A DNA stretch of 64,000 bases from Chromatiaceae bacterium (GTDB taxonomy: Bacteria > Pseudomonadota > Gammaproteobacteria > Chromatiales > Chromatiaceae), in contig JALWWO010000009.1 of the NCBI GenBank assembly GCA_027078745.1, positions 79,960 to 143,959 of the forward strand. The letters are read 5' to 3'. Below are positions 1 to 64,000 of the stretch, piece by piece. Position 1 is the first letter of the stretch, and every line of letters begins with the position of its first letter. The position numbers and the translations under genes are program-made. Below the pieces are notes generated by a model that saw only the letters and a program-made list of their open reading frames with translations, did no database searches and was not told where the DNA came from.

Positions 1-159
1 AGTGGCGGTCTGCCACGCTGTTCTATTGCCTGCCCAAAACTAGGATTTGTTTTTAACGTAGCAGAAAAGCAAATAGTCGTCAACTACACAACAGAAAAAG
101 GAAATGATGGGGATATCCCACCCATATTTGTATCTAATTTACAACAGAATACCTGCTAG
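1..159 (+). CDS. Possible C-terminal fragment of an unknown protein, cut by the window edge
   Basis: Frame 1 is open from the first base to a TAG at 157-159, giving about 52 codons. It would end tail-to-tail with tatC, overlapping it by 4 bases. The stretch is clearly more AT-rich than its surroundings and ends in a polar tail, NLQQNTC. I do not recognise a family. It may be the end of a gene lying to the left or simply an AT-rich intergenic region that happens to lack stops. Confidence 0.3.
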
Positions 160-1289
160 CGCCCATCCATCTGATCCAGAATGTTGCGAGCGGTGCGGCG
201 CTGGCTTTCATCGCCTATTTCCAACACCCGGTAGAGGAGCTTGCGGGCACCGGCTTCATCTTCTCGCTCCCGCAAGGTCATGATTGTTTCCAGCAGGACA
301 TCCACGGGGTCCTTCTCCGCCCGCTCGATGGCATCCAGTTCCGCATCCATTTCTTCTTCCGTCATGGGGCGGAAGCGCTCGGGGTCTGAAATGCCCCCAC
401 CGGCGATCTCCTTGCCCACCGGATCGCCCCCGCTGCTCCTGGGTCCTTCGGGGGCAAACTGCATGCCTAGCCCCTCCCCCGGGGGGGTGTCTGGTTCATC
501 CGGCGGCAGGGAATCGGTCGGTTCGGGATCGGGTCCTTCCGGCTCCTCTTCCGATTGCACAAAGAATCGGGAGAAAAAGATGCCCGCTTCATAGAGCATC
601 CACATGGGAATAGCCAGCAGGGTCTGAGAAATCACATCCGGTGGCGTGAGCAACATGCCTACCACGAAAACCCCCACGATGACATAGGGTCGCTTGTCGG
701 CGAGCTGTTCCGGTGTGGTGATCCCCACAGCTACCAGCAAAACGGTAGCGATGGGGATCTCGAAGGCGATGCCGAAGGCGAAGAAGAGTTTCAGGACGAA
801 TTCCAGATAGAAGGCGATGTCCGGCATCTGGGCCACGTCTTGGGGGGTCACTGAGGCGAAGAAGGCGAAGACCAAAGGGAAGACCACGAAATAGGCGAAG
901 GCCATGCCCAGGTAGAACAGCAGGATGCTCGACACCAACAGGGGTAGAGCAAACCGTTTTTCATGTTGATAGAGCCCGGGAGCCACAAAGCCCCAGAGCT
1001 GAAACAGCAGATAGGGCATGGCGAGGAAAACTGCCGCGATCAACGCCAGCTTAAAGGGGGTGAGGAAGGGAGAAGCCACCTGGGTGGCGATCATCACGGA
1101 ACCTTCAGGAAGTTGGGCCCGGATCGGTTCGGCGATCAGGGTGTAGAGATCGTTAGCAAAGGGAAAGAGGACCAAGAACACCAACACCACAGCGACCACC
1201 ATGCGCAACAGGCGGTCCCGCAGTTCCATGAGATGGGCGAGAAAAGGTTGTTCCTGATCAGATTCTTCCTGAGGCGCCGAGGGATTCAT
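156..1289 (-). CDS. tatC: Twin-arginine translocase subunit TatC with a long cytoplasmic tail
   Basis: TatC is the multispanning inner-membrane receptor for twin-arginine signal peptides and works with TatA and TatB. The 377-residue product starts with the typical [14 protein letters not shown] segment and has six hydrophobic spans up to about residue 245. Ordinary TatC proteins end near residue 250. Here an acidic, proline-rich linker (about 247-300) follows, then a helical segment (about 330-375) ending [18 protein letters not shown], which resembles the C-terminal domain of FimV. It is the last gene of a tatA-tatB-tatC set, 27 bases after tatB. The core assignment is certain. The FimV-like reading of the tail is from memory of that domain's pattern. 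Confidence 0.95.
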
Positions 1290-1316
1290 CGGTGCTGTGT
1301 TCCTTGGCCGGAGCCT

Positions 1317-1613
1317 TTAACTGGATTTTTCTTCCTTGACTGGAGATTGTGCGGGTTTAGACGCAGAAGGCTGCGTCGGCGTTTCGACAATGGTCTCCAA
1401 CGGGTTCTGCGCCGCCTGCTTGGCGAGGATTTCCTTCAGTTCCTCCGCCTTGAGCTCTCGGTCGATCTCCGCCTTCACTGCAGCCAGCGCTTGGCGAGTG
1501 CGCCCGATCCAGAGTCCTGCCGTGCGGGCGAGCTTGGGCAAGCGTTCCGGCCCCACCACCAGCAGAGCGACCACGCCTACCAGAACTAATTCGAGAAAGC
1601 CGACATCAAACAT
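1317..1613 (-). CDS. tatB: Sec-independent translocase protein TatB
   Basis: TatB bridges TatC and the bound precursor. The 98-residue product has one N-terminal membrane helix (FLELVLVGVVALLVVGPERLPKLART) with the family glutamate and the GPERLP hinge, then an amphipathic helix and a charged tail rich in Glu, Lys and Pro. It lies 5 bases after tatA and 27 bases before tatC, so the three are one transcript. The GPERLP sequence, rather than the FGxKRL of TatA, separates it from its neighbour. Confidence 0.93.
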   Translation of the reverse strand: MFDVGFLELVLVGVVALLVVGPERLPKLARTAGLWIGRTRQALAAVKAEIDRELKAEELKEILAKQAAQNPLETIVETPTQPSASKPAQSPVKEEKSS

Positions 1614-1618
1614 AGGTT

Positions 1619-1861
1619 TCAGGCCCGCGTCTTCACCTCCTCACTACCTTTCTGTTCTGGTTCTCCTCGGCGTTGGGCGCTGACTTCCTCCAACCGCTTT
1701 GCCTCCCGCTCCTGCTCGCTCTCGTTGAGGGCGGCCCGGAATCCCTTGATCGCATTGCCCAGATCGGAGCCGATGCCCTTGAGGCGCTTGGTGCCGAACA
1801 GGAGCAGGACGATCAACAGGATGATTAAGAGTTGCCAGATGCTGATGCCACCCATACCCAT
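1619..1861 (-). CDS. tatA: Sec-independent translocase protein TatA
   Basis: TatA oligomerises to form the conduit for folded proteins. The 80-residue product has an N-terminal membrane helix, the [20 protein letters not shown] hinge and amphipathic helix, and a charged C-terminus. GGAGG-type ribosome binding sequence (GGAGG, 8 bases before ATG) supports this start. It is the first gene of tatABC and a good -10 box lies about 27 bases upstream. Confidence 0.95.
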
Positions 1862-1887
1862 ATCGTTTTCCTCCGAATAAAGGTTAA

Positions 1888-1893
1888 ATTATA
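1888..1893 (-). promoter_or_regulatory. Putative -10 box of the tatABC promoter
   Basis: The minus strand reads TATAAT here, a perfect sigma70 -10 hexamer, 26 bases before the tatA start. No convincing -35 element is found 16-18 bases upstream, so the promoter may be weak, extended or assisted. The 80-bp gap also has to hold the promoter of the divergent channel gene. Confidence 0.4.
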
Positions 1894-1941
1894 GAGAAAT
1901 CCTAGGCCGGTCGCCGAGATCCTGTCTTCGATCCAGATCCC

Positions 1942-2394
1942 ATGCTTCTGCCTCTTTTGACGGGCATCGCCTTGATGATGCTCAATGTGGTCCTCCATGC
2001 TCTGGGCACCCTGGGCTTGATCCGCTATCTGGGCCGCCGATATACGGACGACCAGGGTAAAATCCGCGCTCACAAGGCCCTTTCTGCGGTGATCTCGATG
2101 ATGGGAGGCTTGTTACTCCTCCACACCTTGGAAATCAGCCTCTGGGCGCTCAGCTATTATCGCTTCCTGCCCCAAAATACCCTGAGCACTTGGGAAGAAT
2201 CCGTCTATTTTTCTTTTGTGACCTACACCACCTTGGGCTATGGGGATATTAGCCTGCAAGTGCCCTGGTGGCGGCTGCTGAGCGGAATCGAGGCCTTGAG
2301 CGGGGTGCTCTTGCTCGGATGGTCCACCGCTCTGTTGTTCGCCCTGGTGCAAAAGAGCTGGCGTGATCTGGTCCGTCAGCAGTTCTGCGGATAG
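1942..2394 (+). CDS. Small two-helix potassium channel family protein
   Basis: The 150-residue product has hydrophobic spans near residues 1-30, 48-72 and 112-140. Between the last two lies a pore loop with the selectivity-filter sequence YTTLGYGDISL. TxGYGD is the signature of K+ channels, so this is an Ion_trans_2 type pore protein. There is no RCK/TrkA-N or other ligand-binding domain, so gating is unknown. It is divergent from tatA and convergent with secF, with only three bases between their ends. The ATG lacks an obvious ribosome binding sequence. Confidence 0.8.
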   Translation: MLLPLLTGIALMMLNVVLHALGTLGLIRYLGRRYTDDQGKIRAHKALSAVISMMGGLLLLHTLEISLWALSYYRFLPQNTLSTWEESVYFSFVTYTTLGYGDISLQVPWWRLLSGIEALSGVLLLGWSTALLFALVQKSWRDLVRQQFCG

Positions 2395-2397
2395 CGC

Positions 2398-3342
2398 CTA
2401 GGGCAGGCTATCCAACTCTGCCCCTTCTTTAGGCACGGGCAGGAGATCCGCCTTGCTCACCCCCATCATGACTACCGCTGCCGTAGCCACATAAATGGTG
2501 GAATAGGTCCCCACCACCACACCGATGATGAGGGCTAGGGAGAACCCGGAAATGCTCTGCCCCCCGAAGAGGAACAGAGCCAAGAGCACCAACAGAGTGG
2601 TGCCCGAGGTGATGATGGTGCGGGAAAGGGTTTGATTGATGGACAAATTGATAAGGTCAACCACTTCTCCCTTTCGCACCTTGCGGAAGTTCTCCCGAAT
2701 GCGGTCGAAGATCACGATGGTATCGTTCAGGGAGTAGCCGATGACCGCCAGCACCGCCGCCAGCACCGGTAGATCGAACTCGATCTGAGTCAGGGAAAAG
2801 AAGCCCACGGTGAAGAGTACATCGTGAATAAGGGCGATGACAGCGCCCAATGCAAACCGCCATTCAAAGCGCAGGGCCACATAGATTAGGATGCCGATGA
2901 GGGAGAAGAGCACCGCAAGCCCCCCATCTTCCCGCAGTTCCTCCCCCACCTGGGGACCCACGAATTCCACCCGCCGCAACTCTAGCTTCTGATCCGTCGC
3001 CTCGCGGAGCAACCGAAAGACTCGGTCGCTCAGGGTGGCGCTCCCTGCTTCGTCTTTCTCCGGTGCCAGCCGGATGAGCACATCCCGAGAAGAACCGAAA
3101 TATTGCACAGTCGCTCGGGGTAGATCGCCCTTTTCCAAAGCAGCGCGCACCTGGGCTAGGTCTACCGGTCGTTCGTAGCCCACTTCGATGACGGTGCCGC
3201 CGGTGAAGTCCAGGCCGAAGTTGAAGCCTCGGAAGACCATGGAGAGCAGGCAGACGCCGATAACGGTCAGGGAACCGATCACCGCGATGCGGCGTTTGCC
3301 CATGAAATCGATGTTCAGCTCTCGGAGAAGGCGAAAGTGCAT
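2398..3342 (-). CDS. secF: Protein translocase subunit SecF
   Basis: SecF forms with SecD a proton-driven complex that pulls preproteins out of the SecYEG channel on the periplasmic side. The 314-residue product has one N-terminal helix, a periplasmic region opening with the GLDFTGGTVIEVGY motif, and five C-terminal helices with the RND-type segment GYSLNDTIVIFDRIRENFRK. Length and order match E. coli SecF. It follows secD by 9 bases and is the end of the yajC-secD-secF group. Confidence 0.96.
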   Translation of the reverse strand: MHFRLLRELNIDFMGKRRIAVIGSLTVIGVCLLSMVFRGFNFGLDFTGGTVIEVGYERPVDLAQVRAALEKGDLPRATVQYFGSSRDVLIRLAPEKDEAGSATLSDRVFRLLREATDQKLELRRVEFVGPQVGEELREDGGLAVLFSLIGILIYVALRFEWRFALGAVIALIHDVLFTVGFFSLTQIEFDLPVLAAVLAVIGYSLNDTIVIFDRIRENFRKVRKGEVVDLINLSINQTLSRTIITSGTTLLVLLALFLFGGQSISGFSLALIIGVVVGTYSTIYVATAAVVMMGVSKADLLPVPKEGAELDSLP

Positions 3343-3351
3343 GGCGAAGTT

Positions 3352-5208
3352 CTAGATCGATAGGGTTTGCAGACGGCGGCCCCCGTAGATCAGGTTGATC
3401 AGGGCGCGGCTGCCGAGGATGGCGGTGAACATGGAGGTGAGAATGCCGATGAACAGGGTGACAGCAAAGCCCTTGATGGGGCCGGTGCCAAAGCTGAAGA
3501 GAACGATGGCGGCGATGAGGGTGGTGATATTGGCGTCCAAAATGGTAGACAACGCCTTGTCATAGCCAGCATGAATGCTCGCCTGGGGCGTGCTGCCATT
3601 GCGCAGTTCCTCGCGGATGCGCTCGAAGATGAGCACATTGGCGTCCACCGCCATGCCCACGGTGAGCACGATGCCCGCGATCCCGGGCAAGGTCAGGGTG
3701 GCCTGCAACAGGGAAAGCACGGCGACGATGAGGACCAGATTTGCGAAGAGCACTACATCGGCTACCAGCCCGAATACCCGATAGTAGAGGGCCATGAACA
3801 CCACCACCAGGAGAAAGCCGATGACTACGGATTTGAAGCCTTGTTCGATATTATCTTGTCCTAGGCTGGGCCCGATGGTCCGTTCCTCTACGATCTCGAT
3901 GGGAGCAGCCAGGGCACCGGCTCGCAGCAGCAGGGCGAGATCGTGGGCTTCCTCGCTGCTGTCCAGTCCCGTGGTCTGAAAGCGCCGCCCGAAGGGTTCC
4001 AGAATGTTGGCGATGCTGATGACCTCCTCCGTGCGCACGTTTTGCTTGACGGGTTTCCCATCCACCATCTTGGTGATGGTGCGGTTCTCGATGAAGACCA
4101 CGGCCATGGGCTTGCCCGTGTTCTCCGTGGTCACATTCCGCATCCGCCGCGCCCCCTGCCCGTCTAGACTGACGAAGACCGCGGGTTGACCGCTGCGTTG
4201 ATCGAAACCCGCGGAAGCATCGGTGATCTGATCGCCGGTGACGATGACCCGCCGCTTGAGCAGCACGGGCCGGCCCTCCCGATCCCGATAGAGCTTGCTG
4301 CCCACGGGCACCCGACCTTCCAAGGCATCCTGTACGCTGTGTTCCGTGTCCACCAGCCGATATTCTAGCGTTGCCGTAGCCCCCAACAATTCCTTGAGCT
4401 TGGCGGGATCCTGGGCACCGGGCAATTGCACCACGATGCGCCGATCCCCCTGGCGCTGAATGATGGGCTCCGCCACCCCCAGGGCATTGACGCGGTTGCG
4501 CAAGGTGGTGATGTTCTGCTGAAGGGCGAAGCGCTTGACTTCCAGTTCTTCTGCCTGGCTCATGGAGGCATAGAGGAAGTAGCGGCCGTTCTCTTCCGCC
4601 GTCTCCAAGATCAGGTTGCGGAACGCCCGATTGATCGTTTCCTCTGCCCGATCCCGAGATTGGGCATCTCGGAACCGCACTACCACCCGCTTTCCCTCTC
4701 GGATGATGCCCAGGTAGCGAATTTTCTCGCTCCGCAGGAGGGTGCGAATGTCCCCTGCATAGCGTTCCAAGGCCTGATCCACCGCTGCATCCATATCCAC
4801 ATCGATGAGTACATGAATGCCGCCCCGCAGATCCAAGCCCAAAAACATGGGTTGCAGGCCTAGGGCATCGAGCCAAGCAGGTAGATCCGGGGAAAGGGTG
4901 AGGGCCATGTTGTAGCGGTCGGAAAGGGTAGCTTCCAGGGCAGCTTTTCCGCGCAGCTGGTCCCCATTGCTGGCGAACCGCACCAACGCCTTGCCGTTTT
5001 CGAACAGTTCCACCGACTTATAGGACACCTGGGCATTTTCCAGGGCAGCTTTGAGTTCAGCGACCGTGCTTTCTGTCACTTCTTGCCCACGAGCGGGCGT
5101 GATCTCGATGGCAGGGTCCTGGGGAAACAGGTTCGGCAGAGCATAGAGCACGCCCAGGAGCAAGACGCTGAGAATCAGCAGATTCTTCCACAGGGGGTAT
5201 CGATTCAT
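3352..5208 (-). CDS. secD: Protein translocase subunit SecD
   Basis: SecD supplies most of the periplasmic part of the SecDF motor. The 618-residue product has an N-terminal helix, the GLDLRGGIHVLIDVD motif near residue 125, a large periplasmic head (about 140-430), and C-terminal RND helices with VGMAVDANVLIFERIREELR. All expected parts are present and length matches the family. The stop is 9 bases from the secF start. The 72-bp gap after yajC contains no obvious terminator. Confidence 0.96.
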   Translation of the reverse strand: MNRYPLWKNLLILSVLLLGVLYALPNLFPQDPAIEITPARGQEVTESTVAELKAALENAQVSYKSVELFENGKALVRFASNGDQLRGKAALEATLSDRYNMALTLSPDLPAWLDALGLQPMFLGLDLRGGIHVLIDVDMDAAVDQALERYAGDIRTLLRSEKIRYLGIIREGKRVVVRFRDAQSRDRAEETINRAFRNLILETAEENGRYFLYASMSQAEELEVKRFALQQNITTLRNRVNALGVAEPIIQRQGDRRIVVQLPGAQDPAKLKELLGATATLEYRLVDTEHSVQDALEGRVPVGSKLYRDREGRPVLLKRRVIVTGDQITDASAGFDQRSGQPAVFVSLDGQGARRMRNVTTENTGKPMAVVFIENRTITKMVDGKPVKQNVRTEEVISIANILEPFGRRFQTTGLDSSEEAHDLALLLRAGALAAPIEIVEERTIGPSLGQDNIEQGFKSVVIGFLLVVVFMALYYRVFGLVADVVLFANLVLIVAVLSLLQATLTLPGIAGIVLTVGMAVDANVLIFERIREELRNGSTPQASIHAGYDKALSTILDANITTLIAAIVLFSFGTGPIKGFAVTLFIGILTSMFTAILGSRALINLIYGGRRLQTLSI

Positions 5209-5280
5209 GGAGGTTTCAACCTATGGGAAAAAGTCTCGCTGGATACCGGTGTCCAGTGCCCTGAGTCTAACGCGCTGTGC

Positions 5281-5616
5281 TCAAAGCTCTTTCAGGGAAC
5301 CCTTGGGTAAGACGGATTCCACTGCATTGCGACGGACCTTCACGGAAACGCCCTCAGCGATCTCCAGCATCAAGAAGTTTTCACCCAGATCGGTGATCCG
5401 ACCCAGCAGACCGCCGATGGTCGCCACCTCGTCCCCCTTGGCGAGGGCATCCACCATCTTCTTGTGCTCTTTCTGCCGCTTCACCTGGGGACGGATCATC
5501 AGGAAATAGAGCAGAACGATCAGCCCGATGGGAAAAAGGAGACTGAGTAGGGGATCGCCCTGCTGCGCGGCGGCACCCGCTTCCTGAGCCAGGGCATCGG
5601 CGATGAAAAAAGACAT
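5281..5616 (-). CDS. yajC: Preprotein translocase subunit YajC
   Basis: YajC is a small inner-membrane partner of SecDF. I start it at the ATG at 5616 because MSFFIADALAQEAGAA is the usual N-terminus and a GAGGAG ribosome binding sequence sits just upstream; the open frame continues much further up but overlaps cysE. The 111-residue product has one helix (LFPIGLIVLLYFLMIRPQ), the conserved RPQxKR motif, then the small beta domain with GDEVATIGGLLGRI. It is 70 bases downstream of cysE and leads into secD. Confidence 0.95.
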   Translation of the reverse strand: MSFFIADALAQEAGAAAQQGDPLLSLLFPIGLIVLLYFLMIRPQVKRQKEHKKMVDALAKGDEVATIGGLLGRITDLGENFLMLEIAEGVSVKVRRNAVESVLPKGSLKEL

Positions 5617-5686
5617 AGGAACTCCTCGAAAAGCGCAAAAAATATGGCGGCGAATTATGGCATAGATCGGGAAGACTGGGAAAAGT

Positions 5687-6457
5687 TCATCGAGACGGGC
5701 GCTCCTCCGTGGCAGACTGGATTTCGCAAGCCTCCAGATCAGGCAGATGTTCGAGAGGTTCAGTAATACCTCGTTGTTCCAGGGCCTTGGCCATGATTTC
5801 CAAGCGCTGATCCAACAGATGGATATGATCCAACATGCAGTTGATCGCATGGGCCACCGGGTCCGGCGTGTTGCGGGTAGCGCCGTAAGCGTCGAAACCC
5901 ATGCGCTTGGCAGTGGTCGCGCGGCGGCGCTGTTGAGCATCCGTGGGGCGTTCCACCACTCGCCCGGGCACCCCTACCACAGTGGCGCCGGGTTCCACGG
6001 ACTTGACCACCACTGCATTGGATCCGATGCGAACCCCGTCTCCGATCTCAATAGGTCCCAACACCTTGGCTCCTGCACCCACCACTACATCTCGGCCTAA
6101 GGTGGGATGGCGCTTTCCCTTCTCCCAGCTCGTGCCGCCCAGAGTGACCCCGTGATAGAGGGTGCAATCATCCCCGATGACGGCAGTTTCCCCGATGACT
6201 ACGCCCATGCCATGGTCGATGAAGAACCGGCGTCCGATCTGGGCCCCCGGGTGAATCTCGATGCCGGTGAACAGGCGGGAGAGATTGGAGAGCATCCGAG
6301 CGAGCCACTTCCAATTTGCCCGCCAAAGCCGATGGGCCAAGCGATGGCTCAGCACCGCATGAATGCCTGGGTAGGTGGTGAGCACTTCAAATGTATTGCG
6401 CGCAGCGGGGTCTCGCTCGAACACACAGGCAATGTCTTCTCGTAGCCGTTCGAACAT
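5687..6457 (-). CDS. cysE: Serine O-acetyltransferase
   Basis: CysE transfers acetyl from acetyl-CoA to L-serine, the first step of cysteine synthesis. The 256-residue product has the N-terminal helical part and the left-handed beta-helix hexapeptide region ([23 protein letters not shown]), including catalytic HG and DHG motifs, then [11 protein letters not shown]-terminal extension of about 70 residues follows the catalytic core. AAGGA lies 8 bases before the ATG. It follows trmJ by 15 bases. In many relatives trmJ-cysE is followed by iscR; here yajC-secDF follows instead. Confidence 0.93.
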
Positions 6458-6472
6458 AGCGGAATTCCTTAG

Positions 6473-7210
6473 TTATGACAGATCTTTTTCCTTCTGAAGG
6501 CGTGCGACCGCCCGCAGGATGCCCCGCAGGATGTTGATTTCTGTAGGGTCGGGGCGGGCCCGATGCAAGAACCTGTACAGACGACCCGCCAGGGTCTTGG
6601 ATTGTTGGGGATGGACAAAGCCGATGGTAATCAGGGTATTCATAAGATGGGCGTGCAAGCCTGCTACTTGTTCGGCAGGTGCTGGCACATGGCTTGGGGC
6701 GGGAGGCAGACACTGGGAAGCAGCGCGCCGGATCTCATAGGCGAAGACTTGAGCGGCAGCTGCCAAGTTCAGAGAGCGGAAATCCGGTGCGGTGGGAATC
6801 CAGGCCAGATATTGACAGGATTGCAGTTCTCGATTGGTCAACCCTGTGCTTTCTCGCCCGAACACGAGGGCGACTTCCCCGGCTTGCGCTTCTTTCATTA
6901 GCATCTGGGCACAATCGGATGGTTCCAGCAGGGGCCAATCCAGGGTTCTGCGGCGCGCACTGGATCCGATCACCAACCGACAGCCTGCCAGGGCCTGGGT
7001 TAAGTTCTCATGGATCCGGGCGGCGGCCAGCAGATCATCTGCCCCGGCGGCCCGAGCGATGGCCTGAGCATCAGGCGGTTGCTTGGGGCGCACCAGATGG
7101 AGTTGATGCAACCCCATGGTCTTCATGGCCCGAGCCACCGCGCCCAGATTTCCCGTGTGCGAGGTCTCCACCAATACGAAGCGGACTCGATCCAAAGGTG
7201 CTTGGCTCAA
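6473..7210 (-). CDS. trmJ: tRNA (cytidine/uridine-2'-O-)-methyltransferase TrmJ
   Basis: TrmJ methylates the ribose at position 32 of tRNA anticodon loops using SAM. It is a SPOUT enzyme: VETSHTGNLGAVARAMKTMG near the N-terminus, LVFGRESTGLTNREL (the FGxExxGL knot motif) and IPTAPDFRSLNLAAAAQV. The open frame reaches 7255 (TTG) but would overlap suhB. I choose the TTG at 7210, which gives MSQAPLDRVRFVLVETS, the usual length upstream of the first strand, with AGGAG 11 bases before. The product is 245 residues. Divergent from suhB with a 39-bp gap. Confidence 0.92.
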   Translation of the reverse strand: MSQAPLDRVRFVLVETSHTGNLGAVARAMKTMGLHQLHLVRPKQPPDAQAIARAAGADDLLAAARIHENLTQALAGCRLVIGSSARRRTLDWPLLEPSDCAQMLMKEAQAGEVALVFGRESTGLTNRELQSCQYLAWIPTAPDFRSLNLAAAAQVFAYEIRRAASQCLPPAPSHVPAPAEQVAGLHAHLMNTLITIGFVHPQQSKTLAGRLYRFLHRARPDPTEINILRGILRAVARLQKEKDLS

Positions 7211-7249
7211 TCTTTGCGATTCTCCTCGTTTTGCCGTAAGGTGTGATCC

Positions 7250-8047
7250 ATGCAACCTACGCTACATATAGCCATTCGAGCCGCCCGCGCTGCGGGCCGC
7301 ATTCTATTGCGCTACGCCCATCAGATCGACCGGATTCCGGTGCAGACCAAGCGCTATAACGATTTTGTCAGCGAAGTCGACCGCCAGGCGGAGGCGGCGA
7401 TTATTCGAGAACTGCAGGCGAAATTCCCCCACCATGCCATCTTGGCTGAAGAAACGGGTGCTCAGGGAAAAGGAGAATTCGAATGGATCATCGATCCTCT
7501 AGATGGTACAACTAATTACCTGCACGGTTTCCCCCAATTCGCAGTCTCCATCGCTTTGCGCCGCCGCGGTCGCCTGCTCTGCGGGCTGGTCTATGATCCC
7601 CTGCGGGAGGAGCTGTTCACCGCTGCTCGTGGGGAGGGTGCGCAACTCAATAACCGTAGAATTCGCGTATCTGAGCGCCGTTCCTTAGAAGGGGCTCTGA
7701 TCGGTACCGGCTTTCCTTTTCGGGATCATCGCTACCTGGACCCCTATCTGGAGATGCTCAAGACTTTGGTGCAGACCACCGCCGGGGTGCGGCGGCCCGG
7801 TGCTGCTGCCCTGGATCTCGCCTATGTGGCCTGCGGTCGTACGGACGGGTTCTGGGAACTGGGCCTAGCGGCGTGGGACATGGCTGCTGGCGTTCTGCTC
7901 ATTCAGGAAGCGGGCGGTCAAGTATCTGACCTGCGCGGCGGGGATCGCTATCTGACCACGGGCAATATCGTGGCCGGCAATCCCTGGGTATATCAAGCCT
8001 TGTTAAAGACCTTGCGTCCCCATCTAAATGAAGATCTGCCCGCCTGA
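7250..8047 (+). CDS. suhB: Inositol-1-monophosphatase family protein SuhB
   Basis: The 265-residue product is an inositol monophosphatase that in Gammaproteobacteria also acts with the Nus factors in rRNA antitermination. Metal-site motifs are present: EVDRQAEAAI, LAEETG, DPLDGTTNYLHGFPQF and the C-terminal WDMAAGVLLIQEAGG. A weak AAGGTG precedes the ATG. It stands next to trmJ and cysE as in many relatives and converges on amiC with a 4-base gap. Confidence 0.93.
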   Translation: MQPTLHIAIRAARAAGRILLRYAHQIDRIPVQTKRYNDFVSEVDRQAEAAIIRELQAKFPHHAILAEETGAQGKGEFEWIIDPLDGTTNYLHGFPQFAVSIALRRRGRLLCGLVYDPLREELFTAARGEGAQLNNRRIRVSERRSLEGALIGTGFPFRDHRYLDPYLEMLKTLVQTTAGVRRPGAAALDLAYVACGRTDGFWELGLAAWDMAAGVLLIQEAGGQVSDLRGGDRYLTTGNIVAGNPWVYQALLKTLRPHLNEDLPA

Positions 8048-8051
8048 TCCT

Positions 8052-9347
8052 TCAACCCTCGGGGATGGTCAACACCTGTCCCACGCGAATCAAATCTCCC
8101 TTGATCTGGTTGGCTTTGCGCAGGGCGCTGAGACTGACCCGATAACGTTTGGCGATAAGCCCCAAGGTGTCCCCGGGACTGATCACATAGCGACGAGGTG
8201 CCCGATGCTGTGCGAACCAGGTGCCCGGGGGGGGATAGCGTTGGAAATAGGTCCGAATCCCCGCAAACAGAGCTTGCGCCAGTTGATCCTGGAATCGGGG
8301 ATCGCGCAAGCGGGCTTCTTCCTTGGGATTGCTGATAAAGGCAGTTTCCACCAGCACGGAAGGAATATCCGGTGCCTTGAGCACCACGAACCGCGCCTGC
8401 TGTACCCGCCGATTGTGCACTTCGCCCAATTTAGCCAGCTTGGCTAACAGAGTTTTCGCCGCCAAATGGCTGTATTCCAGAGTGGCGCTCTGGACCATAT
8501 CCAAGATAGTTTTAGTCAGGTAGGGATCCTTGTCTTCCAGTTCGATCCCACCGATGAGATCCGCACGGTTTTCTTTATCTGCTAGCCACTTCGCCGCCTT
8601 ACTGCTGGCACCCTTTTGCGAAAGGATATAGACGGAAGAACCCCGTACTCGGGGATCATTAAAGGCATCCGCATGGATGGAGAGGAAAAGATCCGCACGA
8701 TGTTTCCGAGCGAGTCGGATGCGCTTGTACAAGCCCACATAATAATCGCCCTTGCGGATGAGCACGGCCCGCATGCCGGGTGCTCGGTTGATCCGAGCGG
8801 CGAGCTTCCGCGCGATGCCCAAGGCGACCGTTTTTTCCTGGGTGCCCTTGGGTCCAATGGCGCCCGCATCCTCTCCTCCATGCCCCGCATCGATGGCAAC
8901 GACGACTTTCCGCTGCGTCTTATCGTCATGTACGAATGCCTTGACCGGCTTCTGTTGCTGCTTGCGGGGACTGAGATCCAGAATCAGGCGATAGCCATAG
9001 CGATTGTTGGGATTTAACAGTTGGCTCTTCGCTCGCACGGGTTGTTTGAGATCCACCACGATGCGCAGATCGTCGCCTGCTCGAATACCGCTGCGCAAGC
9101 GCATGACCAGGGGATCATTCTTCACGCGGGGCAGCTTGCCTTGCAAGCGGGCATCGGGAATATCTACCACCAAGCGATCTGGATTGCGGAGGGAAAAGAT
9201 GCGGTGTTCGATGGCCTCGCTCGCATCCAACACCAGGCGAGTTTGATCCGGCGCAGTCCAAAGCCGCACGTTGCTCACCTCTGCCTGATTAGCAAGGGCT
9301 AACAGAGGCAGGAGCAAGCTTAGTAACGAAACAATCTTTTTACTCAT
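8052..9347 (-). CDS. amiC: N-acetylmuramoyl-L-alanine amidase with AMIN and LysM domains
   Basis: This periplasmic zinc amidase cuts the amide between muramic acid and the peptide during cell separation. I start at the ATG at 9347, which gives a clear signal peptide (SKKIVSLLSLLLPLLALANQ); a longer frame starts at 9383. Order: signal, AMIN domain (about 22-130), Amidase_3 (about 160-385) with IDAGHGGEDAGA, LSIHADAF and VETAFISNPKEE as zinc and catalytic motifs, then one LysM domain (ISPGDTLGLIAKRYRVSLSA) for glycan binding. The LysM end fits the AmiB/AmiC type. In E. coli-like genomes such genes sit near mutL; here the neighbour is suhB. Confidence 0.92.
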   Translation of the reverse strand: MSKKIVSLLSLLLPLLALANQAEVSNVRLWTAPDQTRLVLDASEAIEHRIFSLRNPDRLVVDIPDARLQGKLPRVKNDPLVMRLRSGIRAGDDLRIVVDLKQPVRAKSQLLNPNNRYGYRLILDLSPRKQQQKPVKAFVHDDKTQRKVVVAIDAGHGGEDAGAIGPKGTQEKTVALGIARKLAARINRAPGMRAVLIRKGDYYVGLYKRIRLARKHRADLFLSIHADAFNDPRVRGSSVYILSQKGASSKAAKWLADKENRADLIGGIELEDKDPYLTKTILDMVQSATLEYSHLAAKTLLAKLAKLGEVHNRRVQQARFVVLKAPDIPSVLVETAFISNPKEEARLRDPRFQDQLAQALFAGIRTYFQRYPPPGTWFAQHRAPRRYVISPGDTLGLIAKRYRVSLSALRKANQIKGDLIRVGQVLTIPEG

Positions 9348-9512
9348 AGCCTCCGCGCTCTCAGCTGCCGAGAGAATATGCATTTTTAGGCTAGCACGGC
9401 GGAAGGCTATTTTCTAGTTAAAACCGTAGATTAACGCGCACTCTTCAACTGAATCAGAAGGATTCGATCTGGCAGCGAAATGACAAAGGGAACCCCCGCA
9501 GCCGAGGGCAAT

Positions 9513-9541
9513 AAAAAAACCGCGCCGAAGCGCGGTTTTTT
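9513..9541. terminator. Bidirectional intrinsic terminator between amiC and the sulfur-globule-like gene
   Basis: A CCGCGC/GCGCGG stem (9520-9525 with 9530-9535) closed by a CGAA loop is flanked by seven A residues on the left and six T residues on the right. It can work in both directions, but only the leftward gene ending at 9557 actually reads into it. Confidence 0.9.
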
Positions 9542-9556
9542 CTGCAGAGGAAAGGA

Positions 9557-9904
9557 TTACTTGGTTTCCGCTGCGGGGGCAGCCGGAACCGCCGGGGCTA
9601 CCGGCGCTACGTAGGGGGGCACGCCGTAGGCGGGATAACCCCAGGGACCGCCCCACCAGTAGGGGCCGTAGCCGTACCAATCCCGATAGCGGTTGTAACC
9701 GCGGCCCCAGCCCCGACCGCCGCCGGACATGTTCAGGTTGAAATCGCCCCAGGCATCCCCGAACATGTCGTCCCACCAATCGCTATAAGTGTTGCCCCAG
9801 CCCGGGCCCCAGCCTGGACCCCAACCCGGACCCCACCAGGCGGTGGCAGTGGCGGAAGCGCCGAGGAGCGCAGCGATGGCAGCAGCACTGGCGAGTTTTT
9901 TCAT
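9557..9904 (-). CDS. Exported Gly/Trp/Tyr-rich protein resembling sulfur globule proteins
   Basis: The 115-residue product has a signal peptide ([20 protein letters not shown], cut before WW), then a low-complexity part dominated by Gly, Trp, Tyr, Pro and Asn, with GPGW three times in a row near residues 25-36, and a Pro/Ala/Val tail ending in AAETK. This signal peptide and composition are typical of the SgpA/SgpB/SgpC envelope proteins of periplasmic sulfur globules. The similarity is of composition and layout, so another structural cell-surface role is possible. AGGAGA stands 6 bases before the ATG. A terminator follows immediately and a promoter with a palindrome precedes it, so it is transcribed alone. 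Confidence 0.65.
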
Positions 9905-9986
9905 GGATCTTCTCCTAGTCTCAACAGGTTTCTGGGTACAGCAAGCAGGAGGTTGTCGTCGGTGTAACCCCTCAACTTGAAGAGAG

Positions 9987-10020
9987 AGTATATTAGCACT
10001 TGATTAAATAATCAAGTGCT
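9987..10020 (-). promoter_or_regulatory. Promoter with overlapping perfect palindrome upstream of the sulfur-globule-like gene
   Basis: The minus strand carries TTGATT (10015-10010), a 17-base spacer and TATACT (9992-9987), a good sigma70 promoter. The -35 and most of the spacer lie within a perfect inverted repeat with 12-base arms (9995-10006 and 10009-10020) and a 2-base centre, half-site AGCACTTGATTA. Such placement suits a repressor operator. The palindrome also lies 3 bases after the feoB stop, so it could instead, or also, serve as a feoB transcript end, but no U-run follows it. Confidence 0.55.
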
Positions 10021-10022
10021 TT

Positions 10023-12404
10023 CTAAGTGCGCGATCCATTCGCAACCTGAACCCTGAGAGGAGGTTTTTCAGATCCATTGCGGCGTGCCCAAATGCGCAA
10101 CCCTGCTAGAAGCAGGGTTAGCAGCAGGCCGAGCCCTGCGAACCAGAGGCTGGACTGCAGGGGATGCTGTTCAAAGGTAGCGAACTGATAGAAAAGACTG
10201 GACACCACAAAGGCGATAGTTGTAGTCCAGAACGCCACAAAAGCTGCCCAAGCGCGGCTCGTCTCCCGCACGATCGCCGCCACCGTGGCCACACAAGGAA
10301 AGTACAGGAGCACGAAGAGGAGATAGGCAAAGGCACCGACGCGCCCGTCGAAACGGGCTTCCATCGCGCCGAAAGTGCCCGCAGATACCCCCTGTTCCTG
10401 CGCAGCCTGTTCCTGGTCAGAGAGATCCCCGAGATCCAAGCCCAAGGGATCAGTTAACCGCTCCCCTAAATCCGCGAGATTCGCGGGAATGGTTTCCGCA
10501 GCCTGTGCTAAGGCTTGGAAAAGGTGAAAAGGCGGTTTCTCTTCTTCTGATCCCTCCTGCGCCAATCGCCCATAGAGGGTATCTAAGGTGCCTACGATCA
10601 CTTCCTTCGCTAAAACCCCGGAAAAAATGCCCAGCACGGCAGGCCAATTCTCTTCCCGCACCCCGAGGGGGGCGAAGATCGGGGTCGCCGCACGGCTGAT
10701 GGCGCTGAGAATGGAATCTTCAATCTTCGTATCCCGTCCGATCTGTCCGTTCGTGCCGATGGCGCTCAGGAGATTCAACGTGAGCACCATGAGGAGGATG
10801 ATGCGCCCCGCTTCCCCCAGGAACAGCCGCACCCGATCCCAGGTGCGCAGCAAAATGCCTTGCAGGGTGGGCAAATGATAGGGGGGGAGTTCCATCATGA
10901 AGCCTGTGCTTTCTCCAGGGAGCAGAGTGCGCTTCATGAGCAGGCCCGTGAGCACCGCGATGACGATGCCCGTGAGATAAAGGGCAAAGACCACGTTTTG
11001 CCCGGAGTTGGGGAAAAAAGCGGTGGCGAAGAGCACGTACACGGGCAGCCGGGCGCCGCAGGACATGAAGGGATTCATGAGGATGGTCAAACGGCGTTCT
11101 CGGTCATTTTCCAGGGTGCGAGTCGCCATGACGGCGGGCACATTGCAGCCGAACCCCACGATCAAGGGCACGAAAGCTTTGCCAGGCAGACCGATGGCCC
11201 GCATGAAACGATCCATCACAAAGGCCGCGCGGGCCATGTAGCCCGTATCCTCCAGGATGGACAGAAAGATATAGAGGCTGGCAATGATGGGGATGAAGGT
11301 CGCCACCACTTGCAGGCCCGCGCCGATGCCATCGGCGAGGACGAGAATGAGCCAATCCGGCGCACCCAAATGTTCCAACAGCTGGGCCAAACCATCCACG
11401 AACAGGGCTTTGGCGGTACCGTCAAAGAAATCCACAAAGGCACCGCCGAAATTGATGGTGAAGAGGAACATCAGGTACATCACCCCCAGGAAGAGGGGAA
11501 TGCCCCAGATGCGGCTGAGCACCAAGCGGTCGATGCGATCCGTGAGGGTTTTTCCCCCATGCCCTGGTTTCTGAATCACCCGCTGGGCCAAACTGTGGGC
11601 ATGACCGAAGCGGCTGTCCGCGATGTGGAGGTCTGCATCCTCTCCGGAACGCCGCCGAATCTCTTGTCGCCAGCGCGCTGCCAGGGCGCGGGCTTCCGGA
11701 TTTGCAGCGGCTTCTGCGGCTTCATCCCCTTCCAATAGCTTGAGGGCTAACCAGCGGCGATTGCACTGCTGTAGTTCGGGCTGGTCGAGGAGAGGTGCGA
11801 GTTCGGCAAGGGCCTGTTCCACGCACTCTTCCTGGGCTAGGTTGAAACCGCCGTGCTGCCGGCCATCCGCTACCTCTAAGATGCGGGCTTGCAGCTCCGT
11901 GAGTCCTTCCCGCGTGACTGCCACCATGGGCACCACCGGTGCGCCGATCTCTCGGCTCAAGCGGTCCACATCGATCTGAATGCCCCGCTTGCGGGCCACA
12001 TCCATCATGTTGAGGACCAGCACCAAGGGTACCCCCATCTCCAACAGCTGCACGGTGAGATAGAGATGCCGTTCCAGATTGGCCGCATCCACGATGTTGA
12101 TGATGAGATCTGCTTCTCGAGAGAGCAGATAATCTCGGGTGATCTGCTCGTCCAGGGAACCCGCATCCAGGGAATAAATCCCCGGCAAGTCGATCACTCG
12201 GATGATGCGCCCATCCAGTTCTAGCTGTCCTTCCTTGCGCTCTACGGTAACGCCGGGCCAGTTACCGGTCTTCTGACGGATCCCCGTGAGGATGTTGAAC
12301 AGGGCGGATTTGCCGCAGTTCGGATTGCCCGCTAGGGCGATGGTGAGTACCTCGGAACCCGAGGTTGCATCGGAGGGCGAGGCATTGGGATCACAACAAC
12401 CCAT
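10023..12404 (-). CDS. feoB: Ferrous iron transport protein B
   Basis: FeoB is the inner-membrane Fe2+ transporter with a cytoplasmic G domain. In the 793-residue product: G1 GNPNCGKS at 26-33, G3 DLPG at 72-75, G4 NMMD in VLVLNMMDVARK, a helical guanine-dissociation-inhibitor region (about 180-270), then two Gate regions of membrane helices with the family segments GCNVPAVMATRTL and SCGARLPVYVLFA. The final 100 residues are hydrophobic and include VATVAAIVRETSRAWAAF. It follows feoA by 22 bases. No feoC is found after it. Confidence 0.96.
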   Translation of the reverse strand: MGCCDPNASPSDATSGSEVLTIALAGNPNCGKSALFNILTGIRQKTGNWPGVTVERKEGQLELDGRIIRVIDLPGIYSLDAGSLDEQITRDYLLSREADLIINIVDAANLERHLYLTVQLLEMGVPLVLVLNMMDVARKRGIQIDVDRLSREIGAPVVPMVAVTREGLTELQARILEVADGRQHGGFNLAQEECVEQALAELAPLLDQPELQQCNRRWLALKLLEGDEAAEAAANPEARALAARWRQEIRRRSGEDADLHIADSRFGHAHSLAQRVIQKPGHGGKTLTDRIDRLVLSRIWGIPLFLGVMYLMFLFTINFGGAFVDFFDGTAKALFVDGLAQLLEHLGAPDWLILVLADGIGAGLQVVATFIPIIASLYIFLSILEDTGYMARAAFVMDRFMRAIGLPGKAFVPLIVGFGCNVPAVMATRTLENDRERRLTILMNPFMSCGARLPVYVLFATAFFPNSGQNVVFALYLTGIVIAVLTGLLMKRTLLPGESTGFMMELPPYHLPTLQGILLRTWDRVRLFLGEAGRIILLMVLTLNLLSAIGTNGQIGRDTKIEDSILSAISRAATPIFAPLGVREENWPAVLGIFSGVLAKEVIVGTLDTLYGRLAQEGSEEEKPPFHLFQALAQAAETIPANLADLGERLTDPLGLDLGDLSDQEQAAQEQGVSAGTFGAMEARFDGRVGAFAYLLFVLLYFPCVATVAAIVRETSRAWAAFVAFWTTTIAFVVSSLFYQFATFEQHPLQSSLWFAGLGLLLTLLLAGLRIWARRNGSEKPPLRVQVANGSRT

Positions 12405-12426
12405 GGCGATTCCTAAATACAGGGTC

Positions 12427-12687
12427 TCAGGATGCGGCGGCTCGTCTATCCAAAGGTACCACCCGCAGCTTTTCCGCGATCCCGCCGCCCAGGGCGATGC
12501 GGGTGCCTCCGTGCAGGACGACTACTCCTGTGCCCCGATGGTGGAGCACCTGAATTTCACTGCCGATACGCAGCCCCAGGGCGAGCAAGCGGCGGGTCAG
12601 CTGCCGACCTCCCTGGATCTCCGCCAGACGGCCGGAACGACCTGTGGAGAGTTGGGAAAGGGGAACGGCATTTTCTCGATGGGACAT
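12427..12687 (-). CDS. feoA: Ferrous iron transport protein A
   Basis: FeoA is the small SH3-like partner of FeoB. I start at the ATG at 12687 (MSHRENAVPLSQL), giving 86 residues with the family pattern RLLALGLRIGSEIQVLHH and GGTRIALGGGIAEKLRV. The open frame continues upstream without a start that would fit the family. There is no clear ribosome binding sequence. A Fur-box-like palindrome lies about 20 bases upstream, and feoB follows by 22 bases. Confidence 0.9.
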   Translation of the reverse strand: MSHRENAVPLSQLSTGRSGRLAEIQGGRQLTRRLLALGLRIGSEIQVLHHRGTGVVVLHGGTRIALGGGIAEKLRVVPLDRRAAAS

Positions 12688-12706
12688 GGAATGCAGATGA
12701 ACCAAT

Positions 12707-12721
12707 TGAGAATCATTCACT
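12707..12721 (-). promoter_or_regulatory. Probable Fur box upstream of feoAB
   Basis: The + strand reads TGAGAATCATTCACT, a 7-1-7 palindrome with five of seven positions paired, close to the Fur consensus TGATAATNATTATCA. It lies 20 bases upstream of the feoA ATG, within an AT-rich promoter-like stretch that continues to about 12745. Repression of feoAB by Fe2+-Fur is the usual arrangement. Confidence 0.65.
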
Positions 12722-12800
12722 TTATTATGAGACGAACATTCATGAAATTGTAGCGTGGAAGCCCCCGACTTCAGCGGGGAAAGGCCGAAGCGATCCGGGT

Positions 12801-14852
12801 TTAAATCAGGTCGAAGCGCTCGAACTGCATGCTGAACTGACCTCGTCCTTGGGTTTGGCTGCGCAAATCCGTGGTATAGCCGAGGATCTTTTCCAGGGCC
12901 ACGAAGCACTCGATGGTCGCTGTGTTCCCTTCGGTCCGGGTATCCCGAATGGTCGCCCGACGGGATTGGAGATCCCCTAGCACTGTGCCCAGATTCTCTT
13001 TCGGCACGACCACTTCCAAAGCCATGATGGGCTGCAGGAGCGCGGGTTCTGCCTGCGCTAACGCCTTCTGAACGGCCCGAAAAGCAGCAGCTTGCAGGGC
13101 TTCAGGCGTAGAAGCGGGCCCGAAGAGCTCTACTTCCTCTATCCCCACTTGGACATCTTCCACTCGAGCGCCCTGCTGTGGTCCCGCTTCCAAAGCCGAT
13201 CGAATGCCATTTTCCAGCGCAAGCCGCTGTTCTTCGCTGAGGACTGCGCCTTCCGGCAAGATTCTGGGTTGAATTTCCCATCGGACCCCAGAAGCTCGTT
13301 CCCCAGGTGCCACGGAGACCAGAACCCGAGCGGTTCGTTCGGGAATCCGCTGATCGGGCACCGGCGGCGGCGCATAGAGTATATCCGCTTTTGCGGACTG
13401 TTGGATGGTCTCCCGCACGGCTACTGCTGGCTTGCCGCTGCGGATGCGGACCCCGAATTCCCGTTCCAAGCGTTCGAGAACGATGGAGAGATGCAGTTCT
13501 CCCATACCCCGCAGCAACCGCTGGCCGGTCTCTGGGTCTTCTTCCAAGCGCAAAGTAGGATCTTCCTGCAATACTTTTTCCAGGGCTTCGAGAAATTTTT
13601 CCTCCTCTGTGCCCGCTGCGGGTTCCACCGCCAGACTCAGCACGGGCTCCCGAGCGTCGATGCGTTCCAGACGCAAGAGATGTTCGGGATCGCACAAAGT
13701 ATCTCCAGTGCTGGCAAATCGCAGACCGGCTAAAAGCACGATTTGCCCTGCCTGGGCCTGGTGGAGCCGCGTTCGATGTCCGGCGTCCACGTCGAAAATG
13801 CGGGCCACCTGCTCCCGCACGACACGCCCCTCCGCATTGAGGAAAGCAACCCGATCCCCGGGGGATAAACGATTCCGGTAGATGCGGGTGAACACATGGC
13901 GGCGGCCGTCCCAGAGCTGGACTTTAAATGCGAGGGCGACCAGAGGCCCTTCCCCATCCATGGCCACTTCTTCCGGCGTGCCGTCCGGCCGAACGGCCAG
14001 GGAAGGCGGCCGATCCAGAGGCGCGGGCAACAGGCGCACCACCCCATCGAGCAGGGGTTGCACCCCCAGGTTGCGCAGGGCGCTGCCCCCAAAGCAGGGG
14101 AACAGGGCGCCGGCTCTCGTGCCCTGCTGGAGCACCTGCCAAAGGCTTTCCGGATCGGGATCCTCCCCCTCCAACACGCAATCGGCCAGGGATTCATCTA
14201 GCTCCGCACAGGCGAGGAGCAAGCTTTCCCGATAATCGGTGAGTTCCTCCCAGATCGCCGCGGGGCAGGGTTCCACGATCAGTTCGCTGCCCTGGTTGCC
14301 GGTGAAGCGAATGAGCTGCCGTTCGATCAGATGAACCACCGCCGGTTCATCCATCAAAGGCACAGTGATGGGCACGGGCTCCGCCCCCAAGCGCCTTTGA
14401 ATGCTCTCCAGGCTGTGGGAGAAACTCGCCCCAGGACGATCCATCTTATTGATGAAGAAGAGCACGGGCAGTTGAAACCGGCTGCGCTGCCGCCAAACGG
14501 TTTCCGTCTGGGGTTCCACCCCCCGTACCCCGTCCAGCACGAGAATGCAGCCATCCAACACCCGCATGGCCCGTTCCACTTCGATGGTGAAATCCACATG
14601 GCCCGGAGTGTCCACGATCTGCAACAGATGGTCCCGCCAGGGCGCCTTGGTCACGGCGGCTGTGATGGTGATACCGTGGCTCTGCTCCTCCGCCAGATAA
14701 TCCATGTGGGCGGTACCATCATGGACTTCGCCGATCTTGTGGGAAGCGCCGGTATAGTAGAGGATTCGCTCCGTCAGGGTGGTCTTACCCGCATCCACAT
14801 GGGCTGCGATGCCGATATTTCGAATATGGGAAAGTTGGGAAGCGGTGCTCAT
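12801..14852 (-). CDS. Elongation factor G-like GTPase, non-canonical paralogue
   Basis: The product (683 residues from the ATG at 14852, MSTASQLSHIRNIGIAAHVD) has all EF-G GTPase motifs: AHVDAGKTT, DTPGH, NKMDRPGA and the EVHDGTAHMDYL switch region. Domains II-V follow, ending TDLRSQTQGRGQFSMQF. Domain IV is unusual: the QSGGRGQYGH segment of canonical EF-G is replaced by an unrelated proline-rich stretch (APPPVPDQRIPERTARVLV), and the tip region that holds the catalytic histidine (His583 in E. coli) reads VELFGPASTPEAL. This suggests an EF-G2-type factor rather than the housekeeping translocase of the str operon. It stands alone. Confidence 0.85.
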   Translation of the reverse strand: MSTASQLSHIRNIGIAAHVDAGKTTLTERILYYTGASHKIGEVHDGTAHMDYLAEEQSHGITITAAVTKAPWRDHLLQIVDTPGHVDFTIEVERAMRVLDGCILVLDGVRGVEPQTETVWRQRSRFQLPVLFFINKMDRPGASFSHSLESIQRRLGAEPVPITVPLMDEPAVVHLIERQLIRFTGNQGSELIVEPCPAAIWEELTDYRESLLLACAELDESLADCVLEGEDPDPESLWQVLQQGTRAGALFPCFGGSALRNLGVQPLLDGVVRLLPAPLDRPPSLAVRPDGTPEEVAMDGEGPLVALAFKVQLWDGRRHVFTRIYRNRLSPGDRVAFLNAEGRVVREQVARIFDVDAGHRTRLHQAQAGQIVLLAGLRFASTGDTLCDPEHLLRLERIDAREPVLSLAVEPAAGTEEEKFLEALEKVLQEDPTLRLEEDPETGQRLLRGMGELHLSIVLERLEREFGVRIRSGKPAVAVRETIQQSAKADILYAPPPVPDQRIPERTARVLVSVAPGERASGVRWEIQPRILPEGAVLSEEQRLALENGIRSALEAGPQQGARVEDVQVGIEEVELFGPASTPEALQAAAFRAVQKALAQAEPALLQPIMALEVVVPKENLGTVLGDLQSRRATIRDTRTEGNTATIECFVALEKILGYTTDLRSQTQGRGQFSMQFERFDLI

Positions 14853-14916
14853 AACTGCTGATGGTACTTCAAAAAAGTCGGGCAAAAGCCCGGCCACTGC
14901 TTCGAGGTGATTTGGA

Positions 14917-15870
14917 ATGCGAAAACAGGCACGTTGGAACCTATTCCGAACGATCTTACTCAACGCATGGCTGCTGGGAATACCGGATGCGTTCAGCACC
15001 GTGCAGACAGCCTATCCCCTGGCCCAAGGAAATGATGTCATCGGACTGGCCTTCTATGTACGCGCTCGACAGGAAGATACCTTGTTGGACATCGGGCGGC
15101 ACAACGGCTTGGGCTACGACGAGATGAAGCAAGCCAATCCCGATCTAGATATGTGGGTGCCCGGCGAGGGCCAGAATGTATTGGTGCCCACCTTCTTCGT
15201 GCTGCCGGATGCCCCCCGCAAGGGCATCGTGCTCAATTTAGCGGAAAAACGCCTCTACTACTTCCCTCCTGAGAACCCTCAGGAAGTGCGCACCTATGCC
15301 ATCAGCATCGGTCGGGAAGGTTGGAACACCCCTTTGGGGCGTTTCTTCATCCTGCGCAAGGATAAGGATCCCGCTTGGTATCCTCCTGCCTCCATTCGCA
15401 GGGAACATGCGGCGGAAGGCCGCCCCCTGCCCGCCGTGGTTCCCCCAGGTCCCGACAATCCCCTGGGCCGGTATGCGCTGCGGCTCAGCGCTCGGGGCTA
15501 TCTGATCCACGGCACCAACAAGCCTTGGGGGCTGGGCATGGAAGTGAGCCACGGTTGCATTCGCATGTATCCCGAAAATATCGCCGAACTCTTTCCCCTA
15601 GTTCCGGTGAAAACGCCGGTCAATATCGTCGATCAGCCCTATAAATTAGGCTGGCTCGGGGAGGATCTCTATTTGGAAGTACACCGGAAGCGCGAGAAAA
15701 ATGTCGAACCCCTGGAAAAGATCCTTCCCCCCCAACTCACCCAGATGCCCGGCGTGCAGATTGACTGGGAAGCGGTGAAGGCGGCGGTGAAAAAAAATAC
15801 CGGCGTCCCACAATGGGTGGGAAGCCGGAACAAAAGGGGGAATCCGCTTTACTTGGACATGATCTTCTGA
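14917..15870 (+). CDS. L,D-transpeptidase (YkuD family) with N-terminal LysM-like domain
   Basis: Periplasmic enzyme that cross-links peptidoglycan or attaches lipoprotein to it. The 317-residue product has an N-terminal hydrophobic signal (about 8-30), a LysM-like region (about 45-95, RARQEDTLLDIGRHNGLGYDEM), and a YkuD catalytic domain (about 105-240) with HGTNKPWGLGMEVSHGCIRM, the HGT...SHGCxR signature including the active cysteine. The basic tail (about 250-317) is extra. The layout matches the ErfK/YbiS/YcfS type that joins Lpp to diaminopimelate. Its 3' end overlaps the 3' end of an OprI-like lipoprotein gene by 22 bases. Confidence 0.93.
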   Translation: MRKQARWNLFRTILLNAWLLGIPDAFSTVQTAYPLAQGNDVIGLAFYVRARQEDTLLDIGRHNGLGYDEMKQANPDLDMWVPGEGQNVLVPTFFVLPDAPRKGIVLNLAEKRLYYFPPENPQEVRTYAISIGREGWNTPLGRFFILRKDKDPAWYPPASIRREHAAEGRPLPAVVPPGPDNPLGRYALRLSARGYLIHGTNKPWGLGMEVSHGCIRMYPENIAELFPLVPVKTPVNIVDQPYKLGWLGEDLYLEVHRKREKNVEPLEKILPPQLTQMPGVQIDWEAVKAAVKKNTGVPQWVGSRNKRGNPLYLDMIF

Positions 15871-16040
15871 TACATGCGATCCACCTTTTCCGCATTGCGG
15901 TCGCAACAAGCCTGTGCCGCTTCTGCCTTGGCCAGAGCATCCTGCGCCATATCCCGAGCCTGCTGATCCGCACAGCCGCCCAAGCCCAGGGCGAACACAG
16001 CGGCGGTGGACAGAACGGCCAGTCGAGCACTGGTAGTCAT
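15849..16040 (-). CDS. OprI/Lpp-like alanine-zipper murein lipoprotein
   Basis: Starting at the ATG at 16040 (GAGGAG 9 bases before) the product has 63 residues: a lipoprotein signal with lipobox LGLGGC (Cys near residue 22), then a short heptad-like helix rich in Ala (DMAQDALAKAEAAQACCDRNAEKVDRM) ending QKIMSK. A C-terminal lysine is the residue by which Lpp and OprI are linked to peptidoglycan. It is shorter than E. coli Lpp (78 aa precursor). Two adjacent cysteines within the helix are unusual. The convergent neighbour encodes an L,D-transpeptidase, the enzyme class that makes that link. Confidence 0.82.
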   Translation of the reverse strand: MTTSARLAVLSTAAVFALGLGGCADQQARDMAQDALAKAEAAQACCDRNAEKVDRMYQKIMSK

Positions 16041-16197
16041 GGTAGAAATCTCCTCAATGTTCGTGGAATGCAATTACCAATATACCATGTTGTGGTGGTT
16101 TTTCCGATTCATTCCTCAAGAAAGTTTCAAAGACTTTCAGTAATTTGCAAGATCACAGCAGAAGGGATCCCCCTCCTATCGGTGCGGAGGCGCAACC

Positions 16198-16821
16198 TTG
16201 GTCAAACGCTATTGCAATCGAATGAATGCGCCTAGGGGACAAAATCCCTTTCGAAGCGGGGGATTTCTGCCCCAAGGCCTCTTGCGCCGAGCAGGCAAGA
16301 AACCCCTTCCCTTCGCCCAGTTACCCCCCTTCCTTCGGGCCTTGCTGGTGACCGACGGCACCGTAACCAAAATTCTGGAAGCCTATTATTGGGAATCCAT
16401 TGAAGTCTGCACCCTGGAACAAGGCTTTGTGGCCGTCGAGCAACCCATGCCCTGGATTCAGGTGGTCCCTGGGGATTCGGTGCTCATCCGAAAGGCCCAG
16501 CTTCGGGGCCAGGAAAGCCAGCGGATCTATGCAAATGCCTTTTCCGCCATCCGCACCCAGTACATTCCTGAGCAGTTCCGCCAACAACTCATCGATCGGG
16601 AGATCGGGATCGGCGTGTTGATTCGGGACAGCGGTTTGGAAAGCTATCGGGAAGTGTTGGAAGTGGGGCTCGAGGGGGAAGCTTCAGCAGCGCGGGTGTT
16701 CCGAACCTATCGGATTTTCATCGGGAAGAAACCAATCATCCTGATCACGGAGAGCTTCCCCCTCGCCCTGTATGGGTTCGACGCCGAGGGCGGCAAAACG
16801 CTTCAAACGCCGCCGAGATAG
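16198..16821 (+). CDS. Chorismate pyruvate-lyase family protein (DUF98, Rv2949c-like)
   Basis: The 207-residue product has the DUF98/chorismate lyase signature RALLVTDGTVTKILEAYYWESIEV near residue 46 and RTYRIFIGKKPIILITESFPL near the end. Members convert chorismate to 4-hydroxybenzoate (or 3-hydroxybenzoate) plus pyruvate. In Proteobacteria the 4-hydroxybenzoate is normally used for ubiquinone, so this may replace classical UbiC. I use the TTG start because GGAGG stands 7 bases before it; an ATG 24 bases further in lacks such a site. Its end overlaps livF by 19 bases, tail to tail. Confidence 0.75.
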   Translation: MVKRYCNRMNAPRGQNPFRSGGFLPQGLLRRAGKKPLPFAQLPPFLRALLVTDGTVTKILEAYYWESIEVCTLEQGFVAVEQPMPWIQVVPGDSVLIRKAQLRGQESQRIYANAFSAIRTQYIPEQFRQQLIDREIGIGVLIRDSGLESYREVLEVGLEGEASAARVFRTYRIFIGKKPIILITESFPLALYGFDAEGGKTLQTPPR

Positions 16822-17525
16822 AGGCGGCGCACCGCTTCGTTCTCCAGCAAGGCGGAAGCCCGATCTGCGAAGCGATTGCGGCCCAACTCCAAGACATAGC
16901 CCCGATCTGCGATTTCCAAGGCGCGGGCAGCATTTTGCTCCACCATCAGCAAGGTATGACCCTGATCCCGCAGAACGAGCAATTGTGCAAAGATTTGATC
17001 CACGTATTTGGGGGAAAGGCCTAGAGAAGGTTCATCCAACATCAGCAGCTTAGGCCGCATCATCAGGGAGCGCCCGATGGCCAACATCTGCTGCTCTCCC
17101 CCGCTCAGATGCCCTGCCAGCACCTGGGCGCGGGCGGCGAGCTGGGGAAACTGGTCTAGAACCTCCTCCACCAGTCGCCGGCGCTCCCTGGGATCCTGTT
17201 GGAGAAACGCCCCCATCTCCAGATTTTCCCGCACCGTCATCCGAGCAAACAGGATGCGACCCTGAGGCACATAGCCGATGCCGTGCAGGGGCGCATGATG
17301 GGTAGCCATCCCGGTGATCTCTCGGCCTGCCAAGCGAATCTGACCCCGAAGCACCCGCACCAAACCGATGATGCTCTTGATGACCGTGGATTTCCCCGCG
17401 CCGTTCGGGCCGATGAGGGCCACAATCTCCCCGGGCTGGACTTCGAGCTGAACGCTGAACAGCACCTGAATCGGACCGTAACTCGCATCGAGCTGCTGCA
17501 GGTGCAGCAGGGGCGGTGCGCTCAT
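16803..17525 (-). CDS. livF: Branched-chain-type ABC transporter ATP-binding protein LivF
   Basis: The 240-residue product has Walker A GPNGAGKS, signature LSGGEQQMLAIGRSL, Walker B LLMLDEPSLGLSP and switch histidine region LLMVEQN. Lengths and motifs are those of LivF. It overlaps livG by 4 bases and is the last gene of the operon livK-H-M-G-F. The class imports branched-chain amino acids, other amino acids, urea or short amides; the sequence alone does not decide which. Confidence 0.92.
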   Translation of the reverse strand: MSAPPLLHLQQLDASYGPIQVLFSVQLEVQPGEIVALIGPNGAGKSTVIKSIIGLVRVLRGQIRLAGREITGMATHHAPLHGIGYVPQGRILFARMTVRENLEMGAFLQQDPRERRRLVEEVLDQFPQLAARAQVLAGHLSGGEQQMLAIGRSLMMRPKLLMLDEPSLGLSPKYVDQIFAQLLVLRDQGHTLLMVEQNAARALEIADRGYVLELGRNRFADRASALLENEAVRRLYLGGV

Positions 17526-18250
17526 GATGCCGTCCGGTTGCGATGACCGAAGTAGGCGGCGAATACCTGGGGATCTTCTCGCACCTCCGAGAAGGTTCCC
17601 CGCGCGATGATCCGCCCCTCATTGAGCACATAGACCTCATCACAGAGATCCGCGATGACTTCCATATGATGCTCGATGAGCATCAGGCTGGTTCCTTGTT
17701 CCTGCAACTGACGCACCAGCTCCCAGAGGGTCCGGCGCAGGGTGGGATTGACGCCGGCGGCCGGTTCATCCAATAAGATCAGCTTAGGGGATCGCATGAG
17801 GACACGCAGGAATTCCACCAGCTTTTGCTGCCCATAGGATAGCGCCTTGCCCAGGACATGCACTTGTCTTTCTAAATGCACCTGTCTCAAAAGGTTGTGG
17901 GCGCGATCCTCAGCTTCGGAATCATCGGGACGGCTGGCAACCAATAGGTTTTCCAACACCGTGAGTCCGGGCAGCACCCGGCTGAGCTGAAAGGTGCGAC
18001 CTAATCCCAAGGCGACAATCCGAGAAGGTCGCAGCCCGAGGATGGAATGTCCGTCGAAGTAGATTCGACCGGTCGCTTCCCGGTCCATGCCGGAAACCGC
18101 TTGAAAAAGGGTTGTTTTTCCCGAACCGTTAGGCCCGATCAAGCCGGTGATCTTGCCGCGGCGCACCTGGAGATCAACCCCCCCCAAGGCCTGCACACCC
18201 CCAAAATCCCGCCGCAATCCTTGGATTTCCAGAATAGAAGGCTCAGCCAT
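17522..18250 (-). CDS. livG: Branched-chain-type ABC transporter ATP-binding protein LivG
   Basis: From the ATG at 18250 (MAEPSILEIQGLRRDFGG) the product has 242 residues with Walker A GPNGSGKTT, a signature replaced by the family form LSYGQQKLVEFLRVLMRSP, Walker B LILLDEPAAGVNPTL and LIEHHMEVI. The non-standard signature (LSYGQQ) is normal for LivG. It overlaps livM by 8 bases and livF by 4, consistent with coupled translation. Confidence 0.92.
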   Translation of the reverse strand: MAEPSILEIQGLRRDFGGVQALGGVDLQVRRGKITGLIGPNGSGKTTLFQAVSGMDREATGRIYFDGHSILGLRPSRIVALGLGRTFQLSRVLPGLTVLENLLVASRPDDSEAEDRAHNLLRQVHLERQVHVLGKALSYGQQKLVEFLRVLMRSPKLILLDEPAAGVNPTLRRTLWELVRQLQEQGTSLMLIEHHMEVIADLCDEVYVLNEGRIIARGTFSEVREDPQVFAAYFGHRNRTAS

Positions 18251-19160
18251 ATCGGCTGCCGATCCTTTTCCAGGCGCCCAAGAGTCCATCCGGCAAATAG
18301 AGCACGAGCAGAATCATCAGCAGCCCGAGCAATGCCAGATGCAGGGCAGGAAATTCTGCCCAAGTCAGTTCCTGCACACTCATGAGCAGGACGGCCCCCA
18401 GCACCGGCCCCCAGAGAGTGCCCCGTCCCCCGAGCAGCACGACCACAATCATTTGCACGTTGAGGGCGGGCAAAAACACGGAGCTGGGATCGATAAAGCT
18501 CGTGTAGAAAGCATAGATCGCGCCCGCTGCCCCCGGGAGCAGGGCGCTGGCTGTGAAGGCGATGAGCTTGTTTCGGATCGTATCGATGCCCAGCATCTCC
18601 GCCGCCTCCTCATCCTCTCGGATGGCGCGCAACTCGAGTCCAAAGCGACTTCTTAGAATCCATCCCATGCCCAGGGTGGCGAGCACCGCTAGGGCGAGCA
18701 TGGAAAAATAATTGGTGGCCAGGACGGGAGAGAGGAGGGGGGACAGGGCGATGCCATCGCCTCCGCCAGTGAGATCCACCCAGAGGTTGGCGAGGATCCG
18801 ACCCACCTCGTTCAACCCTAGCATGGCGATGGCGAAATAGGGTCCCCGCAGGCGCAGGGTGAGCAAGCCCAGGGGCAGGGCGAGGGCAGCGGCCAGCAGG
18901 GCAGCGCTCAGGATGGCAACCCACCAAAAAGCCCCCCCCATCAGAAGAAGGGCACCGGTATAAGCACCGACCCCAAAGAACACCCCATGCCCAAAGGAAA
19001 TATAGCCCGTCATGCCGGAAATCAGATTCCAGGACTGAGCCAGGGTCACCATCATCAGCACTTGCAACAAAAAGCTGAGCTGGTAGTTGTTGAGAAACCC
19101 GGGCGCCAAGAGCGAGAAGAAGAGCAATAGGGCACCGATGCCCAGATCAGAATACCGCAT
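18243..19160 (-). CDS. livM: Branched-chain-type ABC transporter permease LivM
   Basis: From the ATG at 19160 (MRYSDLGIGALLLFF) the product has 305 residues and about eight to nine hydrophobic spans, with the family segments NLISGMTGYISFGHGVFFGVGAYTGALL and the cytoplasmic loop RAIREDEEAAEMLGIDTIRNKL, the EAA-like contact with the ATPases. It overlaps livH by 14 bases. The longer frame up to 19262 lies within livH and is not needed. Confidence 0.91.
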   Translation of the reverse strand: MRYSDLGIGALLLFFSLLAPGFLNNYQLSFLLQVLMMVTLAQSWNLISGMTGYISFGHGVFFGVGAYTGALLLMGGAFWWVAILSAALLAAALALPLGLLTLRLRGPYFAIAMLGLNEVGRILANLWVDLTGGGDGIALSPLLSPVLATNYFSMLALAVLATLGMGWILRSRFGLELRAIREDEEAAEMLGIDTIRNKLIAFTASALLPGAAGAIYAFYTSFIDPSSVFLPALNVQMIVVVLLGGRGTLWGPVLGAVLLMSVQELTWAEFPALHLALLGLLMILLVLYLPDGLLGAWKRIGSRYG

Positions 19161-20037
19161 GGCGTTGTCCCAGGAGACCTCCAGGCCGCAAGAGTAAGAC
19201 GAGAACAAGCAAGAGATAAGCCACAGCTTCCGCCCACTGGACATTGAAAAAACCGCCCACAAAGGCTTCCACCAGTCCCAGGAGCAACCCGCCCAACAGG
19301 GCGCCCAGGAAGTTCCCCATGCCGCCGATGACGAGGACGGCGAAGCACTTGAGCAGAAATTCCCCGCCGGTCTCCGGGGAGAAAGAATAGAGGATGCTCA
19401 ACAGGACGCCCGCAGCCCCTGCCATGGCAGCTGCGATGCCAAAAGTCATCTGGCGCACCTTCGCTACATCGATGCCGCAGATCATCGCCACTTCTGGTTG
19501 TTCGGACACTGCCCGAATGGCCTTCCCCATCCGGTGGTATCGAAGGAACCCGAAGATTCCCAGGGTGAGTGCCAGGGAAATCGCCCCAGCCACCGCCCTG
19601 GGCTTAGAGATCACCAGATCCAGGCTGGACAGGTAAAAACCGCCTTGCAATACGGGCACGGACCTGAAATCTGCGGAGAAGAGCAAGAGCCCCAGATTCA
19701 TGAGGAGGATGGAAAGCCCATAGGTGACCAGCAGGGAGGTCAGCTCGTCCCTACCTGTGAGCCGCTCGATGAGCCAGCGTTGCAGCAGCACCCCGAAACC
19801 GTAGAGCAGCCCCATCACCAGGGGCAGAACGACCAGGGGATGCAGGTCGATATAACGATAGGCCAGCCAGCTGAGAAAGGCACCGGCGATCATCAGCTCC
19901 CCATGGGCAAGGTTGATGACCCCCATGACCCCGAACACCAGATTCAGCCCGCAGGCGAGCAAGGCATAGAGGGCGCCCGCCAACAACCCGCTCAAAGCGA
20001 GTTGCAGCAGCACGCTGGATTCCCAAAGCATCGACAA
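19147..20037 (-). CDS. livH: Branched-chain-type ABC transporter permease LivH
   Basis: The 296-residue product is all membrane spans with the LivH signatures GLNLVFGVMGVINLAHGELMIAG near residue 30 and RAVSEQPEVAMICGIDVAKVR, the ATPase-contact loop. The frame begins with TTG at 20037 preceded by GGTGG, with an ATG two codons later; either could be used. It starts 13 bases after livK. Confidence 0.91.
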   Translation of the reverse strand: MSMLWESSVLLQLALSGLLAGALYALLACGLNLVFGVMGVINLAHGELMIAGAFLSWLAYRYIDLHPLVVLPLVMGLLYGFGVLLQRWLIERLTGRDELTSLLVTYGLSILLMNLGLLLFSADFRSVPVLQGGFYLSSLDLVISKPRAVAGAISLALTLGIFGFLRYHRMGKAIRAVSEQPEVAMICGIDVAKVRQMTFGIAAAMAGAAGVLLSILYSFSPETGGEFLLKCFAVLVIGGMGNFLGALLGGLLLGLVEAFVGGFFNVQWAEAVAYLLLVLVLLLRPGGLLGQRHAVF

Positions 20038-20050
20038 CTAAGCCACCCCT

Positions 20051-21238
20051 TCAGCGATTCTGCCAGGGTTGGAAGGGATAGAGGATTTGATGGGTAGCAT
20101 GTGCTCGGGGCAACACGATATGCCGTTTTCCCTCGATCCATTGGATCGTGTAGCCGGGCTTTCCGATTTGCTTGCCCGCAGCATCCACCGCATAGCGCCC
20201 GAACACCGTGGTGATCTTCAGTTGAGACAGGGCCTTGCGCAGGGCGTCCCGATCCAGGGAACCGGCTCGTTTCACCGCTGCCTCCAACACCTGGCCGGCG
20301 CCATAGCCCCCCGCTGCATGATAGCCCGGGGCATGGCCGAAGCGCTGCTGATACCGCCGTGCAAATCGCTGGGCGCCGGGGAGCTTCAAGCTCGCTTCCC
20401 ATTGCGTGTTGCCCATGACGCCTTCCGCGTCTGCACCCAGGTTCTCGCCGAAATCCGGCAGGCCAGGACCTACGGCAAAGGCCATGATCTTAGGGCTGAA
20501 CCGATATTCCTTCGCCTGTCGCACGAACGCTGTGGAGTCTGGCAAATAGGAACCACCGATGAGCACCTCCGGCTTCCTGAGCCGCAGTTTCACCAGCATG
20601 GCGGAAAAATCCGTGGAACCCTTGCTGTATTCCTCTTCAAAGACCAATTGCATGCCGAGCTGTTTCACCAGGGCTTTGACGCCCTTGGCCACCGCGCGGG
20701 GAAAGGCTGTGTCTGCATGGATTAGCGCAACCCGGGATAATCCCTTCCGCTTGGCGAAGAAGAGAATCTGATTCATGTAGCTTTCCGCCGGCGTGTACAG
20801 CCCGAACACATTTTTGTAGCCCCGAGCCCAGATCTTGCTGCTGGCAGCGCCGGTGGACACCATGGGGAACTGATGCTTCTCTGCAACCGTGCTGGCGGCT
20901 AGGGTAACCCCAGAGGAGTAGGGACCCAGCAGCAGATCCACCCGATCCCCGCTGATGAGCTTTTCATAGAGCTTCGCACCTGTGAGGGGTTTGGATTCAT
21001 CATCGTAATAGATCAATTGCACCGGCCTGCCCAACAGTCCGCCCCGCGCGTTCACATCCTCTACCCAGAGCCGATAGCCGTTGAGCTGTTCCTGACCCGT
21101 GCGAGAATATTTGCCGGTCAGCGCGACGGAGGCGCCGACCAAAATGGGTTTTTTCGAGCTTATAGCGGTATCCGATGCGATCAGACTGATCGCTGCCAAC
21201 AGGCTGACACACCATGTGCGAACTGATCTTTGGAACAT
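20051..21238 (-). CDS. Periplasmic substrate-binding protein of the LivK type
   Basis: From the ATG at 21238 (GGAG 8 bases before) the product has 395 residues: a signal peptide (about 1-25), then a type I periplasmic binding fold beginning PILVGASVALTGKYSRTGQEQLNGYRLW. This opening, with the conserved LTG and the GGLLGRPVQLIYYDDES strand, is that of the Peripla_BP_6 family. DLLLGPYSSGVTLAASTVAE forms the ligand-contact loop. The ligand is not evident. It is first in the operon; the 108 bases upstream must hold the promoter. Confidence 0.88.
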   Translation of the reverse strand: MFQRSVRTWCVSLLAAISLIASDTAISSKKPILVGASVALTGKYSRTGQEQLNGYRLWVEDVNARGGLLGRPVQLIYYDDESKPLTGAKLYEKLISGDRVDLLLGPYSSGVTLAASTVAEKHQFPMVSTGAASSKIWARGYKNVFGLYTPAESYMNQILFFAKRKGLSRVALIHADTAFPRAVAKGVKALVKQLGMQLVFEEEYSKGSTDFSAMLVKLRLRKPEVLIGGSYLPDSTAFVRQAKEYRFSPKIMAFAVGPGLPDFGENLGADAEGVMGNTQWEASLKLPGAQRFARRYQQRFGHAPGYHAAGGYGAGQVLEAAVKRAGSLDRDALRKALSQLKITTVFGRYAVDAAGKQIGKPGYTIQWIEGKRHIVLPRAHATHQILYPFQPWQNR

Positions 21239-21346
21239 CGATGTTCTCCCGGATAGGCTCAAAATGTTAAGGCTAGCATTCTGAAGGGAAAATAGCAGGT
21301 GTTTCCCAACTGTTGCCGCACCGCTCAGCATCAGTCGCGCGACTTC

Positions 21347-21991
21347 TCAGTCGAGCAGGTCCCGCACCTGATCCTTGCGGAGATAGCGCCCAGGTCTCGG
21401 CAACAGCCCGGGCACCAGGGCCCGATAACGGCGGTAGCGCTCGCCGTGATAAAATAAAAGTTTCTGTTCTTCCAGTCGGGAACCTAGAAAGAGATACAAG
21501 CTCACCCAGAGGGCGGACACGAACAGGGGCACATCCATATCTCGGGTCCAGATGAGCACCAGCCCGAGGCTGTACCAGGGATGGCGCACGAAGCGGTGCA
21601 GGGGGGAGAGTCGAAAGGATTCCTGATCTTCCACCGCGCGGCGGCCCGTCTGCAGCTGTCGAAAACCGAGGAATTCCGCGCTGTCGTAGTCGCGCAGGGT
21701 GAGGACAAAGCCCCAGATCGCGAGCAGGGCCAGGCCGTTGGCGAGCCACCAGAGCGGGCCGGTCCACTGCCACAGCCAAGGGCCGCGCTGGGCATAGGTC
21801 AGCCCTAGGGGTAGGGGCAATAGGGCGAAGGCGATCAGATTGAAGAACAGGCGGTAGGCGGGCATCCATCGGGGGAAATGGCGAGCTACCCAACGCTTTA
21901 CTTTTAAGCTAGCCAGAAAGGAATGCACGCTCCCGTAGAATACCCAAGCCAAGCTGATGGCGATGAGCTGGGGCCAACGAATTCCTTCCAT
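21347..21991 (-). CDS. Membrane protein of the isoprenylcysteine methyltransferase/NnrU-like family
   Basis: The 214-residue product has about five hydrophobic spans. The C-terminal half carries the ICMT-like signature RFVRHPWYSLGLVLIW followed by SRLEEQKLLFYHGERYRRY, the SAM-binding RHPxY and EExxL motifs of this fold. Relatives include NnrU, MddA (methanethiol methyltransferase) and protein-S-isoprenylcysteine methyltransferases. The sulfur-related MddA reading is attractive given the sulfur-globule-like gene but cannot be shown here. It lies 9 bases downstream of the gene at 22001. Confidence 0.75.
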   Translation of the reverse strand: MEGIRWPQLIAISLAWVFYGSVHSFLASLKVKRWVARHFPRWMPAYRLFFNLIAFALLPLPLGLTYAQRGPWLWQWTGPLWWLANGLALLAIWGFVLTLRDYDSAEFLGFRQLQTGRRAVEDQESFRLSPLHRFVRHPWYSLGLVLIWTRDMDVPLFVSALWVSLYLFLGSRLEEQKLLFYHGERYRRYRALVPGLLPRPGRYLRKDQVRDLLD

Positions 21992-22000
21992 CGCATGCTT

Positions 22001-22459
22001 TCAGTCCGCTTCAGGTAACTCGATCAACCGCGTCATGGTGCGCAGAAAGTAGTTGAGCCAATCTTCTTGATGAATGTACTCCCTTCGGACTGGCCGGGAA
22101 GCATAGGTATCCTGATCGACCTGATAGACTAGCTGTCCATTATTTCCGAGGTTGACATAAAAGGCCATCTGACCCCCTGGCACGAGAAAACGCAGCCCAT
22201 AGCGAACCCCCTGATCTTCGATAAAGCCGAGCAGCAGGGCCTCGAAGGTATCCCCGCGACGGTGATAGTCTTCTGGCCAGATCTCTTGTAACACCTGCAA
22301 GCGCACGAACTGATTGCGCAGATCCCGATAAGATTGGAATAAAGGTTCCGCGGCCTCTGCGAGCAAATGTAGCTTCGCCAAGCGCTTTTTCTTGTTTTGA
22401 GCGCGGTACTGATCTTCTTGATCAATCAAGGCTTTGATCTTGTCGAGCGTTTTATTCAT
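22001..22459 (-). CDS. Hypothetical protein, 152 residues
   Basis: Not recognised. The product is soluble, without signal peptide or membrane span. The N-terminus (1-35) is a charged, probably coiled-coil helix (KTLDKIKALIDQEDQYRAQNKKKRL), then a helical part with LRNQFVRLQVLQEIWPEDYH, and a mixed C-terminal half (YGLRFLVPGGQMAFYVNLGNNG). It ends 9 bases before the ICMT-like gene, so the two probably share a transcript. Codon use resembles its neighbours, which supports a real gene. Confidence 0.7.
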   Translation of the reverse strand: MNKTLDKIKALIDQEDQYRAQNKKKRLAKLHLLAEAAEPLFQSYRDLRNQFVRLQVLQEIWPEDYHRRGDTFEALLLGFIEDQGVRYGLRFLVPGGQMAFYVNLGNNGQLVYQVDQDTYASRPVRREYIHQEDWLNYFLRTMTRLIELPEAD

Positions 22460-23275
22460 CGGTAGGTTACCCTGGATTTTGGAAGAAGAGAGAACTTGGG
22501 AGAAACCGACTGGGACTTCGTTAGGATCCCGGGTTCAAGCGGGTTGAATGGCTGATCTCTCTCGGCGAGGAATGCGACCTGAAGCTCATCCTCTGTCCTT
22601 AGGCCTTGAAGATATCGGATCTCGGGGGCAGATGAAGTCGCATCTGCTCGCTCGGTGCGGGCATTAGTCCCGTTTTGTACTGCACCAGACTGCGTTCTCT
22701 TCAATAGATCCGCTACCGTATTTCCCGCGCGCCCGAAATAGCTCTGGATAGCCTTCCCGTATTGATTCGGAAAGAAGCATGATCCCTCGGAACCCGATAT
22801 CCTGCGACCTGTTTGTATGATAACACTTGCCCAACAGCGGATCCCATAGGCACCTGATGTTACTGAGCCGAATCACAGAAACCATAAAGCTGAAGAAAAC
22901 CGGTTTCAAAAGTGATGAGGGAAATTCCTTCATGCGGATCGATCCAGGGAAGGGCACGATTTTCGTTTCTCGCCGCCATAGGTTTCGCATTCCCCCTGTC
23001 CAAATGCTGGCCCCCTTTTCTCCAACCGAAGCAGACTGAGAAGCAGGAAGCTGCTTTGCGGACCTCACTTTGCAATGAGATCTGATGCTTCATAGCCGCA
23101 GTTCGGACAGGATTCATCCAGATCCCGTCTGCACGCTAGCTTTCTCGAAGCTCGGCATAGCATGTGCTACAAAGGAACGCAACGGATGCCCAAAGGGAAC
23201 AAGGTGCAATATAGCGATTTTTTCGGACAAAGGAGTAGAATTTTCGGCTCGCACCATCGCCATCCCCGATCTCCT
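22460..23275. other. 816-bp stretch with no recognisable gene
   Basis: Both strands hold open frames of 60-134 codons, but none has a family signature, consistent start context or the codon pattern of the neighbours. The composition is a little less GC-rich than the genes beside it. I see no tRNA, no strong terminator and no transposase remnant. AAGGAG near 23231 might serve an unusual upstream start of malQ. It may be a decayed gene. Confidence 0.5.
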
Positions 23276-24748
23276 ATGCGCACCCAATCCCCCAGTCCTA
23301 CGCTCGGCCCTCGTCAAGCCGGTGTGCTGCTCCATCTCAGTTCCTTGCCAGGTCCAGGGGAAAGCGGTTCCCTGGGGCCGGATGCGGAGCGATTCTTGGA
23401 TTTCTTGGAAGCGGCCGGACTCAAAGTCTGGCAGATGTTGCCGGTAGGTCCCACGCAGTCAGGGCGATCCCCCTATCAGACCAGTTCTGTTCATGCGGGC
23501 GATCCCTTTCTCATCGCCCTGGAACCTCTGATCGAACAGGGCTGGTTAGCTCGGTTGCCTGGCTCACAGGATCGGGATGCAAAAACTGCCGCATTGCGGG
23601 AAGCCTGGCTGGGCTTTCAGCATCGAGCGGGACGAGAACAGCGGGAAGCGCTTCAGGCTTTCACGCAGGAAAACCGCTACTGGCTGGAGGATTACCGCCT
23701 GTTTCGGGTGCTGCGAGAAGAACAGGGAACGCCTTGGTGGGAATGGCCTTCCCCGTTGCGCCATCGGGATCCCGAAGCGCTGGCCGCAGCCCGCAGCCGC
23801 CTGTCAGAGGCGAGCGCCTTCGTCGCCTTCGAGCAGTTTCTCTTTTTTCATCAATGGTCCGCCCTGCGCCGTCAAGCCAATGCGCGCGGCATCCGGCTCT
23901 TCGGGGATATGCCCATCTTCGTCGCTCCGGACAGTGCGGAAGTTTGGGCGCGTCCTCAGGATTTTTGGCTGCGTCCCGACGGCACCCCTCAGGTGGTCGC
24001 CGGCGTGCCACCGGATTATTTCTCGGAGACCGGCCAGCGCTGGGGCAATCCCCTCTATCGCTGGGAACAGATGCAGGCGGATGGCTTTCGCTTCTGGCTC
24101 GACCGAGTCCGGACCCAGTTGCAACTATTCGATCTCATCCGCATCGATCATTTCCGGGGCTTTGAGTCCTATTGGGAGATCCCCGCAGAAGAACCCTTTG
24201 CGCAAAAAGGTCGTTGGGTCAAAGCGCTAGGAGACGAACTCTTCGAACGTCTGCAGCAACGCTTCGGAAAACTGCCCTTTGTGGCGGAAGATCTGGGGGT
24301 CATCACGCCGGAAGTAGAGGCGCTTCGGCGGAAATACCGATTTCCCGGCATGAAGGTATTGCAGTTCGCCTTCTCTGGGGAAGGGGATAATCCCTATCTG
24401 CCCTTTCATCACGGCCGAAACGCGGTGGTCTACACCGGCACCCATGATAATGATACGACCTTGGGTTGGTACCATAGCTTAGCGGCCTGGCAGCAAGAAT
24501 ATGTGATGGAGTATCTCGGTCATCCTCAAGAACCCATGCCCTGGCCGCTCATCCGAACGGCCTTCGCTTCCCGGGCCCAACTGGCCATCGTGCCCATGCA
24601 GGATTTTCTAGCTTTGGATAGCGAACATCGTATGAATGTGCCGGGCACGAGCCAGGGAAACTGGCGGTGGCGGTTCCACTGGGATCAGGTGAAACCGGAA
24701 TTAGAGAAACGATTGCAGCGGATGGCCGCCCTGTACGGGCGATTATGA
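23276..24748 (+). CDS. malQ: 4-alpha-glucanotransferase (amylomaltase)
   Basis: MalQ moves maltosyl or longer glucan units between alpha-1,4-glucans. The product from the ATG at 23276 has 490 residues with the GH77 start AGVLLHLSSLPGPGESGSLG, the nucleophile segment LIRIDHFRGFESYWEIPA, the acid/base segment VAEDLGVITPEVEALR and YTGTHDNDTTLGW. Length is that of the shorter bacterial type. No good ribosome site precedes this ATG, and the frame stays open to 23162, so the start is uncertain by up to 38 codons. It probably serves glycogen turnover together with the GH13 enzyme at 31.7 kb. Confidence 0.93.
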   Translation: MRTQSPSPTLGPRQAGVLLHLSSLPGPGESGSLGPDAERFLDFLEAAGLKVWQMLPVGPTQSGRSPYQTSSVHAGDPFLIALEPLIEQGWLARLPGSQDRDAKTAALREAWLGFQHRAGREQREALQAFTQENRYWLEDYRLFRVLREEQGTPWWEWPSPLRHRDPEALAAARSRLSEASAFVAFEQFLFFHQWSALRRQANARGIRLFGDMPIFVAPDSAEVWARPQDFWLRPDGTPQVVAGVPPDYFSETGQRWGNPLYRWEQMQADGFRFWLDRVRTQLQLFDLIRIDHFRGFESYWEIPAEEPFAQKGRWVKALGDELFERLQQRFGKLPFVAEDLGVITPEVEALRRKYRFPGMKVLQFAFSGEGDNPYLPFHHGRNAVVYTGTHDNDTTLGWYHSLAAWQQEYVMEYLGHPQEPMPWPLIRTAFASRAQLAIVPMQDFLALDSEHRMNVPGTSQGNWRWRFHWDQVKPELEKRLQRMAALYGRL

Positions 24749-24780
24749 AATGCCGCGCTCCTGATCCTAAGTAATCCACC

Positions 24781-26286
24781 ATGTTTCAAGCGAGAGACGC
24801 CATCCTTCAGGCAGTGCGCGGCGGATTTTCCGGGCGCAGGGTGCTGGTCGCAGGCGATCTCATGTTAGATCGCTACCTCCGGGGACCGGTGCAGCGCATT
24901 TCCCCGGAAGCGCCGGTGCCCGTGGTGCAGCTCAAGCAACGTCAGGATTCCGCCGGCGGTGCGGCCAATGTGGCGCGCAATCTGGCCAAATTGGGCTTAT
25001 CGATCTCTCTGTTCGGGGTGACGGGCCAAGATGCGCATCGAGAAGCCCTGGTCGAGGCGCTCCGGTCTGAGGGAATTTCCACGGAAGGTTTGATCGCCAG
25101 CCCCTATCGCACGACTACTTGCAAAACCCGCGTTCTCGGCGATCATCAACAGATGCTCCGCATCGATGAAGAAGTGATTGCCCCCCTGATGCCGGAAGAG
25201 GAAACGCAACTGTTCCACCTCGTTTCGGCCGCGTTGGATGGGGCGGAAGCCCTGATTTTGTCGGACTATGGAAAGGGAGTATTCTCTCCGAACCTGACGC
25301 AACGTTTGATTCAGGCGGGAAAGGCACGGAATATTCCCGTACTGGTGGATCCCAAGGGACAGGATTTTTCTAAATACCAAGGCGCTACCCTGATCACGCC
25401 CAATCAGAGGGAGCTGGGGCAAGCGCTGGGCCTTTCCCTAGCGGAAGACTCGATCCCTCGGGCACAGGCGGAAGCGCTGCGGGCGCAGCTCGATCTGGAA
25501 TATTTGCTGGTAACCCTGGGGGAGCAGGGTTGTCTCCTCTTGGAAGCGGACGGATCGCACCACATTCCCGCTGTTGCGCGGGAGGTCTTCGATGTGTCCG
25601 GTGCCGGGGATACAGTCATCGCCACCTTGGCCGCCGGCCTTATCTCGGGATTATCCCCCATGGATGCCGCCCAGCTCGCCAACTTGGCCGCTGGGGTGGT
25701 GGTGGGCAAACTGGGCACCGTGCCCATCACGCAGGAAGATTTGTGGGAGGCGCTGACTGGAGAAGCGGCTATAGAACAAGCCCATAAGATTCTCAGCCTG
25801 CCCCAGGCACAATCCAAAGTCGCTGCTTGGCGCAGCGCCGGCGCGCGCATCGTCTTCACCAATGGTTGTTTCGATCTTCTCCACGTGGGTCATGTAAGCT
25901 ATTTAGAACAAGCCCGACAGCAGGGAGATCGCCTCATCGTGGGTTTGAACACAGACCGCTCGGTCCGAGCGATCAAAGGGGCAAGTCGTCCGGTGATCGG
26001 TCAGGAAGACCGAGCGCGGATCCTCGCCGCTCTCGCTGCGGTGGATCTGGTGGTTCTCTTTGATGAGGAAACGCCCCTTTCCCTCATCCTGGCCCTGCGA
26101 CCTCAGGTGCTTGTCAAGGGGGCGGATTATCGGGAAGAAGCCATCGTGGGGGCCAGAGAGGTGCGCGCCTGGGGAGGAGAGGTGGTGCGCATTCCCCTGG
26201 TGGAAGATCGCAGCACCACCCGTACCCTGCAGCGACTAGAATGCATTTTATGCAAGCCGGATCCCGCCCGATCCCCTGGGAGGTAG
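24781..26286 (+). CDS. hldE: Bifunctional heptose-7-phosphate kinase/heptose-1-phosphate adenylyltransferase
   Basis: HldE makes ADP-heptose for lipopolysaccharide inner core: an N-terminal kinase phosphorylates D-glycero-D-manno-heptose 7-phosphate and a C-terminal domain adenylylates it. In the 501-residue product the PfkB-type kinase (about 15-325) has SAGGAANVARNLAKLG and FDVSGAGDTVIATLA; the cytidylyltransferase-like domain (about 355-485) has FTNGCFDLLHVGHVSYLEQA and VEDRSTTRTL. Slightly longer than E. coli HldE because of a C-terminal tail. It follows malQ by 32 bases and precedes the PilZ gene by 4. Confidence 0.96.
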   Translation: MFQARDAILQAVRGGFSGRRVLVAGDLMLDRYLRGPVQRISPEAPVPVVQLKQRQDSAGGAANVARNLAKLGLSISLFGVTGQDAHREALVEALRSEGISTEGLIASPYRTTTCKTRVLGDHQQMLRIDEEVIAPLMPEEETQLFHLVSAALDGAEALILSDYGKGVFSPNLTQRLIQAGKARNIPVLVDPKGQDFSKYQGATLITPNQRELGQALGLSLAEDSIPRAQAEALRAQLDLEYLLVTLGEQGCLLLEADGSHHIPAVAREVFDVSGAGDTVIATLAAGLISGLSPMDAAQLANLAAGVVVGKLGTVPITQEDLWEALTGEAAIEQAHKILSLPQAQSKVAAWRSAGARIVFTNGCFDLLHVGHVSYLEQARQQGDRLIVGLNTDRSVRAIKGASRPVIGQEDRARILAALAAVDLVVLFDEETPLSLILALRPQVLVKGADYREEAIVGAREVRAWGGEVVRIPLVEDRSTTRTLQRLECILCKPDPARSPGR

Positions 26287-26290
26287 ACCG

Positions 26291-26680
26291 ATGAAGGATA
26301 CATTTAGAAGAGAGCAAGAACGGCGGGCATTTACCCGGGTGAAGATTCGGGCGCCGGTGGAAGTTCGTCAGGGGGAAAACTGTTGGCAGCTCGAACTCCT
26401 CAATCTCTCCCTCACCGGCCTTGCGGTGACCGAACCGGAGGACTGGGATCCGGATTACCAGCAGCCCTTCGATTTCCTCATCTATCTCAATCGGGAGGAG
26501 CCGCTGGAAGTGCGCGCCCGCATCATCTATATCAACCCTGGCTATATGGGTTTTGAAATGGAACCTCTATCCGAAGCCCAACGCACGACGCTGGGGGAAG
26601 TGCTCGCCACCTATCTGGGGCAAGATCGGATCCGAGAAGAGTTAGATTTTCTCGCAGAACTGGAGCGGGAAGAGGATTGA
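26291..26680 (+). CDS. PilZ domain protein
   Basis: The 129-residue product is a single PilZ domain, a c-di-GMP receptor fold. The binding motifs are RRAFTRV near residue 11 (RxxxR: R11, R12 and R16 region) and NLSLTGLAV near residue 38, in place of the classic D/NxSxxG, which is satisfied by NLSLTG. An acidic C-terminal helix follows. Its TGA overlaps the TTG of the next gene, a sigma54 activator, by 3 bases, so c-di-GMP sensing and transcription control may be coupled. Confidence 0.85.
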   Translation: MKDTFRREQERRAFTRVKIRAPVEVRQGENCWQLELLNLSLTGLAVTEPEDWDPDYQQPFDFLIYLNREEPLEVRARIIYINPGYMGFEMEPLSEAQRTTLGEVLATYLGQDRIREELDFLAELEREED

Positions 26681-28089
26681 GCAACGCCTTCACAACGGAA
26701 GCAGTTCCCGATGGATCTGGGAATTCCCGCAGTCTCGATGGAATCCACCGTTTACAACACTGGAACTTGCTCGTTCTCGATGGCGATCCTAAGAGCCTGC
26801 GCAACCTGAGCCGCCTGTTGCGAGATCTGGGCGCGCAGGTTACCGCAATGAGCAGCTTGCGGGAAGCCCGTCTGGCCTTGGAAAGCTTTGCGCCTGATGG
26901 GATCTTGACTAACCTACAGCTCAAGGATGGCAGCGGTCTGTCCCTGTTGCCCGAATATCTGAGTCGCCATCCCGACGGAGTCTTCTACATCCTCGCGAGC
27001 CATGGCAGCATCGAGCAGGCGGTGAAGGCCCTGCGGCAGGGTGCTCGCTACTTTGCGGAAAAGCCTTTCGATCCCGCCGTCCTCGTTCGGCAGCTCGCAC
27101 AGGATCTGGCCGCAACTACCCGCTCCCATCATCGACTTTCCGAACAGCTGTCCCCCTATCTCAGCCTGTGCGATCCTAAGATGCTCGAAGCGTTGCAGGA
27201 TCTGCCCCGCTTCGCCCGCAGTCGGGAATCCGTGCTCATTCAGGGGGAGACTGGCACGGGCAAGGAATTGGTCGCCCGCGCCCTGCACGGTCTGAGCCCC
27301 CGCGCTTCCGGTCCCTTCGTAGCGGTCAACTGCGGCGCGATTCCGGCCTCCATGTTGGAAGCGGAGCTCTTCGGCTATGAAAAGGGTGCCTTTACCGGTG
27401 CGATTCGCCGCCATCGGGGCCGATTTGAACAAGCCCATCAGGGTACCCTGTTCTTGGATGAAATCGGCGAGATGTCCCCCGCTGCCCAGGTGAGCCTGCT
27501 GCGAGTGCTGGAAGAAGGGGTTGTCCATCGGGTGGGGAGCGAACAGGGTACCACTGTAGATGTGCGGGTGGTAGCAGCTACCCATCGACCGCTGGAAGAG
27601 CGGATCCAATCGGGTTTGTTCCGCCAAGATCTGTTGTTTCGGCTCAATGTACTGGTGGTTCAACTGCCCCCCCTGCGGGAGCGGCCCGAGGATGTGGCAT
27701 GTCTCGCCCGCCGTTTCCTCGCCAAGAGTTTGGCGGATATGGATCGGTCGGGCTGTGTGCCCAGCTTCTCCCAGGAAGCCTTGGCCCTGCTCCGAACGTA
27801 TCGATGGCCGGGGAATGTGCGGGAACTGCGCAATCTCATGGCCCGCCTCGCCATCCGGCTGCCCGAGGGCATGCGAGAGATCAGCCCCCAGTTTCTCCGT
27901 CCCCTCCTTCCCGTTCAACCTGTGGATCGATCCACCGGTGTGTTGATTCCTCGAGGTACCACCCTGGCAGAAGCGGAATGGCTTCTGATCGATGCCGCCC
28001 TCAAGGAGGCGAACTACAACCGCACCCGGGCGGCTAAGCTGCTAGGGATCAGCGAGCGAACCCTGCGGCGCAAGCTGAACGGCCATTGA
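26677..28089 (+). CDS. Sigma54-dependent activator with degenerate receiver domain
   Basis: NtrC-family architecture in 470 residues: receiver-like domain (about 28-145), AAA+ domain (about 165-395) with Walker A GETGTGKE 190-197, sigma54-contact loop GAFTGA 237-242 and Walker B LFLDEIGE 258-265, then a Fis-type helix-turn-helix at the end (NRTRAAKLLGISERTLRRKL). In the receiver the phosphoacceptor aspartate is Asn79 (ILTNLQL), the switch Thr/Ser is Ala107, while Lys129 is kept. So control is probably not by phosphorylation. Start is TTG overlapping the PilZ stop, preceded by GGGAAGAGG. Confidence 0.92.
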   Translation: MSNAFTTEAVPDGSGNSRSLDGIHRLQHWNLLVLDGDPKSLRNLSRLLRDLGAQVTAMSSLREARLALESFAPDGILTNLQLKDGSGLSLLPEYLSRHPDGVFYILASHGSIEQAVKALRQGARYFAEKPFDPAVLVRQLAQDLAATTRSHHRLSEQLSPYLSLCDPKMLEALQDLPRFARSRESVLIQGETGTGKELVARALHGLSPRASGPFVAVNCGAIPASMLEAELFGYEKGAFTGAIRRHRGRFEQAHQGTLFLDEIGEMSPAAQVSLLRVLEEGVVHRVGSEQGTTVDVRVVAATHRPLEERIQSGLFRQDLLFRLNVLVVQLPPLRERPEDVACLARRFLAKSLADMDRSGCVPSFSQEALALLRTYRWPGNVRELRNLMARLAIRLPEGMREISPQFLRPLLPVQPVDRSTGVLIPRGTTLAEAEWLLIDAALKEANYNRTRAAKLLGISERTLRRKLNGH

Positions 28090-28157
28090 GCCGGGGAACT
28101 TTTCCCAGGTTTTTTCCCTCTTCTAGCTGGGTAAACCATTCATCCAAGGAGATTTTC

Positions 28158-28955
28158 ATGAAGTTGCGCAATCTAGTGCTCGCTTGTTCCCTGGCATGGC
28201 CCGCGGCTAACGCGCTCGCAGTGCCCCAGGATGCCCCCATTGAACCCGTGATGAAGCCCGCTGCTCAACAGCCTGTAACCAGAGGGGCGCATTTGGGGGT
28301 CATGGTGCGCACCGTGCCCCCCGCCTTGGCAGCCCAGCTGCCCGCTACCGTACCCCAAGGGCAAGGAGTCTTAGTGGTGCGGGTGCAGCCGGGTTCCCCC
28401 GCCGCTGCTGCGGGTCTCCAGCCCTATGACATCCTGTTGTCCTATGACGATCAGAAACTTTTCTCTGCGGATCAGCTCGCTGCCCTGGTCGCTGCAGATC
28501 AACCCGGCCGTTCGGTGCGTCTGAAACTGGTTCGGGGTGGACAGGTACAGGAGATCCAAGCCCAGCTAGCCCAGGGTGCGCCCCAGCGGGCGAGCCATCC
28601 CCATCGCTGGCACGGGCCTTTCTCCCTGCCGCAGCGGCGACTCCCTACCTGGGGAGGCACTGTAACCGAAAGCTTTGAATCCCTGAGCGTCCAGAAACTG
28701 GCGGATGGTCGGTACAAGGCTTCCATCGAATACCTGGATCAGGACGGCACCAAGCAGCGCTACGACTTTGAGGGCACCCGAGAAGAGCTGCGGAAGCAGA
28801 TCAGCCGTGCTGACCAGCTGCCGCCCATCGCCCGCAAACAGCTGCTCAACGCCCTGAACCTGAAAAGCCCCTGGCAGATGCCCGGATTCTGGGGCCCCAT
28901 GAATTTTGAGGATCTCTTTCGGACTTGGGAAGAAGGGGGCTGGCTCCAGTACTAG
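28158..28955 (+). CDS. Exported PDZ-domain protein
   Basis: From the ATG at 28158 (AAGGAG 6 bases before) the product has 265 residues: a signal peptide (KLRNLVLACSLAWPAANALA), then a PDZ domain (about 45-140) with HLGVMV, GVLVVRVQPGSPAAAAGLQPYDIL and the carboxylate loop. The C-terminal half is unlike DegP/DegS and has no protease triad (TESFESLSVQKLADGRYKAS, DGTKQRYDFEGT), so it is not a protease itself; it may be an adaptor that recognises C-termini in the periplasm. It follows the sigma54 activator by 68 bases. Confidence 0.82.
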   Translation: MKLRNLVLACSLAWPAANALAVPQDAPIEPVMKPAAQQPVTRGAHLGVMVRTVPPALAAQLPATVPQGQGVLVVRVQPGSPAAAAGLQPYDILLSYDDQKLFSADQLAALVAADQPGRSVRLKLVRGGQVQEIQAQLAQGAPQRASHPHRWHGPFSLPQRRLPTWGGTVTESFESLSVQKLADGRYKASIEYLDQDGTKQRYDFEGTREELRKQISRADQLPPIARKQLLNALNLKSPWQMPGFWGPMNFEDLFRTWEEGGWLQY

Positions 28956-28981
28956 GGCGCTGTCCCGTGCCGCTGCCCTGT

Positions 28982-29021
28982 GAAGAACGGGGGGATTTCC
29001 GGTAGACTGCCCCCCGTCTTC
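28982..29021 (+). terminator. GC-rich hairpin between the PDZ gene and mpl
   Basis: GAAG-A-ACGGGGGG pairs with CCCCCCGTCTTC, a 12-bp stem with one bulged A, around a 15-base loop. No U-run follows, so it may be an RNA-stabilising 3' end or attenuator-like hairpin rather than a classic intrinsic terminator. It stops 18 bases before the mpl ATG. Confidence 0.45.
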
Positions 29022-29038
29022 ATCTGAGGTTTCCCCCT

Positions 29039-30400
29039 ATGCACCTGCACATTCTGGGCATCTGCGGCACCTTCATGGGGGGGCTTGCCCTGCTGGCCCG
29101 TGCCCTGGGTCATCGGGTTACCGGCTCCGATGCCCAGGTCTATCCCCCCATGAGCACCCAGCTAGAAGCGGCGGGCATTTCTCTGTCAGAGGGCTACGAA
29201 GCCCATCATCTGGAACCCGCGCCAGATGTAGTGGTGGTGGGCAATGCCATGAAGCGGGGGATGCCCGTAGTGGAAGCCCTGCTCGACCGAGGCTTGCCCT
29301 ATGTGTCCGGCCCCGAATGGCTGCGGCATCATCTGTTGCAGGATCGGCATGTGCTGGCGGTGGCGGGCACCCACGGCAAGACCACTTCGGCTAGTATGCT
29401 CGCCTGGGTGCTGGAATCCGCCGGCTTGCAACCGGGCTTTCTCATCGGGGGGATTCCCCTGGATTTCGGACGCTCCGCCCGTTTGGGCAAGCCACCCTTT
29501 TTCGTCATCGAGGCGGACGAGTATGACACGGCCTTTTTCGACAAGCGTTCCAAGTTCGTTCACTACCGCCCCCGCACCCTGATCCTGAACAATCTGGAAT
29601 GGGATCATGCGGACATCTTCGACGACCTCGGCATGATCCAACGCCAGTTTCATCATCTGGTGCGCATCGTGCCCGGCACCGGCCGGATCCTGTATCCCGC
29701 CGGAGATGCTGCGTTGGAAACCGTATTGAATATGGGGTGCTGGACACCGTTGGAAACCTTCGGGCCCGGGGGCGATTGGTCTGCGCGAATCCTCGCCGAG
29801 GACGGTTCCCGCTTCCAGGTGCGCCACGGGGATCAGGTGTTGGGCACCGTGCGTTGGGGACTGAGTGGACTGCACAATGTGCAAAATGCGCTGGGGGTGC
29901 TGGGGGCAGCCCATCACATCGGCATCGACCCGAGAACGGCCCTCCAAGCCCTCTGTCGTTTTCAGGGGGTCAAGCGGCGCATGGAGCTTCGGGGAGAAGT
30001 GGGGCATGTGGCGGTCTACGACGATTTCGCCCATCATCCCACCGCCATCGCCACCACCTTGGCCGGACTGCGGAAGCGGGTGGGCGAGGCGCACCGCATT
30101 CTAGCCGTGCTGGAACCCCGCTCCAACACCATGCGCTTGGGGATTCACAACGACCGGTTAGCATCTGCCTTGGAAACGGCAGATCGCATCTATGTCTATA
30201 GCCCACCGAGCTTGGATTGGGAGGCAAAACCGGTCTTCGCACCCCTGGGCGAACGGGCGCAGATCTTTTCGGAAACGGAAACCCTGGTGCGCCAGCTCGT
30301 GACAGAGGCTCGGTCCGGCGATCAGATTCTCATCATGAGCAACGGCGGGTTTGAAGGCATCCATGAACGGTTGCTGGAAGCGCTAGCTGCTGTGCGCTGA
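29039..30400 (+). CDS. mpl: UDP-N-acetylmuramate:L-alanyl-gamma-D-glutamyl-meso-diaminopimelate ligase
   Basis: Mpl recycles the murein tripeptide by ligating it to UDP-MurNAc. The 453-residue product has the N-terminal Rossmann motif HILGICGTFMGGLALLAR, the ATP site AGTHGKTTSASM, VIEADEYDTAFFDKRSKF and NNLEWDHADIF. The GTFMGG variant and the DEYDTAFFDKRSKF segment are Mpl features that distinguish it from MurC. Monocistronic as far as can be seen. Confidence 0.95.
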   Translation: MHLHILGICGTFMGGLALLARALGHRVTGSDAQVYPPMSTQLEAAGISLSEGYEAHHLEPAPDVVVVGNAMKRGMPVVEALLDRGLPYVSGPEWLRHHLLQDRHVLAVAGTHGKTTSASMLAWVLESAGLQPGFLIGGIPLDFGRSARLGKPPFFVIEADEYDTAFFDKRSKFVHYRPRTLILNNLEWDHADIFDDLGMIQRQFHHLVRIVPGTGRILYPAGDAALETVLNMGCWTPLETFGPGGDWSARILAEDGSRFQVRHGDQVLGTVRWGLSGLHNVQNALGVLGAAHHIGIDPRTALQALCRFQGVKRRMELRGEVGHVAVYDDFAHHPTAIATTLAGLRKRVGEAHRILAVLEPRSNTMRLGIHNDRLASALETADRIYVYSPPSLDWEAKPVFAPLGERAQIFSETETLVRQLVTEARSGDQILIMSNGGFEGIHERLLEALAAVR

Positions 30401-30457
30401 GCAGGTTCCCCTCCCAGGGTTTATACTACCCTATTTCGCCTCTTTTCTCTGTTACCC

Positions 30458-31507
30458 ATGAAGAAGACCGACGATTTGCGCATCCAGGGGATCGAAAAAA
30501 TCCTTCCTCCCAAAGCCCTTCACGAGGAGTATCCCCTCACCGAGGCCGCCGCCGAAACGGTCTACAACACCCGAGAAAGCATCAAGCGCATTCTCCACGG
30601 GCAGGATGATCGCCTGCTAGTGGTGGTGGGGCCCTGTTCTGTGCACGATCCCGAAGCCGCTCTGGAATATGCGGGGCATCTGAAGCAGATGCGGCTTTCG
30701 CTTTCGGATGCCCTGCTCATCGTCATGCGGGTGTACTTCGAAAAGCCCCGCACCACAGTGGGTTGGAAGGGATTGATCAACGATCCCCATCTGGACGGCA
30801 GCTTCCAGATCAATCAAGGATTGCGCCTTGCCCGCAAGCTCTTGCTCGATCTCAATCAGCAGGGCGTGCCTGCAGGCACGGAATTTCTCGATCTCATCAC
30901 CCCCCAGTATTTCGCGGATCTCATCAGTTGGGGGGCTATCGGTGCGCGCACCACGGAAAGCCAGGGCCATCGGGAGCTGGCTTCTGGGCTCTCCTGCCCC
31001 GTCGGCTTCAAGAATGGCACGGACGGCAATGTGCGCATCGCCATCGATGCCATCCACGCTGCCGCCCGTCCTCATGTGTTCATCTCCCTGACCAAGGACG
31101 GCCATTCCGCCATCTTCCGCACATCGGGCAACGAGGACACCCACATCATCTTGCGGGGCGGCAGACGGCCCAACTATGACACGGAAAGCGTCAATATCGC
31201 TGCAGAAGAGATCATCGCTTCGGGGTTAATTCCAAAGATTATGATCGACTTCAGCCATGCCAACAGCCGTAAGAAACCGGAAAAGCAAATCCAGGTGGGC
31301 CAGGACGTGGCGGGGCAGATCGCCCGGGGGGATCGGCGCATTCTGGGCGTCATGATCGAAAGCCATCTAGTCGCCGGCAATCAAAGCATCCGACCGGGAG
31401 TTCCCCTGGTCTATGGCCAAAGCATCACCGATGCTTGCATCAGTTGGGAAGACACCCGGCCGCTTTTGGAAACCCTGGCGGATGCGGTGCGTCAGCGGCG
31501 GGCTTAA
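30458..31507 (+). CDS. aroG: 3-deoxy-7-phosphoheptulonate synthase, class I (AroF/G/H type)
   Basis: DAHP synthase condenses phosphoenolpyruvate and erythrose 4-phosphate, the first step to aromatic amino acids. The 349-residue product has VVVGPCSVHDPEAALEYA, MRVYFEKPRTTVGWKGLINDP, GARTTESQGHRELASGLSCPVGFKNGTDG and DFSHANSRKK, all class I motifs. Which amino acid inhibits it cannot be told; the symbol is by family. It has no close operon partner. Confidence 0.94.
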   Translation: MKKTDDLRIQGIEKILPPKALHEEYPLTEAAAETVYNTRESIKRILHGQDDRLLVVVGPCSVHDPEAALEYAGHLKQMRLSLSDALLIVMRVYFEKPRTTVGWKGLINDPHLDGSFQINQGLRLARKLLLDLNQQGVPAGTEFLDLITPQYFADLISWGAIGARTTESQGHRELASGLSCPVGFKNGTDGNVRIAIDAIHAAARPHVFISLTKDGHSAIFRTSGNEDTHIILRGGRRPNYDTESVNIAAEEIIASGLIPKIMIDFSHANSRKKPEKQIQVGQDVAGQIARGDRRILGVMIESHLVAGNQSIRPGVPLVYGQSITDACISWEDTRPLLETLADAVRQRRA

Positions 31508-31535
31508 CGCCCTGAACGCCTTCAAATTCGTTGCC

Positions 31536-31639
31536 AGAAGTTAGGAGAGAGAAATGAGAAGATCGTCTCCGCTGCGTTCCGCTAGGAACGACCGGAACCG
31601 TTCTTCTCAATCTCCACCCCCTAACTTCTCTCTCCTAAC
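31536..31639. repeat. Nested inverted repeats between convergent genes
   Basis: GTTAGGAGAGAGAA at 31540-31553 is perfectly complementary to 31626-31639. AGAAGTTAG (31536-31544) can instead pair with CTAACTTCT (31621-31629), so two mutually exclusive outer stems exist. Inside are TGAGAAG/CTTCTCA arms and the hairpin GTTCC-GCTA-GGAAC near 31576-31589. It lies between the ends of aroG and the GH13 gene and could act as a transcription barrier or be a small dispersed element. Confidence 0.5.
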
Positions 31640-31666
31640 GCCTATCCGCGCAAGCTCGCAAGCCAT

Positions 31667-32941
31667 CTAATCCCCTGCCGCCGCCCAGAGCACCCGACCC
31701 ATGCCCGGGCCCAGCTCGAAATGAAAGGGCGTGGGCAGATAGTCCATGGCCCATTCCGGGGAGAGATCAATCAGGGGAGGTGGGGCTTGGATATGGCGGT
31801 AGAGGTCTTCGCAGAAGAAGGACTGGGGGTGGTTGGGATCCTTGTTCAGGATGAGCAGGGCTTCCCCCTGGCCTCGGGTAGAGGCTCGCCATAATAGCAA
31901 AATCTGTGGGTTCGGATGTTCCAACCGCTGGATCAGAGCTTCTTCCTGAAACAGGGGGTAATCCTGTTTGATGCGGTTGATTTTTGCGATGAACGACCGG
32001 AGATCCACCGCAGGTTCTTCCCAATCCTGGGGGCGGCTGTGCACCACATGGAGCCGCCGCCGAAAGCCGAATTCATAGCCGATGGGCATCATCACACCTG
32101 CGGAGAACAGGGCCGTAAACAGATAGCGTTGCTTCAGAGCGTGAACATTCTGCCCGGATTCCGCATAGAGGCGTTCTGTGTCATGGCTTTCGGGAAAGGC
32201 GATGGAGGGCACGAGCTGGCGGGTGAGCTCGTATTGCTCCAGGAGCCAAGGGCTTTGGAAATCCCACCATTTGGCGCTGTTGAAGATGGCATCGAATCCG
32301 GCCGAGGCGGTTTCCAGGGTCTGTTCCGGTGTGCAGCCCAGGGTTTCCGCCACAAAGCGCACTTCCGGATGCCGCTGGCGCACCTGAGCGATGAGCCGTT
32401 CCCAGAAGGGGCGGGGAACCTGATAGGCGGCATCGCAGCGGAATCCCTGAAATCCCAGCGCGATGAGAAATTCCACCACCGCCACAAAATAGGTGAACAA
32501 TCCTTCGGGATCCTTGGTTCCCGAATGATCGAATTGGGCGAGATCCTCCCAGACGATCCGGTTGCCATCCGCTTCCACGCAGAAAGCGTTGGCCACCTGG
32601 CCCCCTTCCTGTAAAAACCATTCGGGATGCTGCTGCACCAGGGGTGCATCGATGGCGCAATGGTTGAGGACCAGATCGATCATCATCCGCAGGCCCAAGC
32701 GCTCCGCTTGGACCACCGCAGCCCGAACCTGTTCTCGGGGGGATATCGAAGCCTTGGGATCGATGAGGCTGGGATGGAAGTCGAAGTAGTCGGCGATGGA
32801 ATAGAGGCTGCCGGAAGCGCCGGGCTTTTGGATGGGATTGACAAAGACCCAATCGAAGCCCAGGGCTGCCGCCCGTTTCAGATGGGGCTGCCAAGCGCTG
32901 AAGGGGCCGGCGAGCAGAGGGAACAGATTGTAGATTCTCAT
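31667..32941 (-). CDS. GH13 alpha-amylase family enzyme, GlgE-like
   Basis: A compact (424-residue) GH13 barrel starting MRIYNLFPLLAGPF. Catalytic residues: nucleophile Asp170 in GFRCDAAY, acid/base Glu199 in RFVAETLGC, and Asp254 in ESHDTERL in place of the usual NHD. Region I is MMIDLVLNHCA. The opening and PGASGSLYSIADYFDF recall maltosyltransferases of the GlgE group, but the large N-terminal domain of GlgE is missing. So it may act on short glucans or trehalose-type substrates. The start (ATG at 32941; TTG at 32947 also in frame) has no ribosome site. It lies directly behind ssrA. Confidence 0.8.
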   Translation of the reverse strand: MRIYNLFPLLAGPFSAWQPHLKRAAALGFDWVFVNPIQKPGASGSLYSIADYFDFHPSLIDPKASISPREQVRAAVVQAERLGLRMMIDLVLNHCAIDAPLVQQHPEWFLQEGGQVANAFCVEADGNRIVWEDLAQFDHSGTKDPEGLFTYFVAVVEFLIALGFQGFRCDAAYQVPRPFWERLIAQVRQRHPEVRFVAETLGCTPEQTLETASAGFDAIFNSAKWWDFQSPWLLEQYELTRQLVPSIAFPESHDTERLYAESGQNVHALKQRYLFTALFSAGVMMPIGYEFGFRRRLHVVHSRPQDWEEPAVDLRSFIAKINRIKQDYPLFQEEALIQRLEHPNPQILLLWRASTRGQGEALLILNKDPNHPQSFFCEDLYRHIQAPPPLIDLSPEWAMDYLPTPFHFELGPGMGRVLWAAAGD

Positions 32942-32948
32942 CGACAAG

Positions 32949-32977
32949 GAAAAGGGGTTCTGGAAACCAGAACCCCT
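32949..32977 (-). terminator. Intrinsic terminator of ssrA
   Basis: A perfect 11-bp stem, AGGGGTTCTGG (32953-32963) with its complement (32967-32977), closes a 3-base loop directly after the tmRNA 3' end. On the minus strand TTTCCTT follows. It also lies within the untranslated region of the GH13 gene. Confidence 0.8.
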
Positions 32978-32998
32978 GGATTGGTGGAGGCGGCGGGA

Positions 32999-33250
32999 CA
33001 GCGGATCCCTATCTTTCGATAGGGGCTGGACTATTCCTTCACCTGCGGTTCCCCACAGGGGAGGGCGTGTTGTGGATCTTCATCCACCCTAGTACTCCCT
33101 GGGCTGGGTGCCGGTAGGAGCCTATGAGTCTCTAGCCGGCGGCTTGGTTTCCCATTGACCGGACGGCGTCGGCCTAGGATCGAATCCCGTAGCGTTCACC
33201 GTGTGAGCCCTCTGTTTCCGACGGGAATCGCTTCCCGTGGCGACCGTTCG
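32999..33250 (-). other. Group I self-splicing intron in the ssrA T-loop
   Basis: Inserted between T59 and T60 of the T-loop. The 5' exon ends in U and the intron ends in G, as required. P1: exon UUCGAU pairs with GUCGGA (intron nt 29-34), giving the U.G wobble at the splice site. A 7-bp hairpin ACGGGAA/TTCCCGT lies between them. Core: R-like CTAGAGACTCATAGG (nt 116-130) and S-like AAGGAATAGTCC (nt 212-223); GACT/AGTC form P7. P8 is CCUGUGG-GGAA-CCGCAGG, and a GAAA-capped hairpin CCCTATC/GATAGGG is P9-like. No homing endonuclease frame fits in 252 nt. Confidence 0.88.
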
Positions 33251-33468
33251 ATCGAACCCGCGTCCGCAGGCCCTCTGCCTGAGGCTCTACATGCTTAGCC
33301 CAATCTATTTTCTTTAACCTTCCGTTGCCCGACGGGCAGGGCAAGCGGTCGGCGATTCCGAATTGGTTTTAGCAGCCCGAGTCCGGACCCCTCGGGCGGC
33401 GATCTCATGTGCAGTTACCCCTGAAATCCGCCCCCCATGAGCAAGGAGCGGTCAGAGGCTCGCCGGAC

Positions 33469-33501
33469 TTAGGCGGCGAGAGCGTAGTTGTCGTCGTTGG
33501 C
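33469..33501 (-). other. tmRNA tag reading frame
   Basis: Ten sense codons plus TAA encode ANDDNYALAA, counted from the resume codon GCC (33501-33499). The ALAA end is the ClpXP/ClpAP degron. It differs from the E. coli tag at one place (Asp for Glu at position 4). Confidence 0.93.
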
Positions 33502-33611
33502 AACTATTGGTGTGCGGATGGATTTACGAGGTATCCCGCACCTCGGCATGCACCCCAGGTTTCGCAACCCGCGTCGAAAGCCAGGTCGCCCCCAGATCAT
33601 AGGAATGAGAC

Positions 33612-33640
33612 ATTCTAGAAAGGAATGAGTTCCCACGCAA
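33612..33640 (-). promoter_or_regulatory. Probable ssrA promoter
   Basis: The minus strand has TTGCGT (33640-33635), a 17-base spacer and TAGAAT (33617-33612). Transcription would start about 10 bases before the mature 5' end, leaving a short leader for RNase P. A second -10-like TATGAT lies only 2 bases before the mature end and is less likely. Confidence 0.5.
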
Positions 33641-33661
33641 GCTAGTGGTGAGGAAAGAATT

Positions 33662-34147
33662 TCAATGGCTTTTCTTGAAGAAACGGGCTTTTTCCCGCTG
33701 CCAATCCCGATCCTTCTGGGCTGCCCGCTTATCGTACAGCTTTTTGCCCTTGGCTAAACCGATCTCCAGCTTTGCGCGACCCCGCTTCCAATAGAGGGCA
33801 GTGGGCACCAGGGTATAGCCTGCCCGCTCCGTGAGCCCGATCAACCGGTTGATCTCCGCACGCTTGAGCAACAGCTTGCGGGTGCGGACGGGATCGGGGG
33901 CGATATGGCTGGAAGCGCTCGGCAAGGGGGAAATGTGGCAGCCCAGGAGGAAGGCTTCCCCCTGCAGGATGCGCACATAGCTTTCCTTGAGCTGCGCCCG
34001 CCCTGCCCGCAGGCTTTTCACCTCCCAGCCTTCCAGGCTCAAGCCCGCTTCAAAACGCTGCTCGATGTGGTAATCGTGGGAGGCCTTTTTGTTCAAGGCG
34101 ATGGTGGCGCCGCCCCGACCGGATTTTCCTTTCTTTTTCTTTCCCAT
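33662..34147 (-). CDS. smpB: SsrA-binding protein SmpB
   Basis: SmpB binds tmRNA and places it in the A site of stalled ribosomes. From the ATG at 34147 ([20 protein letters not shown]) the product has 161 residues: [36 protein letters not shown], then the tmRNA-contact [21 protein letters not shown], and the basic C-terminal tail. Length is normal. A longer frame to 34381 is not supported. It is transcribed towards ssrA, whose 5' end is 68 bases away. Confidence 0.96.
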
Positions 34148-34290
34148 GGAGAACAGTGTATCAAAGCGACGCACGGCGCTCCCGATAAATCGTTCGGGGC
34201 TGTCGGGAAACGAACGGCCCATCTTCCCTGATCCTTCGGTACGAAGGAATCTTCCTATTCTTTCTTCGTCCTTCCTGCGAATAGCCTGCC

Positions 34291-34357
34291 CCTGCGAAAG
34301 CAAGGAGCGGGAATTCCTGGATTCCGGCTCTCCGCTGCGCTCTGCCAGGAATGACGA
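34291..34357. repeat. Dispersed hairpin repeat, copy 1
   Basis: This copy reads CCTGCGAAAGCAAGGAG..., then GGATTCCGGCTCTCC and GCCAGGAATGACG. The same building blocks (CCTGCGAAAGCAGG hairpin, GGATTCCGGC, GGAATGACG) occur at 35590, 35701, 35781 and 58563. It lies between smpB and the cysteine-repeat gene. Confidence 0.65.
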
Positions 34358-34370
34358 TGGGGTGCATGTA

Positions 34371-35462
34371 TCATTCTTCAAAAGCCTGACCCGGAATTAT
34401 CTCTTGCGCAGAAATAGGGCGGGAACGCTGGCTCAGTATTTGCGCGTCGGGCACCATTTTGTTCAGGAATTGGATTCCTACCCGCGCCGCGCCGAAAGCG
34501 CCAGCGAAATAACAACCGTCGAGTGCATTGCACCTGTTTTCGCCGATATCCGTCACACCGAAAGCACCTGAGAAATAACAGGCACTCTCTCCCCTGCACG
34601 CATGAGCGCTGATATCGGCTAATCCAAAGGCGCCGGCGAAATAACAGGCCTGATTTCCCTGACAGGAAGCTTTACCGATCCGAGCAGTATCATCATAACC
34701 CGCATACTCGCAGGCTCCATAACCCGTACAGGCTTGTGCACCGATGCGAACTCGAGCTAGATTCCCCTGGTTCTTACTGTAACCCGCATAGGTGCAAGCT
34801 CGATACCCTGTGCAGCCCCCGTCGCCGACGGCGATTCTGGCGGAATCGCCGTTTGTCTCGCTATAACCTGTATATCCACAGGCTTTGTAACCATTGCAAC
34901 TGCCTTCTCCGAGGGTTGCTACGGCAGAAGCGCCCCCCACTTCCGCATAACCCGTGCGATAGCAGGCATAAGGCCCTTTGCAGCTCCCATTACCGATGGA
35001 GGCTGTACCCCGCCGGCCCGCTTCATAGCAACTTTGTATGCCGTCGCACGCCTGTTCACCGATGGAAACCGCGCCCTGTTGACCAACATTTCGGCAAGCT
35101 TCTCGGGCGTTGCAGGCATGATCCCCAATTTGAACGCGCTCGCCGCCCACGCCTGCCCCTGCGCAAGCGTTCCAAGCATTACAGGCATCGCTGCCGATCC
35201 GGACCGATTCTCCGAGGTTTTGGCAAGCACCTTGGAAATTGCAGGAATTCGGACCAATGACAATCCCGTTTCCTGCACCGATCCAGCTGCAGTATTCGTT
35301 AGGAAGCTGATCTGCCCGCGCGCCTCCGCAGGCGTTTGCACCAATCTGGGGCTTTCCGACCGAGACGAAGGAATCCTCATCGGGAAAGACTGAGGCAGCC
35401 ACGACGAGAGGAGCCCATAGCATTCCGAAAAGAATCCAACTGCGCATCCGGCTAATGTTCAT
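34371..35462 (-). CDS. Exported protein with eleven C-x5-C repeats
   Basis: From the ATG at 35462 ([18 protein letters not shown]) the product has 363 residues: signal peptide (about 1-24), then an array of repeats [IL]G-x2-[SA]-C-x5-C-x3-G, e.g. [48 protein letters not shown], eleven in all, spaced by 16 to 31 residues, plus one divergent cysteine pair at the start. Regular spacing with beta-prone IG and short turns suggests a disulfide-pinned solenoid in the periplasm or outside the cell. About 40 residues without cysteine end it. No family is known to me. The gene is flanked on both sides by dispersed repeats. Confidence 0.75.
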
Positions 35463-35589
35463 CAAGTACTCCAGGCGTGAAAAACGATCATTTGGTGAAG
35501 CTTCGCATGAGGCAAGCAAAGTGGGTGCCATTTAAATTCTTTCTGAGAAAAGCGCAATCGGGGAATGGCTGGGGAGCTAGGCGGCTGCT

Positions 35590-35660
35590 ATTCCTGCGAA
35601 AGCAGGAGGTAATACTCCCTGGATTCCGGCCCTCCGCTGCGGGCCGGTCTGAATGACGGT
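35590..35660. repeat. Dispersed hairpin repeat, copy 2
   Basis: Contains TTCCTGCGAAAGCAGGAGG (a 6-bp stem with GAAA-like loop), GGATTCCGGCCCTCCGC and GGTCTGAATGACGG. Same order of blocks as copy 1 and in the same direction. The 411-bp gap 35463-35873 is almost filled by copies 2 to 4. Confidence 0.65.
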
Positions 35661-35700
35661 GGAGCAAACCCATCATTCATGACGACGGAGCGAACCCATC

Positions 35701-35775
35701 ATTCCTGCGCTCTCCTCGTCCTTTCTGCGCAGGCGGGAATCTATGGATTCCGGCTCTCCGGCCAGAACGACATAG
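35701..35775. repeat. Dispersed hairpin repeat, copy 3
   Basis: Contains ATTCCTGCGCTC, then TTTCTGCGCAGGCGGGAAT, ATGGATTCCGGCTCTCCGG and CCAGAACGAC; the end block is degenerate. In tandem with copies 2 and 4. Confidence 0.6.
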
Positions 35776-35780
35776 CAGGG

Positions 35781-35835
35781 TCATTCCTGCGCTCCTTCCC
35801 GTCATTCCCGCAAAAGCAAGAATCTATACTCTTCT
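35781..35835. repeat. Dispersed hairpin repeat, copy 4 (partial)
   Basis: Contains GTCATTCCTGCGCTCC, then GTCATTCCCGCAAAAGCAAG; truncated form lacking the GGATTCCGGC block. It ends about 40 bases before the amrB start. Confidence 0.5.
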
Positions 35836-35873
35836 TCATTCCTATTGTTATTCCTGTGAAAGGAGATCGGCAC

Positions 35874-36680
35874 ATGACAGCGATGCAAGCTCCCAATGTG
35901 GCGGGTCTGTTCTATCCCGCTGACCCCCAAGCCCTGAGCGCGGCGGTTCGTCAGTATCTGCAAGAAGCGCATACCTCTGTGCAGGGAAAACCCAAGGCGC
36001 TGCTGGTGCCCCATGCGGGCTATCCCTATTCCGGCCCGGTAGCAGCCAGTGCCTATGCTCAGTTGATCCCTCACCGAGATCAGATCTCTCGCGTTCTGTT
36101 GTTCGGTCCTTCTCATCGGGTGCCTTTTCGAGGGTTAGTCTACAGTCGGGCAGAAGCCTTTCTCACGCCGTTCGGACCGGTGCCGGTGGATCTTCCGGCT
36201 TATGAAGCGCTGGCGGATCTGCCCCAGGTACGACCGGATGAAAGACCCTTTGCCGGCGAGCACTGTTTAGAGGTGCAGTTGCCCTTTTTGCAGCAGATTC
36301 TGGAAGACTTTCGAATCCTGCCCTTCCTGGTGGGGGACGCGAGTGCTGAATCCGTGGCTCAGGTCATGGAACGCCTCTGGGGCGGCGAAGAAACCTTGAT
36401 CCTCATCAGCTCCGATCTCAGCCATTATCTGGCCTATGAGCAGGCGCAGCATCTCGACTTACAGACCAGCCGCGCCATCGAGTCCTTGCGGCCGGAAGCC
36501 ATCGGCCCGGAACAGGCCTGCGGGAGAAATCCCCTGCGGGGGCTGTTAGCGGCCGCGAAGCGGCGCGGGCTGCGCCCCCATCGGCTGGACCTGCGCAATT
36601 CTGGAGACACCGCAGGTCCACGGGATCGGGTGGTGGGCTATGCTGCCTATGCGTTTATCCCAGCGGAGAGACAGGCATGA
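35874..36680 (+). CDS. amrB: AmmeMemoRadiSam system protein B (MEMO1 family)
   Basis: From the ATG at 35874 (AGGAGA 8 bases before) the product has 268 residues and the MEMO fold: PNVAGLFYPADPQAL, LLVPHAGYPYSGPVAASAYA with the histidine, VLLFGPSHRVPFRGL, EHCLEVQLPFLQQIL and ISSDLSHYLAY. MEMO resembles extradiol dioxygenases and binds metal through His/Asp/Cys. The longer frame to 35679 is out of family. It overlaps amrA by 4 bases (ATGA). Function of the system in bacteria is not established. Confidence 0.92.
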   Translation: MTAMQAPNVAGLFYPADPQALSAAVRQYLQEAHTSVQGKPKALLVPHAGYPYSGPVAASAYAQLIPHRDQISRVLLFGPSHRVPFRGLVYSRAEAFLTPFGPVPVDLPAYEALADLPQVRPDERPFAGEHCLEVQLPFLQQILEDFRILPFLVGDASAESVAQVMERLWGGEETLILISSDLSHYLAYEQAQHLDLQTSRAIESLRPEAIGPEQACGRNPLRGLLAAAKRRGLRPHRLDLRNSGDTAGPRDRVVGYAAYAFIPAERQA

Positions 36681-37258
36681 AGGGACGGTTCAACGAAACC
36701 GAGCGAAAGACGCTCCTGCACATCGCCCGAGCTTCCATAGAAACGGGTTTACGGGAGAAGCGCCCCCTGTCGGTAAATCCCCAGGATTTTCCGGCAAGCC
36801 TGCAAGCCTTGGGCGCTGCTTTCATCACCCTCAGCAAAGGAAGTCGATTGCGGGGCTGCATCGGTCATCTAGAAGCTATTCAACCCCTGGTGCAGGATGT
36901 GGCGGAAAATGCCTTCGCTGCGGCCTTTCGAGATCCCCGCTTCCCGCCGGTGCGGGAAGATGAGCTTCCCCGTATTCGCATCGAGATTTCTGTGCTCAGC
37001 CCCGCTACACCGCTGCACGCTCATTCCGAAGAAGAAGTCCTAGCCCAGCTCGTGCCTGGTCAGGATGGGTTGATTCTCGAAGATCGGGGCGCGCGTGGCA
37101 CCTTTCTGCCTTCGGTCTGGGAGAGCCTGCCGGAGCCCAGGGACTTTCTGCGGCAGCTCAAGCGAAAGGCAGGGCTGCCAGAGGATTATTGGTCGGATCA
37201 TCTGCGGATCAGTCGCTATCATACGGAATCCTTCGGAGAAAAATTGCTTGACGCTTAG
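36677..37258 (+). CDS. amrA: AmmeMemoRadiSam system protein A (AMMECR1 family)
   Basis: The 193-residue product has the AMMECR1 hallmark SRLRGCIGHLEAIQPLVQDVAENAFAAAFRDPRFPPV, with LRGCIG and PRF, then LILEDRGARGTFLPSVWE. It is coupled to amrB by an ATGA overlap. The usual third partner, a radical SAM enzyme, is not in the window. The gene ends 47 bases before the tRNA array. Confidence 0.92.
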   Translation: MKGRFNETERKTLLHIARASIETGLREKRPLSVNPQDFPASLQALGAAFITLSKGSRLRGCIGHLEAIQPLVQDVAENAFAAAFRDPRFPPVREDELPRIRIEISVLSPATPLHAHSEEEVLAQLVPGQDGLILEDRGARGTFLPSVWESLPEPRDFLRQLKRKAGLPEDYWSDHLRISRYHTESFGEKLLDA

Positions 37259-37305
37259 GATCATTGTTTCTAAACTAATTTAATTAGATCCTTAATTTTG
37301 GAAGG

Positions 37306-37382
<77 letters not shown>

Positions 37383-37403
37383 ATGCTCCGATCCCCGAGG
37401 GAT

Positions 37404-37480
<77 letters not shown>

Positions 37481-37683
37481 ACGGACAGCGATCTTCGGTG
37501 TCTGGAATCATTTGCTGGACACAAAAAGCCCTATGGCACAGGGGGCGCTGCTCGGGTTTTTGTTGTCATGCTCCTTTGGACCGCGGGTTCGAAGCATCCC
37601 GCGTCGCAGGCACAGCAGCCGCTGATTCCCGCGGGAATTGCTGTCGAGGGGCGCCGAGGGTTCCCTCAGAGATCAAAAACTAT
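37481..37683. other. Spacer inside the tRNA array with hairpins and a T-arm-like remnant
   Basis: 203 bases between tRNA-Arg and tRNA-His, much longer than the 21 and 48 bases in the other gaps. It holds an imperfect inverted repeat (37518-37531 with 37554-37567), a 6-bp hairpin CGCGGG-TTCGAAGCAT-CCCGCG at 37582-37603 that looks like a T-arm with an expanded loop, and a perfect palindrome ATTCCCGCGGGAAT at 37625-37638. No complete tRNA can be folded. Confidence 0.5.
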
Positions 37684-37760
37684 GGTGGACGTAGCTCAGT
37701 TGGTAGAGCGCAGGTTTGTGGCATCTGTGGTCGTGGGTTCGAGCCCCATCGTCCACCCCA
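37684..37760 (+). tRNA. tRNA-His(GTG)
   Basis: 77 nt including the extra G-1 paired with C73; acceptor GTGGACG/CGTCCAC, anticodon loop TTGTGGC (GTG), CCA encoded. Confidence 0.96.
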
Positions 37761-37808
37761 ATACAGGTTCTCAGCGAATGCCTCTCAGGGCAAAAATTCA
37801 TCGCCGTC

Positions 37809-37884
37809 GGGTCGTTAGCTCAGCTGGTAGAGCAGTGGACTCTTAATCCATTGGTCGAAGGTTCGAATCCTTCACGACCCACCA
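37809..37884 (+). tRNA. tRNA-Lys(CTT)
   Basis: 76 nt with acceptor GGGTCGT/ACGACCC, ACCA encoded, anticodon loop CTCTTAA (CTT), T-loop TTCGAAT. Confidence 0.95.
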
Positions 37885-37890
37885 TTTGAA

Positions 37891-37920
37891 AAGGCTTAGG
37901 CATTCCCTAAGCCTTTTTTC
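37891..37920. terminator. Intrinsic terminator after the tRNA array
   Basis: AAGGCTTAGG pairs with CCTAAGCCTT around a 5-base loop, followed by TTTTC on the + strand; A residues precede it, so it may also end the leftward DHODH-like transcript, which stops 12 bases away. Confidence 0.9.
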
Positions 37921-37931
37921 TTTAGGGCATT

Positions 37932-38942
37932 TCAAACCCGCACGCCGGAAGCATGGCTGTAGTTATCTAAGATCTGCACATAGTTCGCCCGCTCGAAGGC
38001 AGCGGGATCGGGCACAGACAGAGCGCTGACCCGCCCCCGGAAATCTTCCACCGTCTCAAAGGAATGTTCTTCCATCCAGTGCTCGATGCCTTGGCGAATG
38101 GTGCCCAGGGCCCCCACCCCCTGATCTAACAACACGCTGCACAGGTGCACCACATCCGCGCCGGCCAATAAGAGCTTGATGGCATCTTCCGCCCTGTGCA
38201 CGCCGCCGGTCGCCCCCAGAGATAGATTCGTGCGCCCATAGAGCAGGGCGATCCAACGCATGGCTAGCAAGGCTTCCGCCGATGTGGAAGGATGAAGACT
38301 CGGCTGCAGACGCAAGCTATCGATCTGAATATCCGGCTGATAGAAGCGGTTGAACAGAGCGACCCCGTCCGCGCCCGCCTGCTCCAAGCGCTTCACCAGA
38401 TTGGCGAGGGCGCTGAAACTGGGAGAGAGCTTCATGTTGATGGGGATCTGGATCTGATCCCGCAGATCCCGCAACAGGCTGAGATAGCGTTCTTCTACCT
38501 CGGCGCCCGTCTCCTCCGGATCCCCTGCCACATAGTACACATTGAGTTCCAGGGCATCTGCCCCCGCCTGTTCCAATTCCTTGGCGTGCCGGATCCAGCC
38601 CCCGCGGGTGACCCCGTTGAGGCTGGCGATGACCGGAATTTCCAAGCCTTCCTTGAGCCGCCGCAAATTTTCCAAATAGATCTCCAAGCCGGAGGGGAAA
38701 TCCTGATGATCCGGCAGGAAGCTGCTTGCTTCTGCAAAACCCGTGTGCTGCTCGCTGAGGAAGCGGGCCGCGCTTTCAGATTCTGCGGTAAGGGCTTCTT
38801 CGAACAGCGACCACATGATGATGGCACCGGCCCCTTGATCCTCTAGGGCTTTGCACAGATCCAGGCTGCGGCTCAGGGGCGAGGCGGAGGGCACCAGGGG
38901 GCTTTGGATTTCCAGCCCCAAATATTGGGTTGTGAGGTCCAT
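37932..38942 (-). CDS. Dihydroorotate dehydrogenase-like flavoprotein
   Basis: From the ATG at 38942 (GGAGA 7 bases before; MDLTTQYLGLEIQSPLVPSASPLS) the product has 336 residues and a FMN-binding TIM barrel: ASLNGVTRGGWIRHAKELEQAGADALELN, PINMKLSPSFSALANLVKRLEQAGADGVALFNRF and the phosphate site GATGGVHRAEDAIKLLLAGADVVHLCSVLL. It is the class commonly annotated as DHODH-like and found beside pyruvate:ferredoxin oxidoreductase, not the pyrimidine enzyme itself. It follows nifJ by 62 bases on the same strand. Its substrate is not known. Confidence 0.85.
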   Translation of the reverse strand: MDLTTQYLGLEIQSPLVPSASPLSRSLDLCKALEDQGAGAIIMWSLFEEALTAESESAARFLSEQHTGFAEASSFLPDHQDFPSGLEIYLENLRRLKEGLEIPVIASLNGVTRGGWIRHAKELEQAGADALELNVYYVAGDPEETGAEVEERYLSLLRDLRDQIQIPINMKLSPSFSALANLVKRLEQAGADGVALFNRFYQPDIQIDSLRLQPSLHPSTSAEALLAMRWIALLYGRTNLSLGATGGVHRAEDAIKLLLAGADVVHLCSVLLDQGVGALGTIRQGIEHWMEEHSFETVEDFRGRVSALSVPDPAAFERANYVQILDNYSHASGVRV

Positions 38943-39004
38943 GGGATTCTCCAAGCAATGAAATTTAGGTGTCTGAAGATGCGGGGCTGCAAGCCCCGTC
39001 CCTC

Positions 39005-42000
39005 TCAAACCTTTTTCACCGGTGCCGGGGATTTCTGCACCGCCAGATGAGCGAGTTGTTCATAGAGATGGAAGCGGGTTTCCACATGCTTTTGGGCGCG
39101 CTGCAGGAAACGTTCGGCTGCTTCGGGATGGGTGCGGTTGAGCACGCTGAAGCGGGTTTCTGTGGAGATGAAATCCCGATAGGGCAGGCTCGGCGCTTTG
39201 GAATCGATGTGCAAGGGATTTTCTCCCTGCGCGGTCTTCCTGGGATCATACCGGAACAGAGGCCAATGACCAGAACTCACCGCCAGATCCTGCTGGCGCA
39301 GATTGTTGGAGAGATCCACCCCATGAGCGATGCAAGGGGAATAGCAGATGATGAGCGAGGGGCCTGCATAGGATTCCGCTTCTAGGAAGGCCCGGATGGT
39401 CTGCACATCCTTGGCACCGAACGCCACCTGAGCCACATAGACGTTTTCATAAGCCATGGCCATCATGGCCAGATCCTTCTTGAAGGTGGGCTTGCCGCCC
39501 GCCGAGAACTTGGCCACAGCGCCCAAGGGAGTCGCTTTCGAAGTCTGGCCGCCGGTGTTGGAATAGACTTCCGTATCCAGCACCAGCAGGTTCACATCCC
39601 GACCGGAGGCGAGCACGTGATCCAAGCCCCCATAGCCGATGTCATAGGCCCAACCATCTCCGCCGATGATCCAGACGCTGCGGCGGGCTAGGTTTTCACA
39701 GATGCCCGCTAGGGTTTCCGCCTCTGGTAGATCAAGGGTTGCCAGCTTCTCTTTCAAGGCGGCGATCCGCTGCCGTTGTTCGAAGATCCCCGCCTCATCC
39801 CGCTGATCCGCCTCTAACAGGCCATCGGCTAGATCTTGGCCGATGCGGTCCGCCAGCTTGGCCACCAGTTCCCGGGCGTGCTCGGTCAGCTTGTCCACAG
39901 CCAGGCGCAGGCCCAAGCCGAATTCCGCATTGTCTTCGAACAGGGAGTTGTTCCAGGCGGGGCCCCGTCCCTCGGGGTTCTTGGTGTAGGGGGTGGTGGG
40001 CAGATTGCCCCCGTAGATAGAGGAACAGCCCGTAGCATTGGCGATGAGCATGCGATCCCCGAAGAGCTGGGTGGCCAGCTTGATATAGGGGGTTTCCCCA
40101 CAGCCCACGCAGGCGCCGGAAAACTCGAACAGGGGTTGCAGCATCATAGCGTGCTTGATCTTGCTGGGCACCAGGCGGGTGCGATCGTACTCCGGCAGGC
40201 GGAGGAAGAAATCCCAATGGGGTTGCTCGATCCCGTGGCGTTCCTCAGCGGGATGCATGTTGAGCGCCTTGCGCTTGGGATCCTTCCGATCCCGAATGGG
40301 GCAGACCTCCACGCAGAGACCGCAGCCGGTGCAATCGTCCGGTGCCACCTGGTAGGTGATGTGATAGCCCTGGGGAAAATCTTTGCCCCGAACGGGCACA
40401 TGCTGGAAGCCCTCGGGGGCCTGTTCTGCCAATTCCGCCGGATACACCTTGGACCGGATCGCTGCATGGGGACAGACCAAGGGACATTTGCCACAATGGG
40501 TGCAGAGATCCTTTTCCCATTTTGGCAGTTCCAGGGCGATGTTGCGCTTCTCGAAACGGGTGGTACCCGTGGGCCAGGTGCCATCTGCCGGCATGAGGCT
40601 CACGGGCAGTTCGTCCCCCCGATGCGCCATGAGCACGGCGGTAACCTTGCGCACGAATTCCGGCGCATCCTCGGGAACGACCGGCGGCCGGTCGAAGGTG
40701 CTGGTAACCTGCTCGGGGATTGGCACCGGATGCAGCCCTGCAACCGCCGCATCGATGGCAGCATAGTTGCGCTCCAACAGGCGCTGCCCCTTCCTGCCGT
40801 AGGTCTTTTTCACCGCTTCCTTGATCTTGGCGATGGCCGCTTCCGGCGGCAGGATGCCGGAGATGAGGAAGAAGCAGGTCTGCATGATGGTGTTGATGCG
40901 CCGCCCCATGCCGGTCTCTCGGGCGATGCGGTAGGCGTCGATGGTGTAAAAGGACAAGCGCTTGTCCAAGATCTGCTGCTGCATGCGTCGGGGCAGATCA
41001 TCCCAGACCCGATCCGGCGGCGTGGGGGAGTTGAGCAAGAAGACGCCGCCTTCCTTCGCTTTGTCCAACAGATCGTAGCGCTTCAAAAAGGTGGGCTGAT
41101 GGCAGGCTACGAAGCTGGCCTCGTTCTCCCCGATGAGATAGGTGCTGTGGATGGGCTTGGGGCCAAACCGCAAGTGCGAGATGGTCACTGCACCGGCTTT
41201 CTTGGAATCGTATTCGAAATAACCCTGCCCATAGTTCGGGGTAGCCTCGGCGATGATCTTGATGGAATTCTTGTTGGCAGAAACTGTGCCATCGGAGCCC
41301 AGCCCGTAGAACACACAGGCAGTGACCCCCTGCAAGGCGTCCGGTCGGAAACTGGGATCCCAAGGCAGGCTGGAATGGCTCACATCGTCTTGAATGCCCA
41401 GGGTGAATGGGTTCTTAGGCCGTTCCTTCCTCAGCTCATCGAACAGGCCCTTGACCATGGCCGGCGTGAATTCCTTGGAAGACAGCCCATAGCGGCCCCC
41501 CACCACCTGGGGAAGGCTGTCCCGTTCCCCGGATGCGAACGCTTGGGCGAGGGCGCTGAGTACATCTTTGTACAAAGGTTCCCCATCGCTGCCCGGCTCT
41601 TTGCAACGGTCGAGGACAGCGAGCTTCCGCACTGTCTCCGGTAGAACGTCCAGCAGATGCTTGGGACTGAAGGGCCGGAACAGGCGCACCTTCACCAGGC
41701 CCACCCGTTCTCCACGGCGCGCCAGGTGCTGCACGGTTTCTTCCGCCGCCCCGATCCCGGAACCCATGAGCAAGATCACCCGCTCTGCATCCGGCGCGCC
41801 CACATATTCGAACAATCGATATTGACGACCTGTATGGGCGGCGAAGCGATCCATGATTTGCTGGAGAAGAGCGGGCAGCCGCTGATAATAGGGATTGACC
41901 GTTTCCCGCCCCTGGAAGTACACGTCGGGATTCTGAGAGGTGCCCCGAATCACCGGATGATCGGGGTTCAAGGCCCGTTCCCGATGGGCTTTGACGAGCT

Positions 42001-42595
42001 TTTCATCGATGAGTGCCCGGACTATCTCCCGCGGAATCTGGGCGATCTTGGCGATCTCGTGGGAAGTGCGGAACCCGTCGAAGAAGTGGAGGAAGGGCAC
42101 TCGGCTTTCCAGCGTGGCCATCTGGCTGATGAGGGCGAAATCCATGACTTCCTGGACAGAGGCAGAGCAGAGCATGGCGTAGCCCGTGGCCCGACAGGCC
42201 ATCACATCCGAATGATCCCCGAAGATCGAAAGGGCTTGGGCAGCCAGAGACCGAGCGGATACATGCAAGACTGTGGGCGAAAGCTCGCCCGCGATCTTGT
42301 ACATGTTGGGGATCATGAGGAGCAACCCTTGGGAGGCCGTGAAGGTGGTCGCCAGGGAACCGCCCTGCAAGGCGCCGTGGATGGCGCCGGCAGCCCCCCC
42401 CTCGCTCTGCATCTCTACCACTTCGGGCACCGTGCCCCAGAGGTTTTTCACGCCCAGAGAAGACCATTCATCCGCCCATTCCCCCATGGGAGAAGCGGGG
42501 GTGATGGGATAGATGGCGATGACCTCATTGGTCAAGTGAGCGATGTAAGCGGCAGCTTCGTTGCCGTCCAGGGTAACCATGGGTTGATTCGACAT
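39005..42595 (-). CDS. nifJ: Pyruvate:ferredoxin (flavodoxin) oxidoreductase
   Basis: Single-chain enzyme that converts pyruvate and CoA to acetyl-CoA and CO2, passing electrons to ferredoxin or flavodoxin. The 1196-residue product has domain I starting MVTLDGNEAAAYIAHLTNEVIAIYPITPASPM, the gamma and delta parts, a ferredoxin-like domain with two [4Fe-4S] motifs (LCTHCGKCPLVCPHAA near residue 698 and CTGCGLCVEVCP near 757), the extra cluster segment CVGCGETPYIKLATQLFGDR near 831, and the TPP site GGDGWAYDIGYGGLDHVL near 980 with DTEVYSNTGGQTSKATPLG. All parts are intact. Oxygen-sensitive enzymes of this type point to micro-oxic or reverse carbon flow. Confidence 0.96.
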   Translation of the reverse strand: MSNQPMVTLDGNEAAAYIAHLTNEVIAIYPITPASPMGEWADEWSSLGVKNLWGTVPEVVEMQSEGGAAGAIHGALQGGSLATTFTASQGLLLMIPNMYKIAGELSPTVLHVSARSLAAQALSIFGDHSDVMACRATGYAMLCSASVQEVMDFALISQMATLESRVPFLHFFDGFRTSHEIAKIAQIPREIVRALIDEKLVKAHRERALNPDHPVIRGTSQNPDVYFQGRETVNPYYQRLPALLQQIMDRFAAHTGRQYRLFEYVGAPDAERVILLMGSGIGAAEETVQHLARRGERVGLVKVRLFRPFSPKHLLDVLPETVRKLAVLDRCKEPGSDGEPLYKDVLSALAQAFASGERDSLPQVVGGRYGLSSKEFTPAMVKGLFDELRKERPKNPFTLGIQDDVSHSSLPWDPSFRPDALQGVTACVFYGLGSDGTVSANKNSIKIIAEATPNYGQGYFEYDSKKAGAVTISHLRFGPKPIHSTYLIGENEASFVACHQPTFLKRYDLLDKAKEGGVFLLNSPTPPDRVWDDLPRRMQQQILDKRLSFYTIDAYRIARETGMGRRINTIMQTCFFLISGILPPEAAIAKIKEAVKKTYGRKGQRLLERNYAAIDAAVAGLHPVPIPEQVTSTFDRPPVVPEDAPEFVRKVTAVLMAHRGDELPVSLMPADGTWPTGTTRFEKRNIALELPKWEKDLCTHCGKCPLVCPHAAIRSKVYPAELAEQAPEGFQHVPVRGKDFPQGYHITYQVAPDDCTGCGLCVEVCPIRDRKDPKRKALNMHPAEERHGIEQPHWDFFLRLPEYDRTRLVPSKIKHAMMLQPLFEFSGACVGCGETPYIKLATQLFGDRMLIANATGCSSIYGGNLPTTPYTKNPEGRGPAWNNSLFEDNAEFGLGLRLAVDKLTEHARELVAKLADRIGQDLADGLLEADQRDEAGIFEQRQRIAALKEKLATLDLPEAETLAGICENLARRSVWIIGGDGWAYDIGYGGLDHVLASGRDVNLLVLDTEVYSNTGGQTSKATPLGAVAKFSAGGKPTFKKDLAMMAMAYENVYVAQVAFGAKDVQTIRAFLEAESYAGPSLIICYSPCIAHGVDLSNNLRQQDLAVSSGHWPLFRYDPRKTAQGENPLHIDSKAPSLPYRDFISTETRFSVLNRTHPEAAERFLQRAQKHVETRFHLYEQLAHLAVQKSPAPVKKV

Positions 42596-42686
42596 GGAAA
42601 GTCCTTTGGTGAATCGCTGAAAAGAACGGGCCGTTGCGGGAAATTGCAGGTTATTTTCTCATAGCAAGATGACAGGATCGCGAAAG

Positions 42687-44105
42687 CTATGTCTGGGCTG
42701 CGCGGTGCTGGATATAGGCGAGGGCGCGATCGATGCGGCGCAGGGTCGCTTCCTTGCCCACCAGCTGCAGGGTTACATCGATGCTCGGAGAAGCCGCCCG
42801 CCCCACCAGGGCCACCCGCAGGGGCTGGGCCACCTTGCCCAGCTTGCGCTGCAAGCGTTCCGCCACCCCCTTGACCACCTGTTCCAAGGTGTAGGGTTCC
42901 CAGTCGTCCAGGGCGAGATCCTCCAGGGCTGCCCGCAGGGCTTCCAGGGGTTCCCGCGCCACTGGACGCAGATGCTTCTTTGCGGCGGTTTCGTCATAGT
43001 CCTCGAAATCCCGATACACAAAGGCGCTGATCTCCGCCAGCTCTACCAGAGTCTTCGCCCGAGGCGCCAGGACTTTCACCACCTGCACCAAGTCCGCACC
43101 CTGACTGGGATCGATGCCCAGCTTGCCCAGATGGGGGCTGAGGAGATGGGCGATGCGCTTGGGATCCGCCTGTTGCAGATAATGTTGGTTGAGCCAGGTC
43201 AGCTTTTCCCGATCGAAGGTGGCGGGGGACCGGTGCACCTGCTCCAGGTCGAACAGTTCGATCATCTCATCTAGGGAGAAAATTTCCTGATCCCCGTGGG
43301 ACCAACCGAGCCGCACCAGATAGTTCAGCAGGGCTTCCGGCAGATAGCCTTGCTCCCGATAGGCCACCACGCTTACCGCCCCATGACGCTTGGAGAGCCG
43401 CGCCCCATCTTCTCCCAGGATCATGGGCACATGGGCATAGCGGGGCGGCTCCTGACCCAGGGCCCGCAGAATGTTGATCTGGCGGGGGGTGTTATTGAGA
43501 TGATCGTCTCCTCGGATCACATGACTGATGCCCATGTCCCAATCATCCACCACCACCGTCAAGTTATAGGTGGGGGAACCGTCGCTGCGCCGGAGGATCA
43601 GGTCATCCAATTCCTCGTTGTGAAACCGCAGCCGCCCGCGGATCAGGTCTTCCACCACCACCACACCTTGATCGGGATTGCGGAACCGGATCACATGGGG
43701 TTGATCGGGGGAAACCTGCCGGTTGCGGCAATGCCCGTCATAGCGGGGTTTGATCTTGGCCGCCATCTGCCGCTGGCGCAGGGCTTCCAAGCGTTCCTTG
43801 GAGCAGTCGCACCGATAGGCCAAGCCTTTCTGAAGCAAAGTTTCAATGACCTGTGCGTAGCGCTCGAATCGTTGGGTCTGATAGAAGGGCCCTTCATCGT
43901 ATTCCAGGCCGAGCCAGGTCATGCCCTCCAGGATCGTATTGACCGATTCTACTGTAGATCGGGTCAAATCCGTGTCTTCGATGCGCAGCACGAAGCGGCC
44001 CCCATGCTTGCGGGCGAAGAGATAGGAAAACAGGGCGGTGCGCGCGCCCCCCACATGGAGATAACCGGTGGGGGAGGGCGCAAAACGGGTGCGAACAGTG
44101 GTCAT
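42687..44105 (-). CDS. gltX: Glutamyl-tRNA synthetase
   Basis: Charges tRNA-Glu. From the ATG at 44105 ([26 protein letters not shown]) the product has 472 residues; an ATG four codons further up is also possible. The class I HIGH form is HVGG, the KMSKS form is LSKRHGAV, and the zinc-site pattern [13 protein letters not shown]...RYDGHC is present. The C-terminal helical domain is complete. It lies 91 bases upstream of nifJ and 52 bases after the histidine kinase gene ends. Confidence 0.95.
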
Positions 44106-44157
44106 GAGGCGATCCATTTTTCCGAGGTTGGACGGGTTGCTTTGCCGCTCGCGGACC

Positions 44158-47100
44158 CTATTCCTGAATCTGTTTCAGTGCTTGGAGCAGGGGATCGAGC
44201 TTGGACAGCACCCCTTGCAAGCGGGGTTCTAGGGCCGCGCGCTCCCCCTGCTTCAGGGCATCTTCCAGGGCACGAGCGGCTTCCTGCACTTCTTGGGCGC
44301 CGATCGTGCCCGCAGTGCTCTTGAGATCGTGCGCAAGGCGGCGGGCTTTTCTCGGTTCCTGCTCCAAGGCCGCTCGAAAGGCGGGCCCGAAATTCTCTTG
44401 GCTTTTGAGAAAGATCCCCAGCAATTTCCGATATAACTTCTCATTTCGGCCGGCGATTTGCATCCCCTGCTGCACATCTAGCCCGGGGATGGTCTCTAAA
44501 CAACGGAATTTGACTGCTGGTTGTTCCATGGTTTCTCCCTGCCTGTATTGCTTGGGTGGCAACCAGCGGGCGATGGTGGAAAACATCTGCGCTTCATTCA
44601 AAGGTTTGAGGATGTAATCGTTCATGCCCGCCGCCTTTGCCTGTTGCTGGTCACTGGGCAATACATTGGCGCTCATGGCGAGGATAGGCAGCTGCTGGAA
44701 TCTGCGTTGCTCTCGAATTCTCTTCGCGGTCTGGTAACCATCCAAGATGGGCATCTGAATATCCATGAGCACCAAATCAAACTCTGTTTGTGCCAACTGG
44801 GCCAGGGCCTCTTCTCCGTGTTGGGCCAGTTGTACCTGCGCACCGCGCCTGCGCAACAGCGCCAACGCCAATTCTTGATTGAGCAGATTGTCTTCCACCA
44901 GCAGAATCCGCACCCCATCCAGGCGGATGGCAGCCGATTCAGGTTGATCCACGGGTTCAGGCAGCCCAGCTGCTTCGCCTCGGGGGAAAACTAGGAGAAC
45001 TCGAAACTGAGAACCCCGATGCAAGGTGCTTGTTACCTGGATTTCCCCTCCCATGAGATCGACCAGCCGTTTGCAGATGACCAAGCCCAGACCGGTGCCC
45101 CCGTAGCGGCGGCTGGTGGAATCGTCCGCCTGACTGAAGGCTTGGAACAGCGCCCGCTGTTGGTCTTCGGTCATGCCGATGCCTGTATCCCGTAGGTTAA
45201 AGGCAATCCGAACCTGATCGGCCTCTGCAGCGAGTTGCTGCACCTGGAAGTGCACTTCTCCCGCGTTCGTGAATTTCACCGCATTGCCGCCCAAGTTGAT
45301 CAGGATCTGCCGCAGTCGCAGGGGATCGCCTCGCAAGACCTCAGGCAATTTGGGATCCACCTCGATGCGCAGCTGCAACCGTTTCTGTTCCGCGAGGGGC
45401 TGGAGCAAAGCGACAAAATCATCGATTACCTCCGACAACCGAAAATCGATCGCTTCCAGCTTAAGCTTCCCCGCCTCGATCTTGGAAAAATCCAAAATAT
45501 CATTGAGGATATCCAGCAGGGCCGTAGATGCACGGTGTACCTTTGCGATCAGCTGATTGCGCTCCTCGTCCTGATCGGTCTCCAGCGCCAGTTTGGACAT
45601 ACCGATGATGGCATTCATGGGCGTGCGGATCTCATGGCTCATATTAGCGAGGAAGGTAGACTTCGCTCGATTGGCAGACTCCGCCTGATCTCGGGCTTCC
45701 TGCAATCGCCGTTTGAGCTCATATTCTGCGGTGATATCTTCTTGCACCCAGAGTATGCCGGCGCTGAGGTCCTCTTTCTTAAGGGACTTTCCCAGGATCC
45801 GGCACTGAAACGAGGTGCCGTCTCCCCGCCGCACGCGGTGTTCCCCTCGGTAGATGCCGCCTGCCCGCAGCTCGGAATAAATCGCGCTTTCGATGGCGGT
45901 GTAGTCCTCCTCAGAACGGTAGAACTGTCGCGGAGAAAATCCCTGAATCTGCTCCCGCGACAGGCGAAACATCTGGCAGAAGGCTTCATTGCACCAAACG
46001 ATTTCCCATCGTCCCTTCTTTAAGCGAACATAGATGATGCCCAAGGGAATGGTGTTGAGCAGCACTTCCCGTTCGCGATGGGAACGTTCCAGGGCTTCCT
46101 GGGCTTCTCGTCGCGCACTGATGTCCAGGCTGTATTCGATGAAGCGTTCGATCTGCCCGTTCTCTTCCTGAATGGGGAAGGCATGGATTTCTGCGTAGTG
46201 AGGTTTGTTCTGCTCATAACGAACCTGTTCCACTACCACCGGTTTGCCCGTTTGCCGCAATCGTTGCAGAGGGCAGGGGGTTTCCGGACCGGCGCAGGGG
46301 GTGGTTTGGCAATAGCTAAGCTGGTAACAGGCAAGTCCATGAACATTTTGGTGCTGGCGCCTGGCAGCCTGATTAGCGATTTCCACCCGATGGGTTTGGG
46401 CGTTGATCACCATGAAGGGATGGCTGAACGCGTTGATGACTGTATGCAAGAATGCGTTGGATTTTTCCAAGGAACGGGCGATGGCGCGGCGGCGTTTCCG
46501 CTCCTGCAAGGCTTCGATCCCGAAACCCAGATCATCCACCAGACGTTCCAACAGCTGGATCAGGACGGCATTGAAGCGACCGGGCGTCCCTGCATAGAGC
46601 ACCAACAACCCCCAAACCGCTTGATAAACCCGAATCGGCAGGGCGATGACAGCCCGATAACCGCGCCGAAGGGCAGCTTCTCCCCAGGAACCGAGATCAG
46701 AATCCGCAGCGATGTCCTGGATAAAGGCGGTCTTGCCGGTCCGCAAGGCACGGCTTTCGGGACGATGGGCCCATGCATCCGTGTTCCTCTCAAAGCGATG
46801 CAGTGCGAGATCGCTTTCTGCATCCGTGCCCGCATGAGCCAAGGGTAGGATGCGCGGGGTTTCCTCCGTTTCCTTGCGCCCGATCCAGGCGAACCGAATG
46901 TCCGGCTGTTGCACGATCAATTGGCAGAGGTGATCGAACAGGGCGTGTTCGCTCTCCGCACGGATGAATTCATGGCGGGTTCTTGTGGAAAGCCAATAAG
47001 CATTTTTCAGATCTTCCAGGCTTTTCTCGACAGCGAGGTATTGGCTCACATCTCGCCCGATGACCAACAGCCCTTTGGGTCGGTGCGCGGCATCGAACAA

Positions 47101-47544
47101 GGGAATTTTCAACGTATCCAGCTGGATCAACTCGCCATCCGGCCCTTTGATCTGTTCGATGGCTCGCGCTACTTCCTTCCTCTCCCAGGTCTTCCGATCC
47201 GTCAGCTCACAGGTCAGAAAGGCTTCTCGATAGCAAGGATGGGTGAAATCGGCCAGTTCCGCATCCGTCTTGCCCCGATAATCCACGCCTTCTAGATGAA
47301 AGAGCTGGAGATCGGCAGGATTGGCTTCCAACCAGCGTCCTTGAGCATCCTTGAAGCAGATGATATCCGGGCTGTGCTGAAACAGGGCCTGCATCCAAAA
47401 CCGGTCGTCCTCATACTTTTCTCGGATTTCTCCCGTCGCGCGGGCAGATCGGCCATTCTCTCGGCGCAAGCGGCGGTTTTCCTGCCAGAGATACAGGATC
47501 AAAACGACGGCAACGCCGAGGATCAGGAGGAGAAAGGTGGTCAT
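44158..47544 (-). CDS. Hybrid sensor histidine kinase with PAS-GAF-PAS-PAS, receiver and Hpt domains
   Basis: From the ATG at 47544 the product has 1128 residues: one N-terminal membrane helix ([18 protein letters not shown]), PAS (about 50-170), GAF (about 190-345), PAS (about 365-480), PAS (about 490-610), HisKA with [10 protein letters not shown] (His637), HATPase_c with [22 protein letters not shown] (about 735-855), receiver with Asp928 ([13 protein letters not shown]) and Hpt with His1072 ([11 protein letters not shown]). The second PAS carries four cysteines (406, 412, 417, 424), which could bind a metal or a redox cluster. No output domain; the Hpt implies a separate response regulator. 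It follows the VWA gene by 51 bases, so it may belong to that operon. Confidence 0.92.
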
Positions 47545-47595
47545 GCTCAACTGCTGAGAGAAGATGGCTACCGGAAATCGGTCGGCACAGCTGAC

Positions 47596-48783
47596 TCATT
47601 CTCGTTTCATTCCGGTGCTGCCGATGATGATGGGTAATCGGTTCTGACTCGCGAAATCCCGCAGATCCCGCCGTTCCAGGGCAACCGCCATGAGATCGCC
47701 GAAGAGATCCGGTGTGCAGGCGAAGGCCGGAGAACCCAGGGCGGTGAACTGGGCGGCCATCTTGCGATCGAACCAAGGAGCGCCCTCATCCGACAGGGCC
47801 AGCAGCGTGATCAGATTGACGCCAGATTCTAAAAGCCGGTGGGCGGTCTGCAAGAGCTTCGCTTCCGAGCCCCCTTCGCAAAGATCACTGATGAGCACCA
47901 GATGGGTTTCCGCCGGCTGTTCCACCAGATTTTCGCAATAGGTCAAGGCTCGGGCGATGTCCGTTCCGCCGCCTAACTGAATGCCGAAGAGCACTTCCAC
48001 CGGATCTTGCAGGGATTCTGTCCAGTCCACTACAGCGGTATCGAAGAGCACCAAATGGGTGCGGAGGCTGGGGAAACTGGCGAGCACCGCCGCAAAGATA
48101 CTGCTGTAGATCACAGAAGCCCCCATGGAACCGGACTGATCCACACAGAGGATCAATGTGTTCATGCGCCGCTGCCGCCGGCCATGGCCCACGAGCCGTT
48201 CGGGAATGAGGGCGTTGTACTCGGGGCGGTAGGTCTTGAGGTTGCGCCGGATGGTGGCGTTCCAATCGATCTCATGCGGCCGAGGTCGGGGATTGCGCAC
48301 CGCCCGATTGCGGGCACCCCGCACCGCCTGTTCCATCGGTGGCCGGTGCTTGCGCATCAGTGCCTCCACCAACCTTTGCACCAGCATTCGGGCGTTCTGC
48401 TTGGCCCGATCCGGAATCAGATGTCGCAGGGCCAGGAGCTGGGCCACCAGCTCCACATCCGGTTGCACCGCCTCCAGAAAGGCGGGATCTTGTACCAGGG
48501 CCGCCAGATCCAATCGCTCCGTGGCATCCTTTTGAAGGATAGCCACCGCGCTGGCGGGGAAGAGCTTCTGGATCTCCCCCAACCAGCGGGCCGCTTGGGG
48601 CATGGACTGCCCACCGCCTCCAGCGCCCAGCGGCTGTGCGCGGTCGAAGCCGGGCTGATAGAGAGCCCCGAGGGCCTGATCCAAACGGGCGTCCTGTCCG
48701 GAAACCGGACCCAACTGCTGGGCATCCTGTCCGAGCAACAGCCGCCAACGCCGCTGCCGCTCCCGTTTTTTCAGGTTTTGCAT
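47596..48783 (-). CDS. VWA domain protein, last gene of the DUF5682 operon
   Basis: The 395-residue product has a charged N-terminal region with a Gly-rich stretch (GAGGGGQ, about residues 53-59), a helical part (about 60-170, with HLIPDRAKQNARMLVQRLVEAL), and a von Willebrand A domain (about 208-395) with the metal-site motif DQSGS at 215-219, GGGTDIARAL and LISDLCEGG. Such VWA proteins pair with MoxR ATPases, the metal site holding a client or a partner. Its start overlaps the DUF5682 gene by 13 bases. No membrane span. Confidence 0.85.
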   Translation of the reverse strand: MQNLKKRERQRRWRLLLGQDAQQLGPVSGQDARLDQALGALYQPGFDRAQPLGAGGGGQSMPQAARWLGEIQKLFPASAVAILQKDATERLDLAALVQDPAFLEAVQPDVELVAQLLALRHLIPDRAKQNARMLVQRLVEALMRKHRPPMEQAVRGARNRAVRNPRPRPHEIDWNATIRRNLKTYRPEYNALIPERLVGHGRRQRRMNTLILCVDQSGSMGASVIYSSIFAAVLASFPSLRTHLVLFDTAVVDWTESLQDPVEVLFGIQLGGGTDIARALTYCENLVEQPAETHLVLISDLCEGGSEAKLLQTAHRLLESGVNLITLLALSDEGAPWFDRKMAAQFTALGSPAFACTPDLFGDLMAVALERRDLRDFASQNRLPIIIGSTGMKRE

Positions 48784-51005
48784 GGTTCTATCCCCAGCAA
48801 TTGCCGCAGCTGAACGAGCGCCCGTTGCTGTAGGTCGGGATCGAACCGGCGGGCCGCTCGCACTTGCCGATCGCTGCCATGGCGTACCCGATCCCCCAGC
48901 AGGTGCAGTTCCTGGGGGCTGAAGCTGGAAAAAACCCGCCGCAGCAGGGGCAGCACCCGCAGAAAATCTTCCTCGGCCAGATCGCCGAGCCAGCGATCCA
49001 GGAAGCGGAACAAGCCGTCTTCATAAAGCAACAGCGTCGCCCCCTGGTACAGCAAACCCTCAATCCAAGCGGCGGCGTGCGGAGCATCGTTGCCCGAAGA
49101 GAGCGCCAATTGAAAGGCCCGAGCGAGGGCCTCCGCATCCAATCGGTTGAGATCATACAACCTGCGAGTGCACCGGCCCAGGATCACCGGATGAGCGGCT
49201 TCCTGGGCCACCACTTCCCCCAGGGCCTTCAACCATCGCTCGATGTCTTCCGGCCGCTCCCGCATGTGCAGGGCGCTATGCGCCTGATCCATGGCCTCCA
49301 GCATGGTATAGGCCGCTTCCTGATCCAGCAGCAGGCAGGCGGTCGCCAAACCGTTGGTGATACGGAGGATCATGCCCTCGATCACCGGTTCCAGCAGTTC
49401 CCCCCGGATGCTGCGCACGCTGCCATAGCGCTGGATCTGCACCAGGGTGAGCAAGGATTTCATGAGGTCTTGGAGATCCGCAGACAGGGCGGCGAGAGCG
49501 CGCAATTGGTCGGCGGCTTTGGGAAACAGCTCGGGCAGATCCGCCGCTTGCAGGTGGCTCAGCAGATCGGCAATGCCGGATACATTTTCTTCCGCCGCGA
49601 TGCGCGCCGCCAATCGCTGGCTCGCCGCCGCTTCGACCGTACTGCCCCAGGTGCTGGCATCGATCAGGGCGAGGGCGAATTCCGGTTGCCACTGCACCAC
49701 CCAGGATTCCTTAAAGGTGCCCAAGCCCGATTCCTCTAAGGGAGTACCCCAGGGGATGCCGAGGGCTTGCAACCGGTGGAACAGAATGGAGCGCTGCAAG
49801 CCCATGGGCTTGCGCAGATCCAAGGATAGGACTTGTTCCGCTTCCGAGCGGTGCAGGCGCAGCCGCCGGCTCTGGGCTTCCAGATCCTGTTCCAAAGGGA
49901 GCTGATGCTTGCCCGGAGGCAGCTTGCCCAGCCGGTTGGACACCACCAGCTGTTCTTGGATCAGGAACAGGGGTTCCCCCTGCCCCTGGGTCATGACCGA
50001 CTGGGCGGCCTCCAGGGTTTCCCGCAGGCCGGGCACGGGCTGGCCGCGCAGCCTAGCCAGGGCCAAGGCCAGGCGCACGCCCTCGATGACCTCGGCGCTG
50101 GAACAGAGGAAGCCTTCCCTTCGCAGCAATTGGGCGATGCGGCTCATCCAATCGATGACCAGGGTTTCCGTGCTGCTGCCCTGTTGCTGATGGCGGAACA
50201 GATGAGCATACCAGCCCGGGGACGGAATGCCTGCCCCGTAGCCACTCCCCTGACAGAAGCGGGCGTAGGTATAGGGCACCCAGGCCACCGCCACCCGCCG
50301 TTTTTTCAGGCCCTTGAGCAAGGCGTTGTCTTCCTTCACCTTGACCTTGGCGGCCAGGGCGGGCACATGCCAGGCACCGCAGACCACGGCGATGCGCCCG
50401 TAGGTCTTGCGCGCCTTCCGCAGCACCCGCCGCATCCAAGCTTCCCGCAGTAAGTCCTGCGTTTGGGTATGTTCGGGCAGGGCTTCCCGCAGGGCGCTCA
50501 TGGCTTCCCCGATGGCCTCGAACAATGCCAGCCCGTCGGTCAGGTGTTCCACCTGCCAATCCCACCAGCTTTCCCCATCCGAGTAGCCCGCCGCCTCCGC
50601 CAGCCGATCTAGCGGGGATTGGGTAGGCTGGGCTTCTTGCGCTTCAACTCCCGATTTCGCAACTTCCGCCGCGCGGCGTTCCAGCTCGATCCCCACCGGC
50701 AGATCCATCATTTCCAGGGCACAGCCGGTGCGCAAGGCGTAGTGCATGGCCTGCCATTCCGGGGAAAATTCCGCCCAGGGATAGAAAACCGCTTCCGCTG
50801 GCGATTTGGGATCGTAGACCAGTTGAGCTACCGGCGGCACCAAACCCGGATCACCGCAGCACTGCCAAGAATCCTGCAACTCCTGGGCACCCTCCAGCAG
50901 GATTGCTTCCGGTTGAATCTCTGCCAGCGCCCGCTTCAGGCTGCTGGCACAGCCCGGGCCATGATGGCGGATGCCTAACAGCCAAACCTGATCATCGATC
51001 TGCAT
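48771..51005 (-). CDS. DUF5682 family protein, possible EreA/TraB-like enzyme
   Basis: 744 residues. The first 230 show LLGIRHHGPGCASSLKRAL (GxxH, Gly11-His14), ILLEGA (Glu38), a middle LEMMDLP, LLREAWMRRVL near 185-195 and VVCGAWHVPALA (GAWH, 210-213). Two GxxH motifs, a following glutamate and an arginine/methionine helix are the marks of the EreA/ChaN/TraB/Tiki superfamily, so I infer an enzyme fold here. The remaining 500 residues are helical and rich in Leu, Ala and Gln, probably a protein-protein scaffold. It overlaps MoxR by one base (TAATG) and VWA by 13. Family name recalled, function unknown. Confidence 0.8.
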   Translation of the reverse strand: MQIDDQVWLLGIRHHGPGCASSLKRALAEIQPEAILLEGAQELQDSWQCCGDPGLVPPVAQLVYDPKSPAEAVFYPWAEFSPEWQAMHYALRTGCALEMMDLPVGIELERRAAEVAKSGVEAQEAQPTQSPLDRLAEAAGYSDGESWWDWQVEHLTDGLALFEAIGEAMSALREALPEHTQTQDLLREAWMRRVLRKARKTYGRIAVVCGAWHVPALAAKVKVKEDNALLKGLKKRRVAVAWVPYTYARFCQGSGYGAGIPSPGWYAHLFRHQQQGSSTETLVIDWMSRIAQLLRREGFLCSSAEVIEGVRLALALARLRGQPVPGLRETLEAAQSVMTQGQGEPLFLIQEQLVVSNRLGKLPPGKHQLPLEQDLEAQSRRLRLHRSEAEQVLSLDLRKPMGLQRSILFHRLQALGIPWGTPLEESGLGTFKESWVVQWQPEFALALIDASTWGSTVEAAASQRLAARIAAEENVSGIADLLSHLQAADLPELFPKAADQLRALAALSADLQDLMKSLLTLVQIQRYGSVRSIRGELLEPVIEGMILRITNGLATACLLLDQEAAYTMLEAMDQAHSALHMRERPEDIERWLKALGEVVAQEAAHPVILGRCTRRLYDLNRLDAEALARAFQLALSSGNDAPHAAAWIEGLLYQGATLLLYEDGLFRFLDRWLGDLAEEDFLRVLPLLRRVFSSFSPQELHLLGDRVRHGSDRQVRAARRFDPDLQQRALVQLRQLLGIEPCKT

Positions 51006-52081
51006 TACAGGATGGCCCGCAGGGCTTTTTCCAAAGCACGATCCTTAGGCCGGGTCTTGAGCACCCGATCCACATAATCCCGAAAGATTTCCCGATCCTC
51101 TGCTTCCCGCACGACCACCCCTTCCAGCCCGTCGGCGATCTGGGCCGCTGAGAGGGCACCCCCCTCGAAGTAAGCCGCGCTGTTCACCGCCTGATTGAGC
51201 ACAGAGATGGCTTCCGCGGGGCTGAGGGTGGCGGAGGGCTTTCGCAGCTTTTCCGTGCCCGCCTTGCCTGCCCGCAGCTCCCGAAACACCCGTACCACCC
51301 GCCGGATCTCTTCCGCCGTGTTGGGGGGCAGGGGCACTTGGTTTTCCTCCGCCATCTCCTGCACCCGATGTTGCACGATCTGAATTTCCGTCTCCCGATC
51401 GCTGGGGAGCTCCAAGCGCACCGTGTTGAAACGCCGGCTCAGGGCTTTGGAGAGGTCGTTGACCCCCTTGTCCTTATCGTTCGCCGTGGCGATGAGGTTG
51501 AAACCCCGCGCGGCCAAGACCACGGTGTTCAGCTCCGGCAAGGGCATCATCTTTTCGGACAAGATGGTGATCAGGGCATCCTGCACATCTGCGGGGATTC
51601 GGGTGAGTTCCTCGATCCGCGCGATCAGGCCTTCTTCCATGGCCCGATAGATGGGCGTGCGCACCACGGCTTCCAGATCCGTGCCCTTGCTCAGGCGGTG
51701 GGCATAATCCCATTCATAGAGGAGTTTTTCCTCGGAGGTGCCGGCGGTGCCCTGCACGAGGAGCCGGCTATTGCCCGAGATCCCCGCTGCCAGCAGTTCC
51801 GCCAGCAGAGATTTTCCCGTGCCCGGGGGACCATAGAGCAACAAGGCCCGGTCAGTGGTGAGGGTGGCGATGGCGACCTGCACTTCCCGATCTGCTCCGA
51901 AATATTTGCGGCGAATGATCGTTCCATTCGCTTCGCCCCCGAGGATGAACCGGAGCACCGCTTGGGGGGAGCGCTGCCAGCGGGGCGGCTTGGGATGGGC
52001 ATGCGCCGCATCCCAATCCTGAAGGGCGGCGAGTTCCTGGGCATACAAGACTTCGGCAGCGGGTTTGAGCACAGTAGTCAT
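51005..52081 (-). CDS. MoxR-type AAA+ ATPase of the DUF5682 operon
   Basis: 358 residues: leader (1-45), then AAA+ with Walker A GPPGTGKS at 84-91, a Walker B position reading ARIEELTRIP (156-159 IEEL, with Glu where Asp is usual), QDALITILSEK, sensor 1 LIATAND at 196-202 and the arginine-finger region SRRFNTVRLELP. The C-terminal lid (about 290-358) follows. MoxR ATPases remodel or load metal into partner proteins together with VWA proteins. The ATG overlaps the DUF5691 stop by 4 bases (ATGA). Cytoplasmic. Confidence 0.9.
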   Translation of the reverse strand: MTTVLKPAAEVLYAQELAALQDWDAAHAHPKPPRWQRSPQAVLRFILGGEANGTIIRRKYFGADREVQVAIATLTTDRALLLYGPPGTGKSLLAELLAAGISGNSRLLVQGTAGTSEEKLLYEWDYAHRLSKGTDLEAVVRTPIYRAMEEGLIARIEELTRIPADVQDALITILSEKMMPLPELNTVVLAARGFNLIATANDKDKGVNDLSKALSRRFNTVRLELPSDRETEIQIVQHRVQEMAEENQVPLPPNTAEEIRRVVRVFRELRAGKAGTEKLRKPSATLSPAEAISVLNQAVNSAAYFEGGALSAAQIADGLEGVVVREAEDREIFRDYVDRVLKTRPKDRALEKALRAIL

Positions 52082-53592
52082 GGTGATTTCCTGATCAAGG
52101 GTTCCCTAGCGCAGGGACTGTCCAGGGCTTTTCGGAGTTCCAGCAGTTCCATCCAGTGTTTCAGCGGTCCGCCTACCTCGGCATGCTGGGGACATCTGCG
52201 TTGCGCTTCCGCCAGGGCGGTGGGGATGTGGAGCTGGGCAATCAGCAGAAAAGCCAGTTGCAGCGACCTGGGATGCTTCGGGCTGCGGAGCGCTCGGCAC
52301 AAGCTGGGCATCAGATCAGCAGTTAGCTGCGCATCACACTCAATCCCCCTCTGGAAGATCAACGCCCAGATCTCCGGCGCTTTGAGCCAAGGCTCCCCTA
52401 AGGTTTTCAGCATGTTGGGAATCTGCTGGGGATGGCTCTGGGCGAACAGCGCTGCCAATCGCGCACCAGTCATCGTTTTGGGTGGATCAGGATAGGCCAG
52501 CAGCCAGGCTTCCAGGGCAGCCAGGGATTCATGCACCAGGGCTGCTTCCAGCAGGAAATAGCAGAGTTCCACCCCGAAATCGCTCCGCGCCAGCAACGCA
52601 TAGGTCTTTTTTAGGGAAAGGCCCAGGTGCTGCGCCAGGGCTTCCGGACCCACCAAGACCAGCAGTTGCCCCAGGCGCAGAACGGCTTTTGCCAGGCCGA
52701 GCTTGGCTTCATCGAGGGGCAGCACGCCCAATTCCGGTTGATCCTGTTCCGGCAAGCGGATTTCTAGCCGGTGCCGGAGGCGGCCCCGCTTCTGCAAGCA
52801 CTCGGACAACAGGGCCAAGCGCCCTGCCTGACCTTGCTCCGCGTGCCAGGCGCACAGCATCCGCAGGGCTGCCCTTCGCACGCGGTCGCTGCGATCCGAA
52901 CGGACACTTTCCAACCAGGTGCGAGCTTGAGGAAAACCCTTCAGAAGACGCATCCAGGGCAGCAGGCGCAGCCGCGCTTCCCCATTCCCCTGCTTCCATT
53001 GGGTCTGGATGAACTCGAGGGCCTGTTTCGGATCGGCTTGAAAGATCGCCTGCAACCGTTCGGACTGGCAGCGCGGGGGCAATTGGTCCAAAGATTGAAC
53101 GGACAGGGACAAGAGATAGGGTGTCCAATCCTCGTTGAGGGCGACCAACCAGCGCCCCCGCGGGCTGAGGGTCTGGGCGATGAGCGCTCGCATCAGGGGT
53201 TCGCCGGATTCCAAGTTCAAGATCATCGGCAAGATGGAATCCGGCAGGGCATACCTGCTGTTATGGAGCACAGCGAGCACCGCCGCGCGGGGGATCGCTT
53301 CTTCTCGGAGCAAAGCGCAAATCGTTGGTACTAATGCCGAGGGCGGCGGATGAGCGCCTGCTTCCGGCACCTCGGGCAGAGGATCGAACTGATCCGGTGC
53401 CGGCAATTGGCTCAGTTGCTCGGAAAAACAACTGAGGCTCAGGGCATCCAGAAAACAGCGCGCCCGATCTGCCCGACGATCCGCCAGCAGGGCTTGAAGC
53501 GCTGGCGGGAGCTGAGAAAAAAAATCCCCCTGTTGATTGAGTCCCCGCAGGAGGAAAGCGCTCAGAATCCGGGGGTTAAAAGCGGTCGCCAT
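52078..53592 (-). CDS. DUF5691-type protein, helical repeat scaffold
   Basis: 504 residues from the ATG at 53592 (MATAFNPRILSAFLLRGLNQ). Almost all alpha-helical and leucine-rich, with HEAT-like segments such as RVRRAALRMLCAWHAEQGQAG and ALMRALIAQTLSPRGRW. No signal peptide, no membrane span and no catalytic motif. The position between a SWIM protein and a MoxR ATPase, and general size, fit the DUF5691 family that accompanies them elsewhere (recalled, not searched). Overlaps the SWIM gene by 17 bases and MoxR by 4. Probably an adaptor for the ATPase. Confidence 0.75.
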   Translation of the reverse strand: MATAFNPRILSAFLLRGLNQQGDFFSQLPPALQALLADRRADRARCFLDALSLSCFSEQLSQLPAPDQFDPLPEVPEAGAHPPPSALVPTICALLREEAIPRAAVLAVLHNSRYALPDSILPMILNLESGEPLMRALIAQTLSPRGRWLVALNEDWTPYLLSLSVQSLDQLPPRCQSERLQAIFQADPKQALEFIQTQWKQGNGEARLRLLPWMRLLKGFPQARTWLESVRSDRSDRVRRAALRMLCAWHAEQGQAGRLALLSECLQKRGRLRHRLEIRLPEQDQPELGVLPLDEAKLGLAKAVLRLGQLLVLVGPEALAQHLGLSLKKTYALLARSDFGVELCYFLLEAALVHESLAALEAWLLAYPDPPKTMTGARLAALFAQSHPQQIPNMLKTLGEPWLKAPEIWALIFQRGIECDAQLTADLMPSLCRALRSPKHPRSLQLAFLLIAQLHIPTALAEAQRRCPQHAEVGGPLKHWMELLELRKALDSPCAREPLIRKSP

Positions 53593-54916
53593 CGTCCACT
53601 TCGTCCAAATCCAGGGCAAACCACTGATCCTCCCGCCAGACGGCCCAGGGACGGGCGAAGCGACCGTCATAGGTGAGGAAGCAATGGCTGGGTTCCGGAC
53701 CGGTGCAGGCCAAGAGCTGCCAGCGCGGGGCGTAGTTGGGCTCTACCAGCACCAAGCAACCCTGCTGATCTGCCAGGGCCAAGCGATCTTCCTTGAACGC
53801 GGGCCGCAGATCCCGTACCAAAATGGGCCATTCCAGCAAGAAGGGCAAGCGGATGCGCTGTTCCTGGGCGCTGCGCAGGGCGGGTTCCCAATGAGGATAG
53901 GCAATCTCCGTCAAGCGCTGGGGTGAAAAGGGCAGACAGGAAAAGGCCTCTGAACGCACCACCGTGGCCCGCAGGGGCAGATAGTCCGAATGGAAATAGA
54001 CCGAAGCTTGAATCTGAGTGCCCGGCTGATAGCCCTGGGACAGGGCGTCGGGATTGAAATCCGTGGCGAAACTCAGTTCCTGAGCGATCCGCCGAGACTG
54101 GGGATCGCACAGCCAAACTGTCCGGCTGTATTGTCCGGATTCGTAGCGGGTGTGCTGATTGAGGACAAACCAATGGGCCTGAACGGGGGGCTTGCTCAGG
54201 ATGGCTTCTCGCTTTCGGTACCAACCGATCTGCGCGCGGATTTCTTCCACCAAGCCGGGCTCCAGGCGATCCCGCTGCTCATAGGCGGAGAGGAGGAGAT
54301 GCAGCCGCGCTAAAGCGAACAGCACCCGATCGGCCCAATCCTCCCCTCGATGGAGTTGCCGGCGGATCCAGCCGAGCTGATGGGCCAGCCCCCGCGCCTG
54401 GGCATCTATGAGCCGTCGTTCCATGCGTTCCCAAACCTGGGGTTGCTTGGCGGTGTCCGCCAGCCCCAAGCGGACCAGGTCTTCCAGAAAGCGCCGCAGC
54501 TCAGCGATGCCTTGGGCGACCTTCTGTTCTCGGGCCTGGGCGCGGCGGGCTTGGGCTTTGGGGTCTTTGACCGGGCCCTTTGGTTTCTGCGCAGCCGCAT
54601 CCCGCTGGCGCAGCCAGGCGGCGCACCGGTCTGGCCGAGTGGCGGGCTGCACCGCATCCGGTTCCTGCGCCGCCAGGATCAGCAGGGCAAGGGCATGTTT
54701 GCAAGGGGATTGGCGGACCGGGCAGGAACAGCGGTAGGCGGGGCCCTGCAAATCGATGCAGAGTTCATAAGTGCGCGTGCCCTGGACCTGCGCCCAGAGC
54801 GCCCGATCATCCGCCCCGATTCCTGAAAAGCGTTGCGGCTTGGCCAGCTTCTTGGCCCGTGCGAAGGTACCCGCATCCGGTGCCAGTGCCTCGACTTGGG
54901 CCAAGGATAGCTGCAT
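53576..54916 (-). CDS. SWIM zinc-finger protein
   Basis: 446 residues with the SWIM zinc motif CSCPVRQSPCKH (C63, C65, C72, H74), a fold that binds DNA or protein. Then a charged Lys/Arg/Ala linker (about 108-130) and a helical-plus-beta C-terminal region with WFVLNQHTRYESGQYSRTVW. First cytoplasmic member of the operon. It overlaps the Sel1 gene by one base (TAATG) and DUF5691 by 17. No catalytic domain found. Confidence 0.85.
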   Translation of the reverse strand: MQLSLAQVEALAPDAGTFARAKKLAKPQRFSGIGADDRALWAQVQGTRTYELCIDLQGPAYRCSCPVRQSPCKHALALLILAAQEPDAVQPATRPDRCAAWLRQRDAAAQKPKGPVKDPKAQARRAQAREQKVAQGIAELRRFLEDLVRLGLADTAKQPQVWERMERRLIDAQARGLAHQLGWIRRQLHRGEDWADRVLFALARLHLLLSAYEQRDRLEPGLVEEIRAQIGWYRKREAILSKPPVQAHWFVLNQHTRYESGQYSRTVWLCDPQSRRIAQELSFATDFNPDALSQGYQPGTQIQASVYFHSDYLPLRATVVRSEAFSCLPFSPQRLTEIAYPHWEPALRSAQEQRIRLPFLLEWPILVRDLRPAFKEDRLALADQQGCLVLVEPNYAPRWQLLACTGPEPSHCFLTYDGRFARPWAVWREDQWFALDLDEVDDGDRF

Positions 54917-55656
54917 TACCAGGCCTCAATCTTGCGCAACAGGGCCTGGGCTTCTTCATGCCCTTGCAGCGAGGCTTTTTCCAGCAGTTGGCTCGCGCGG
55001 TCGATGTCCCGCGGTACGCCGTTTCCTCGGAAGTATTTCAAAGCGAGCTGATATTGGGCTTCCGCATTGCCCGCTTCCGCAGCCTTGGTATACCAGCGAA
55101 TGGCCGCCTGTAGATCTCGCTTCGTGCCTAACCCTCGATCATAGAGCCGCGCTAGGCCGAGCTCCGCAGGCACATAGCCCTTTTCTGCTGCCGCTTTGTA
55201 GAGTCGAAAAGCTTCGGAAAGGTTTCTGGGCACCACCTGCCCGGCCTCGTAGAGTGCGGCCAGATGGTATTGAGCTTGGGTATGCCCCTTTTTGGCAGCC
55301 CGTTCGAACAGCAGGGCCGCACCGCGGGGGTTCTTCTGGGTGCCCTTGCCCTCGAGCAGTAGCTCGCCCAAGCGGTTCTCCGCATCGCTGTTGCCCTGTC
55401 GGGCGCTCTCCGTGTACCAATAGATGGCTTTTGGCAAGTCCTGCTTGAAGCCCAACCCCTGCTCATAGCAGCGGGCTACCCGCTCCCGAGCGACCGGATC
55501 GCCCTGTTCCGCATAGTCCAGGAACAATAGGCAGGCCCGGGCCTGATAGCCCTGTTGCAAAAGGCGTTGCGCCCGTTGCAAATCTTCCTCGGACACCTGG
55601 GCAGCTTGAGCGCTCAGGCTGAAGAACAGAAGAAGAAAGAAGGATCGGAATGCCAT
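54916..55656 (-). CDS. Exported Sel1-repeat protein heading the DUF5682 operon
   Basis: From the ATG at 55656 the product has 246 residues: a signal peptide (MAFRSFFLLLFFSLSAQAAQ, residues 1-20) and five Sel1/TPR-like repeats (about 50-235), e.g. AEAGNAEAQYQLALKYFRGNGV. Sel1 repeats bind partner proteins. Exported to the periplasm while the rest of the operon is cytoplasmic, which is odd. A TTG start 5 codons earlier is possible. Its TAA overlaps the SWIM ATG. leuS is 114 bases upstream on the same strand. Confidence 0.85.
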   Translation of the reverse strand: MAFRSFFLLLFFSLSAQAAQVSEEDLQRAQRLLQQGYQARACLLFLDYAEQGDPVARERVARCYEQGLGFKQDLPKAIYWYTESARQGNSDAENRLGELLLEGKGTQKNPRGAALLFERAAKKGHTQAQYHLAALYEAGQVVPRNLSEAFRLYKAAAEKGYVPAELGLARLYDRGLGTKRDLQAAIRWYTKAAEAGNAEAQYQLALKYFRGNGVPRDIDRASQLLEKASLQGHEEAQALLRKIEAW

Positions 55657-55770
55657 GTGCTTTTCCCCCAAGTCGGTGGATTCTTAAGGAGATCGGATTC
55701 CAGATCATAGCACCGCAAGGGCGATTTTCGATCCCTGAGCTCAGGGGAAAAGCGAGGGGATCGCCGGCCC

Positions 55771-58320
55771 TCAGTTTGCCACTACATTGACGAGCTTCTT
55801 GGGCACCCAGATGATCTTGCGCACCTGGGCCTTGCCCACGAAGCGCTGCACATTGGCATTGGCCAGGGCGGCTTGTTCCACTGCGGCCCGATCCGCATCT
55901 GCCGGCACCTGAATTCTAGCCCGGACCTTCCCGTTCACCTGCACCACATATTGAATCCGGGCTTGCTGGAGAGCGCTCTTATCCACCTGGGGCCAGGGCG
56001 CCTTCAGGATATCTTCCCCGAAGGCCAGCGCCCGCCAGAGATGATGGGTGATGTGGGGGGCGATGGGGGCGAGGAGGCGCAGCACGATGCTCAACCCCTC
56101 CTGCAACAGCGTCCGTTCCGCTTCCTCTGTTGCGTTCAGCTTGTAGAGCAAGTTCACCAGGGTCATGCAACTGGAGACGACCGTGTTGAACTGCTGGCGC
56201 TCGTAGTCGAACAAGGCTTTTTGCAAGGCGCTGTGGAGTTGGCGGCGGGCGTCTCGCAAGTCGAGCGCCGCACCGCCCGAAGGCGTCGCCTCCGCATAGC
56301 GCAGGGCCAGGGCCCAGAGGCGTTTGAGAAAACGGAAAGCGCCTTCTACGCCTTCTTCGTTCCATTCCAAGGATTGATCCGGTGGGGCAGCGAACATGGT
56401 GTAGAGGCGCACGGTATCCGCGCCATAGCGATCGGTGAGCGCTTGGGGATCCACCCCGTTGTTCTTGGACTTGGACATCTTTTCCATGCCGCCGAACTGC
56501 ACCGGCTGCCCGTCCGCCTTCAAAGTGGCCCGCAGGAACCGTCCCCGCTCGTCCCGTTCTACCCGAACTTCCGCCGGATTGAACCAGTGCTTGCGTCCGG
56601 CTTCGTCCTCTCGAAAATAGGTTTCGGCCACCACCATGCCTTGGGTCAGCAGACGGGTGAAGGGTTCATCCGAACGCACGAGCCCCTCATCTCGCAGCAA
56701 TTTATGGAAGAAACGGGCGTAGAGCAGATGCAGCACCGCATGTTCGATGCCCCCCACATATTGATCCACCGGCAGCCAATAGTTCGCCCGCTCGTCCAGC
56801 ATGGCTTGATCGCAATCCGGGGAGCAGTAGCGGGCGAAATACCAAGAGGACTCGAAGAAGGTGTCGAAGGTGTCCGTCTCTCGGCGCTCCCCGTTGCCCA
56901 GGTCGTAGAACTCGGGCATTTTCGCTAAGGGAGAGCCGATGCCATCCACCACCACATCTTCCGGCAGCCGCACCGGCAGTTGGGTTTCCGGCCGAACGCT
57001 GCCATCGGGTCGGATCACCACGGGCACCGGACAACCCCAATAGCGCTGGCGGGAAACGCCCCAATCTCGAAGTCGGAAATTGACCCGCCGGCCGCCCAAT
57101 CCCCGTTGCTCCAGCCAATCCGCGATGGCCTGAAAGGCGGCTTCGGAGGTCAGCCCATCGAAGGGCCCCGAATGGCGCAGAACGCCTTTTTCCGTGTAGG
57201 CCCCGGACTCGATGCCGCAGGGGCTGCCGTCCGCCGCATAGATCACCTGCTTCTTGGGAATGCCGTAGCGCTCCGCAAATTCCCAATCCCGTTGATCATG
57301 GGCGGGCACGGCCATGACGGCGCCGGTGCCATAGCTCATGAGCACGAAGTTCGCCGCATAGATGGGCACGGGTTCGCCGCTGATGGGATGAATGGCCTGA
57401 ATGCCCAGGGGGTGCCCCCGCTTCTCCAGAGTTTCCACTGCAGCTTCCGAGACCCCACCCTGCCGGCAGGATTCCAGGAAAGCGGCGAGATCGGGATTGG
57501 AAGCGGCGGCTTTTCGGGCGAGCGGGTGTTCCGCCGCCACGGCTACATAGGTCACCCCCATGACCGTGTCCGGCCGAGTGGTGTAGATCTCTAGGGTTTC
57601 GTCTGAGCCCTGAATGCCGAACCGCATGAATACACCTTCCGAACGGCCGATCCAATTGCGCTGCATGGTACGCACCTGTTCTGGCCAGCCTTTCAGCTCG
57701 TCCAAACCATCCAGCAGTTCTTGAGCATAGGCAGTGATGCGCACGAACCATTGTTCGATCTCTCGCTTCTCCACCGGTGCGCCGGAGCGCCAGCCCTTGC
57801 CGTCGATGACCTGTTCATTGGCCAGCACCGTTTGATCCACCGGATCCCAGTTCACCAGGGCCTTCGCCCGATAGGCCAGGCCTTTTTCCAACAAACGGGT
57901 GAAGAGCCATTGTTCCCAGCGGTAATATTCAGGGTCGCAGGTGGTCAGCTCCCGTTCCCAGTCATAGCCGAAGCCCAGGCGCTTGAGCTGGGCCTTCATG
58001 TCGGCGATGTTGGCCCGCGTCCACTGGGAGGGGGGAATGCCCTGCTTGATGGCGGCGTTCTCCGCCGGCAGCCCGAAAGCATCCCAACCCATGGGTTGCA
58101 ACACATTTTTGCCCAGCATCCGTTGATAGCGCGCGATCACATCGCCGATGGTGTAATTGCGCACGTGCCCCATGTGCAGGCGGCCCGAAGGGTAGGGGAA
58201 CATGGAAAGGCAATAGAATTTCTCTCGGCTGGGATCTTCCACCGCCCGAAAGGATTGGGCTTCCTCCCAAAAGGCTTGGGCTTCCGCTTCGATGGACTGG
58301 GGATCGTATTCTGGTCGCAT
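55771..58320 (-). CDS. leuS: Leucyl-tRNA synthetase
   Basis: Charges tRNA-Leu. From the ATG at 58320 ([18 protein letters not shown]) 849 residues: HIGH form HMGH in [15 protein letters not shown], editing domain CP1 (about 225-420), KMSKS in [13 protein letters not shown], anticodon-binding and C-terminal domains. In the ZN-1-like segment the cysteines of E. coli-type enzymes are absent: [33 protein letters not shown]. The upstream codons to 58359 are not needed. Confidence 0.96.
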
Positions 58321-58810
58321 GGGTCTTCGGCAGGTTTCTGAAAGGAAATTCTCAAGCATACCCTAGAGCTTGGGGAAGAGGTAGGTTTAAGCGTTGGGCG
58401 GGCTGTGCTCAGCCTTCATCCTAGGGAAAAAGCTGCTGCATCAGAGCTTTTTTATCTTCAAGTTCCAAGGACCGGCATCCCGAAAATTGGGAACGCACGG
58501 TTGGGGGACGAGGATTTTTTCTGCGGGTTGGTCATCGATCTTCCGGTTTTTGGAATGCAGATGGTTAGGAGTGCAAAATGGATTCCTGCATTCGCAATGA
58601 CGGGAAGGAGCGCAGGAATGTTCCTGCCTTCGCAGGAGTGGGCTCCAGGCCGCCCCGAGGGCAAGTGCTCATCCTGCAGTGTAATTTGCTGAGCAGATGG
58701 ACGAGATCCACGGCAGCATTCCAGGCGCCATGCTGCCTGGGGATTCATGGGGAAAACAATCTGGGGGATGGGCATCCACCCAGGGAACTGGATGGATGCG
58801 CTGCGGGCGT
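58321..58810. other. 490-bp intergenic stretch with a dispersed repeat
   Basis: No gene is supported on either strand between leuS and the FadL-type gene (they are on the same strand, transcribed leftward). The stretch holds one dispersed repeat copy at 58563-58650 and otherwise nothing I can name. No clear promoter for leuS. Confidence 0.5.
58563..58650. repeat. Dispersed hairpin repeat, copy 5
   Basis: Contains GGATTCCTGCATTCGCAATGACGGG, then GCGCAGGAATG and TTCCTGCCTTCGCAGGAG, variants of the CCTGCGAAAGCAGG hairpin and the ATGACG block found near 34.3 and 35.6-35.8 kb. Confidence 0.6.
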
Positions 58811-60313
58811 TTAGAAACGATGGGTCCAACCGATCTCGATTTCTTTCTGTTCCATGTAAATGCTGCCGGTCTGGCTGCCCGTGATGTTGGAGTTCTGGCC
58901 CTCCACCTCTTCCTTGGGCATATAAGCGAGGGAGATGCTGAATTCATCCGCCTTGCTATGCCGGTAGGTGGCACCGAGGGTGAAGTGCCATTTGATGGTC
59001 GCGGGTGCTAGGACGTTGAACAAGGCCTGATCGCTGGGCGCAAAATCGCTGGCATAGCTGATGCCACCCATGAAACTCCACTGAGGGCTGTAGTCCCAAC
59101 GGGCGCCGAACTTGATGATATTCATGGAATCCCAGCCGAAGCCCATGCCGTTGCTGCCCCCTAGACAATAGTCCGGCTTGATACCTGTGGTGCCGCAGGC
59201 ACTGGGATCAATGGCGTTCGTGTTGCTGATGGACTTGATATCCCCGTAAAAGATGCGCTGCCAGTCCAAGGCCAAGGTCAGATTGGGCGCTGCTTTGTAG
59301 GAAAGACCCAGGGTCAACAAGGGCGCGATGTCCAGATCCCCCTCTTCCGCAAACAAGCCCTTGTAATCGTCAAATTCGGTCATCCAAACCCGAGTGCGGT
59401 AGGAAGCGCCGAGAGTCAAGCGCTCGTTGATTCTACCCATCCAGCCGAATTGCACACCGAAGCCATAGGAAGTATCCGTGCCATTGTTGGTCACCTTATC
59501 CGGCGCCACGGAGAGTTGCCGGAAGGGTTGCAGGCCTTCCGCTTTGAACCGCTGATAGGCGAACACCGGTGCGATGGCCACGGCATGGTTCGGGTTGAGC
59601 TTATAGGTCAGGGGCACTTCGATGAAGAGTTGTTCCAGATTGATCCCTGTGGGACTGGTAGCCTTGAAGATCCCGTTGGGATTGCCGTTGACGACCGGTA
59701 CCACATTGCCGTTGCCCAAATCGATCTGGGTGATGCTGGGATCAGTGATGGGGGCACCCAGGACGCCGCCAGTGGTGTCATAGAGGGGGAAGCCACCCTG
59801 AGAGGTGATGGCCACCCGCTGATCCGGTGCATAGGCGAAGTTTTCCCAAACTGCCCGGTCTTTATATTTGGTGCTCATGCCCCCGTTGCCGAACATGCTG
59901 ATGCCTACCGTCATCCGGTCGTTGAGCACGCGGTTGTAGCCGAAGCTGGGGATGAGGAACCAGTCCAGTTCACTTTCATAATCTCCAGGTGTGACCACAA
60001 AGCCCGCGGGCACTTGGGTGGAGGTGCCCGGATAGGTCATGGTCTGGAAATCGGGGTTCGCTTTATAACCCCGCTTGGAGGGGCTGAAGAAAGAAACGCT
60101 GAGATCCAGACGATCCCCGAGAAAGGCCATGCCCGCCGGATTGGTCGCCGTGACCAAGGTGTCCTGGGGCATGGCAGCGGCTACCCCCGCCATCGCCTTG
60201 GATTGGGTGCCCCAACCATAGCTGAACATGCCGTTCGTCGCCGATGCGGTCAGGGGAATGACCACCGCAGCCGCCAGCGTCATGGAAATTGCACGCCTGA
60301 GGGTTGTATTCAT
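58811..60313 (-). CDS. FadL/OmpP1-type outer membrane porin
   Basis: From the ATG at 60313 (GGAGG 10 bases before) 500 residues: signal peptide (TLRRAISMTLAAAVVIPLTASA), then the family start TNGMFSYGWGTQSKAMAGVAAAMPQDTLVTATNPAGMAFLG, whose NPAG is the FadL hallmark, and a beta-barrel with alternating hydrophobic strands ending EIEIGWTHRF. The final Phe is typical of outer membrane proteins. Members carry hydrophobic compounds such as fatty acids or aromatics across the outer membrane; substrate unknown. The 278 bases upstream to pth hold an AT-rich stretch but no element I can name. Confidence 0.92.
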   Translation of the reverse strand: MNTTLRRAISMTLAAAVVIPLTASATNGMFSYGWGTQSKAMAGVAAAMPQDTLVTATNPAGMAFLGDRLDLSVSFFSPSKRGYKANPDFQTMTYPGTSTQVPAGFVVTPGDYESELDWFLIPSFGYNRVLNDRMTVGISMFGNGGMSTKYKDRAVWENFAYAPDQRVAITSQGGFPLYDTTGGVLGAPITDPSITQIDLGNGNVVPVVNGNPNGIFKATSPTGINLEQLFIEVPLTYKLNPNHAVAIAPVFAYQRFKAEGLQPFRQLSVAPDKVTNNGTDTSYGFGVQFGWMGRINERLTLGASYRTRVWMTEFDDYKGLFAEEGDLDIAPLLTLGLSYKAAPNLTLALDWQRIFYGDIKSISNTNAIDPSACGTTGIKPDYCLGGSNGMGFGWDSMNIIKFGARWDYSPQWSFMGGISYASDFAPSDQALFNVLAPATIKWHFTLGATYRHSKADEFSISLAYMPKEEVEGQNSNITGSQTGSIYMEQKEIEIGWTHRF

Positions 60314-60591
60314 CTGAAAATATCCTCCGCTGAACCCTGGATGAAGGAGCTCGTACCACTGAGTGTTGAAAAAGCGACAGTCCATCGGGGAAATATCCGG
60401 AAGGGGTGGGAAAAAACCTCCGCCGTTCCCTGCATCACCGCCTGAACTGCCGCTTAAAGCGCTCCTTCATGTTCGGAGAAAACCGGCCTCAAGTCAAATT
60501 ATTCAATGGATCCTACTATTCGAAAGTGATTCTTTAATAATCTTCAGTATCATTGAAGGTGCATGTTGTTCCCACACAACAAGAAATGATT

Positions 60592-61182
60592 TTATTCCGG
60601 ACGTACTGTGTGCAATCGGTTCATGGCCTTCTGCACGGCTCCGGCGAGGAAATCGTTCAGGGCGGTTTCCGCTTCGTCTAAGGTGCGGAGAAGCTGAACC
60701 CGCTCTTCCTGGGGCGGACGGCTGAGCACATAGCCCACGGTCTGTTGACGCTGGGCCGGTCGGCCAATGCCGATGCGCAGCCGCCAGAAGTTCTTATCGG
60801 GCAAATGCGCAAGGATACTGCGCAATCCGTTGTGCCCGGCTACGCCTCCACCCTGCTTGAAGCGAGCGGTTCCTACGGCAAGATCCAATTCATCATGGAC
60901 GATGAGGATCTCTTGAGGATGGATCTGGAAGTAATTCGCCATGGCACCCAGGGAGGGGCCGCTGCGGTTCATGAAGGTCATGGGTTTCAGCAACCAGAGC
61001 GCCCGCCCCGCCAGGGCAATGCGGCAGATTTCCCCCTGGAATTTAGCCTCCGGGCGAAACTGTTCCCCGTGATGGGCGGCGAGCTGATCCACAAACCAGA
61101 AACCCACATTATGGCGGGTGTCTGCATATTCTGGGCCTGGATTGCCCAAACCTGCGATCAATCGGATGGAACTTCCGACCAC
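60592..61182 (-). CDS. pth: Peptidyl-tRNA hydrolase
   Basis: Releases tRNA from peptidyl-tRNA. The product from the GTG at 61182 has 196 residues; GGAGA lies 6 bases before and overlaps the stop region of mrcB. The frame continues to 61368 within mrcB and is not family-like. Motifs: LIAGLGNPGPEYADTRHNVGFWFVD with the catalytic histidine, KPMTFMNRSGPSL, HDELDLAVGTARFKQGGGVAGHNGLRSI. It starts 2 bases after mrcB ends. Confidence 0.95.
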   Translation of the reverse strand: MVGSSIRLIAGLGNPGPEYADTRHNVGFWFVDQLAAHHGEQFRPEAKFQGEICRIALAGRALWLLKPMTFMNRSGPSLGAMANYFQIHPQEILIVHDELDLAVGTARFKQGGGVAGHNGLRSILAHLPDKNFWRLRIGIGRPAQRQQTVGYVLSRPPQEERVQLLRTLDEAETALNDFLAGAVQKAMNRLHTVRPE

Positions 61183-61184
61183 AA

Positions 61185-63572
61185 CTAATCTCCGAAGAAG
61201 TCCCGCAGAAATTCCCCGAATCCCCCGCCCGATTCCTGCGGTTTCTCCTGGGGGTTCGATGGGGGTTCCCGCGCTGGTGCCTTTCCTCCGACCTTTCCCC
61301 TGCCACAGGAAGAAACAGGCAAGGGCAAGCCTGCCTTGTCCACCGGAAAAACTTTTGCACGGCGGCAATGCTTCGGTGCCAACAGCCCGTTGGCCGGATC
61401 CAGCCGGACTTCCTCGATCCCCTCTGGGGGGATGGGCTGCAACGGCTGGTTTTCAATGGAAGCCATCAGATCGCCCCAGATCCGCAGGGCACCGCTGGAA
61501 CCGGTCAATCTCGTGGGTTGGTTGTCATCTCTGCCCACCCAAACCACCGCGACCTTGTCCCCGCTGAAACCGGCGAACCAGCTGTCCCGCAAGCCGTTGG
61601 TGGTACCCGTCTTCCCCGCCACAATCAGCCCTTCGGGTAGCCGCTTCTTCAGCCAGGTAGCCGTCCCCTGCTCCACCACCTGGCGCAAGGCCCAAGTGAG
61701 CAGATAGACCGATTCCGCCCGAGCGGCGGGCTCCACCGCCAGAGGATAGCGATTCAGGGGGCGGCCCTTCGCGTCGAGCACTTCCCGAATGGTTTTCAGG
61801 GGTGCACGGAAGCCGCCGGCGGCGAGGGTCTGATAGACCTGAGCCACTTCGACGGGTGCTAGGGAGACGGAACCTAACAGCAGGGCGGGCACGGGTCGCA
61901 CGGGCCGTTGCACGCCCAGCGCGCCGAGCATCTGAACCACCTCCTCCACACCGAGTTCCAGACCCAGATGAACGGTGGCCAGGTTATAGGACTTGGCCAG
62001 TGCCTTATAGAGGGGCACATTGCCGTGGGTCCTGCGGTCGTAGTTCTGCGGGGTCCAAAAGTCATCCCCCGCCCGAATGCGAACCGGTCGATCCGATAAG
62101 GGCGTGGCCAGGTTGTAATGTTCGGGATCGGACAGCGCCCGGAGATAGATCACCGGCTTGATGAGGGAACCGATGGGGCGGATTGCGTTCAAGGCACGGT
62201 TGAAACCCGCATAGCCCGCGTTGCGTCCCCCCAGCAGGGCGAGCACCTCCCCCTGGGCAGCGGACACCACCACCACCGAGGTTTCCAAGGTCTCCGGCGG
62301 AAAATGGCGCGCCTGCTCTAGCTGGGGCAAGCGTTCCCGCACCACCTGTTCCGCCTTGGACTGCACCCTGGGCGAAAGGGTGGTGAAGATCCGCAGGCCT
62401 TCGGATCGCAGATCTTCTTCCCGATAATCCCGCTGCAGCTGACGGCGCACGAGATCCAAGAAAGCGGGATAGGCCCCGCTGGGTCGTCCGCCCTTCTCAG
62501 CTGTCACGCCCAGGGGCGCTTGTTTAGCCTGTTCCGCTGTTTTTTCGTCCAGAATCCCCTGTTCCTTCAGCAGATCGAGCACCAGATTCCGGCGCGCCAA
62601 GGCCCGTTTTGGAAAGCGGCGGGGATCGTAGTAGGAAGGTCCTTTGATGAGGGCGACCAACAGGGCGGTTTCCGAGCGGTTCAATTCCGAAAGATCCCGA
62701 TTGAAATAGAAGCGGCTCGCCAGCCCGAAGCCATGGATCGCCCGATTGCCGTCCTGACCTAGAAAGATCTCGTTGGCATAGGCTTCCAGGATCTCCATCT
62801 TGGAATAGTGCAATTCCAACAGGAATGCCATAAGGGCCTCGTTGAGCTTGCGCTTGAGGCTGCGCTCCTGGGTGAGATAAAAGTTCTTCACCAACTGTTG
62901 GGTCAGGGTGCTGCCCCCCTCTACCACAGTGCCCGCCCGCAGGTTGTGCACCATCGCCCGCAGGATCGCCATGGGATTGATGCCGAAATGCTGGAAGAAG
63001 GCCCGATCTTCCACTGCGATGAGGGTATCGATGAGGGATTGGGGCAGCTGATCGCCCCGCAGCAAGATGCGGTCTTCATGGTGGGTGGGATAGATGCTGG
63101 CGATCAGAACGGCATCCAAGCGCACCAGGGGGAGATCCTCGCCGGTTTCCTCATCCTGAAGGCTGATGAGCTGCCCCGCCTTGAATCGAAGCCGGAGGAA
63201 GCGTTCCGGCTCCGCCCCATCCCAAAACCGGAACGCACGGGTGCGGATCCAGAACTCATTTCCTTTCCGCTTATAAGTGCCCGGGCGCTGGGGGTTGGGT
63301 TCCTGCCGGTATGCGAGCCGTTCCAGTTCTTGGGCCAGATCCTCTGGTTCCAGGGACAAGCCCGCATAGAGTTCCAAGGGCTGGGCATAGACCCGCGCCG
63401 GCAGCGCCCAGCGCTTGCCCTCGAACTTTTCCCGCACCTGGGCATCCAGCTGCCAAGCGTAGAGGAGCAGCGCGCCCAGGCCCAGCAGAAACAGCAGGCT
63501 CAGGGTCCAAAACCCATAACGGAGCAGACGGCGAAACCAACTGCGCCGGGGTCGGGAATTCGATGTATTCAT
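61185..63572 (-). CDS. mrcB: Bifunctional class A penicillin-binding protein (PBP1B type)
   Basis: Transglycosylase plus transpeptidase for peptidoglycan. From the ATG at 63572 795 residues: cytoplasmic basic stretch, one membrane helix (about 18-45), UB2H-like region (about 50-130, with WALPARVYAQPLELYAG), glycosyltransferase with VEDRAFFQHFGINP and EGGSTLTQQLVKN (about 170-345), transpeptidase (about 400-715) with SxxK GSLIKPVIY, SYN and KTGTTNGLRDSWFAG. A proline-rich tail ends it. The UB2H-like part and start make it PBP1B rather than PBP1A. It overlaps the ABC-2 permease by one base. Confidence 0.93.
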   Translation of the reverse strand: MNTSNSRPRRSWFRRLLRYGFWTLSLLFLLGLGALLLYAWQLDAQVREKFEGKRWALPARVYAQPLELYAGLSLEPEDLAQELERLAYRQEPNPQRPGTYKRKGNEFWIRTRAFRFWDGAEPERFLRLRFKAGQLISLQDEETGEDLPLVRLDAVLIASIYPTHHEDRILLRGDQLPQSLIDTLIAVEDRAFFQHFGINPMAILRAMVHNLRAGTVVEGGSTLTQQLVKNFYLTQERSLKRKLNEALMAFLLELHYSKMEILEAYANEIFLGQDGNRAIHGFGLASRFYFNRDLSELNRSETALLVALIKGPSYYDPRRFPKRALARRNLVLDLLKEQGILDEKTAEQAKQAPLGVTAEKGGRPSGAYPAFLDLVRRQLQRDYREEDLRSEGLRIFTTLSPRVQSKAEQVVRERLPQLEQARHFPPETLETSVVVVSAAQGEVLALLGGRNAGYAGFNRALNAIRPIGSLIKPVIYLRALSDPEHYNLATPLSDRPVRIRAGDDFWTPQNYDRRTHGNVPLYKALAKSYNLATVHLGLELGVEEVVQMLGALGVQRPVRPVPALLLGSVSLAPVEVAQVYQTLAAGGFRAPLKTIREVLDAKGRPLNRYPLAVEPAARAESVYLLTWALRQVVEQGTATWLKKRLPEGLIVAGKTGTTNGLRDSWFAGFSGDKVAVVWVGRDDNQPTRLTGSSGALRIWGDLMASIENQPLQPIPPEGIEEVRLDPANGLLAPKHCRRAKVFPVDKAGLPLPVSSCGRGKVGGKAPAREPPSNPQEKPQESGGGFGEFLRDFFGD

Positions 63573-64000
63573 CAGCTCTTGATACCAACGCCGCGTTTCA
63601 ACAGGTGAAGACTGTACCAACCGAGGCCCAGTATACAAATCAGGATGAGGGCAAAGGCTTGGGACAGGGGAATATCACTGATGCCCAGGAAGCCGAACCG
63701 GAAGGCATTGATCATGTACAGGATGGGATTGAACCGGGAAACCTGCTGCCAGAAGTCCGGCAACAGATCGATGGAATAGAAGACCCCCCCCAGATAGGTC
63801 AGAGGGGTGAGCACAAAGGTGGGAATGAGGGTGATGTCATCGAAGCTTCTGGCATAGATGGCATTGATGAACCCCCCCAGGGAGAAGAGTATGGCGGTGA
63901 GCACCAGCGTCAACAGAAGGATGGGGAGGCTGTGAATCCGCAGTTCCGCAAAGCCATAGGCCACCAGCAGCACCACCCCCCCCACCACCAGCCCCCGGGC
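63572..64000 (-). CDS. ABC-2 type transporter permease, N-terminus beyond the window
   Basis: The frame is open from the window edge to the stop at 63572, 142 residues visible. Hydrophobic spans with the ABC-2 permease signature LIPTFVLTPLTYLGGVFYSIDLLPDFWQQVSRFNPILYMINAFRFGFLG, as in YadH. The matching ATPase would be expected upstream, outside the window. Stop and mrcB start overlap (TGATG), so export and cell-wall synthesis genes are co-transcribed. Confidence 0.85.
   Translation of the reverse strand, partial: ARGLVVGGVVLLVAYGFAELRIHSLPILLLTLVLTAILFSLGGFINAIYARSFDDITLIPTFVLTPLTYLGGVFYSIDLLPDFWQQVSRFNPILYMINAFRFGFLGISDIPLSQAFALILICILGLGWYSLHLLKRGVGIKS

What the first reader, a model, noticed from the sequence alone, without database searches (positions are those of the whole stretch)
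47596..55656. Six-gene, fully overlapping operon: Sel1, SWIM, DUF5691, MoxR, DUF5682, VWA
All five junctions overlap, by 1, 17, 4, 1 and 13 bases in order of transcription. Such coupling implies a stoichiometric complex. It joins an NTP-driven MoxR-VWA pair, a zinc-finger protein, a helical scaffold and a large protein with a predicted enzymatic head. MoxR-VWA modules are known to activate client proteins (established for several MoxR families); that DUF5682 is the client or effector is my inference. Possible roles: metal loading of an enzyme, stress chaperone, or an anti-invader device. No experimental function is known to me.
Basis: partly seen in the sequence, partly recalled or inferred. 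Interest (0 to 1): 0.88.

Follow-up and report, generated by a model that had tools for sequence, protein, structure and literature searches.

The report
ATP-driven five-gene hydrolase-control module
Five of these six overlapping genes form a unit that keeps the same order in bacteria whose record names span nine phyla, and E. coli carries a relative of unknown function (yehLMPQ); the unit is predicted to build an ATP-driven machine that likely switches a predicted hydrolase (DUF5682), perhaps on a nucleic-acid cue, while the sixth gene is only a local neighbour.

Summary
The six ORFs and the overlaps (1, 17, 4, 1, 13) are real. Sel1 is not part of the unit: 1 of 89 related loci has it, and it begins with an apparent signal peptide. 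The other five, SWIM-DUF5691-MoxR-DUF5682-VWA, form a conserved cassette: 56 of the 62 fetched relatives with enough flank keep all five in order on one strand, their distances co-vary, and SWIM-DUF5691 is fused in two. E. coli K-12 has the same core as yehL-yehM-yehP-yehQ, so the MoxR is YehL-type. E. coli-type loci lack DUF5691 and instead carry DUF4132 proteins (7 of 8). New here: the DUF5682 head aligns collinearly with the ChaN family above every null I ran and keeps an invariant His/Glu/Arg set; the SWIM protein is modelled as a SWIM finger plus two OB folds of the RPA/HIN kind; YehQ is related beyond the finger. Best mechanism, inferred: MoxR-VWA remodels DUF5682, a TIKI/ChaN-like hydrolase, with SWIM-OB and helical-repeat proteins supplying the trigger. 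Defence gets little support (E. coli near-core gene; viruses nearly lack it). No experiment or complex model exists; the fold assignments are moderate.

The parts
53576..54916 (-). SWIM protein, 446 aa: SWIM finger (C63-x-C65-x6-C72-x-H74), helical middle, C-terminal residues about 236-431 modelled as two OB folds
52078..53592 (-). DUF5691 protein, likely helical-repeat scaffold
   Evidence: Pfam DUF5691 5.9e-31, weak HEAT_2 0.13; fused to SWIM in L020 and L037; in 299 genomes of the window's phylum every over-cut-off copy (6 of 6) lies within 2 kb of DUF5682
51005..52081 (-). MoxR AAA+ ATPase, YehL type
   Evidence: AAA_5 5.1e-34; 39% identical to E. coli YehL over 344 aa; Walker A in 73 of 73, arginine-finger-like LxRRF in 72 of 73 proteins, window included
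48771..51005 (-). DUF5682 protein: residues 1-260 ChaN/TIKI-like head (likely hydrolase), residues about 400-740 helical repeats
   Evidence: Pfam 1.2e-226; 27% identical to YehM; head-ChaN profile score 36.2 against null maximum 22.2; invariant R13 H14 H15 E38 S81 P82 E83 D101 R187 E188 M191 G210 H213, among others, over 39 sequences of both clades; AF2 pLDDT 91.4
47596..48783 (-). VWA (CoxE-type) protein with MIDAS motif
   Evidence: VWA_CoxE 1.5e-52; 37% identical to YehP; DxSxS in 76 of 76 proteins
54916..55656 (-). Sel1-repeat protein with apparent signal peptide (by eye); first gene of the overlapping set but not part of the conserved module
   Evidence: Pfam Sel1 1.6e-45; present in 1 of 89 related loci
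55704..55731 (-). promoter-like site (TCGAAA-16-TATGAT, TG before the second hexamer) ahead of Sel1
   Evidence: consensus scan only, near chance level

Best explanation
The five genes SWIM, DUF5691, MoxR, DUF5682 and VWA are a conserved YehL-type module that is predicted to make one ATP-driven remodelling machine whose client and working part is likely the DUF5682 protein, a predicted ChaN/TIKI-like hydrolase. Shown: the module is conserved, ordered and co-varying; E. coli yehLMPQ is its relative; ATPase, MIDAS, zinc and His/Glu/Arg residues are intact. Predicted: DUF5682 has a ChaN/TIKI-like head on a helical-repeat body; the SWIM protein has two OB folds. Inferred: as in CbbQO, a MoxR hexamer hydrolyses ATP and, through the VWA MIDAS site gripping DUF5682, changes its shape so that the head becomes active (or is released from an inhibited state); the SWIM-OB protein, held by the DUF5691 scaffold, brings the cue, most likely single-stranded or damaged nucleic acid. 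In the E. coli-type clade large DUF4132 proteins, some with WGR, would take the scaffold or sensor place. The substrate is unknown; peptide or ester hydrolysis is the leading guess from the superfamily.
For: Five-gene order in 56 of 62 adequately flanked loci (80 loci fetched) and MoxR-DUF5682-VWA in 70 of 82. Mirror-tree r 0.73-0.86 for all ten pairs, 500-permutation maxima 0.17-0.36, n = 60. SWIM-DUF5691 fusions in 2 loci. DUF5691 over cut-off only with strong DUF5682, 6 of 6 genomes, within 2 kb. E. coli yehL/M/P/Q and YehQ-SWIM profile match 47.2 against four decoys of at most 19.6. DUF4132 beside the core in 7 of 8 YehM-type loci, in E. coli and in 7 of 80 fetched DUF5691-type loci. Motifs intact. 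Head-ChaN profile score 36.2, 181 collinear columns, 78 shuffled or reversed nulls at most 22.2, five natural decoys 16.1-18.5, related pairs TraB-ChaN 41.9 and EreA-ChaN 61.5. OB list for SWIM residues 236-431 and ZSWIM8 for 1-111. CbbQO as model: CbbQ6O1, MIDAS mutants lose activation (PMC5437159, passages); VWA captures a peptide of the substrate (PMC7159879 section 8); His/Glu residues essential in a TIKI-superfamily protease (PMC6254334, passages).
Confidence: 0.45

Rival explanations
1. The module is a maturation chaperone that inserts a metal or molybdenum cofactor into an enzyme encoded elsewhere, as CoxD-CoxE do; DUF5682 is then a carrier or adaptor rather than a hydrolase.
For: The VWA hits VWA_CoxE; CoxD-CoxE are tied to metal-cluster insertion (PMC7159879 section 8). 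The E. coli operon lies near the WGR and DUF4132 genes yehF/yehH/yehI, which I recall as MolR-type; MolR was named for molybdate use (PMC8533742, passages). yehM is among genes mutated in copper-adapted E. [quoted passage not shown] moaA is over cut-off in 7 of 7 genomes with the DUF5691-type cassette.
Against: moaA is over cut-off in 7 of 14 control genomes too, so this discriminates little. Molybdate genes did not change with the Deinococcus DUF4132/WGR genes (PMC8533742). No cofactor enzyme is among the 25 commonest Pfam families of 113 immediate neighbours. The invariant head residues fit an active site.
Confidence: 0.2
2. It is an anti-phage or conflict system of the MoxR-vWA ternary kind, with DUF5682 as effector.
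For: Same MoxR-vWA core logic as the ternary conflict systems (PMC7159879); patchy distribution; found on 36 of 72,556 plasmid records; partial PADLOC matches: SWIM residues 14-106 to candidate PDC-S62 (1.7e-07), MoxR P-loop region to IetA (6.2e-09).
Against: yehM is in 5284 of 5426 E. coli genomes; the VWA protein carries no variable effector domain; PADLOC models hit few of 113 neighbours at E 1e-15 (largest family 4 members; no background measured); DUF5691, DUF5682 and VWA have no PADLOC match better than 0.05; 1 of 50,697 phage records, and no viral contig by two peptide patterns, carry a relative.
Confidence: 0.13
3. A general stress or DNA-damage chaperone: MoxR-VWA acts on many proteins and DUF5682 is a substrate-binding scaffold with a degenerate, inactive head.
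For: Helical-repeat body; the E-x-H glutamate of ChaN and RRSP is absent; DUF4132/WGR proteins of Deinococcus rise on DdrO loss (PMC8533742, passages); LexA-like site 10 bases before E. coli yehF (count near chance).
Against: Nineteen head residues, among them R13, H14, H15, E38, E83, D101, E153, R173, R187, E188 and H213, are invariant across clades whose heads share 22-30% identity with the window's, unusual for a dead enzyme.
Confidence: 0.17

Closest known systems
E. coli yehL-yehM-yehP-yehQ (YehL subfamily of MoxR ATPases)
   Same: MoxR 39%, VWA 37%, DUF5682 27% identical; SWIM protein related beyond the finger
   Different: No DUF5691; SWIM gene last instead of first; DUF4132/WGR genes upstream
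CbbQ-CbbO, NorQ-NorD, RavA-ViaA (MoxR-VWA activation chaperones)
   Same: MoxR-type ATPase plus MIDAS-bearing VWA partner
   Different: Other subfamilies; here the presumed client and further proteins are fixed parts of the operon
MoxR-vWA ternary conflict systems (VMAP, iSTAND, FtsH, beta-propeller)
   Same: MoxR and vWA with a further conserved component
   Different: Third component is DUF5682; vWA carries no variable effector; the bpMoxR model is below its cut-off; the main text does not hold YehL, YehM, YehP, SWIM, TIKI or TraB
ChaN / erythromycin esterase / TIKI-TraB superfamily
   Same: Head aligns collinearly with ChaN; GIRHH, LEG, REAxM and GAWH correspond to GExH, LEM, WDxxM and GSGH
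   Different: No E-x-H glutamate; carries a long helical-repeat body; lies in a MoxR-VWA operon
RPA70 / HIN tandem OB folds and ZSWIM8
   Same: Predicted tandem OB region and SWIM finger

Membership tests
YehL subfamily of MoxR ATPases | clear similarity to YehL and gene order with YehM/YehP-type partners | tested here: met
   39% over 344 aa to YehL with DUF5682 and VWA neighbours; no comparison or tree with the other six subfamilies was made
YehL subfamily of MoxR ATPases | functional AAA+ motifs | tested here: met
   GPPGTGKS, EE Walker B, LSRRF in the window protein; relatives
MoxR-VWA chaperone pairs | VWA partner with MIDAS (DxSxS, T, D) | tested here: met
   DxSxS 76 of 76, GGT[DNE] 72 of 76
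MoxR-VWA chaperone pairs | ATPase hexamer that binds the VWA protein and changes a client | not testable with these tools
   needs purified proteins; no complex prediction offered
ChaN/EreA/TIKI superfamily | collinear profile similarity over the core domain | tested here: met
   ChaN score 36.2 against 78 nulls at most 22.2; TraB and EreA not clearly above the nulls; weak without YehM-type rows
ChaN/EreA/TIKI superfamily | 2His/2Glu set with E-x-H, as described for RRSP | tested here: not met
   H14/H15, E38 and H213 present, but residue 12 is Ile in the window and 13 is Arg throughout; so described as TIKI/ChaN-like, not filed as a member with the full set
ChaN/EreA/TIKI superfamily | three-dimensional core fold | tested here: inconclusive
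   VIA rows lie only in residues 368-744; the head was not folded alone
MoxR-vWA ternary conflict systems | VMAP, iSTAND, FtsH or beta-propeller third component and variable vWA-fused effectors | tested here: not met
   no such Pfam match over cut-off in the six proteins; VWA protein has only its VWA domain
SWIM zinc-finger proteins | CxCxnCxH | tested here: met
tandem OB nucleic-acid binders | two OB folds that bind nucleic acid | tested here: inconclusive

The most novel reading that the evidence does not exclude
A fifth kind of MoxR-vWA system, overlooked although E. coli K-12 carries it: a nucleic-acid-gated hydrolase switch in which a SWIM/tandem-OB sensor on a helical scaffold tells a MoxR-VWA motor to unlock a ChaN/TIKI-like protease or esterase (DUF5682), with DUF5691 and DUF4132-WGR proteins as exchangeable scaffold/sensor modules in two clades.
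Probability: 0.25. Interest if true: 0.85.

Novelty: new variant of a known kind. Interest (0 to 1): 0.6.

Why it matters
YehL is one of the seven named MoxR subfamilies and one of two MoxR proteins in E. coli K-12 (PMC3893208, passages). Searches for DUF5682, DUF5691, the yeh gene names and YehL with MoxR listed no paper whose title or abstract is a functional study of them. Giving the DUF5682 head a superfamily and a residue set, the SWIM protein a likely OB region and the operon a fixed parts list turns an almost untouched E. coli operon into testable biochemistry, and suggests that two clades fill the scaffold place with different proteins.

Full report
Observation. Pfam names them Sel1, SWIM, DUF5691, AAA_5/MoxR, DUF5682 and VWA_CoxE. 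The upstream gene looks like leucyl-tRNA synthetase (translation, recognised by eye) and the downstream gene is a hybrid histidine kinase.

Is it one system? With profiles built from the window proteins, 59 of 82 loci (80 plus E. coli and the window) show exactly SWIM-DUF5691-MoxR-DUF5682-VWA, and 70 of 82 keep MoxR-DUF5682-VWA in that order. Of the 62 fetched loci that leave room on both sides, 56 have all five in order on one strand within 12 kb; the six others (L014, L024, L046, L051, L052, L073) have DUF5682 alone, with VWA only, or with partners moved. Record titles of full cassettes name members of Pseudomonadota, Cyanobacteriota, Bacteroidota, Planctomycetota, Acidobacteriota, Chloroflexota, Actinomycetota, Verrucomicrobiota and Desulfobacterota (phylum by my recall from the organism names). 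Two loci fuse SWIM and DUF5691 in one ORF (L020, L037). Pairwise distances of the five proteins correlate, r 0.73-0.86 over 60 loci, against permutation maxima of 0.17-0.36; this shows shared history, not contact. Sel1 occurs in 1 of 89 loci and LeuS in 1 of 89, and Sel1 begins with what looks by eye like a signal peptide, so the module is five genes.

Two clades. In 299 genomes of the window's phylum DUF5682 is found in 12 and DUF5691 over its cut-off in 6. Those 6 all have a strong DUF5682 (658-865 bits) within 2 kb. The other 6 genomes with DUF5682 have weaker, YehM-like copies (329-346 bits) and no DUF5691; one genome (G196) has both kinds. Two further DUF5691 matches, below the cut-off, lie in genomes without DUF5682. 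E. coli K-12 is of the second kind: yehL, yehM and yehP are 39, 27 and 37% identical to MoxR, DUF5682 and VWA, and a five-sequence YehQ profile aligns with the SWIM family over 151 columns beyond the finger, score 47.2 against decoys up to 19.6. In eight fetched YehM-type loci a DUF4132 protein lies beside the core in 7 (upstream of MoxR in L103-L106, L109, L110; downstream of DUF5682 in L107; L108 is cut by its contig end), and a SWIM gene follows VWA in 6 (Pfam itself was run on DUF4132 of L105, L107, L109 and L110, the others rest on my profile). E. coli has yehH (pseudogene) and yehI of this family and the WGR protein YehF nearby. DUF4132 also sits just downstream of, or once inside (L069), the DUF5691-type cassette in 7 of 80 loci, whose names I recall as Chitinophagales. 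So the constant core is MoxR-DUF5682-VWA plus SWIM, with DUF5691 or DUF4132 as clade-specific helical partners (inference).

Anatomy. MoxR has Walker A in 73 of 73 proteins (mostly GxPGTAKS; the window has GPPGTGKS) and an LxRRF arginine-finger-like motif in 72 of 73; VWA has MIDAS DxSxS in 76 of 76; the SWIM ligands are in 64 of 65. DUF5682 models well (pLDDT 91.4) as a strand-helix head of about 260 residues and a long helical body. Over 39 sequences of both clades R13, H14, H15, E38, P58, P76, S81, P82, E83, D101, L102, W148, E153, R173, R187, E188, M191, G210 and H213 are invariant; H14/H15, E38, D101 and G210-H213 lie in or at the ends of predicted strands. Profile comparison of the head with ChaN (PF04187) gives score 36.2, E 5.6e-4 for one comparison, probability 29.7%, 181 columns in line, pairing GIRHH with GExH, LEG with LEM, REAxM with WDxxM and GAWH with GSGH. 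Null: 75 column-shuffled and 3 reversed alignments reach at most 22.2; natural decoys (HisP, SurE, DUF5691, SWIM, DUF4132) score 16.1-18.5; related pairs TraB-ChaN 41.9 and EreA-ChaN 61.5. Against: without the YehM-type rows the ChaN match was weak (E 0.021); TraB 24.9 is barely above and EreA 21.5 within the nulls; the method missed the related pair EreA-TraB (17.8); PDB sequences gave nothing; the head's fold could not be searched alone. In RRSP, a TIKI-superfamily protease, two His and two Glu are essential (PMC6254334, passages); DUF5682 keeps His, Glu and His but not the E-x-H glutamate. I therefore call it ChaN/TIKI-like.

Distribution. yehM is in 5284 of 5426 E. coli genomes, though yehL and yehM are lost from S. 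sonnei lineages 2 and 3 (PMC12795559, passage). DUF5682 is on 36 of 72,556 plasmid records, 1 of 50,697 phage records and was found in no viral contig by two peptide patterns of the window's type. In the window's own family 2 of 23 genomes, window included, have it at over 300 bits (G302 the other, plus one marginal 27-bit match); G302 has the full cassette. Of 113 immediate neighbours, PADLOC families at E 1e-15 or better hit few (largest 4); the commonest Pfam families are DUF4132 and HATPase_c (5 each), then AraC-type HTH and AAA_21 (4 each). This is the profile of an accessory module rather than of a defence island, though I measured no background.

Mechanism. In the known pairs the VWA protein grips a substrate through its MIDAS site and MoxR ATP hydrolysis changes the substrate's shape (PMC7159879 section 8); in CbbQO the complex is Q6O1 and MIDAS changes mostly abolish activation of Rubisco (PMC5437159, passages). 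DUF5682, fixed between MoxR and VWA, is the natural client. I infer that ATP-driven remodelling switches its hydrolase-like head, with SWIM-OB and DUF5691 (or DUF4132/WGR) as sensor and scaffold. The nucleic-acid cue is the weakest step: it rests on the OB model, on WGR in the partner clade (a DNA-linked domain by recall) and on the report that Deinococcus DUF4132 and WGR proteins rise when DdrO is depleted (PMC8533742, passages). Rivals are cofactor or metal maturation (CoxE-type VWA; yehM mutated in copper-adapted E. coli, PMC12409786, passages; moaA in 7 of 7 genomes but in 7 of 14 controls too), conflict, and a general chaperone.

Literature. No paper in the held library names DUF5682 or DUF5691. 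Two papers hold two or more of the yehL/M/P/Q names (one opened as passages), four hold MoxR with YehL (two opened as passages), and 27 hold 'yehm', of which 20 were listed and four opened as passages. The ternary-system paper was read in its outline, passages and section 8. Most subscription papers are not held, so prior recognition elsewhere cannot be excluded.

Noticed in passing
window 33218-33593 (-): Rfam finds a tmRNA (176 bits) that ARAGORN did not report.
   Followed up: no
window 44158-47550 (-): Hybrid histidine kinase with PAS, GAF, receiver and Hpt domains starts 46 bases after the VWA stop on the same strand; the relative L111 has a PAS kinase upstream of its cassette instead.
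   Followed up: partly
L003:3450-3465: LexA-like site with one mismatch ends 10 bases before E. coli yehF, the WGR gene near yehLMPQ.
   Followed up: partly
MoxR proteins of L003-L083: Most relatives have Ala for the last Gly of Walker A (GxPGTAKS); the window protein and a few others have GxPGTGKS.
   Followed up: yes
L086 and L109 (genome G196): One genome carries both the DUF5691-type and the YehM-type module, the latter with three DUF4132 genes in a row.
   Followed up: partly
L005:4504-5946: An ATP-dependent DNA ligase-domain gene lies on the same strand just upstream of the Gynuella cassette.
   Followed up: no
L072:3259-5535: nSTAND3 plus Mrr-type nuclease protein next to the Rhodoferax cassette, one of few defence-like neighbours.
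   Followed up: no
NZ_CP137737.1 1867916-1871259: yehM of one E. coli strain is annotated as two pieces with an IS5 family transposase gene under the match.
   Followed up: no
MT835988.1 10662-12758: The only phage record with a DUF5682 match (30%), an unannotated faecal contig that may not be a phage.
   Followed up: no
NZ_CP037921.1 86167-88318: DUF5682 on a Hymenobacter radiodurans plasmid is annotated as three pieces.
   Followed up: no
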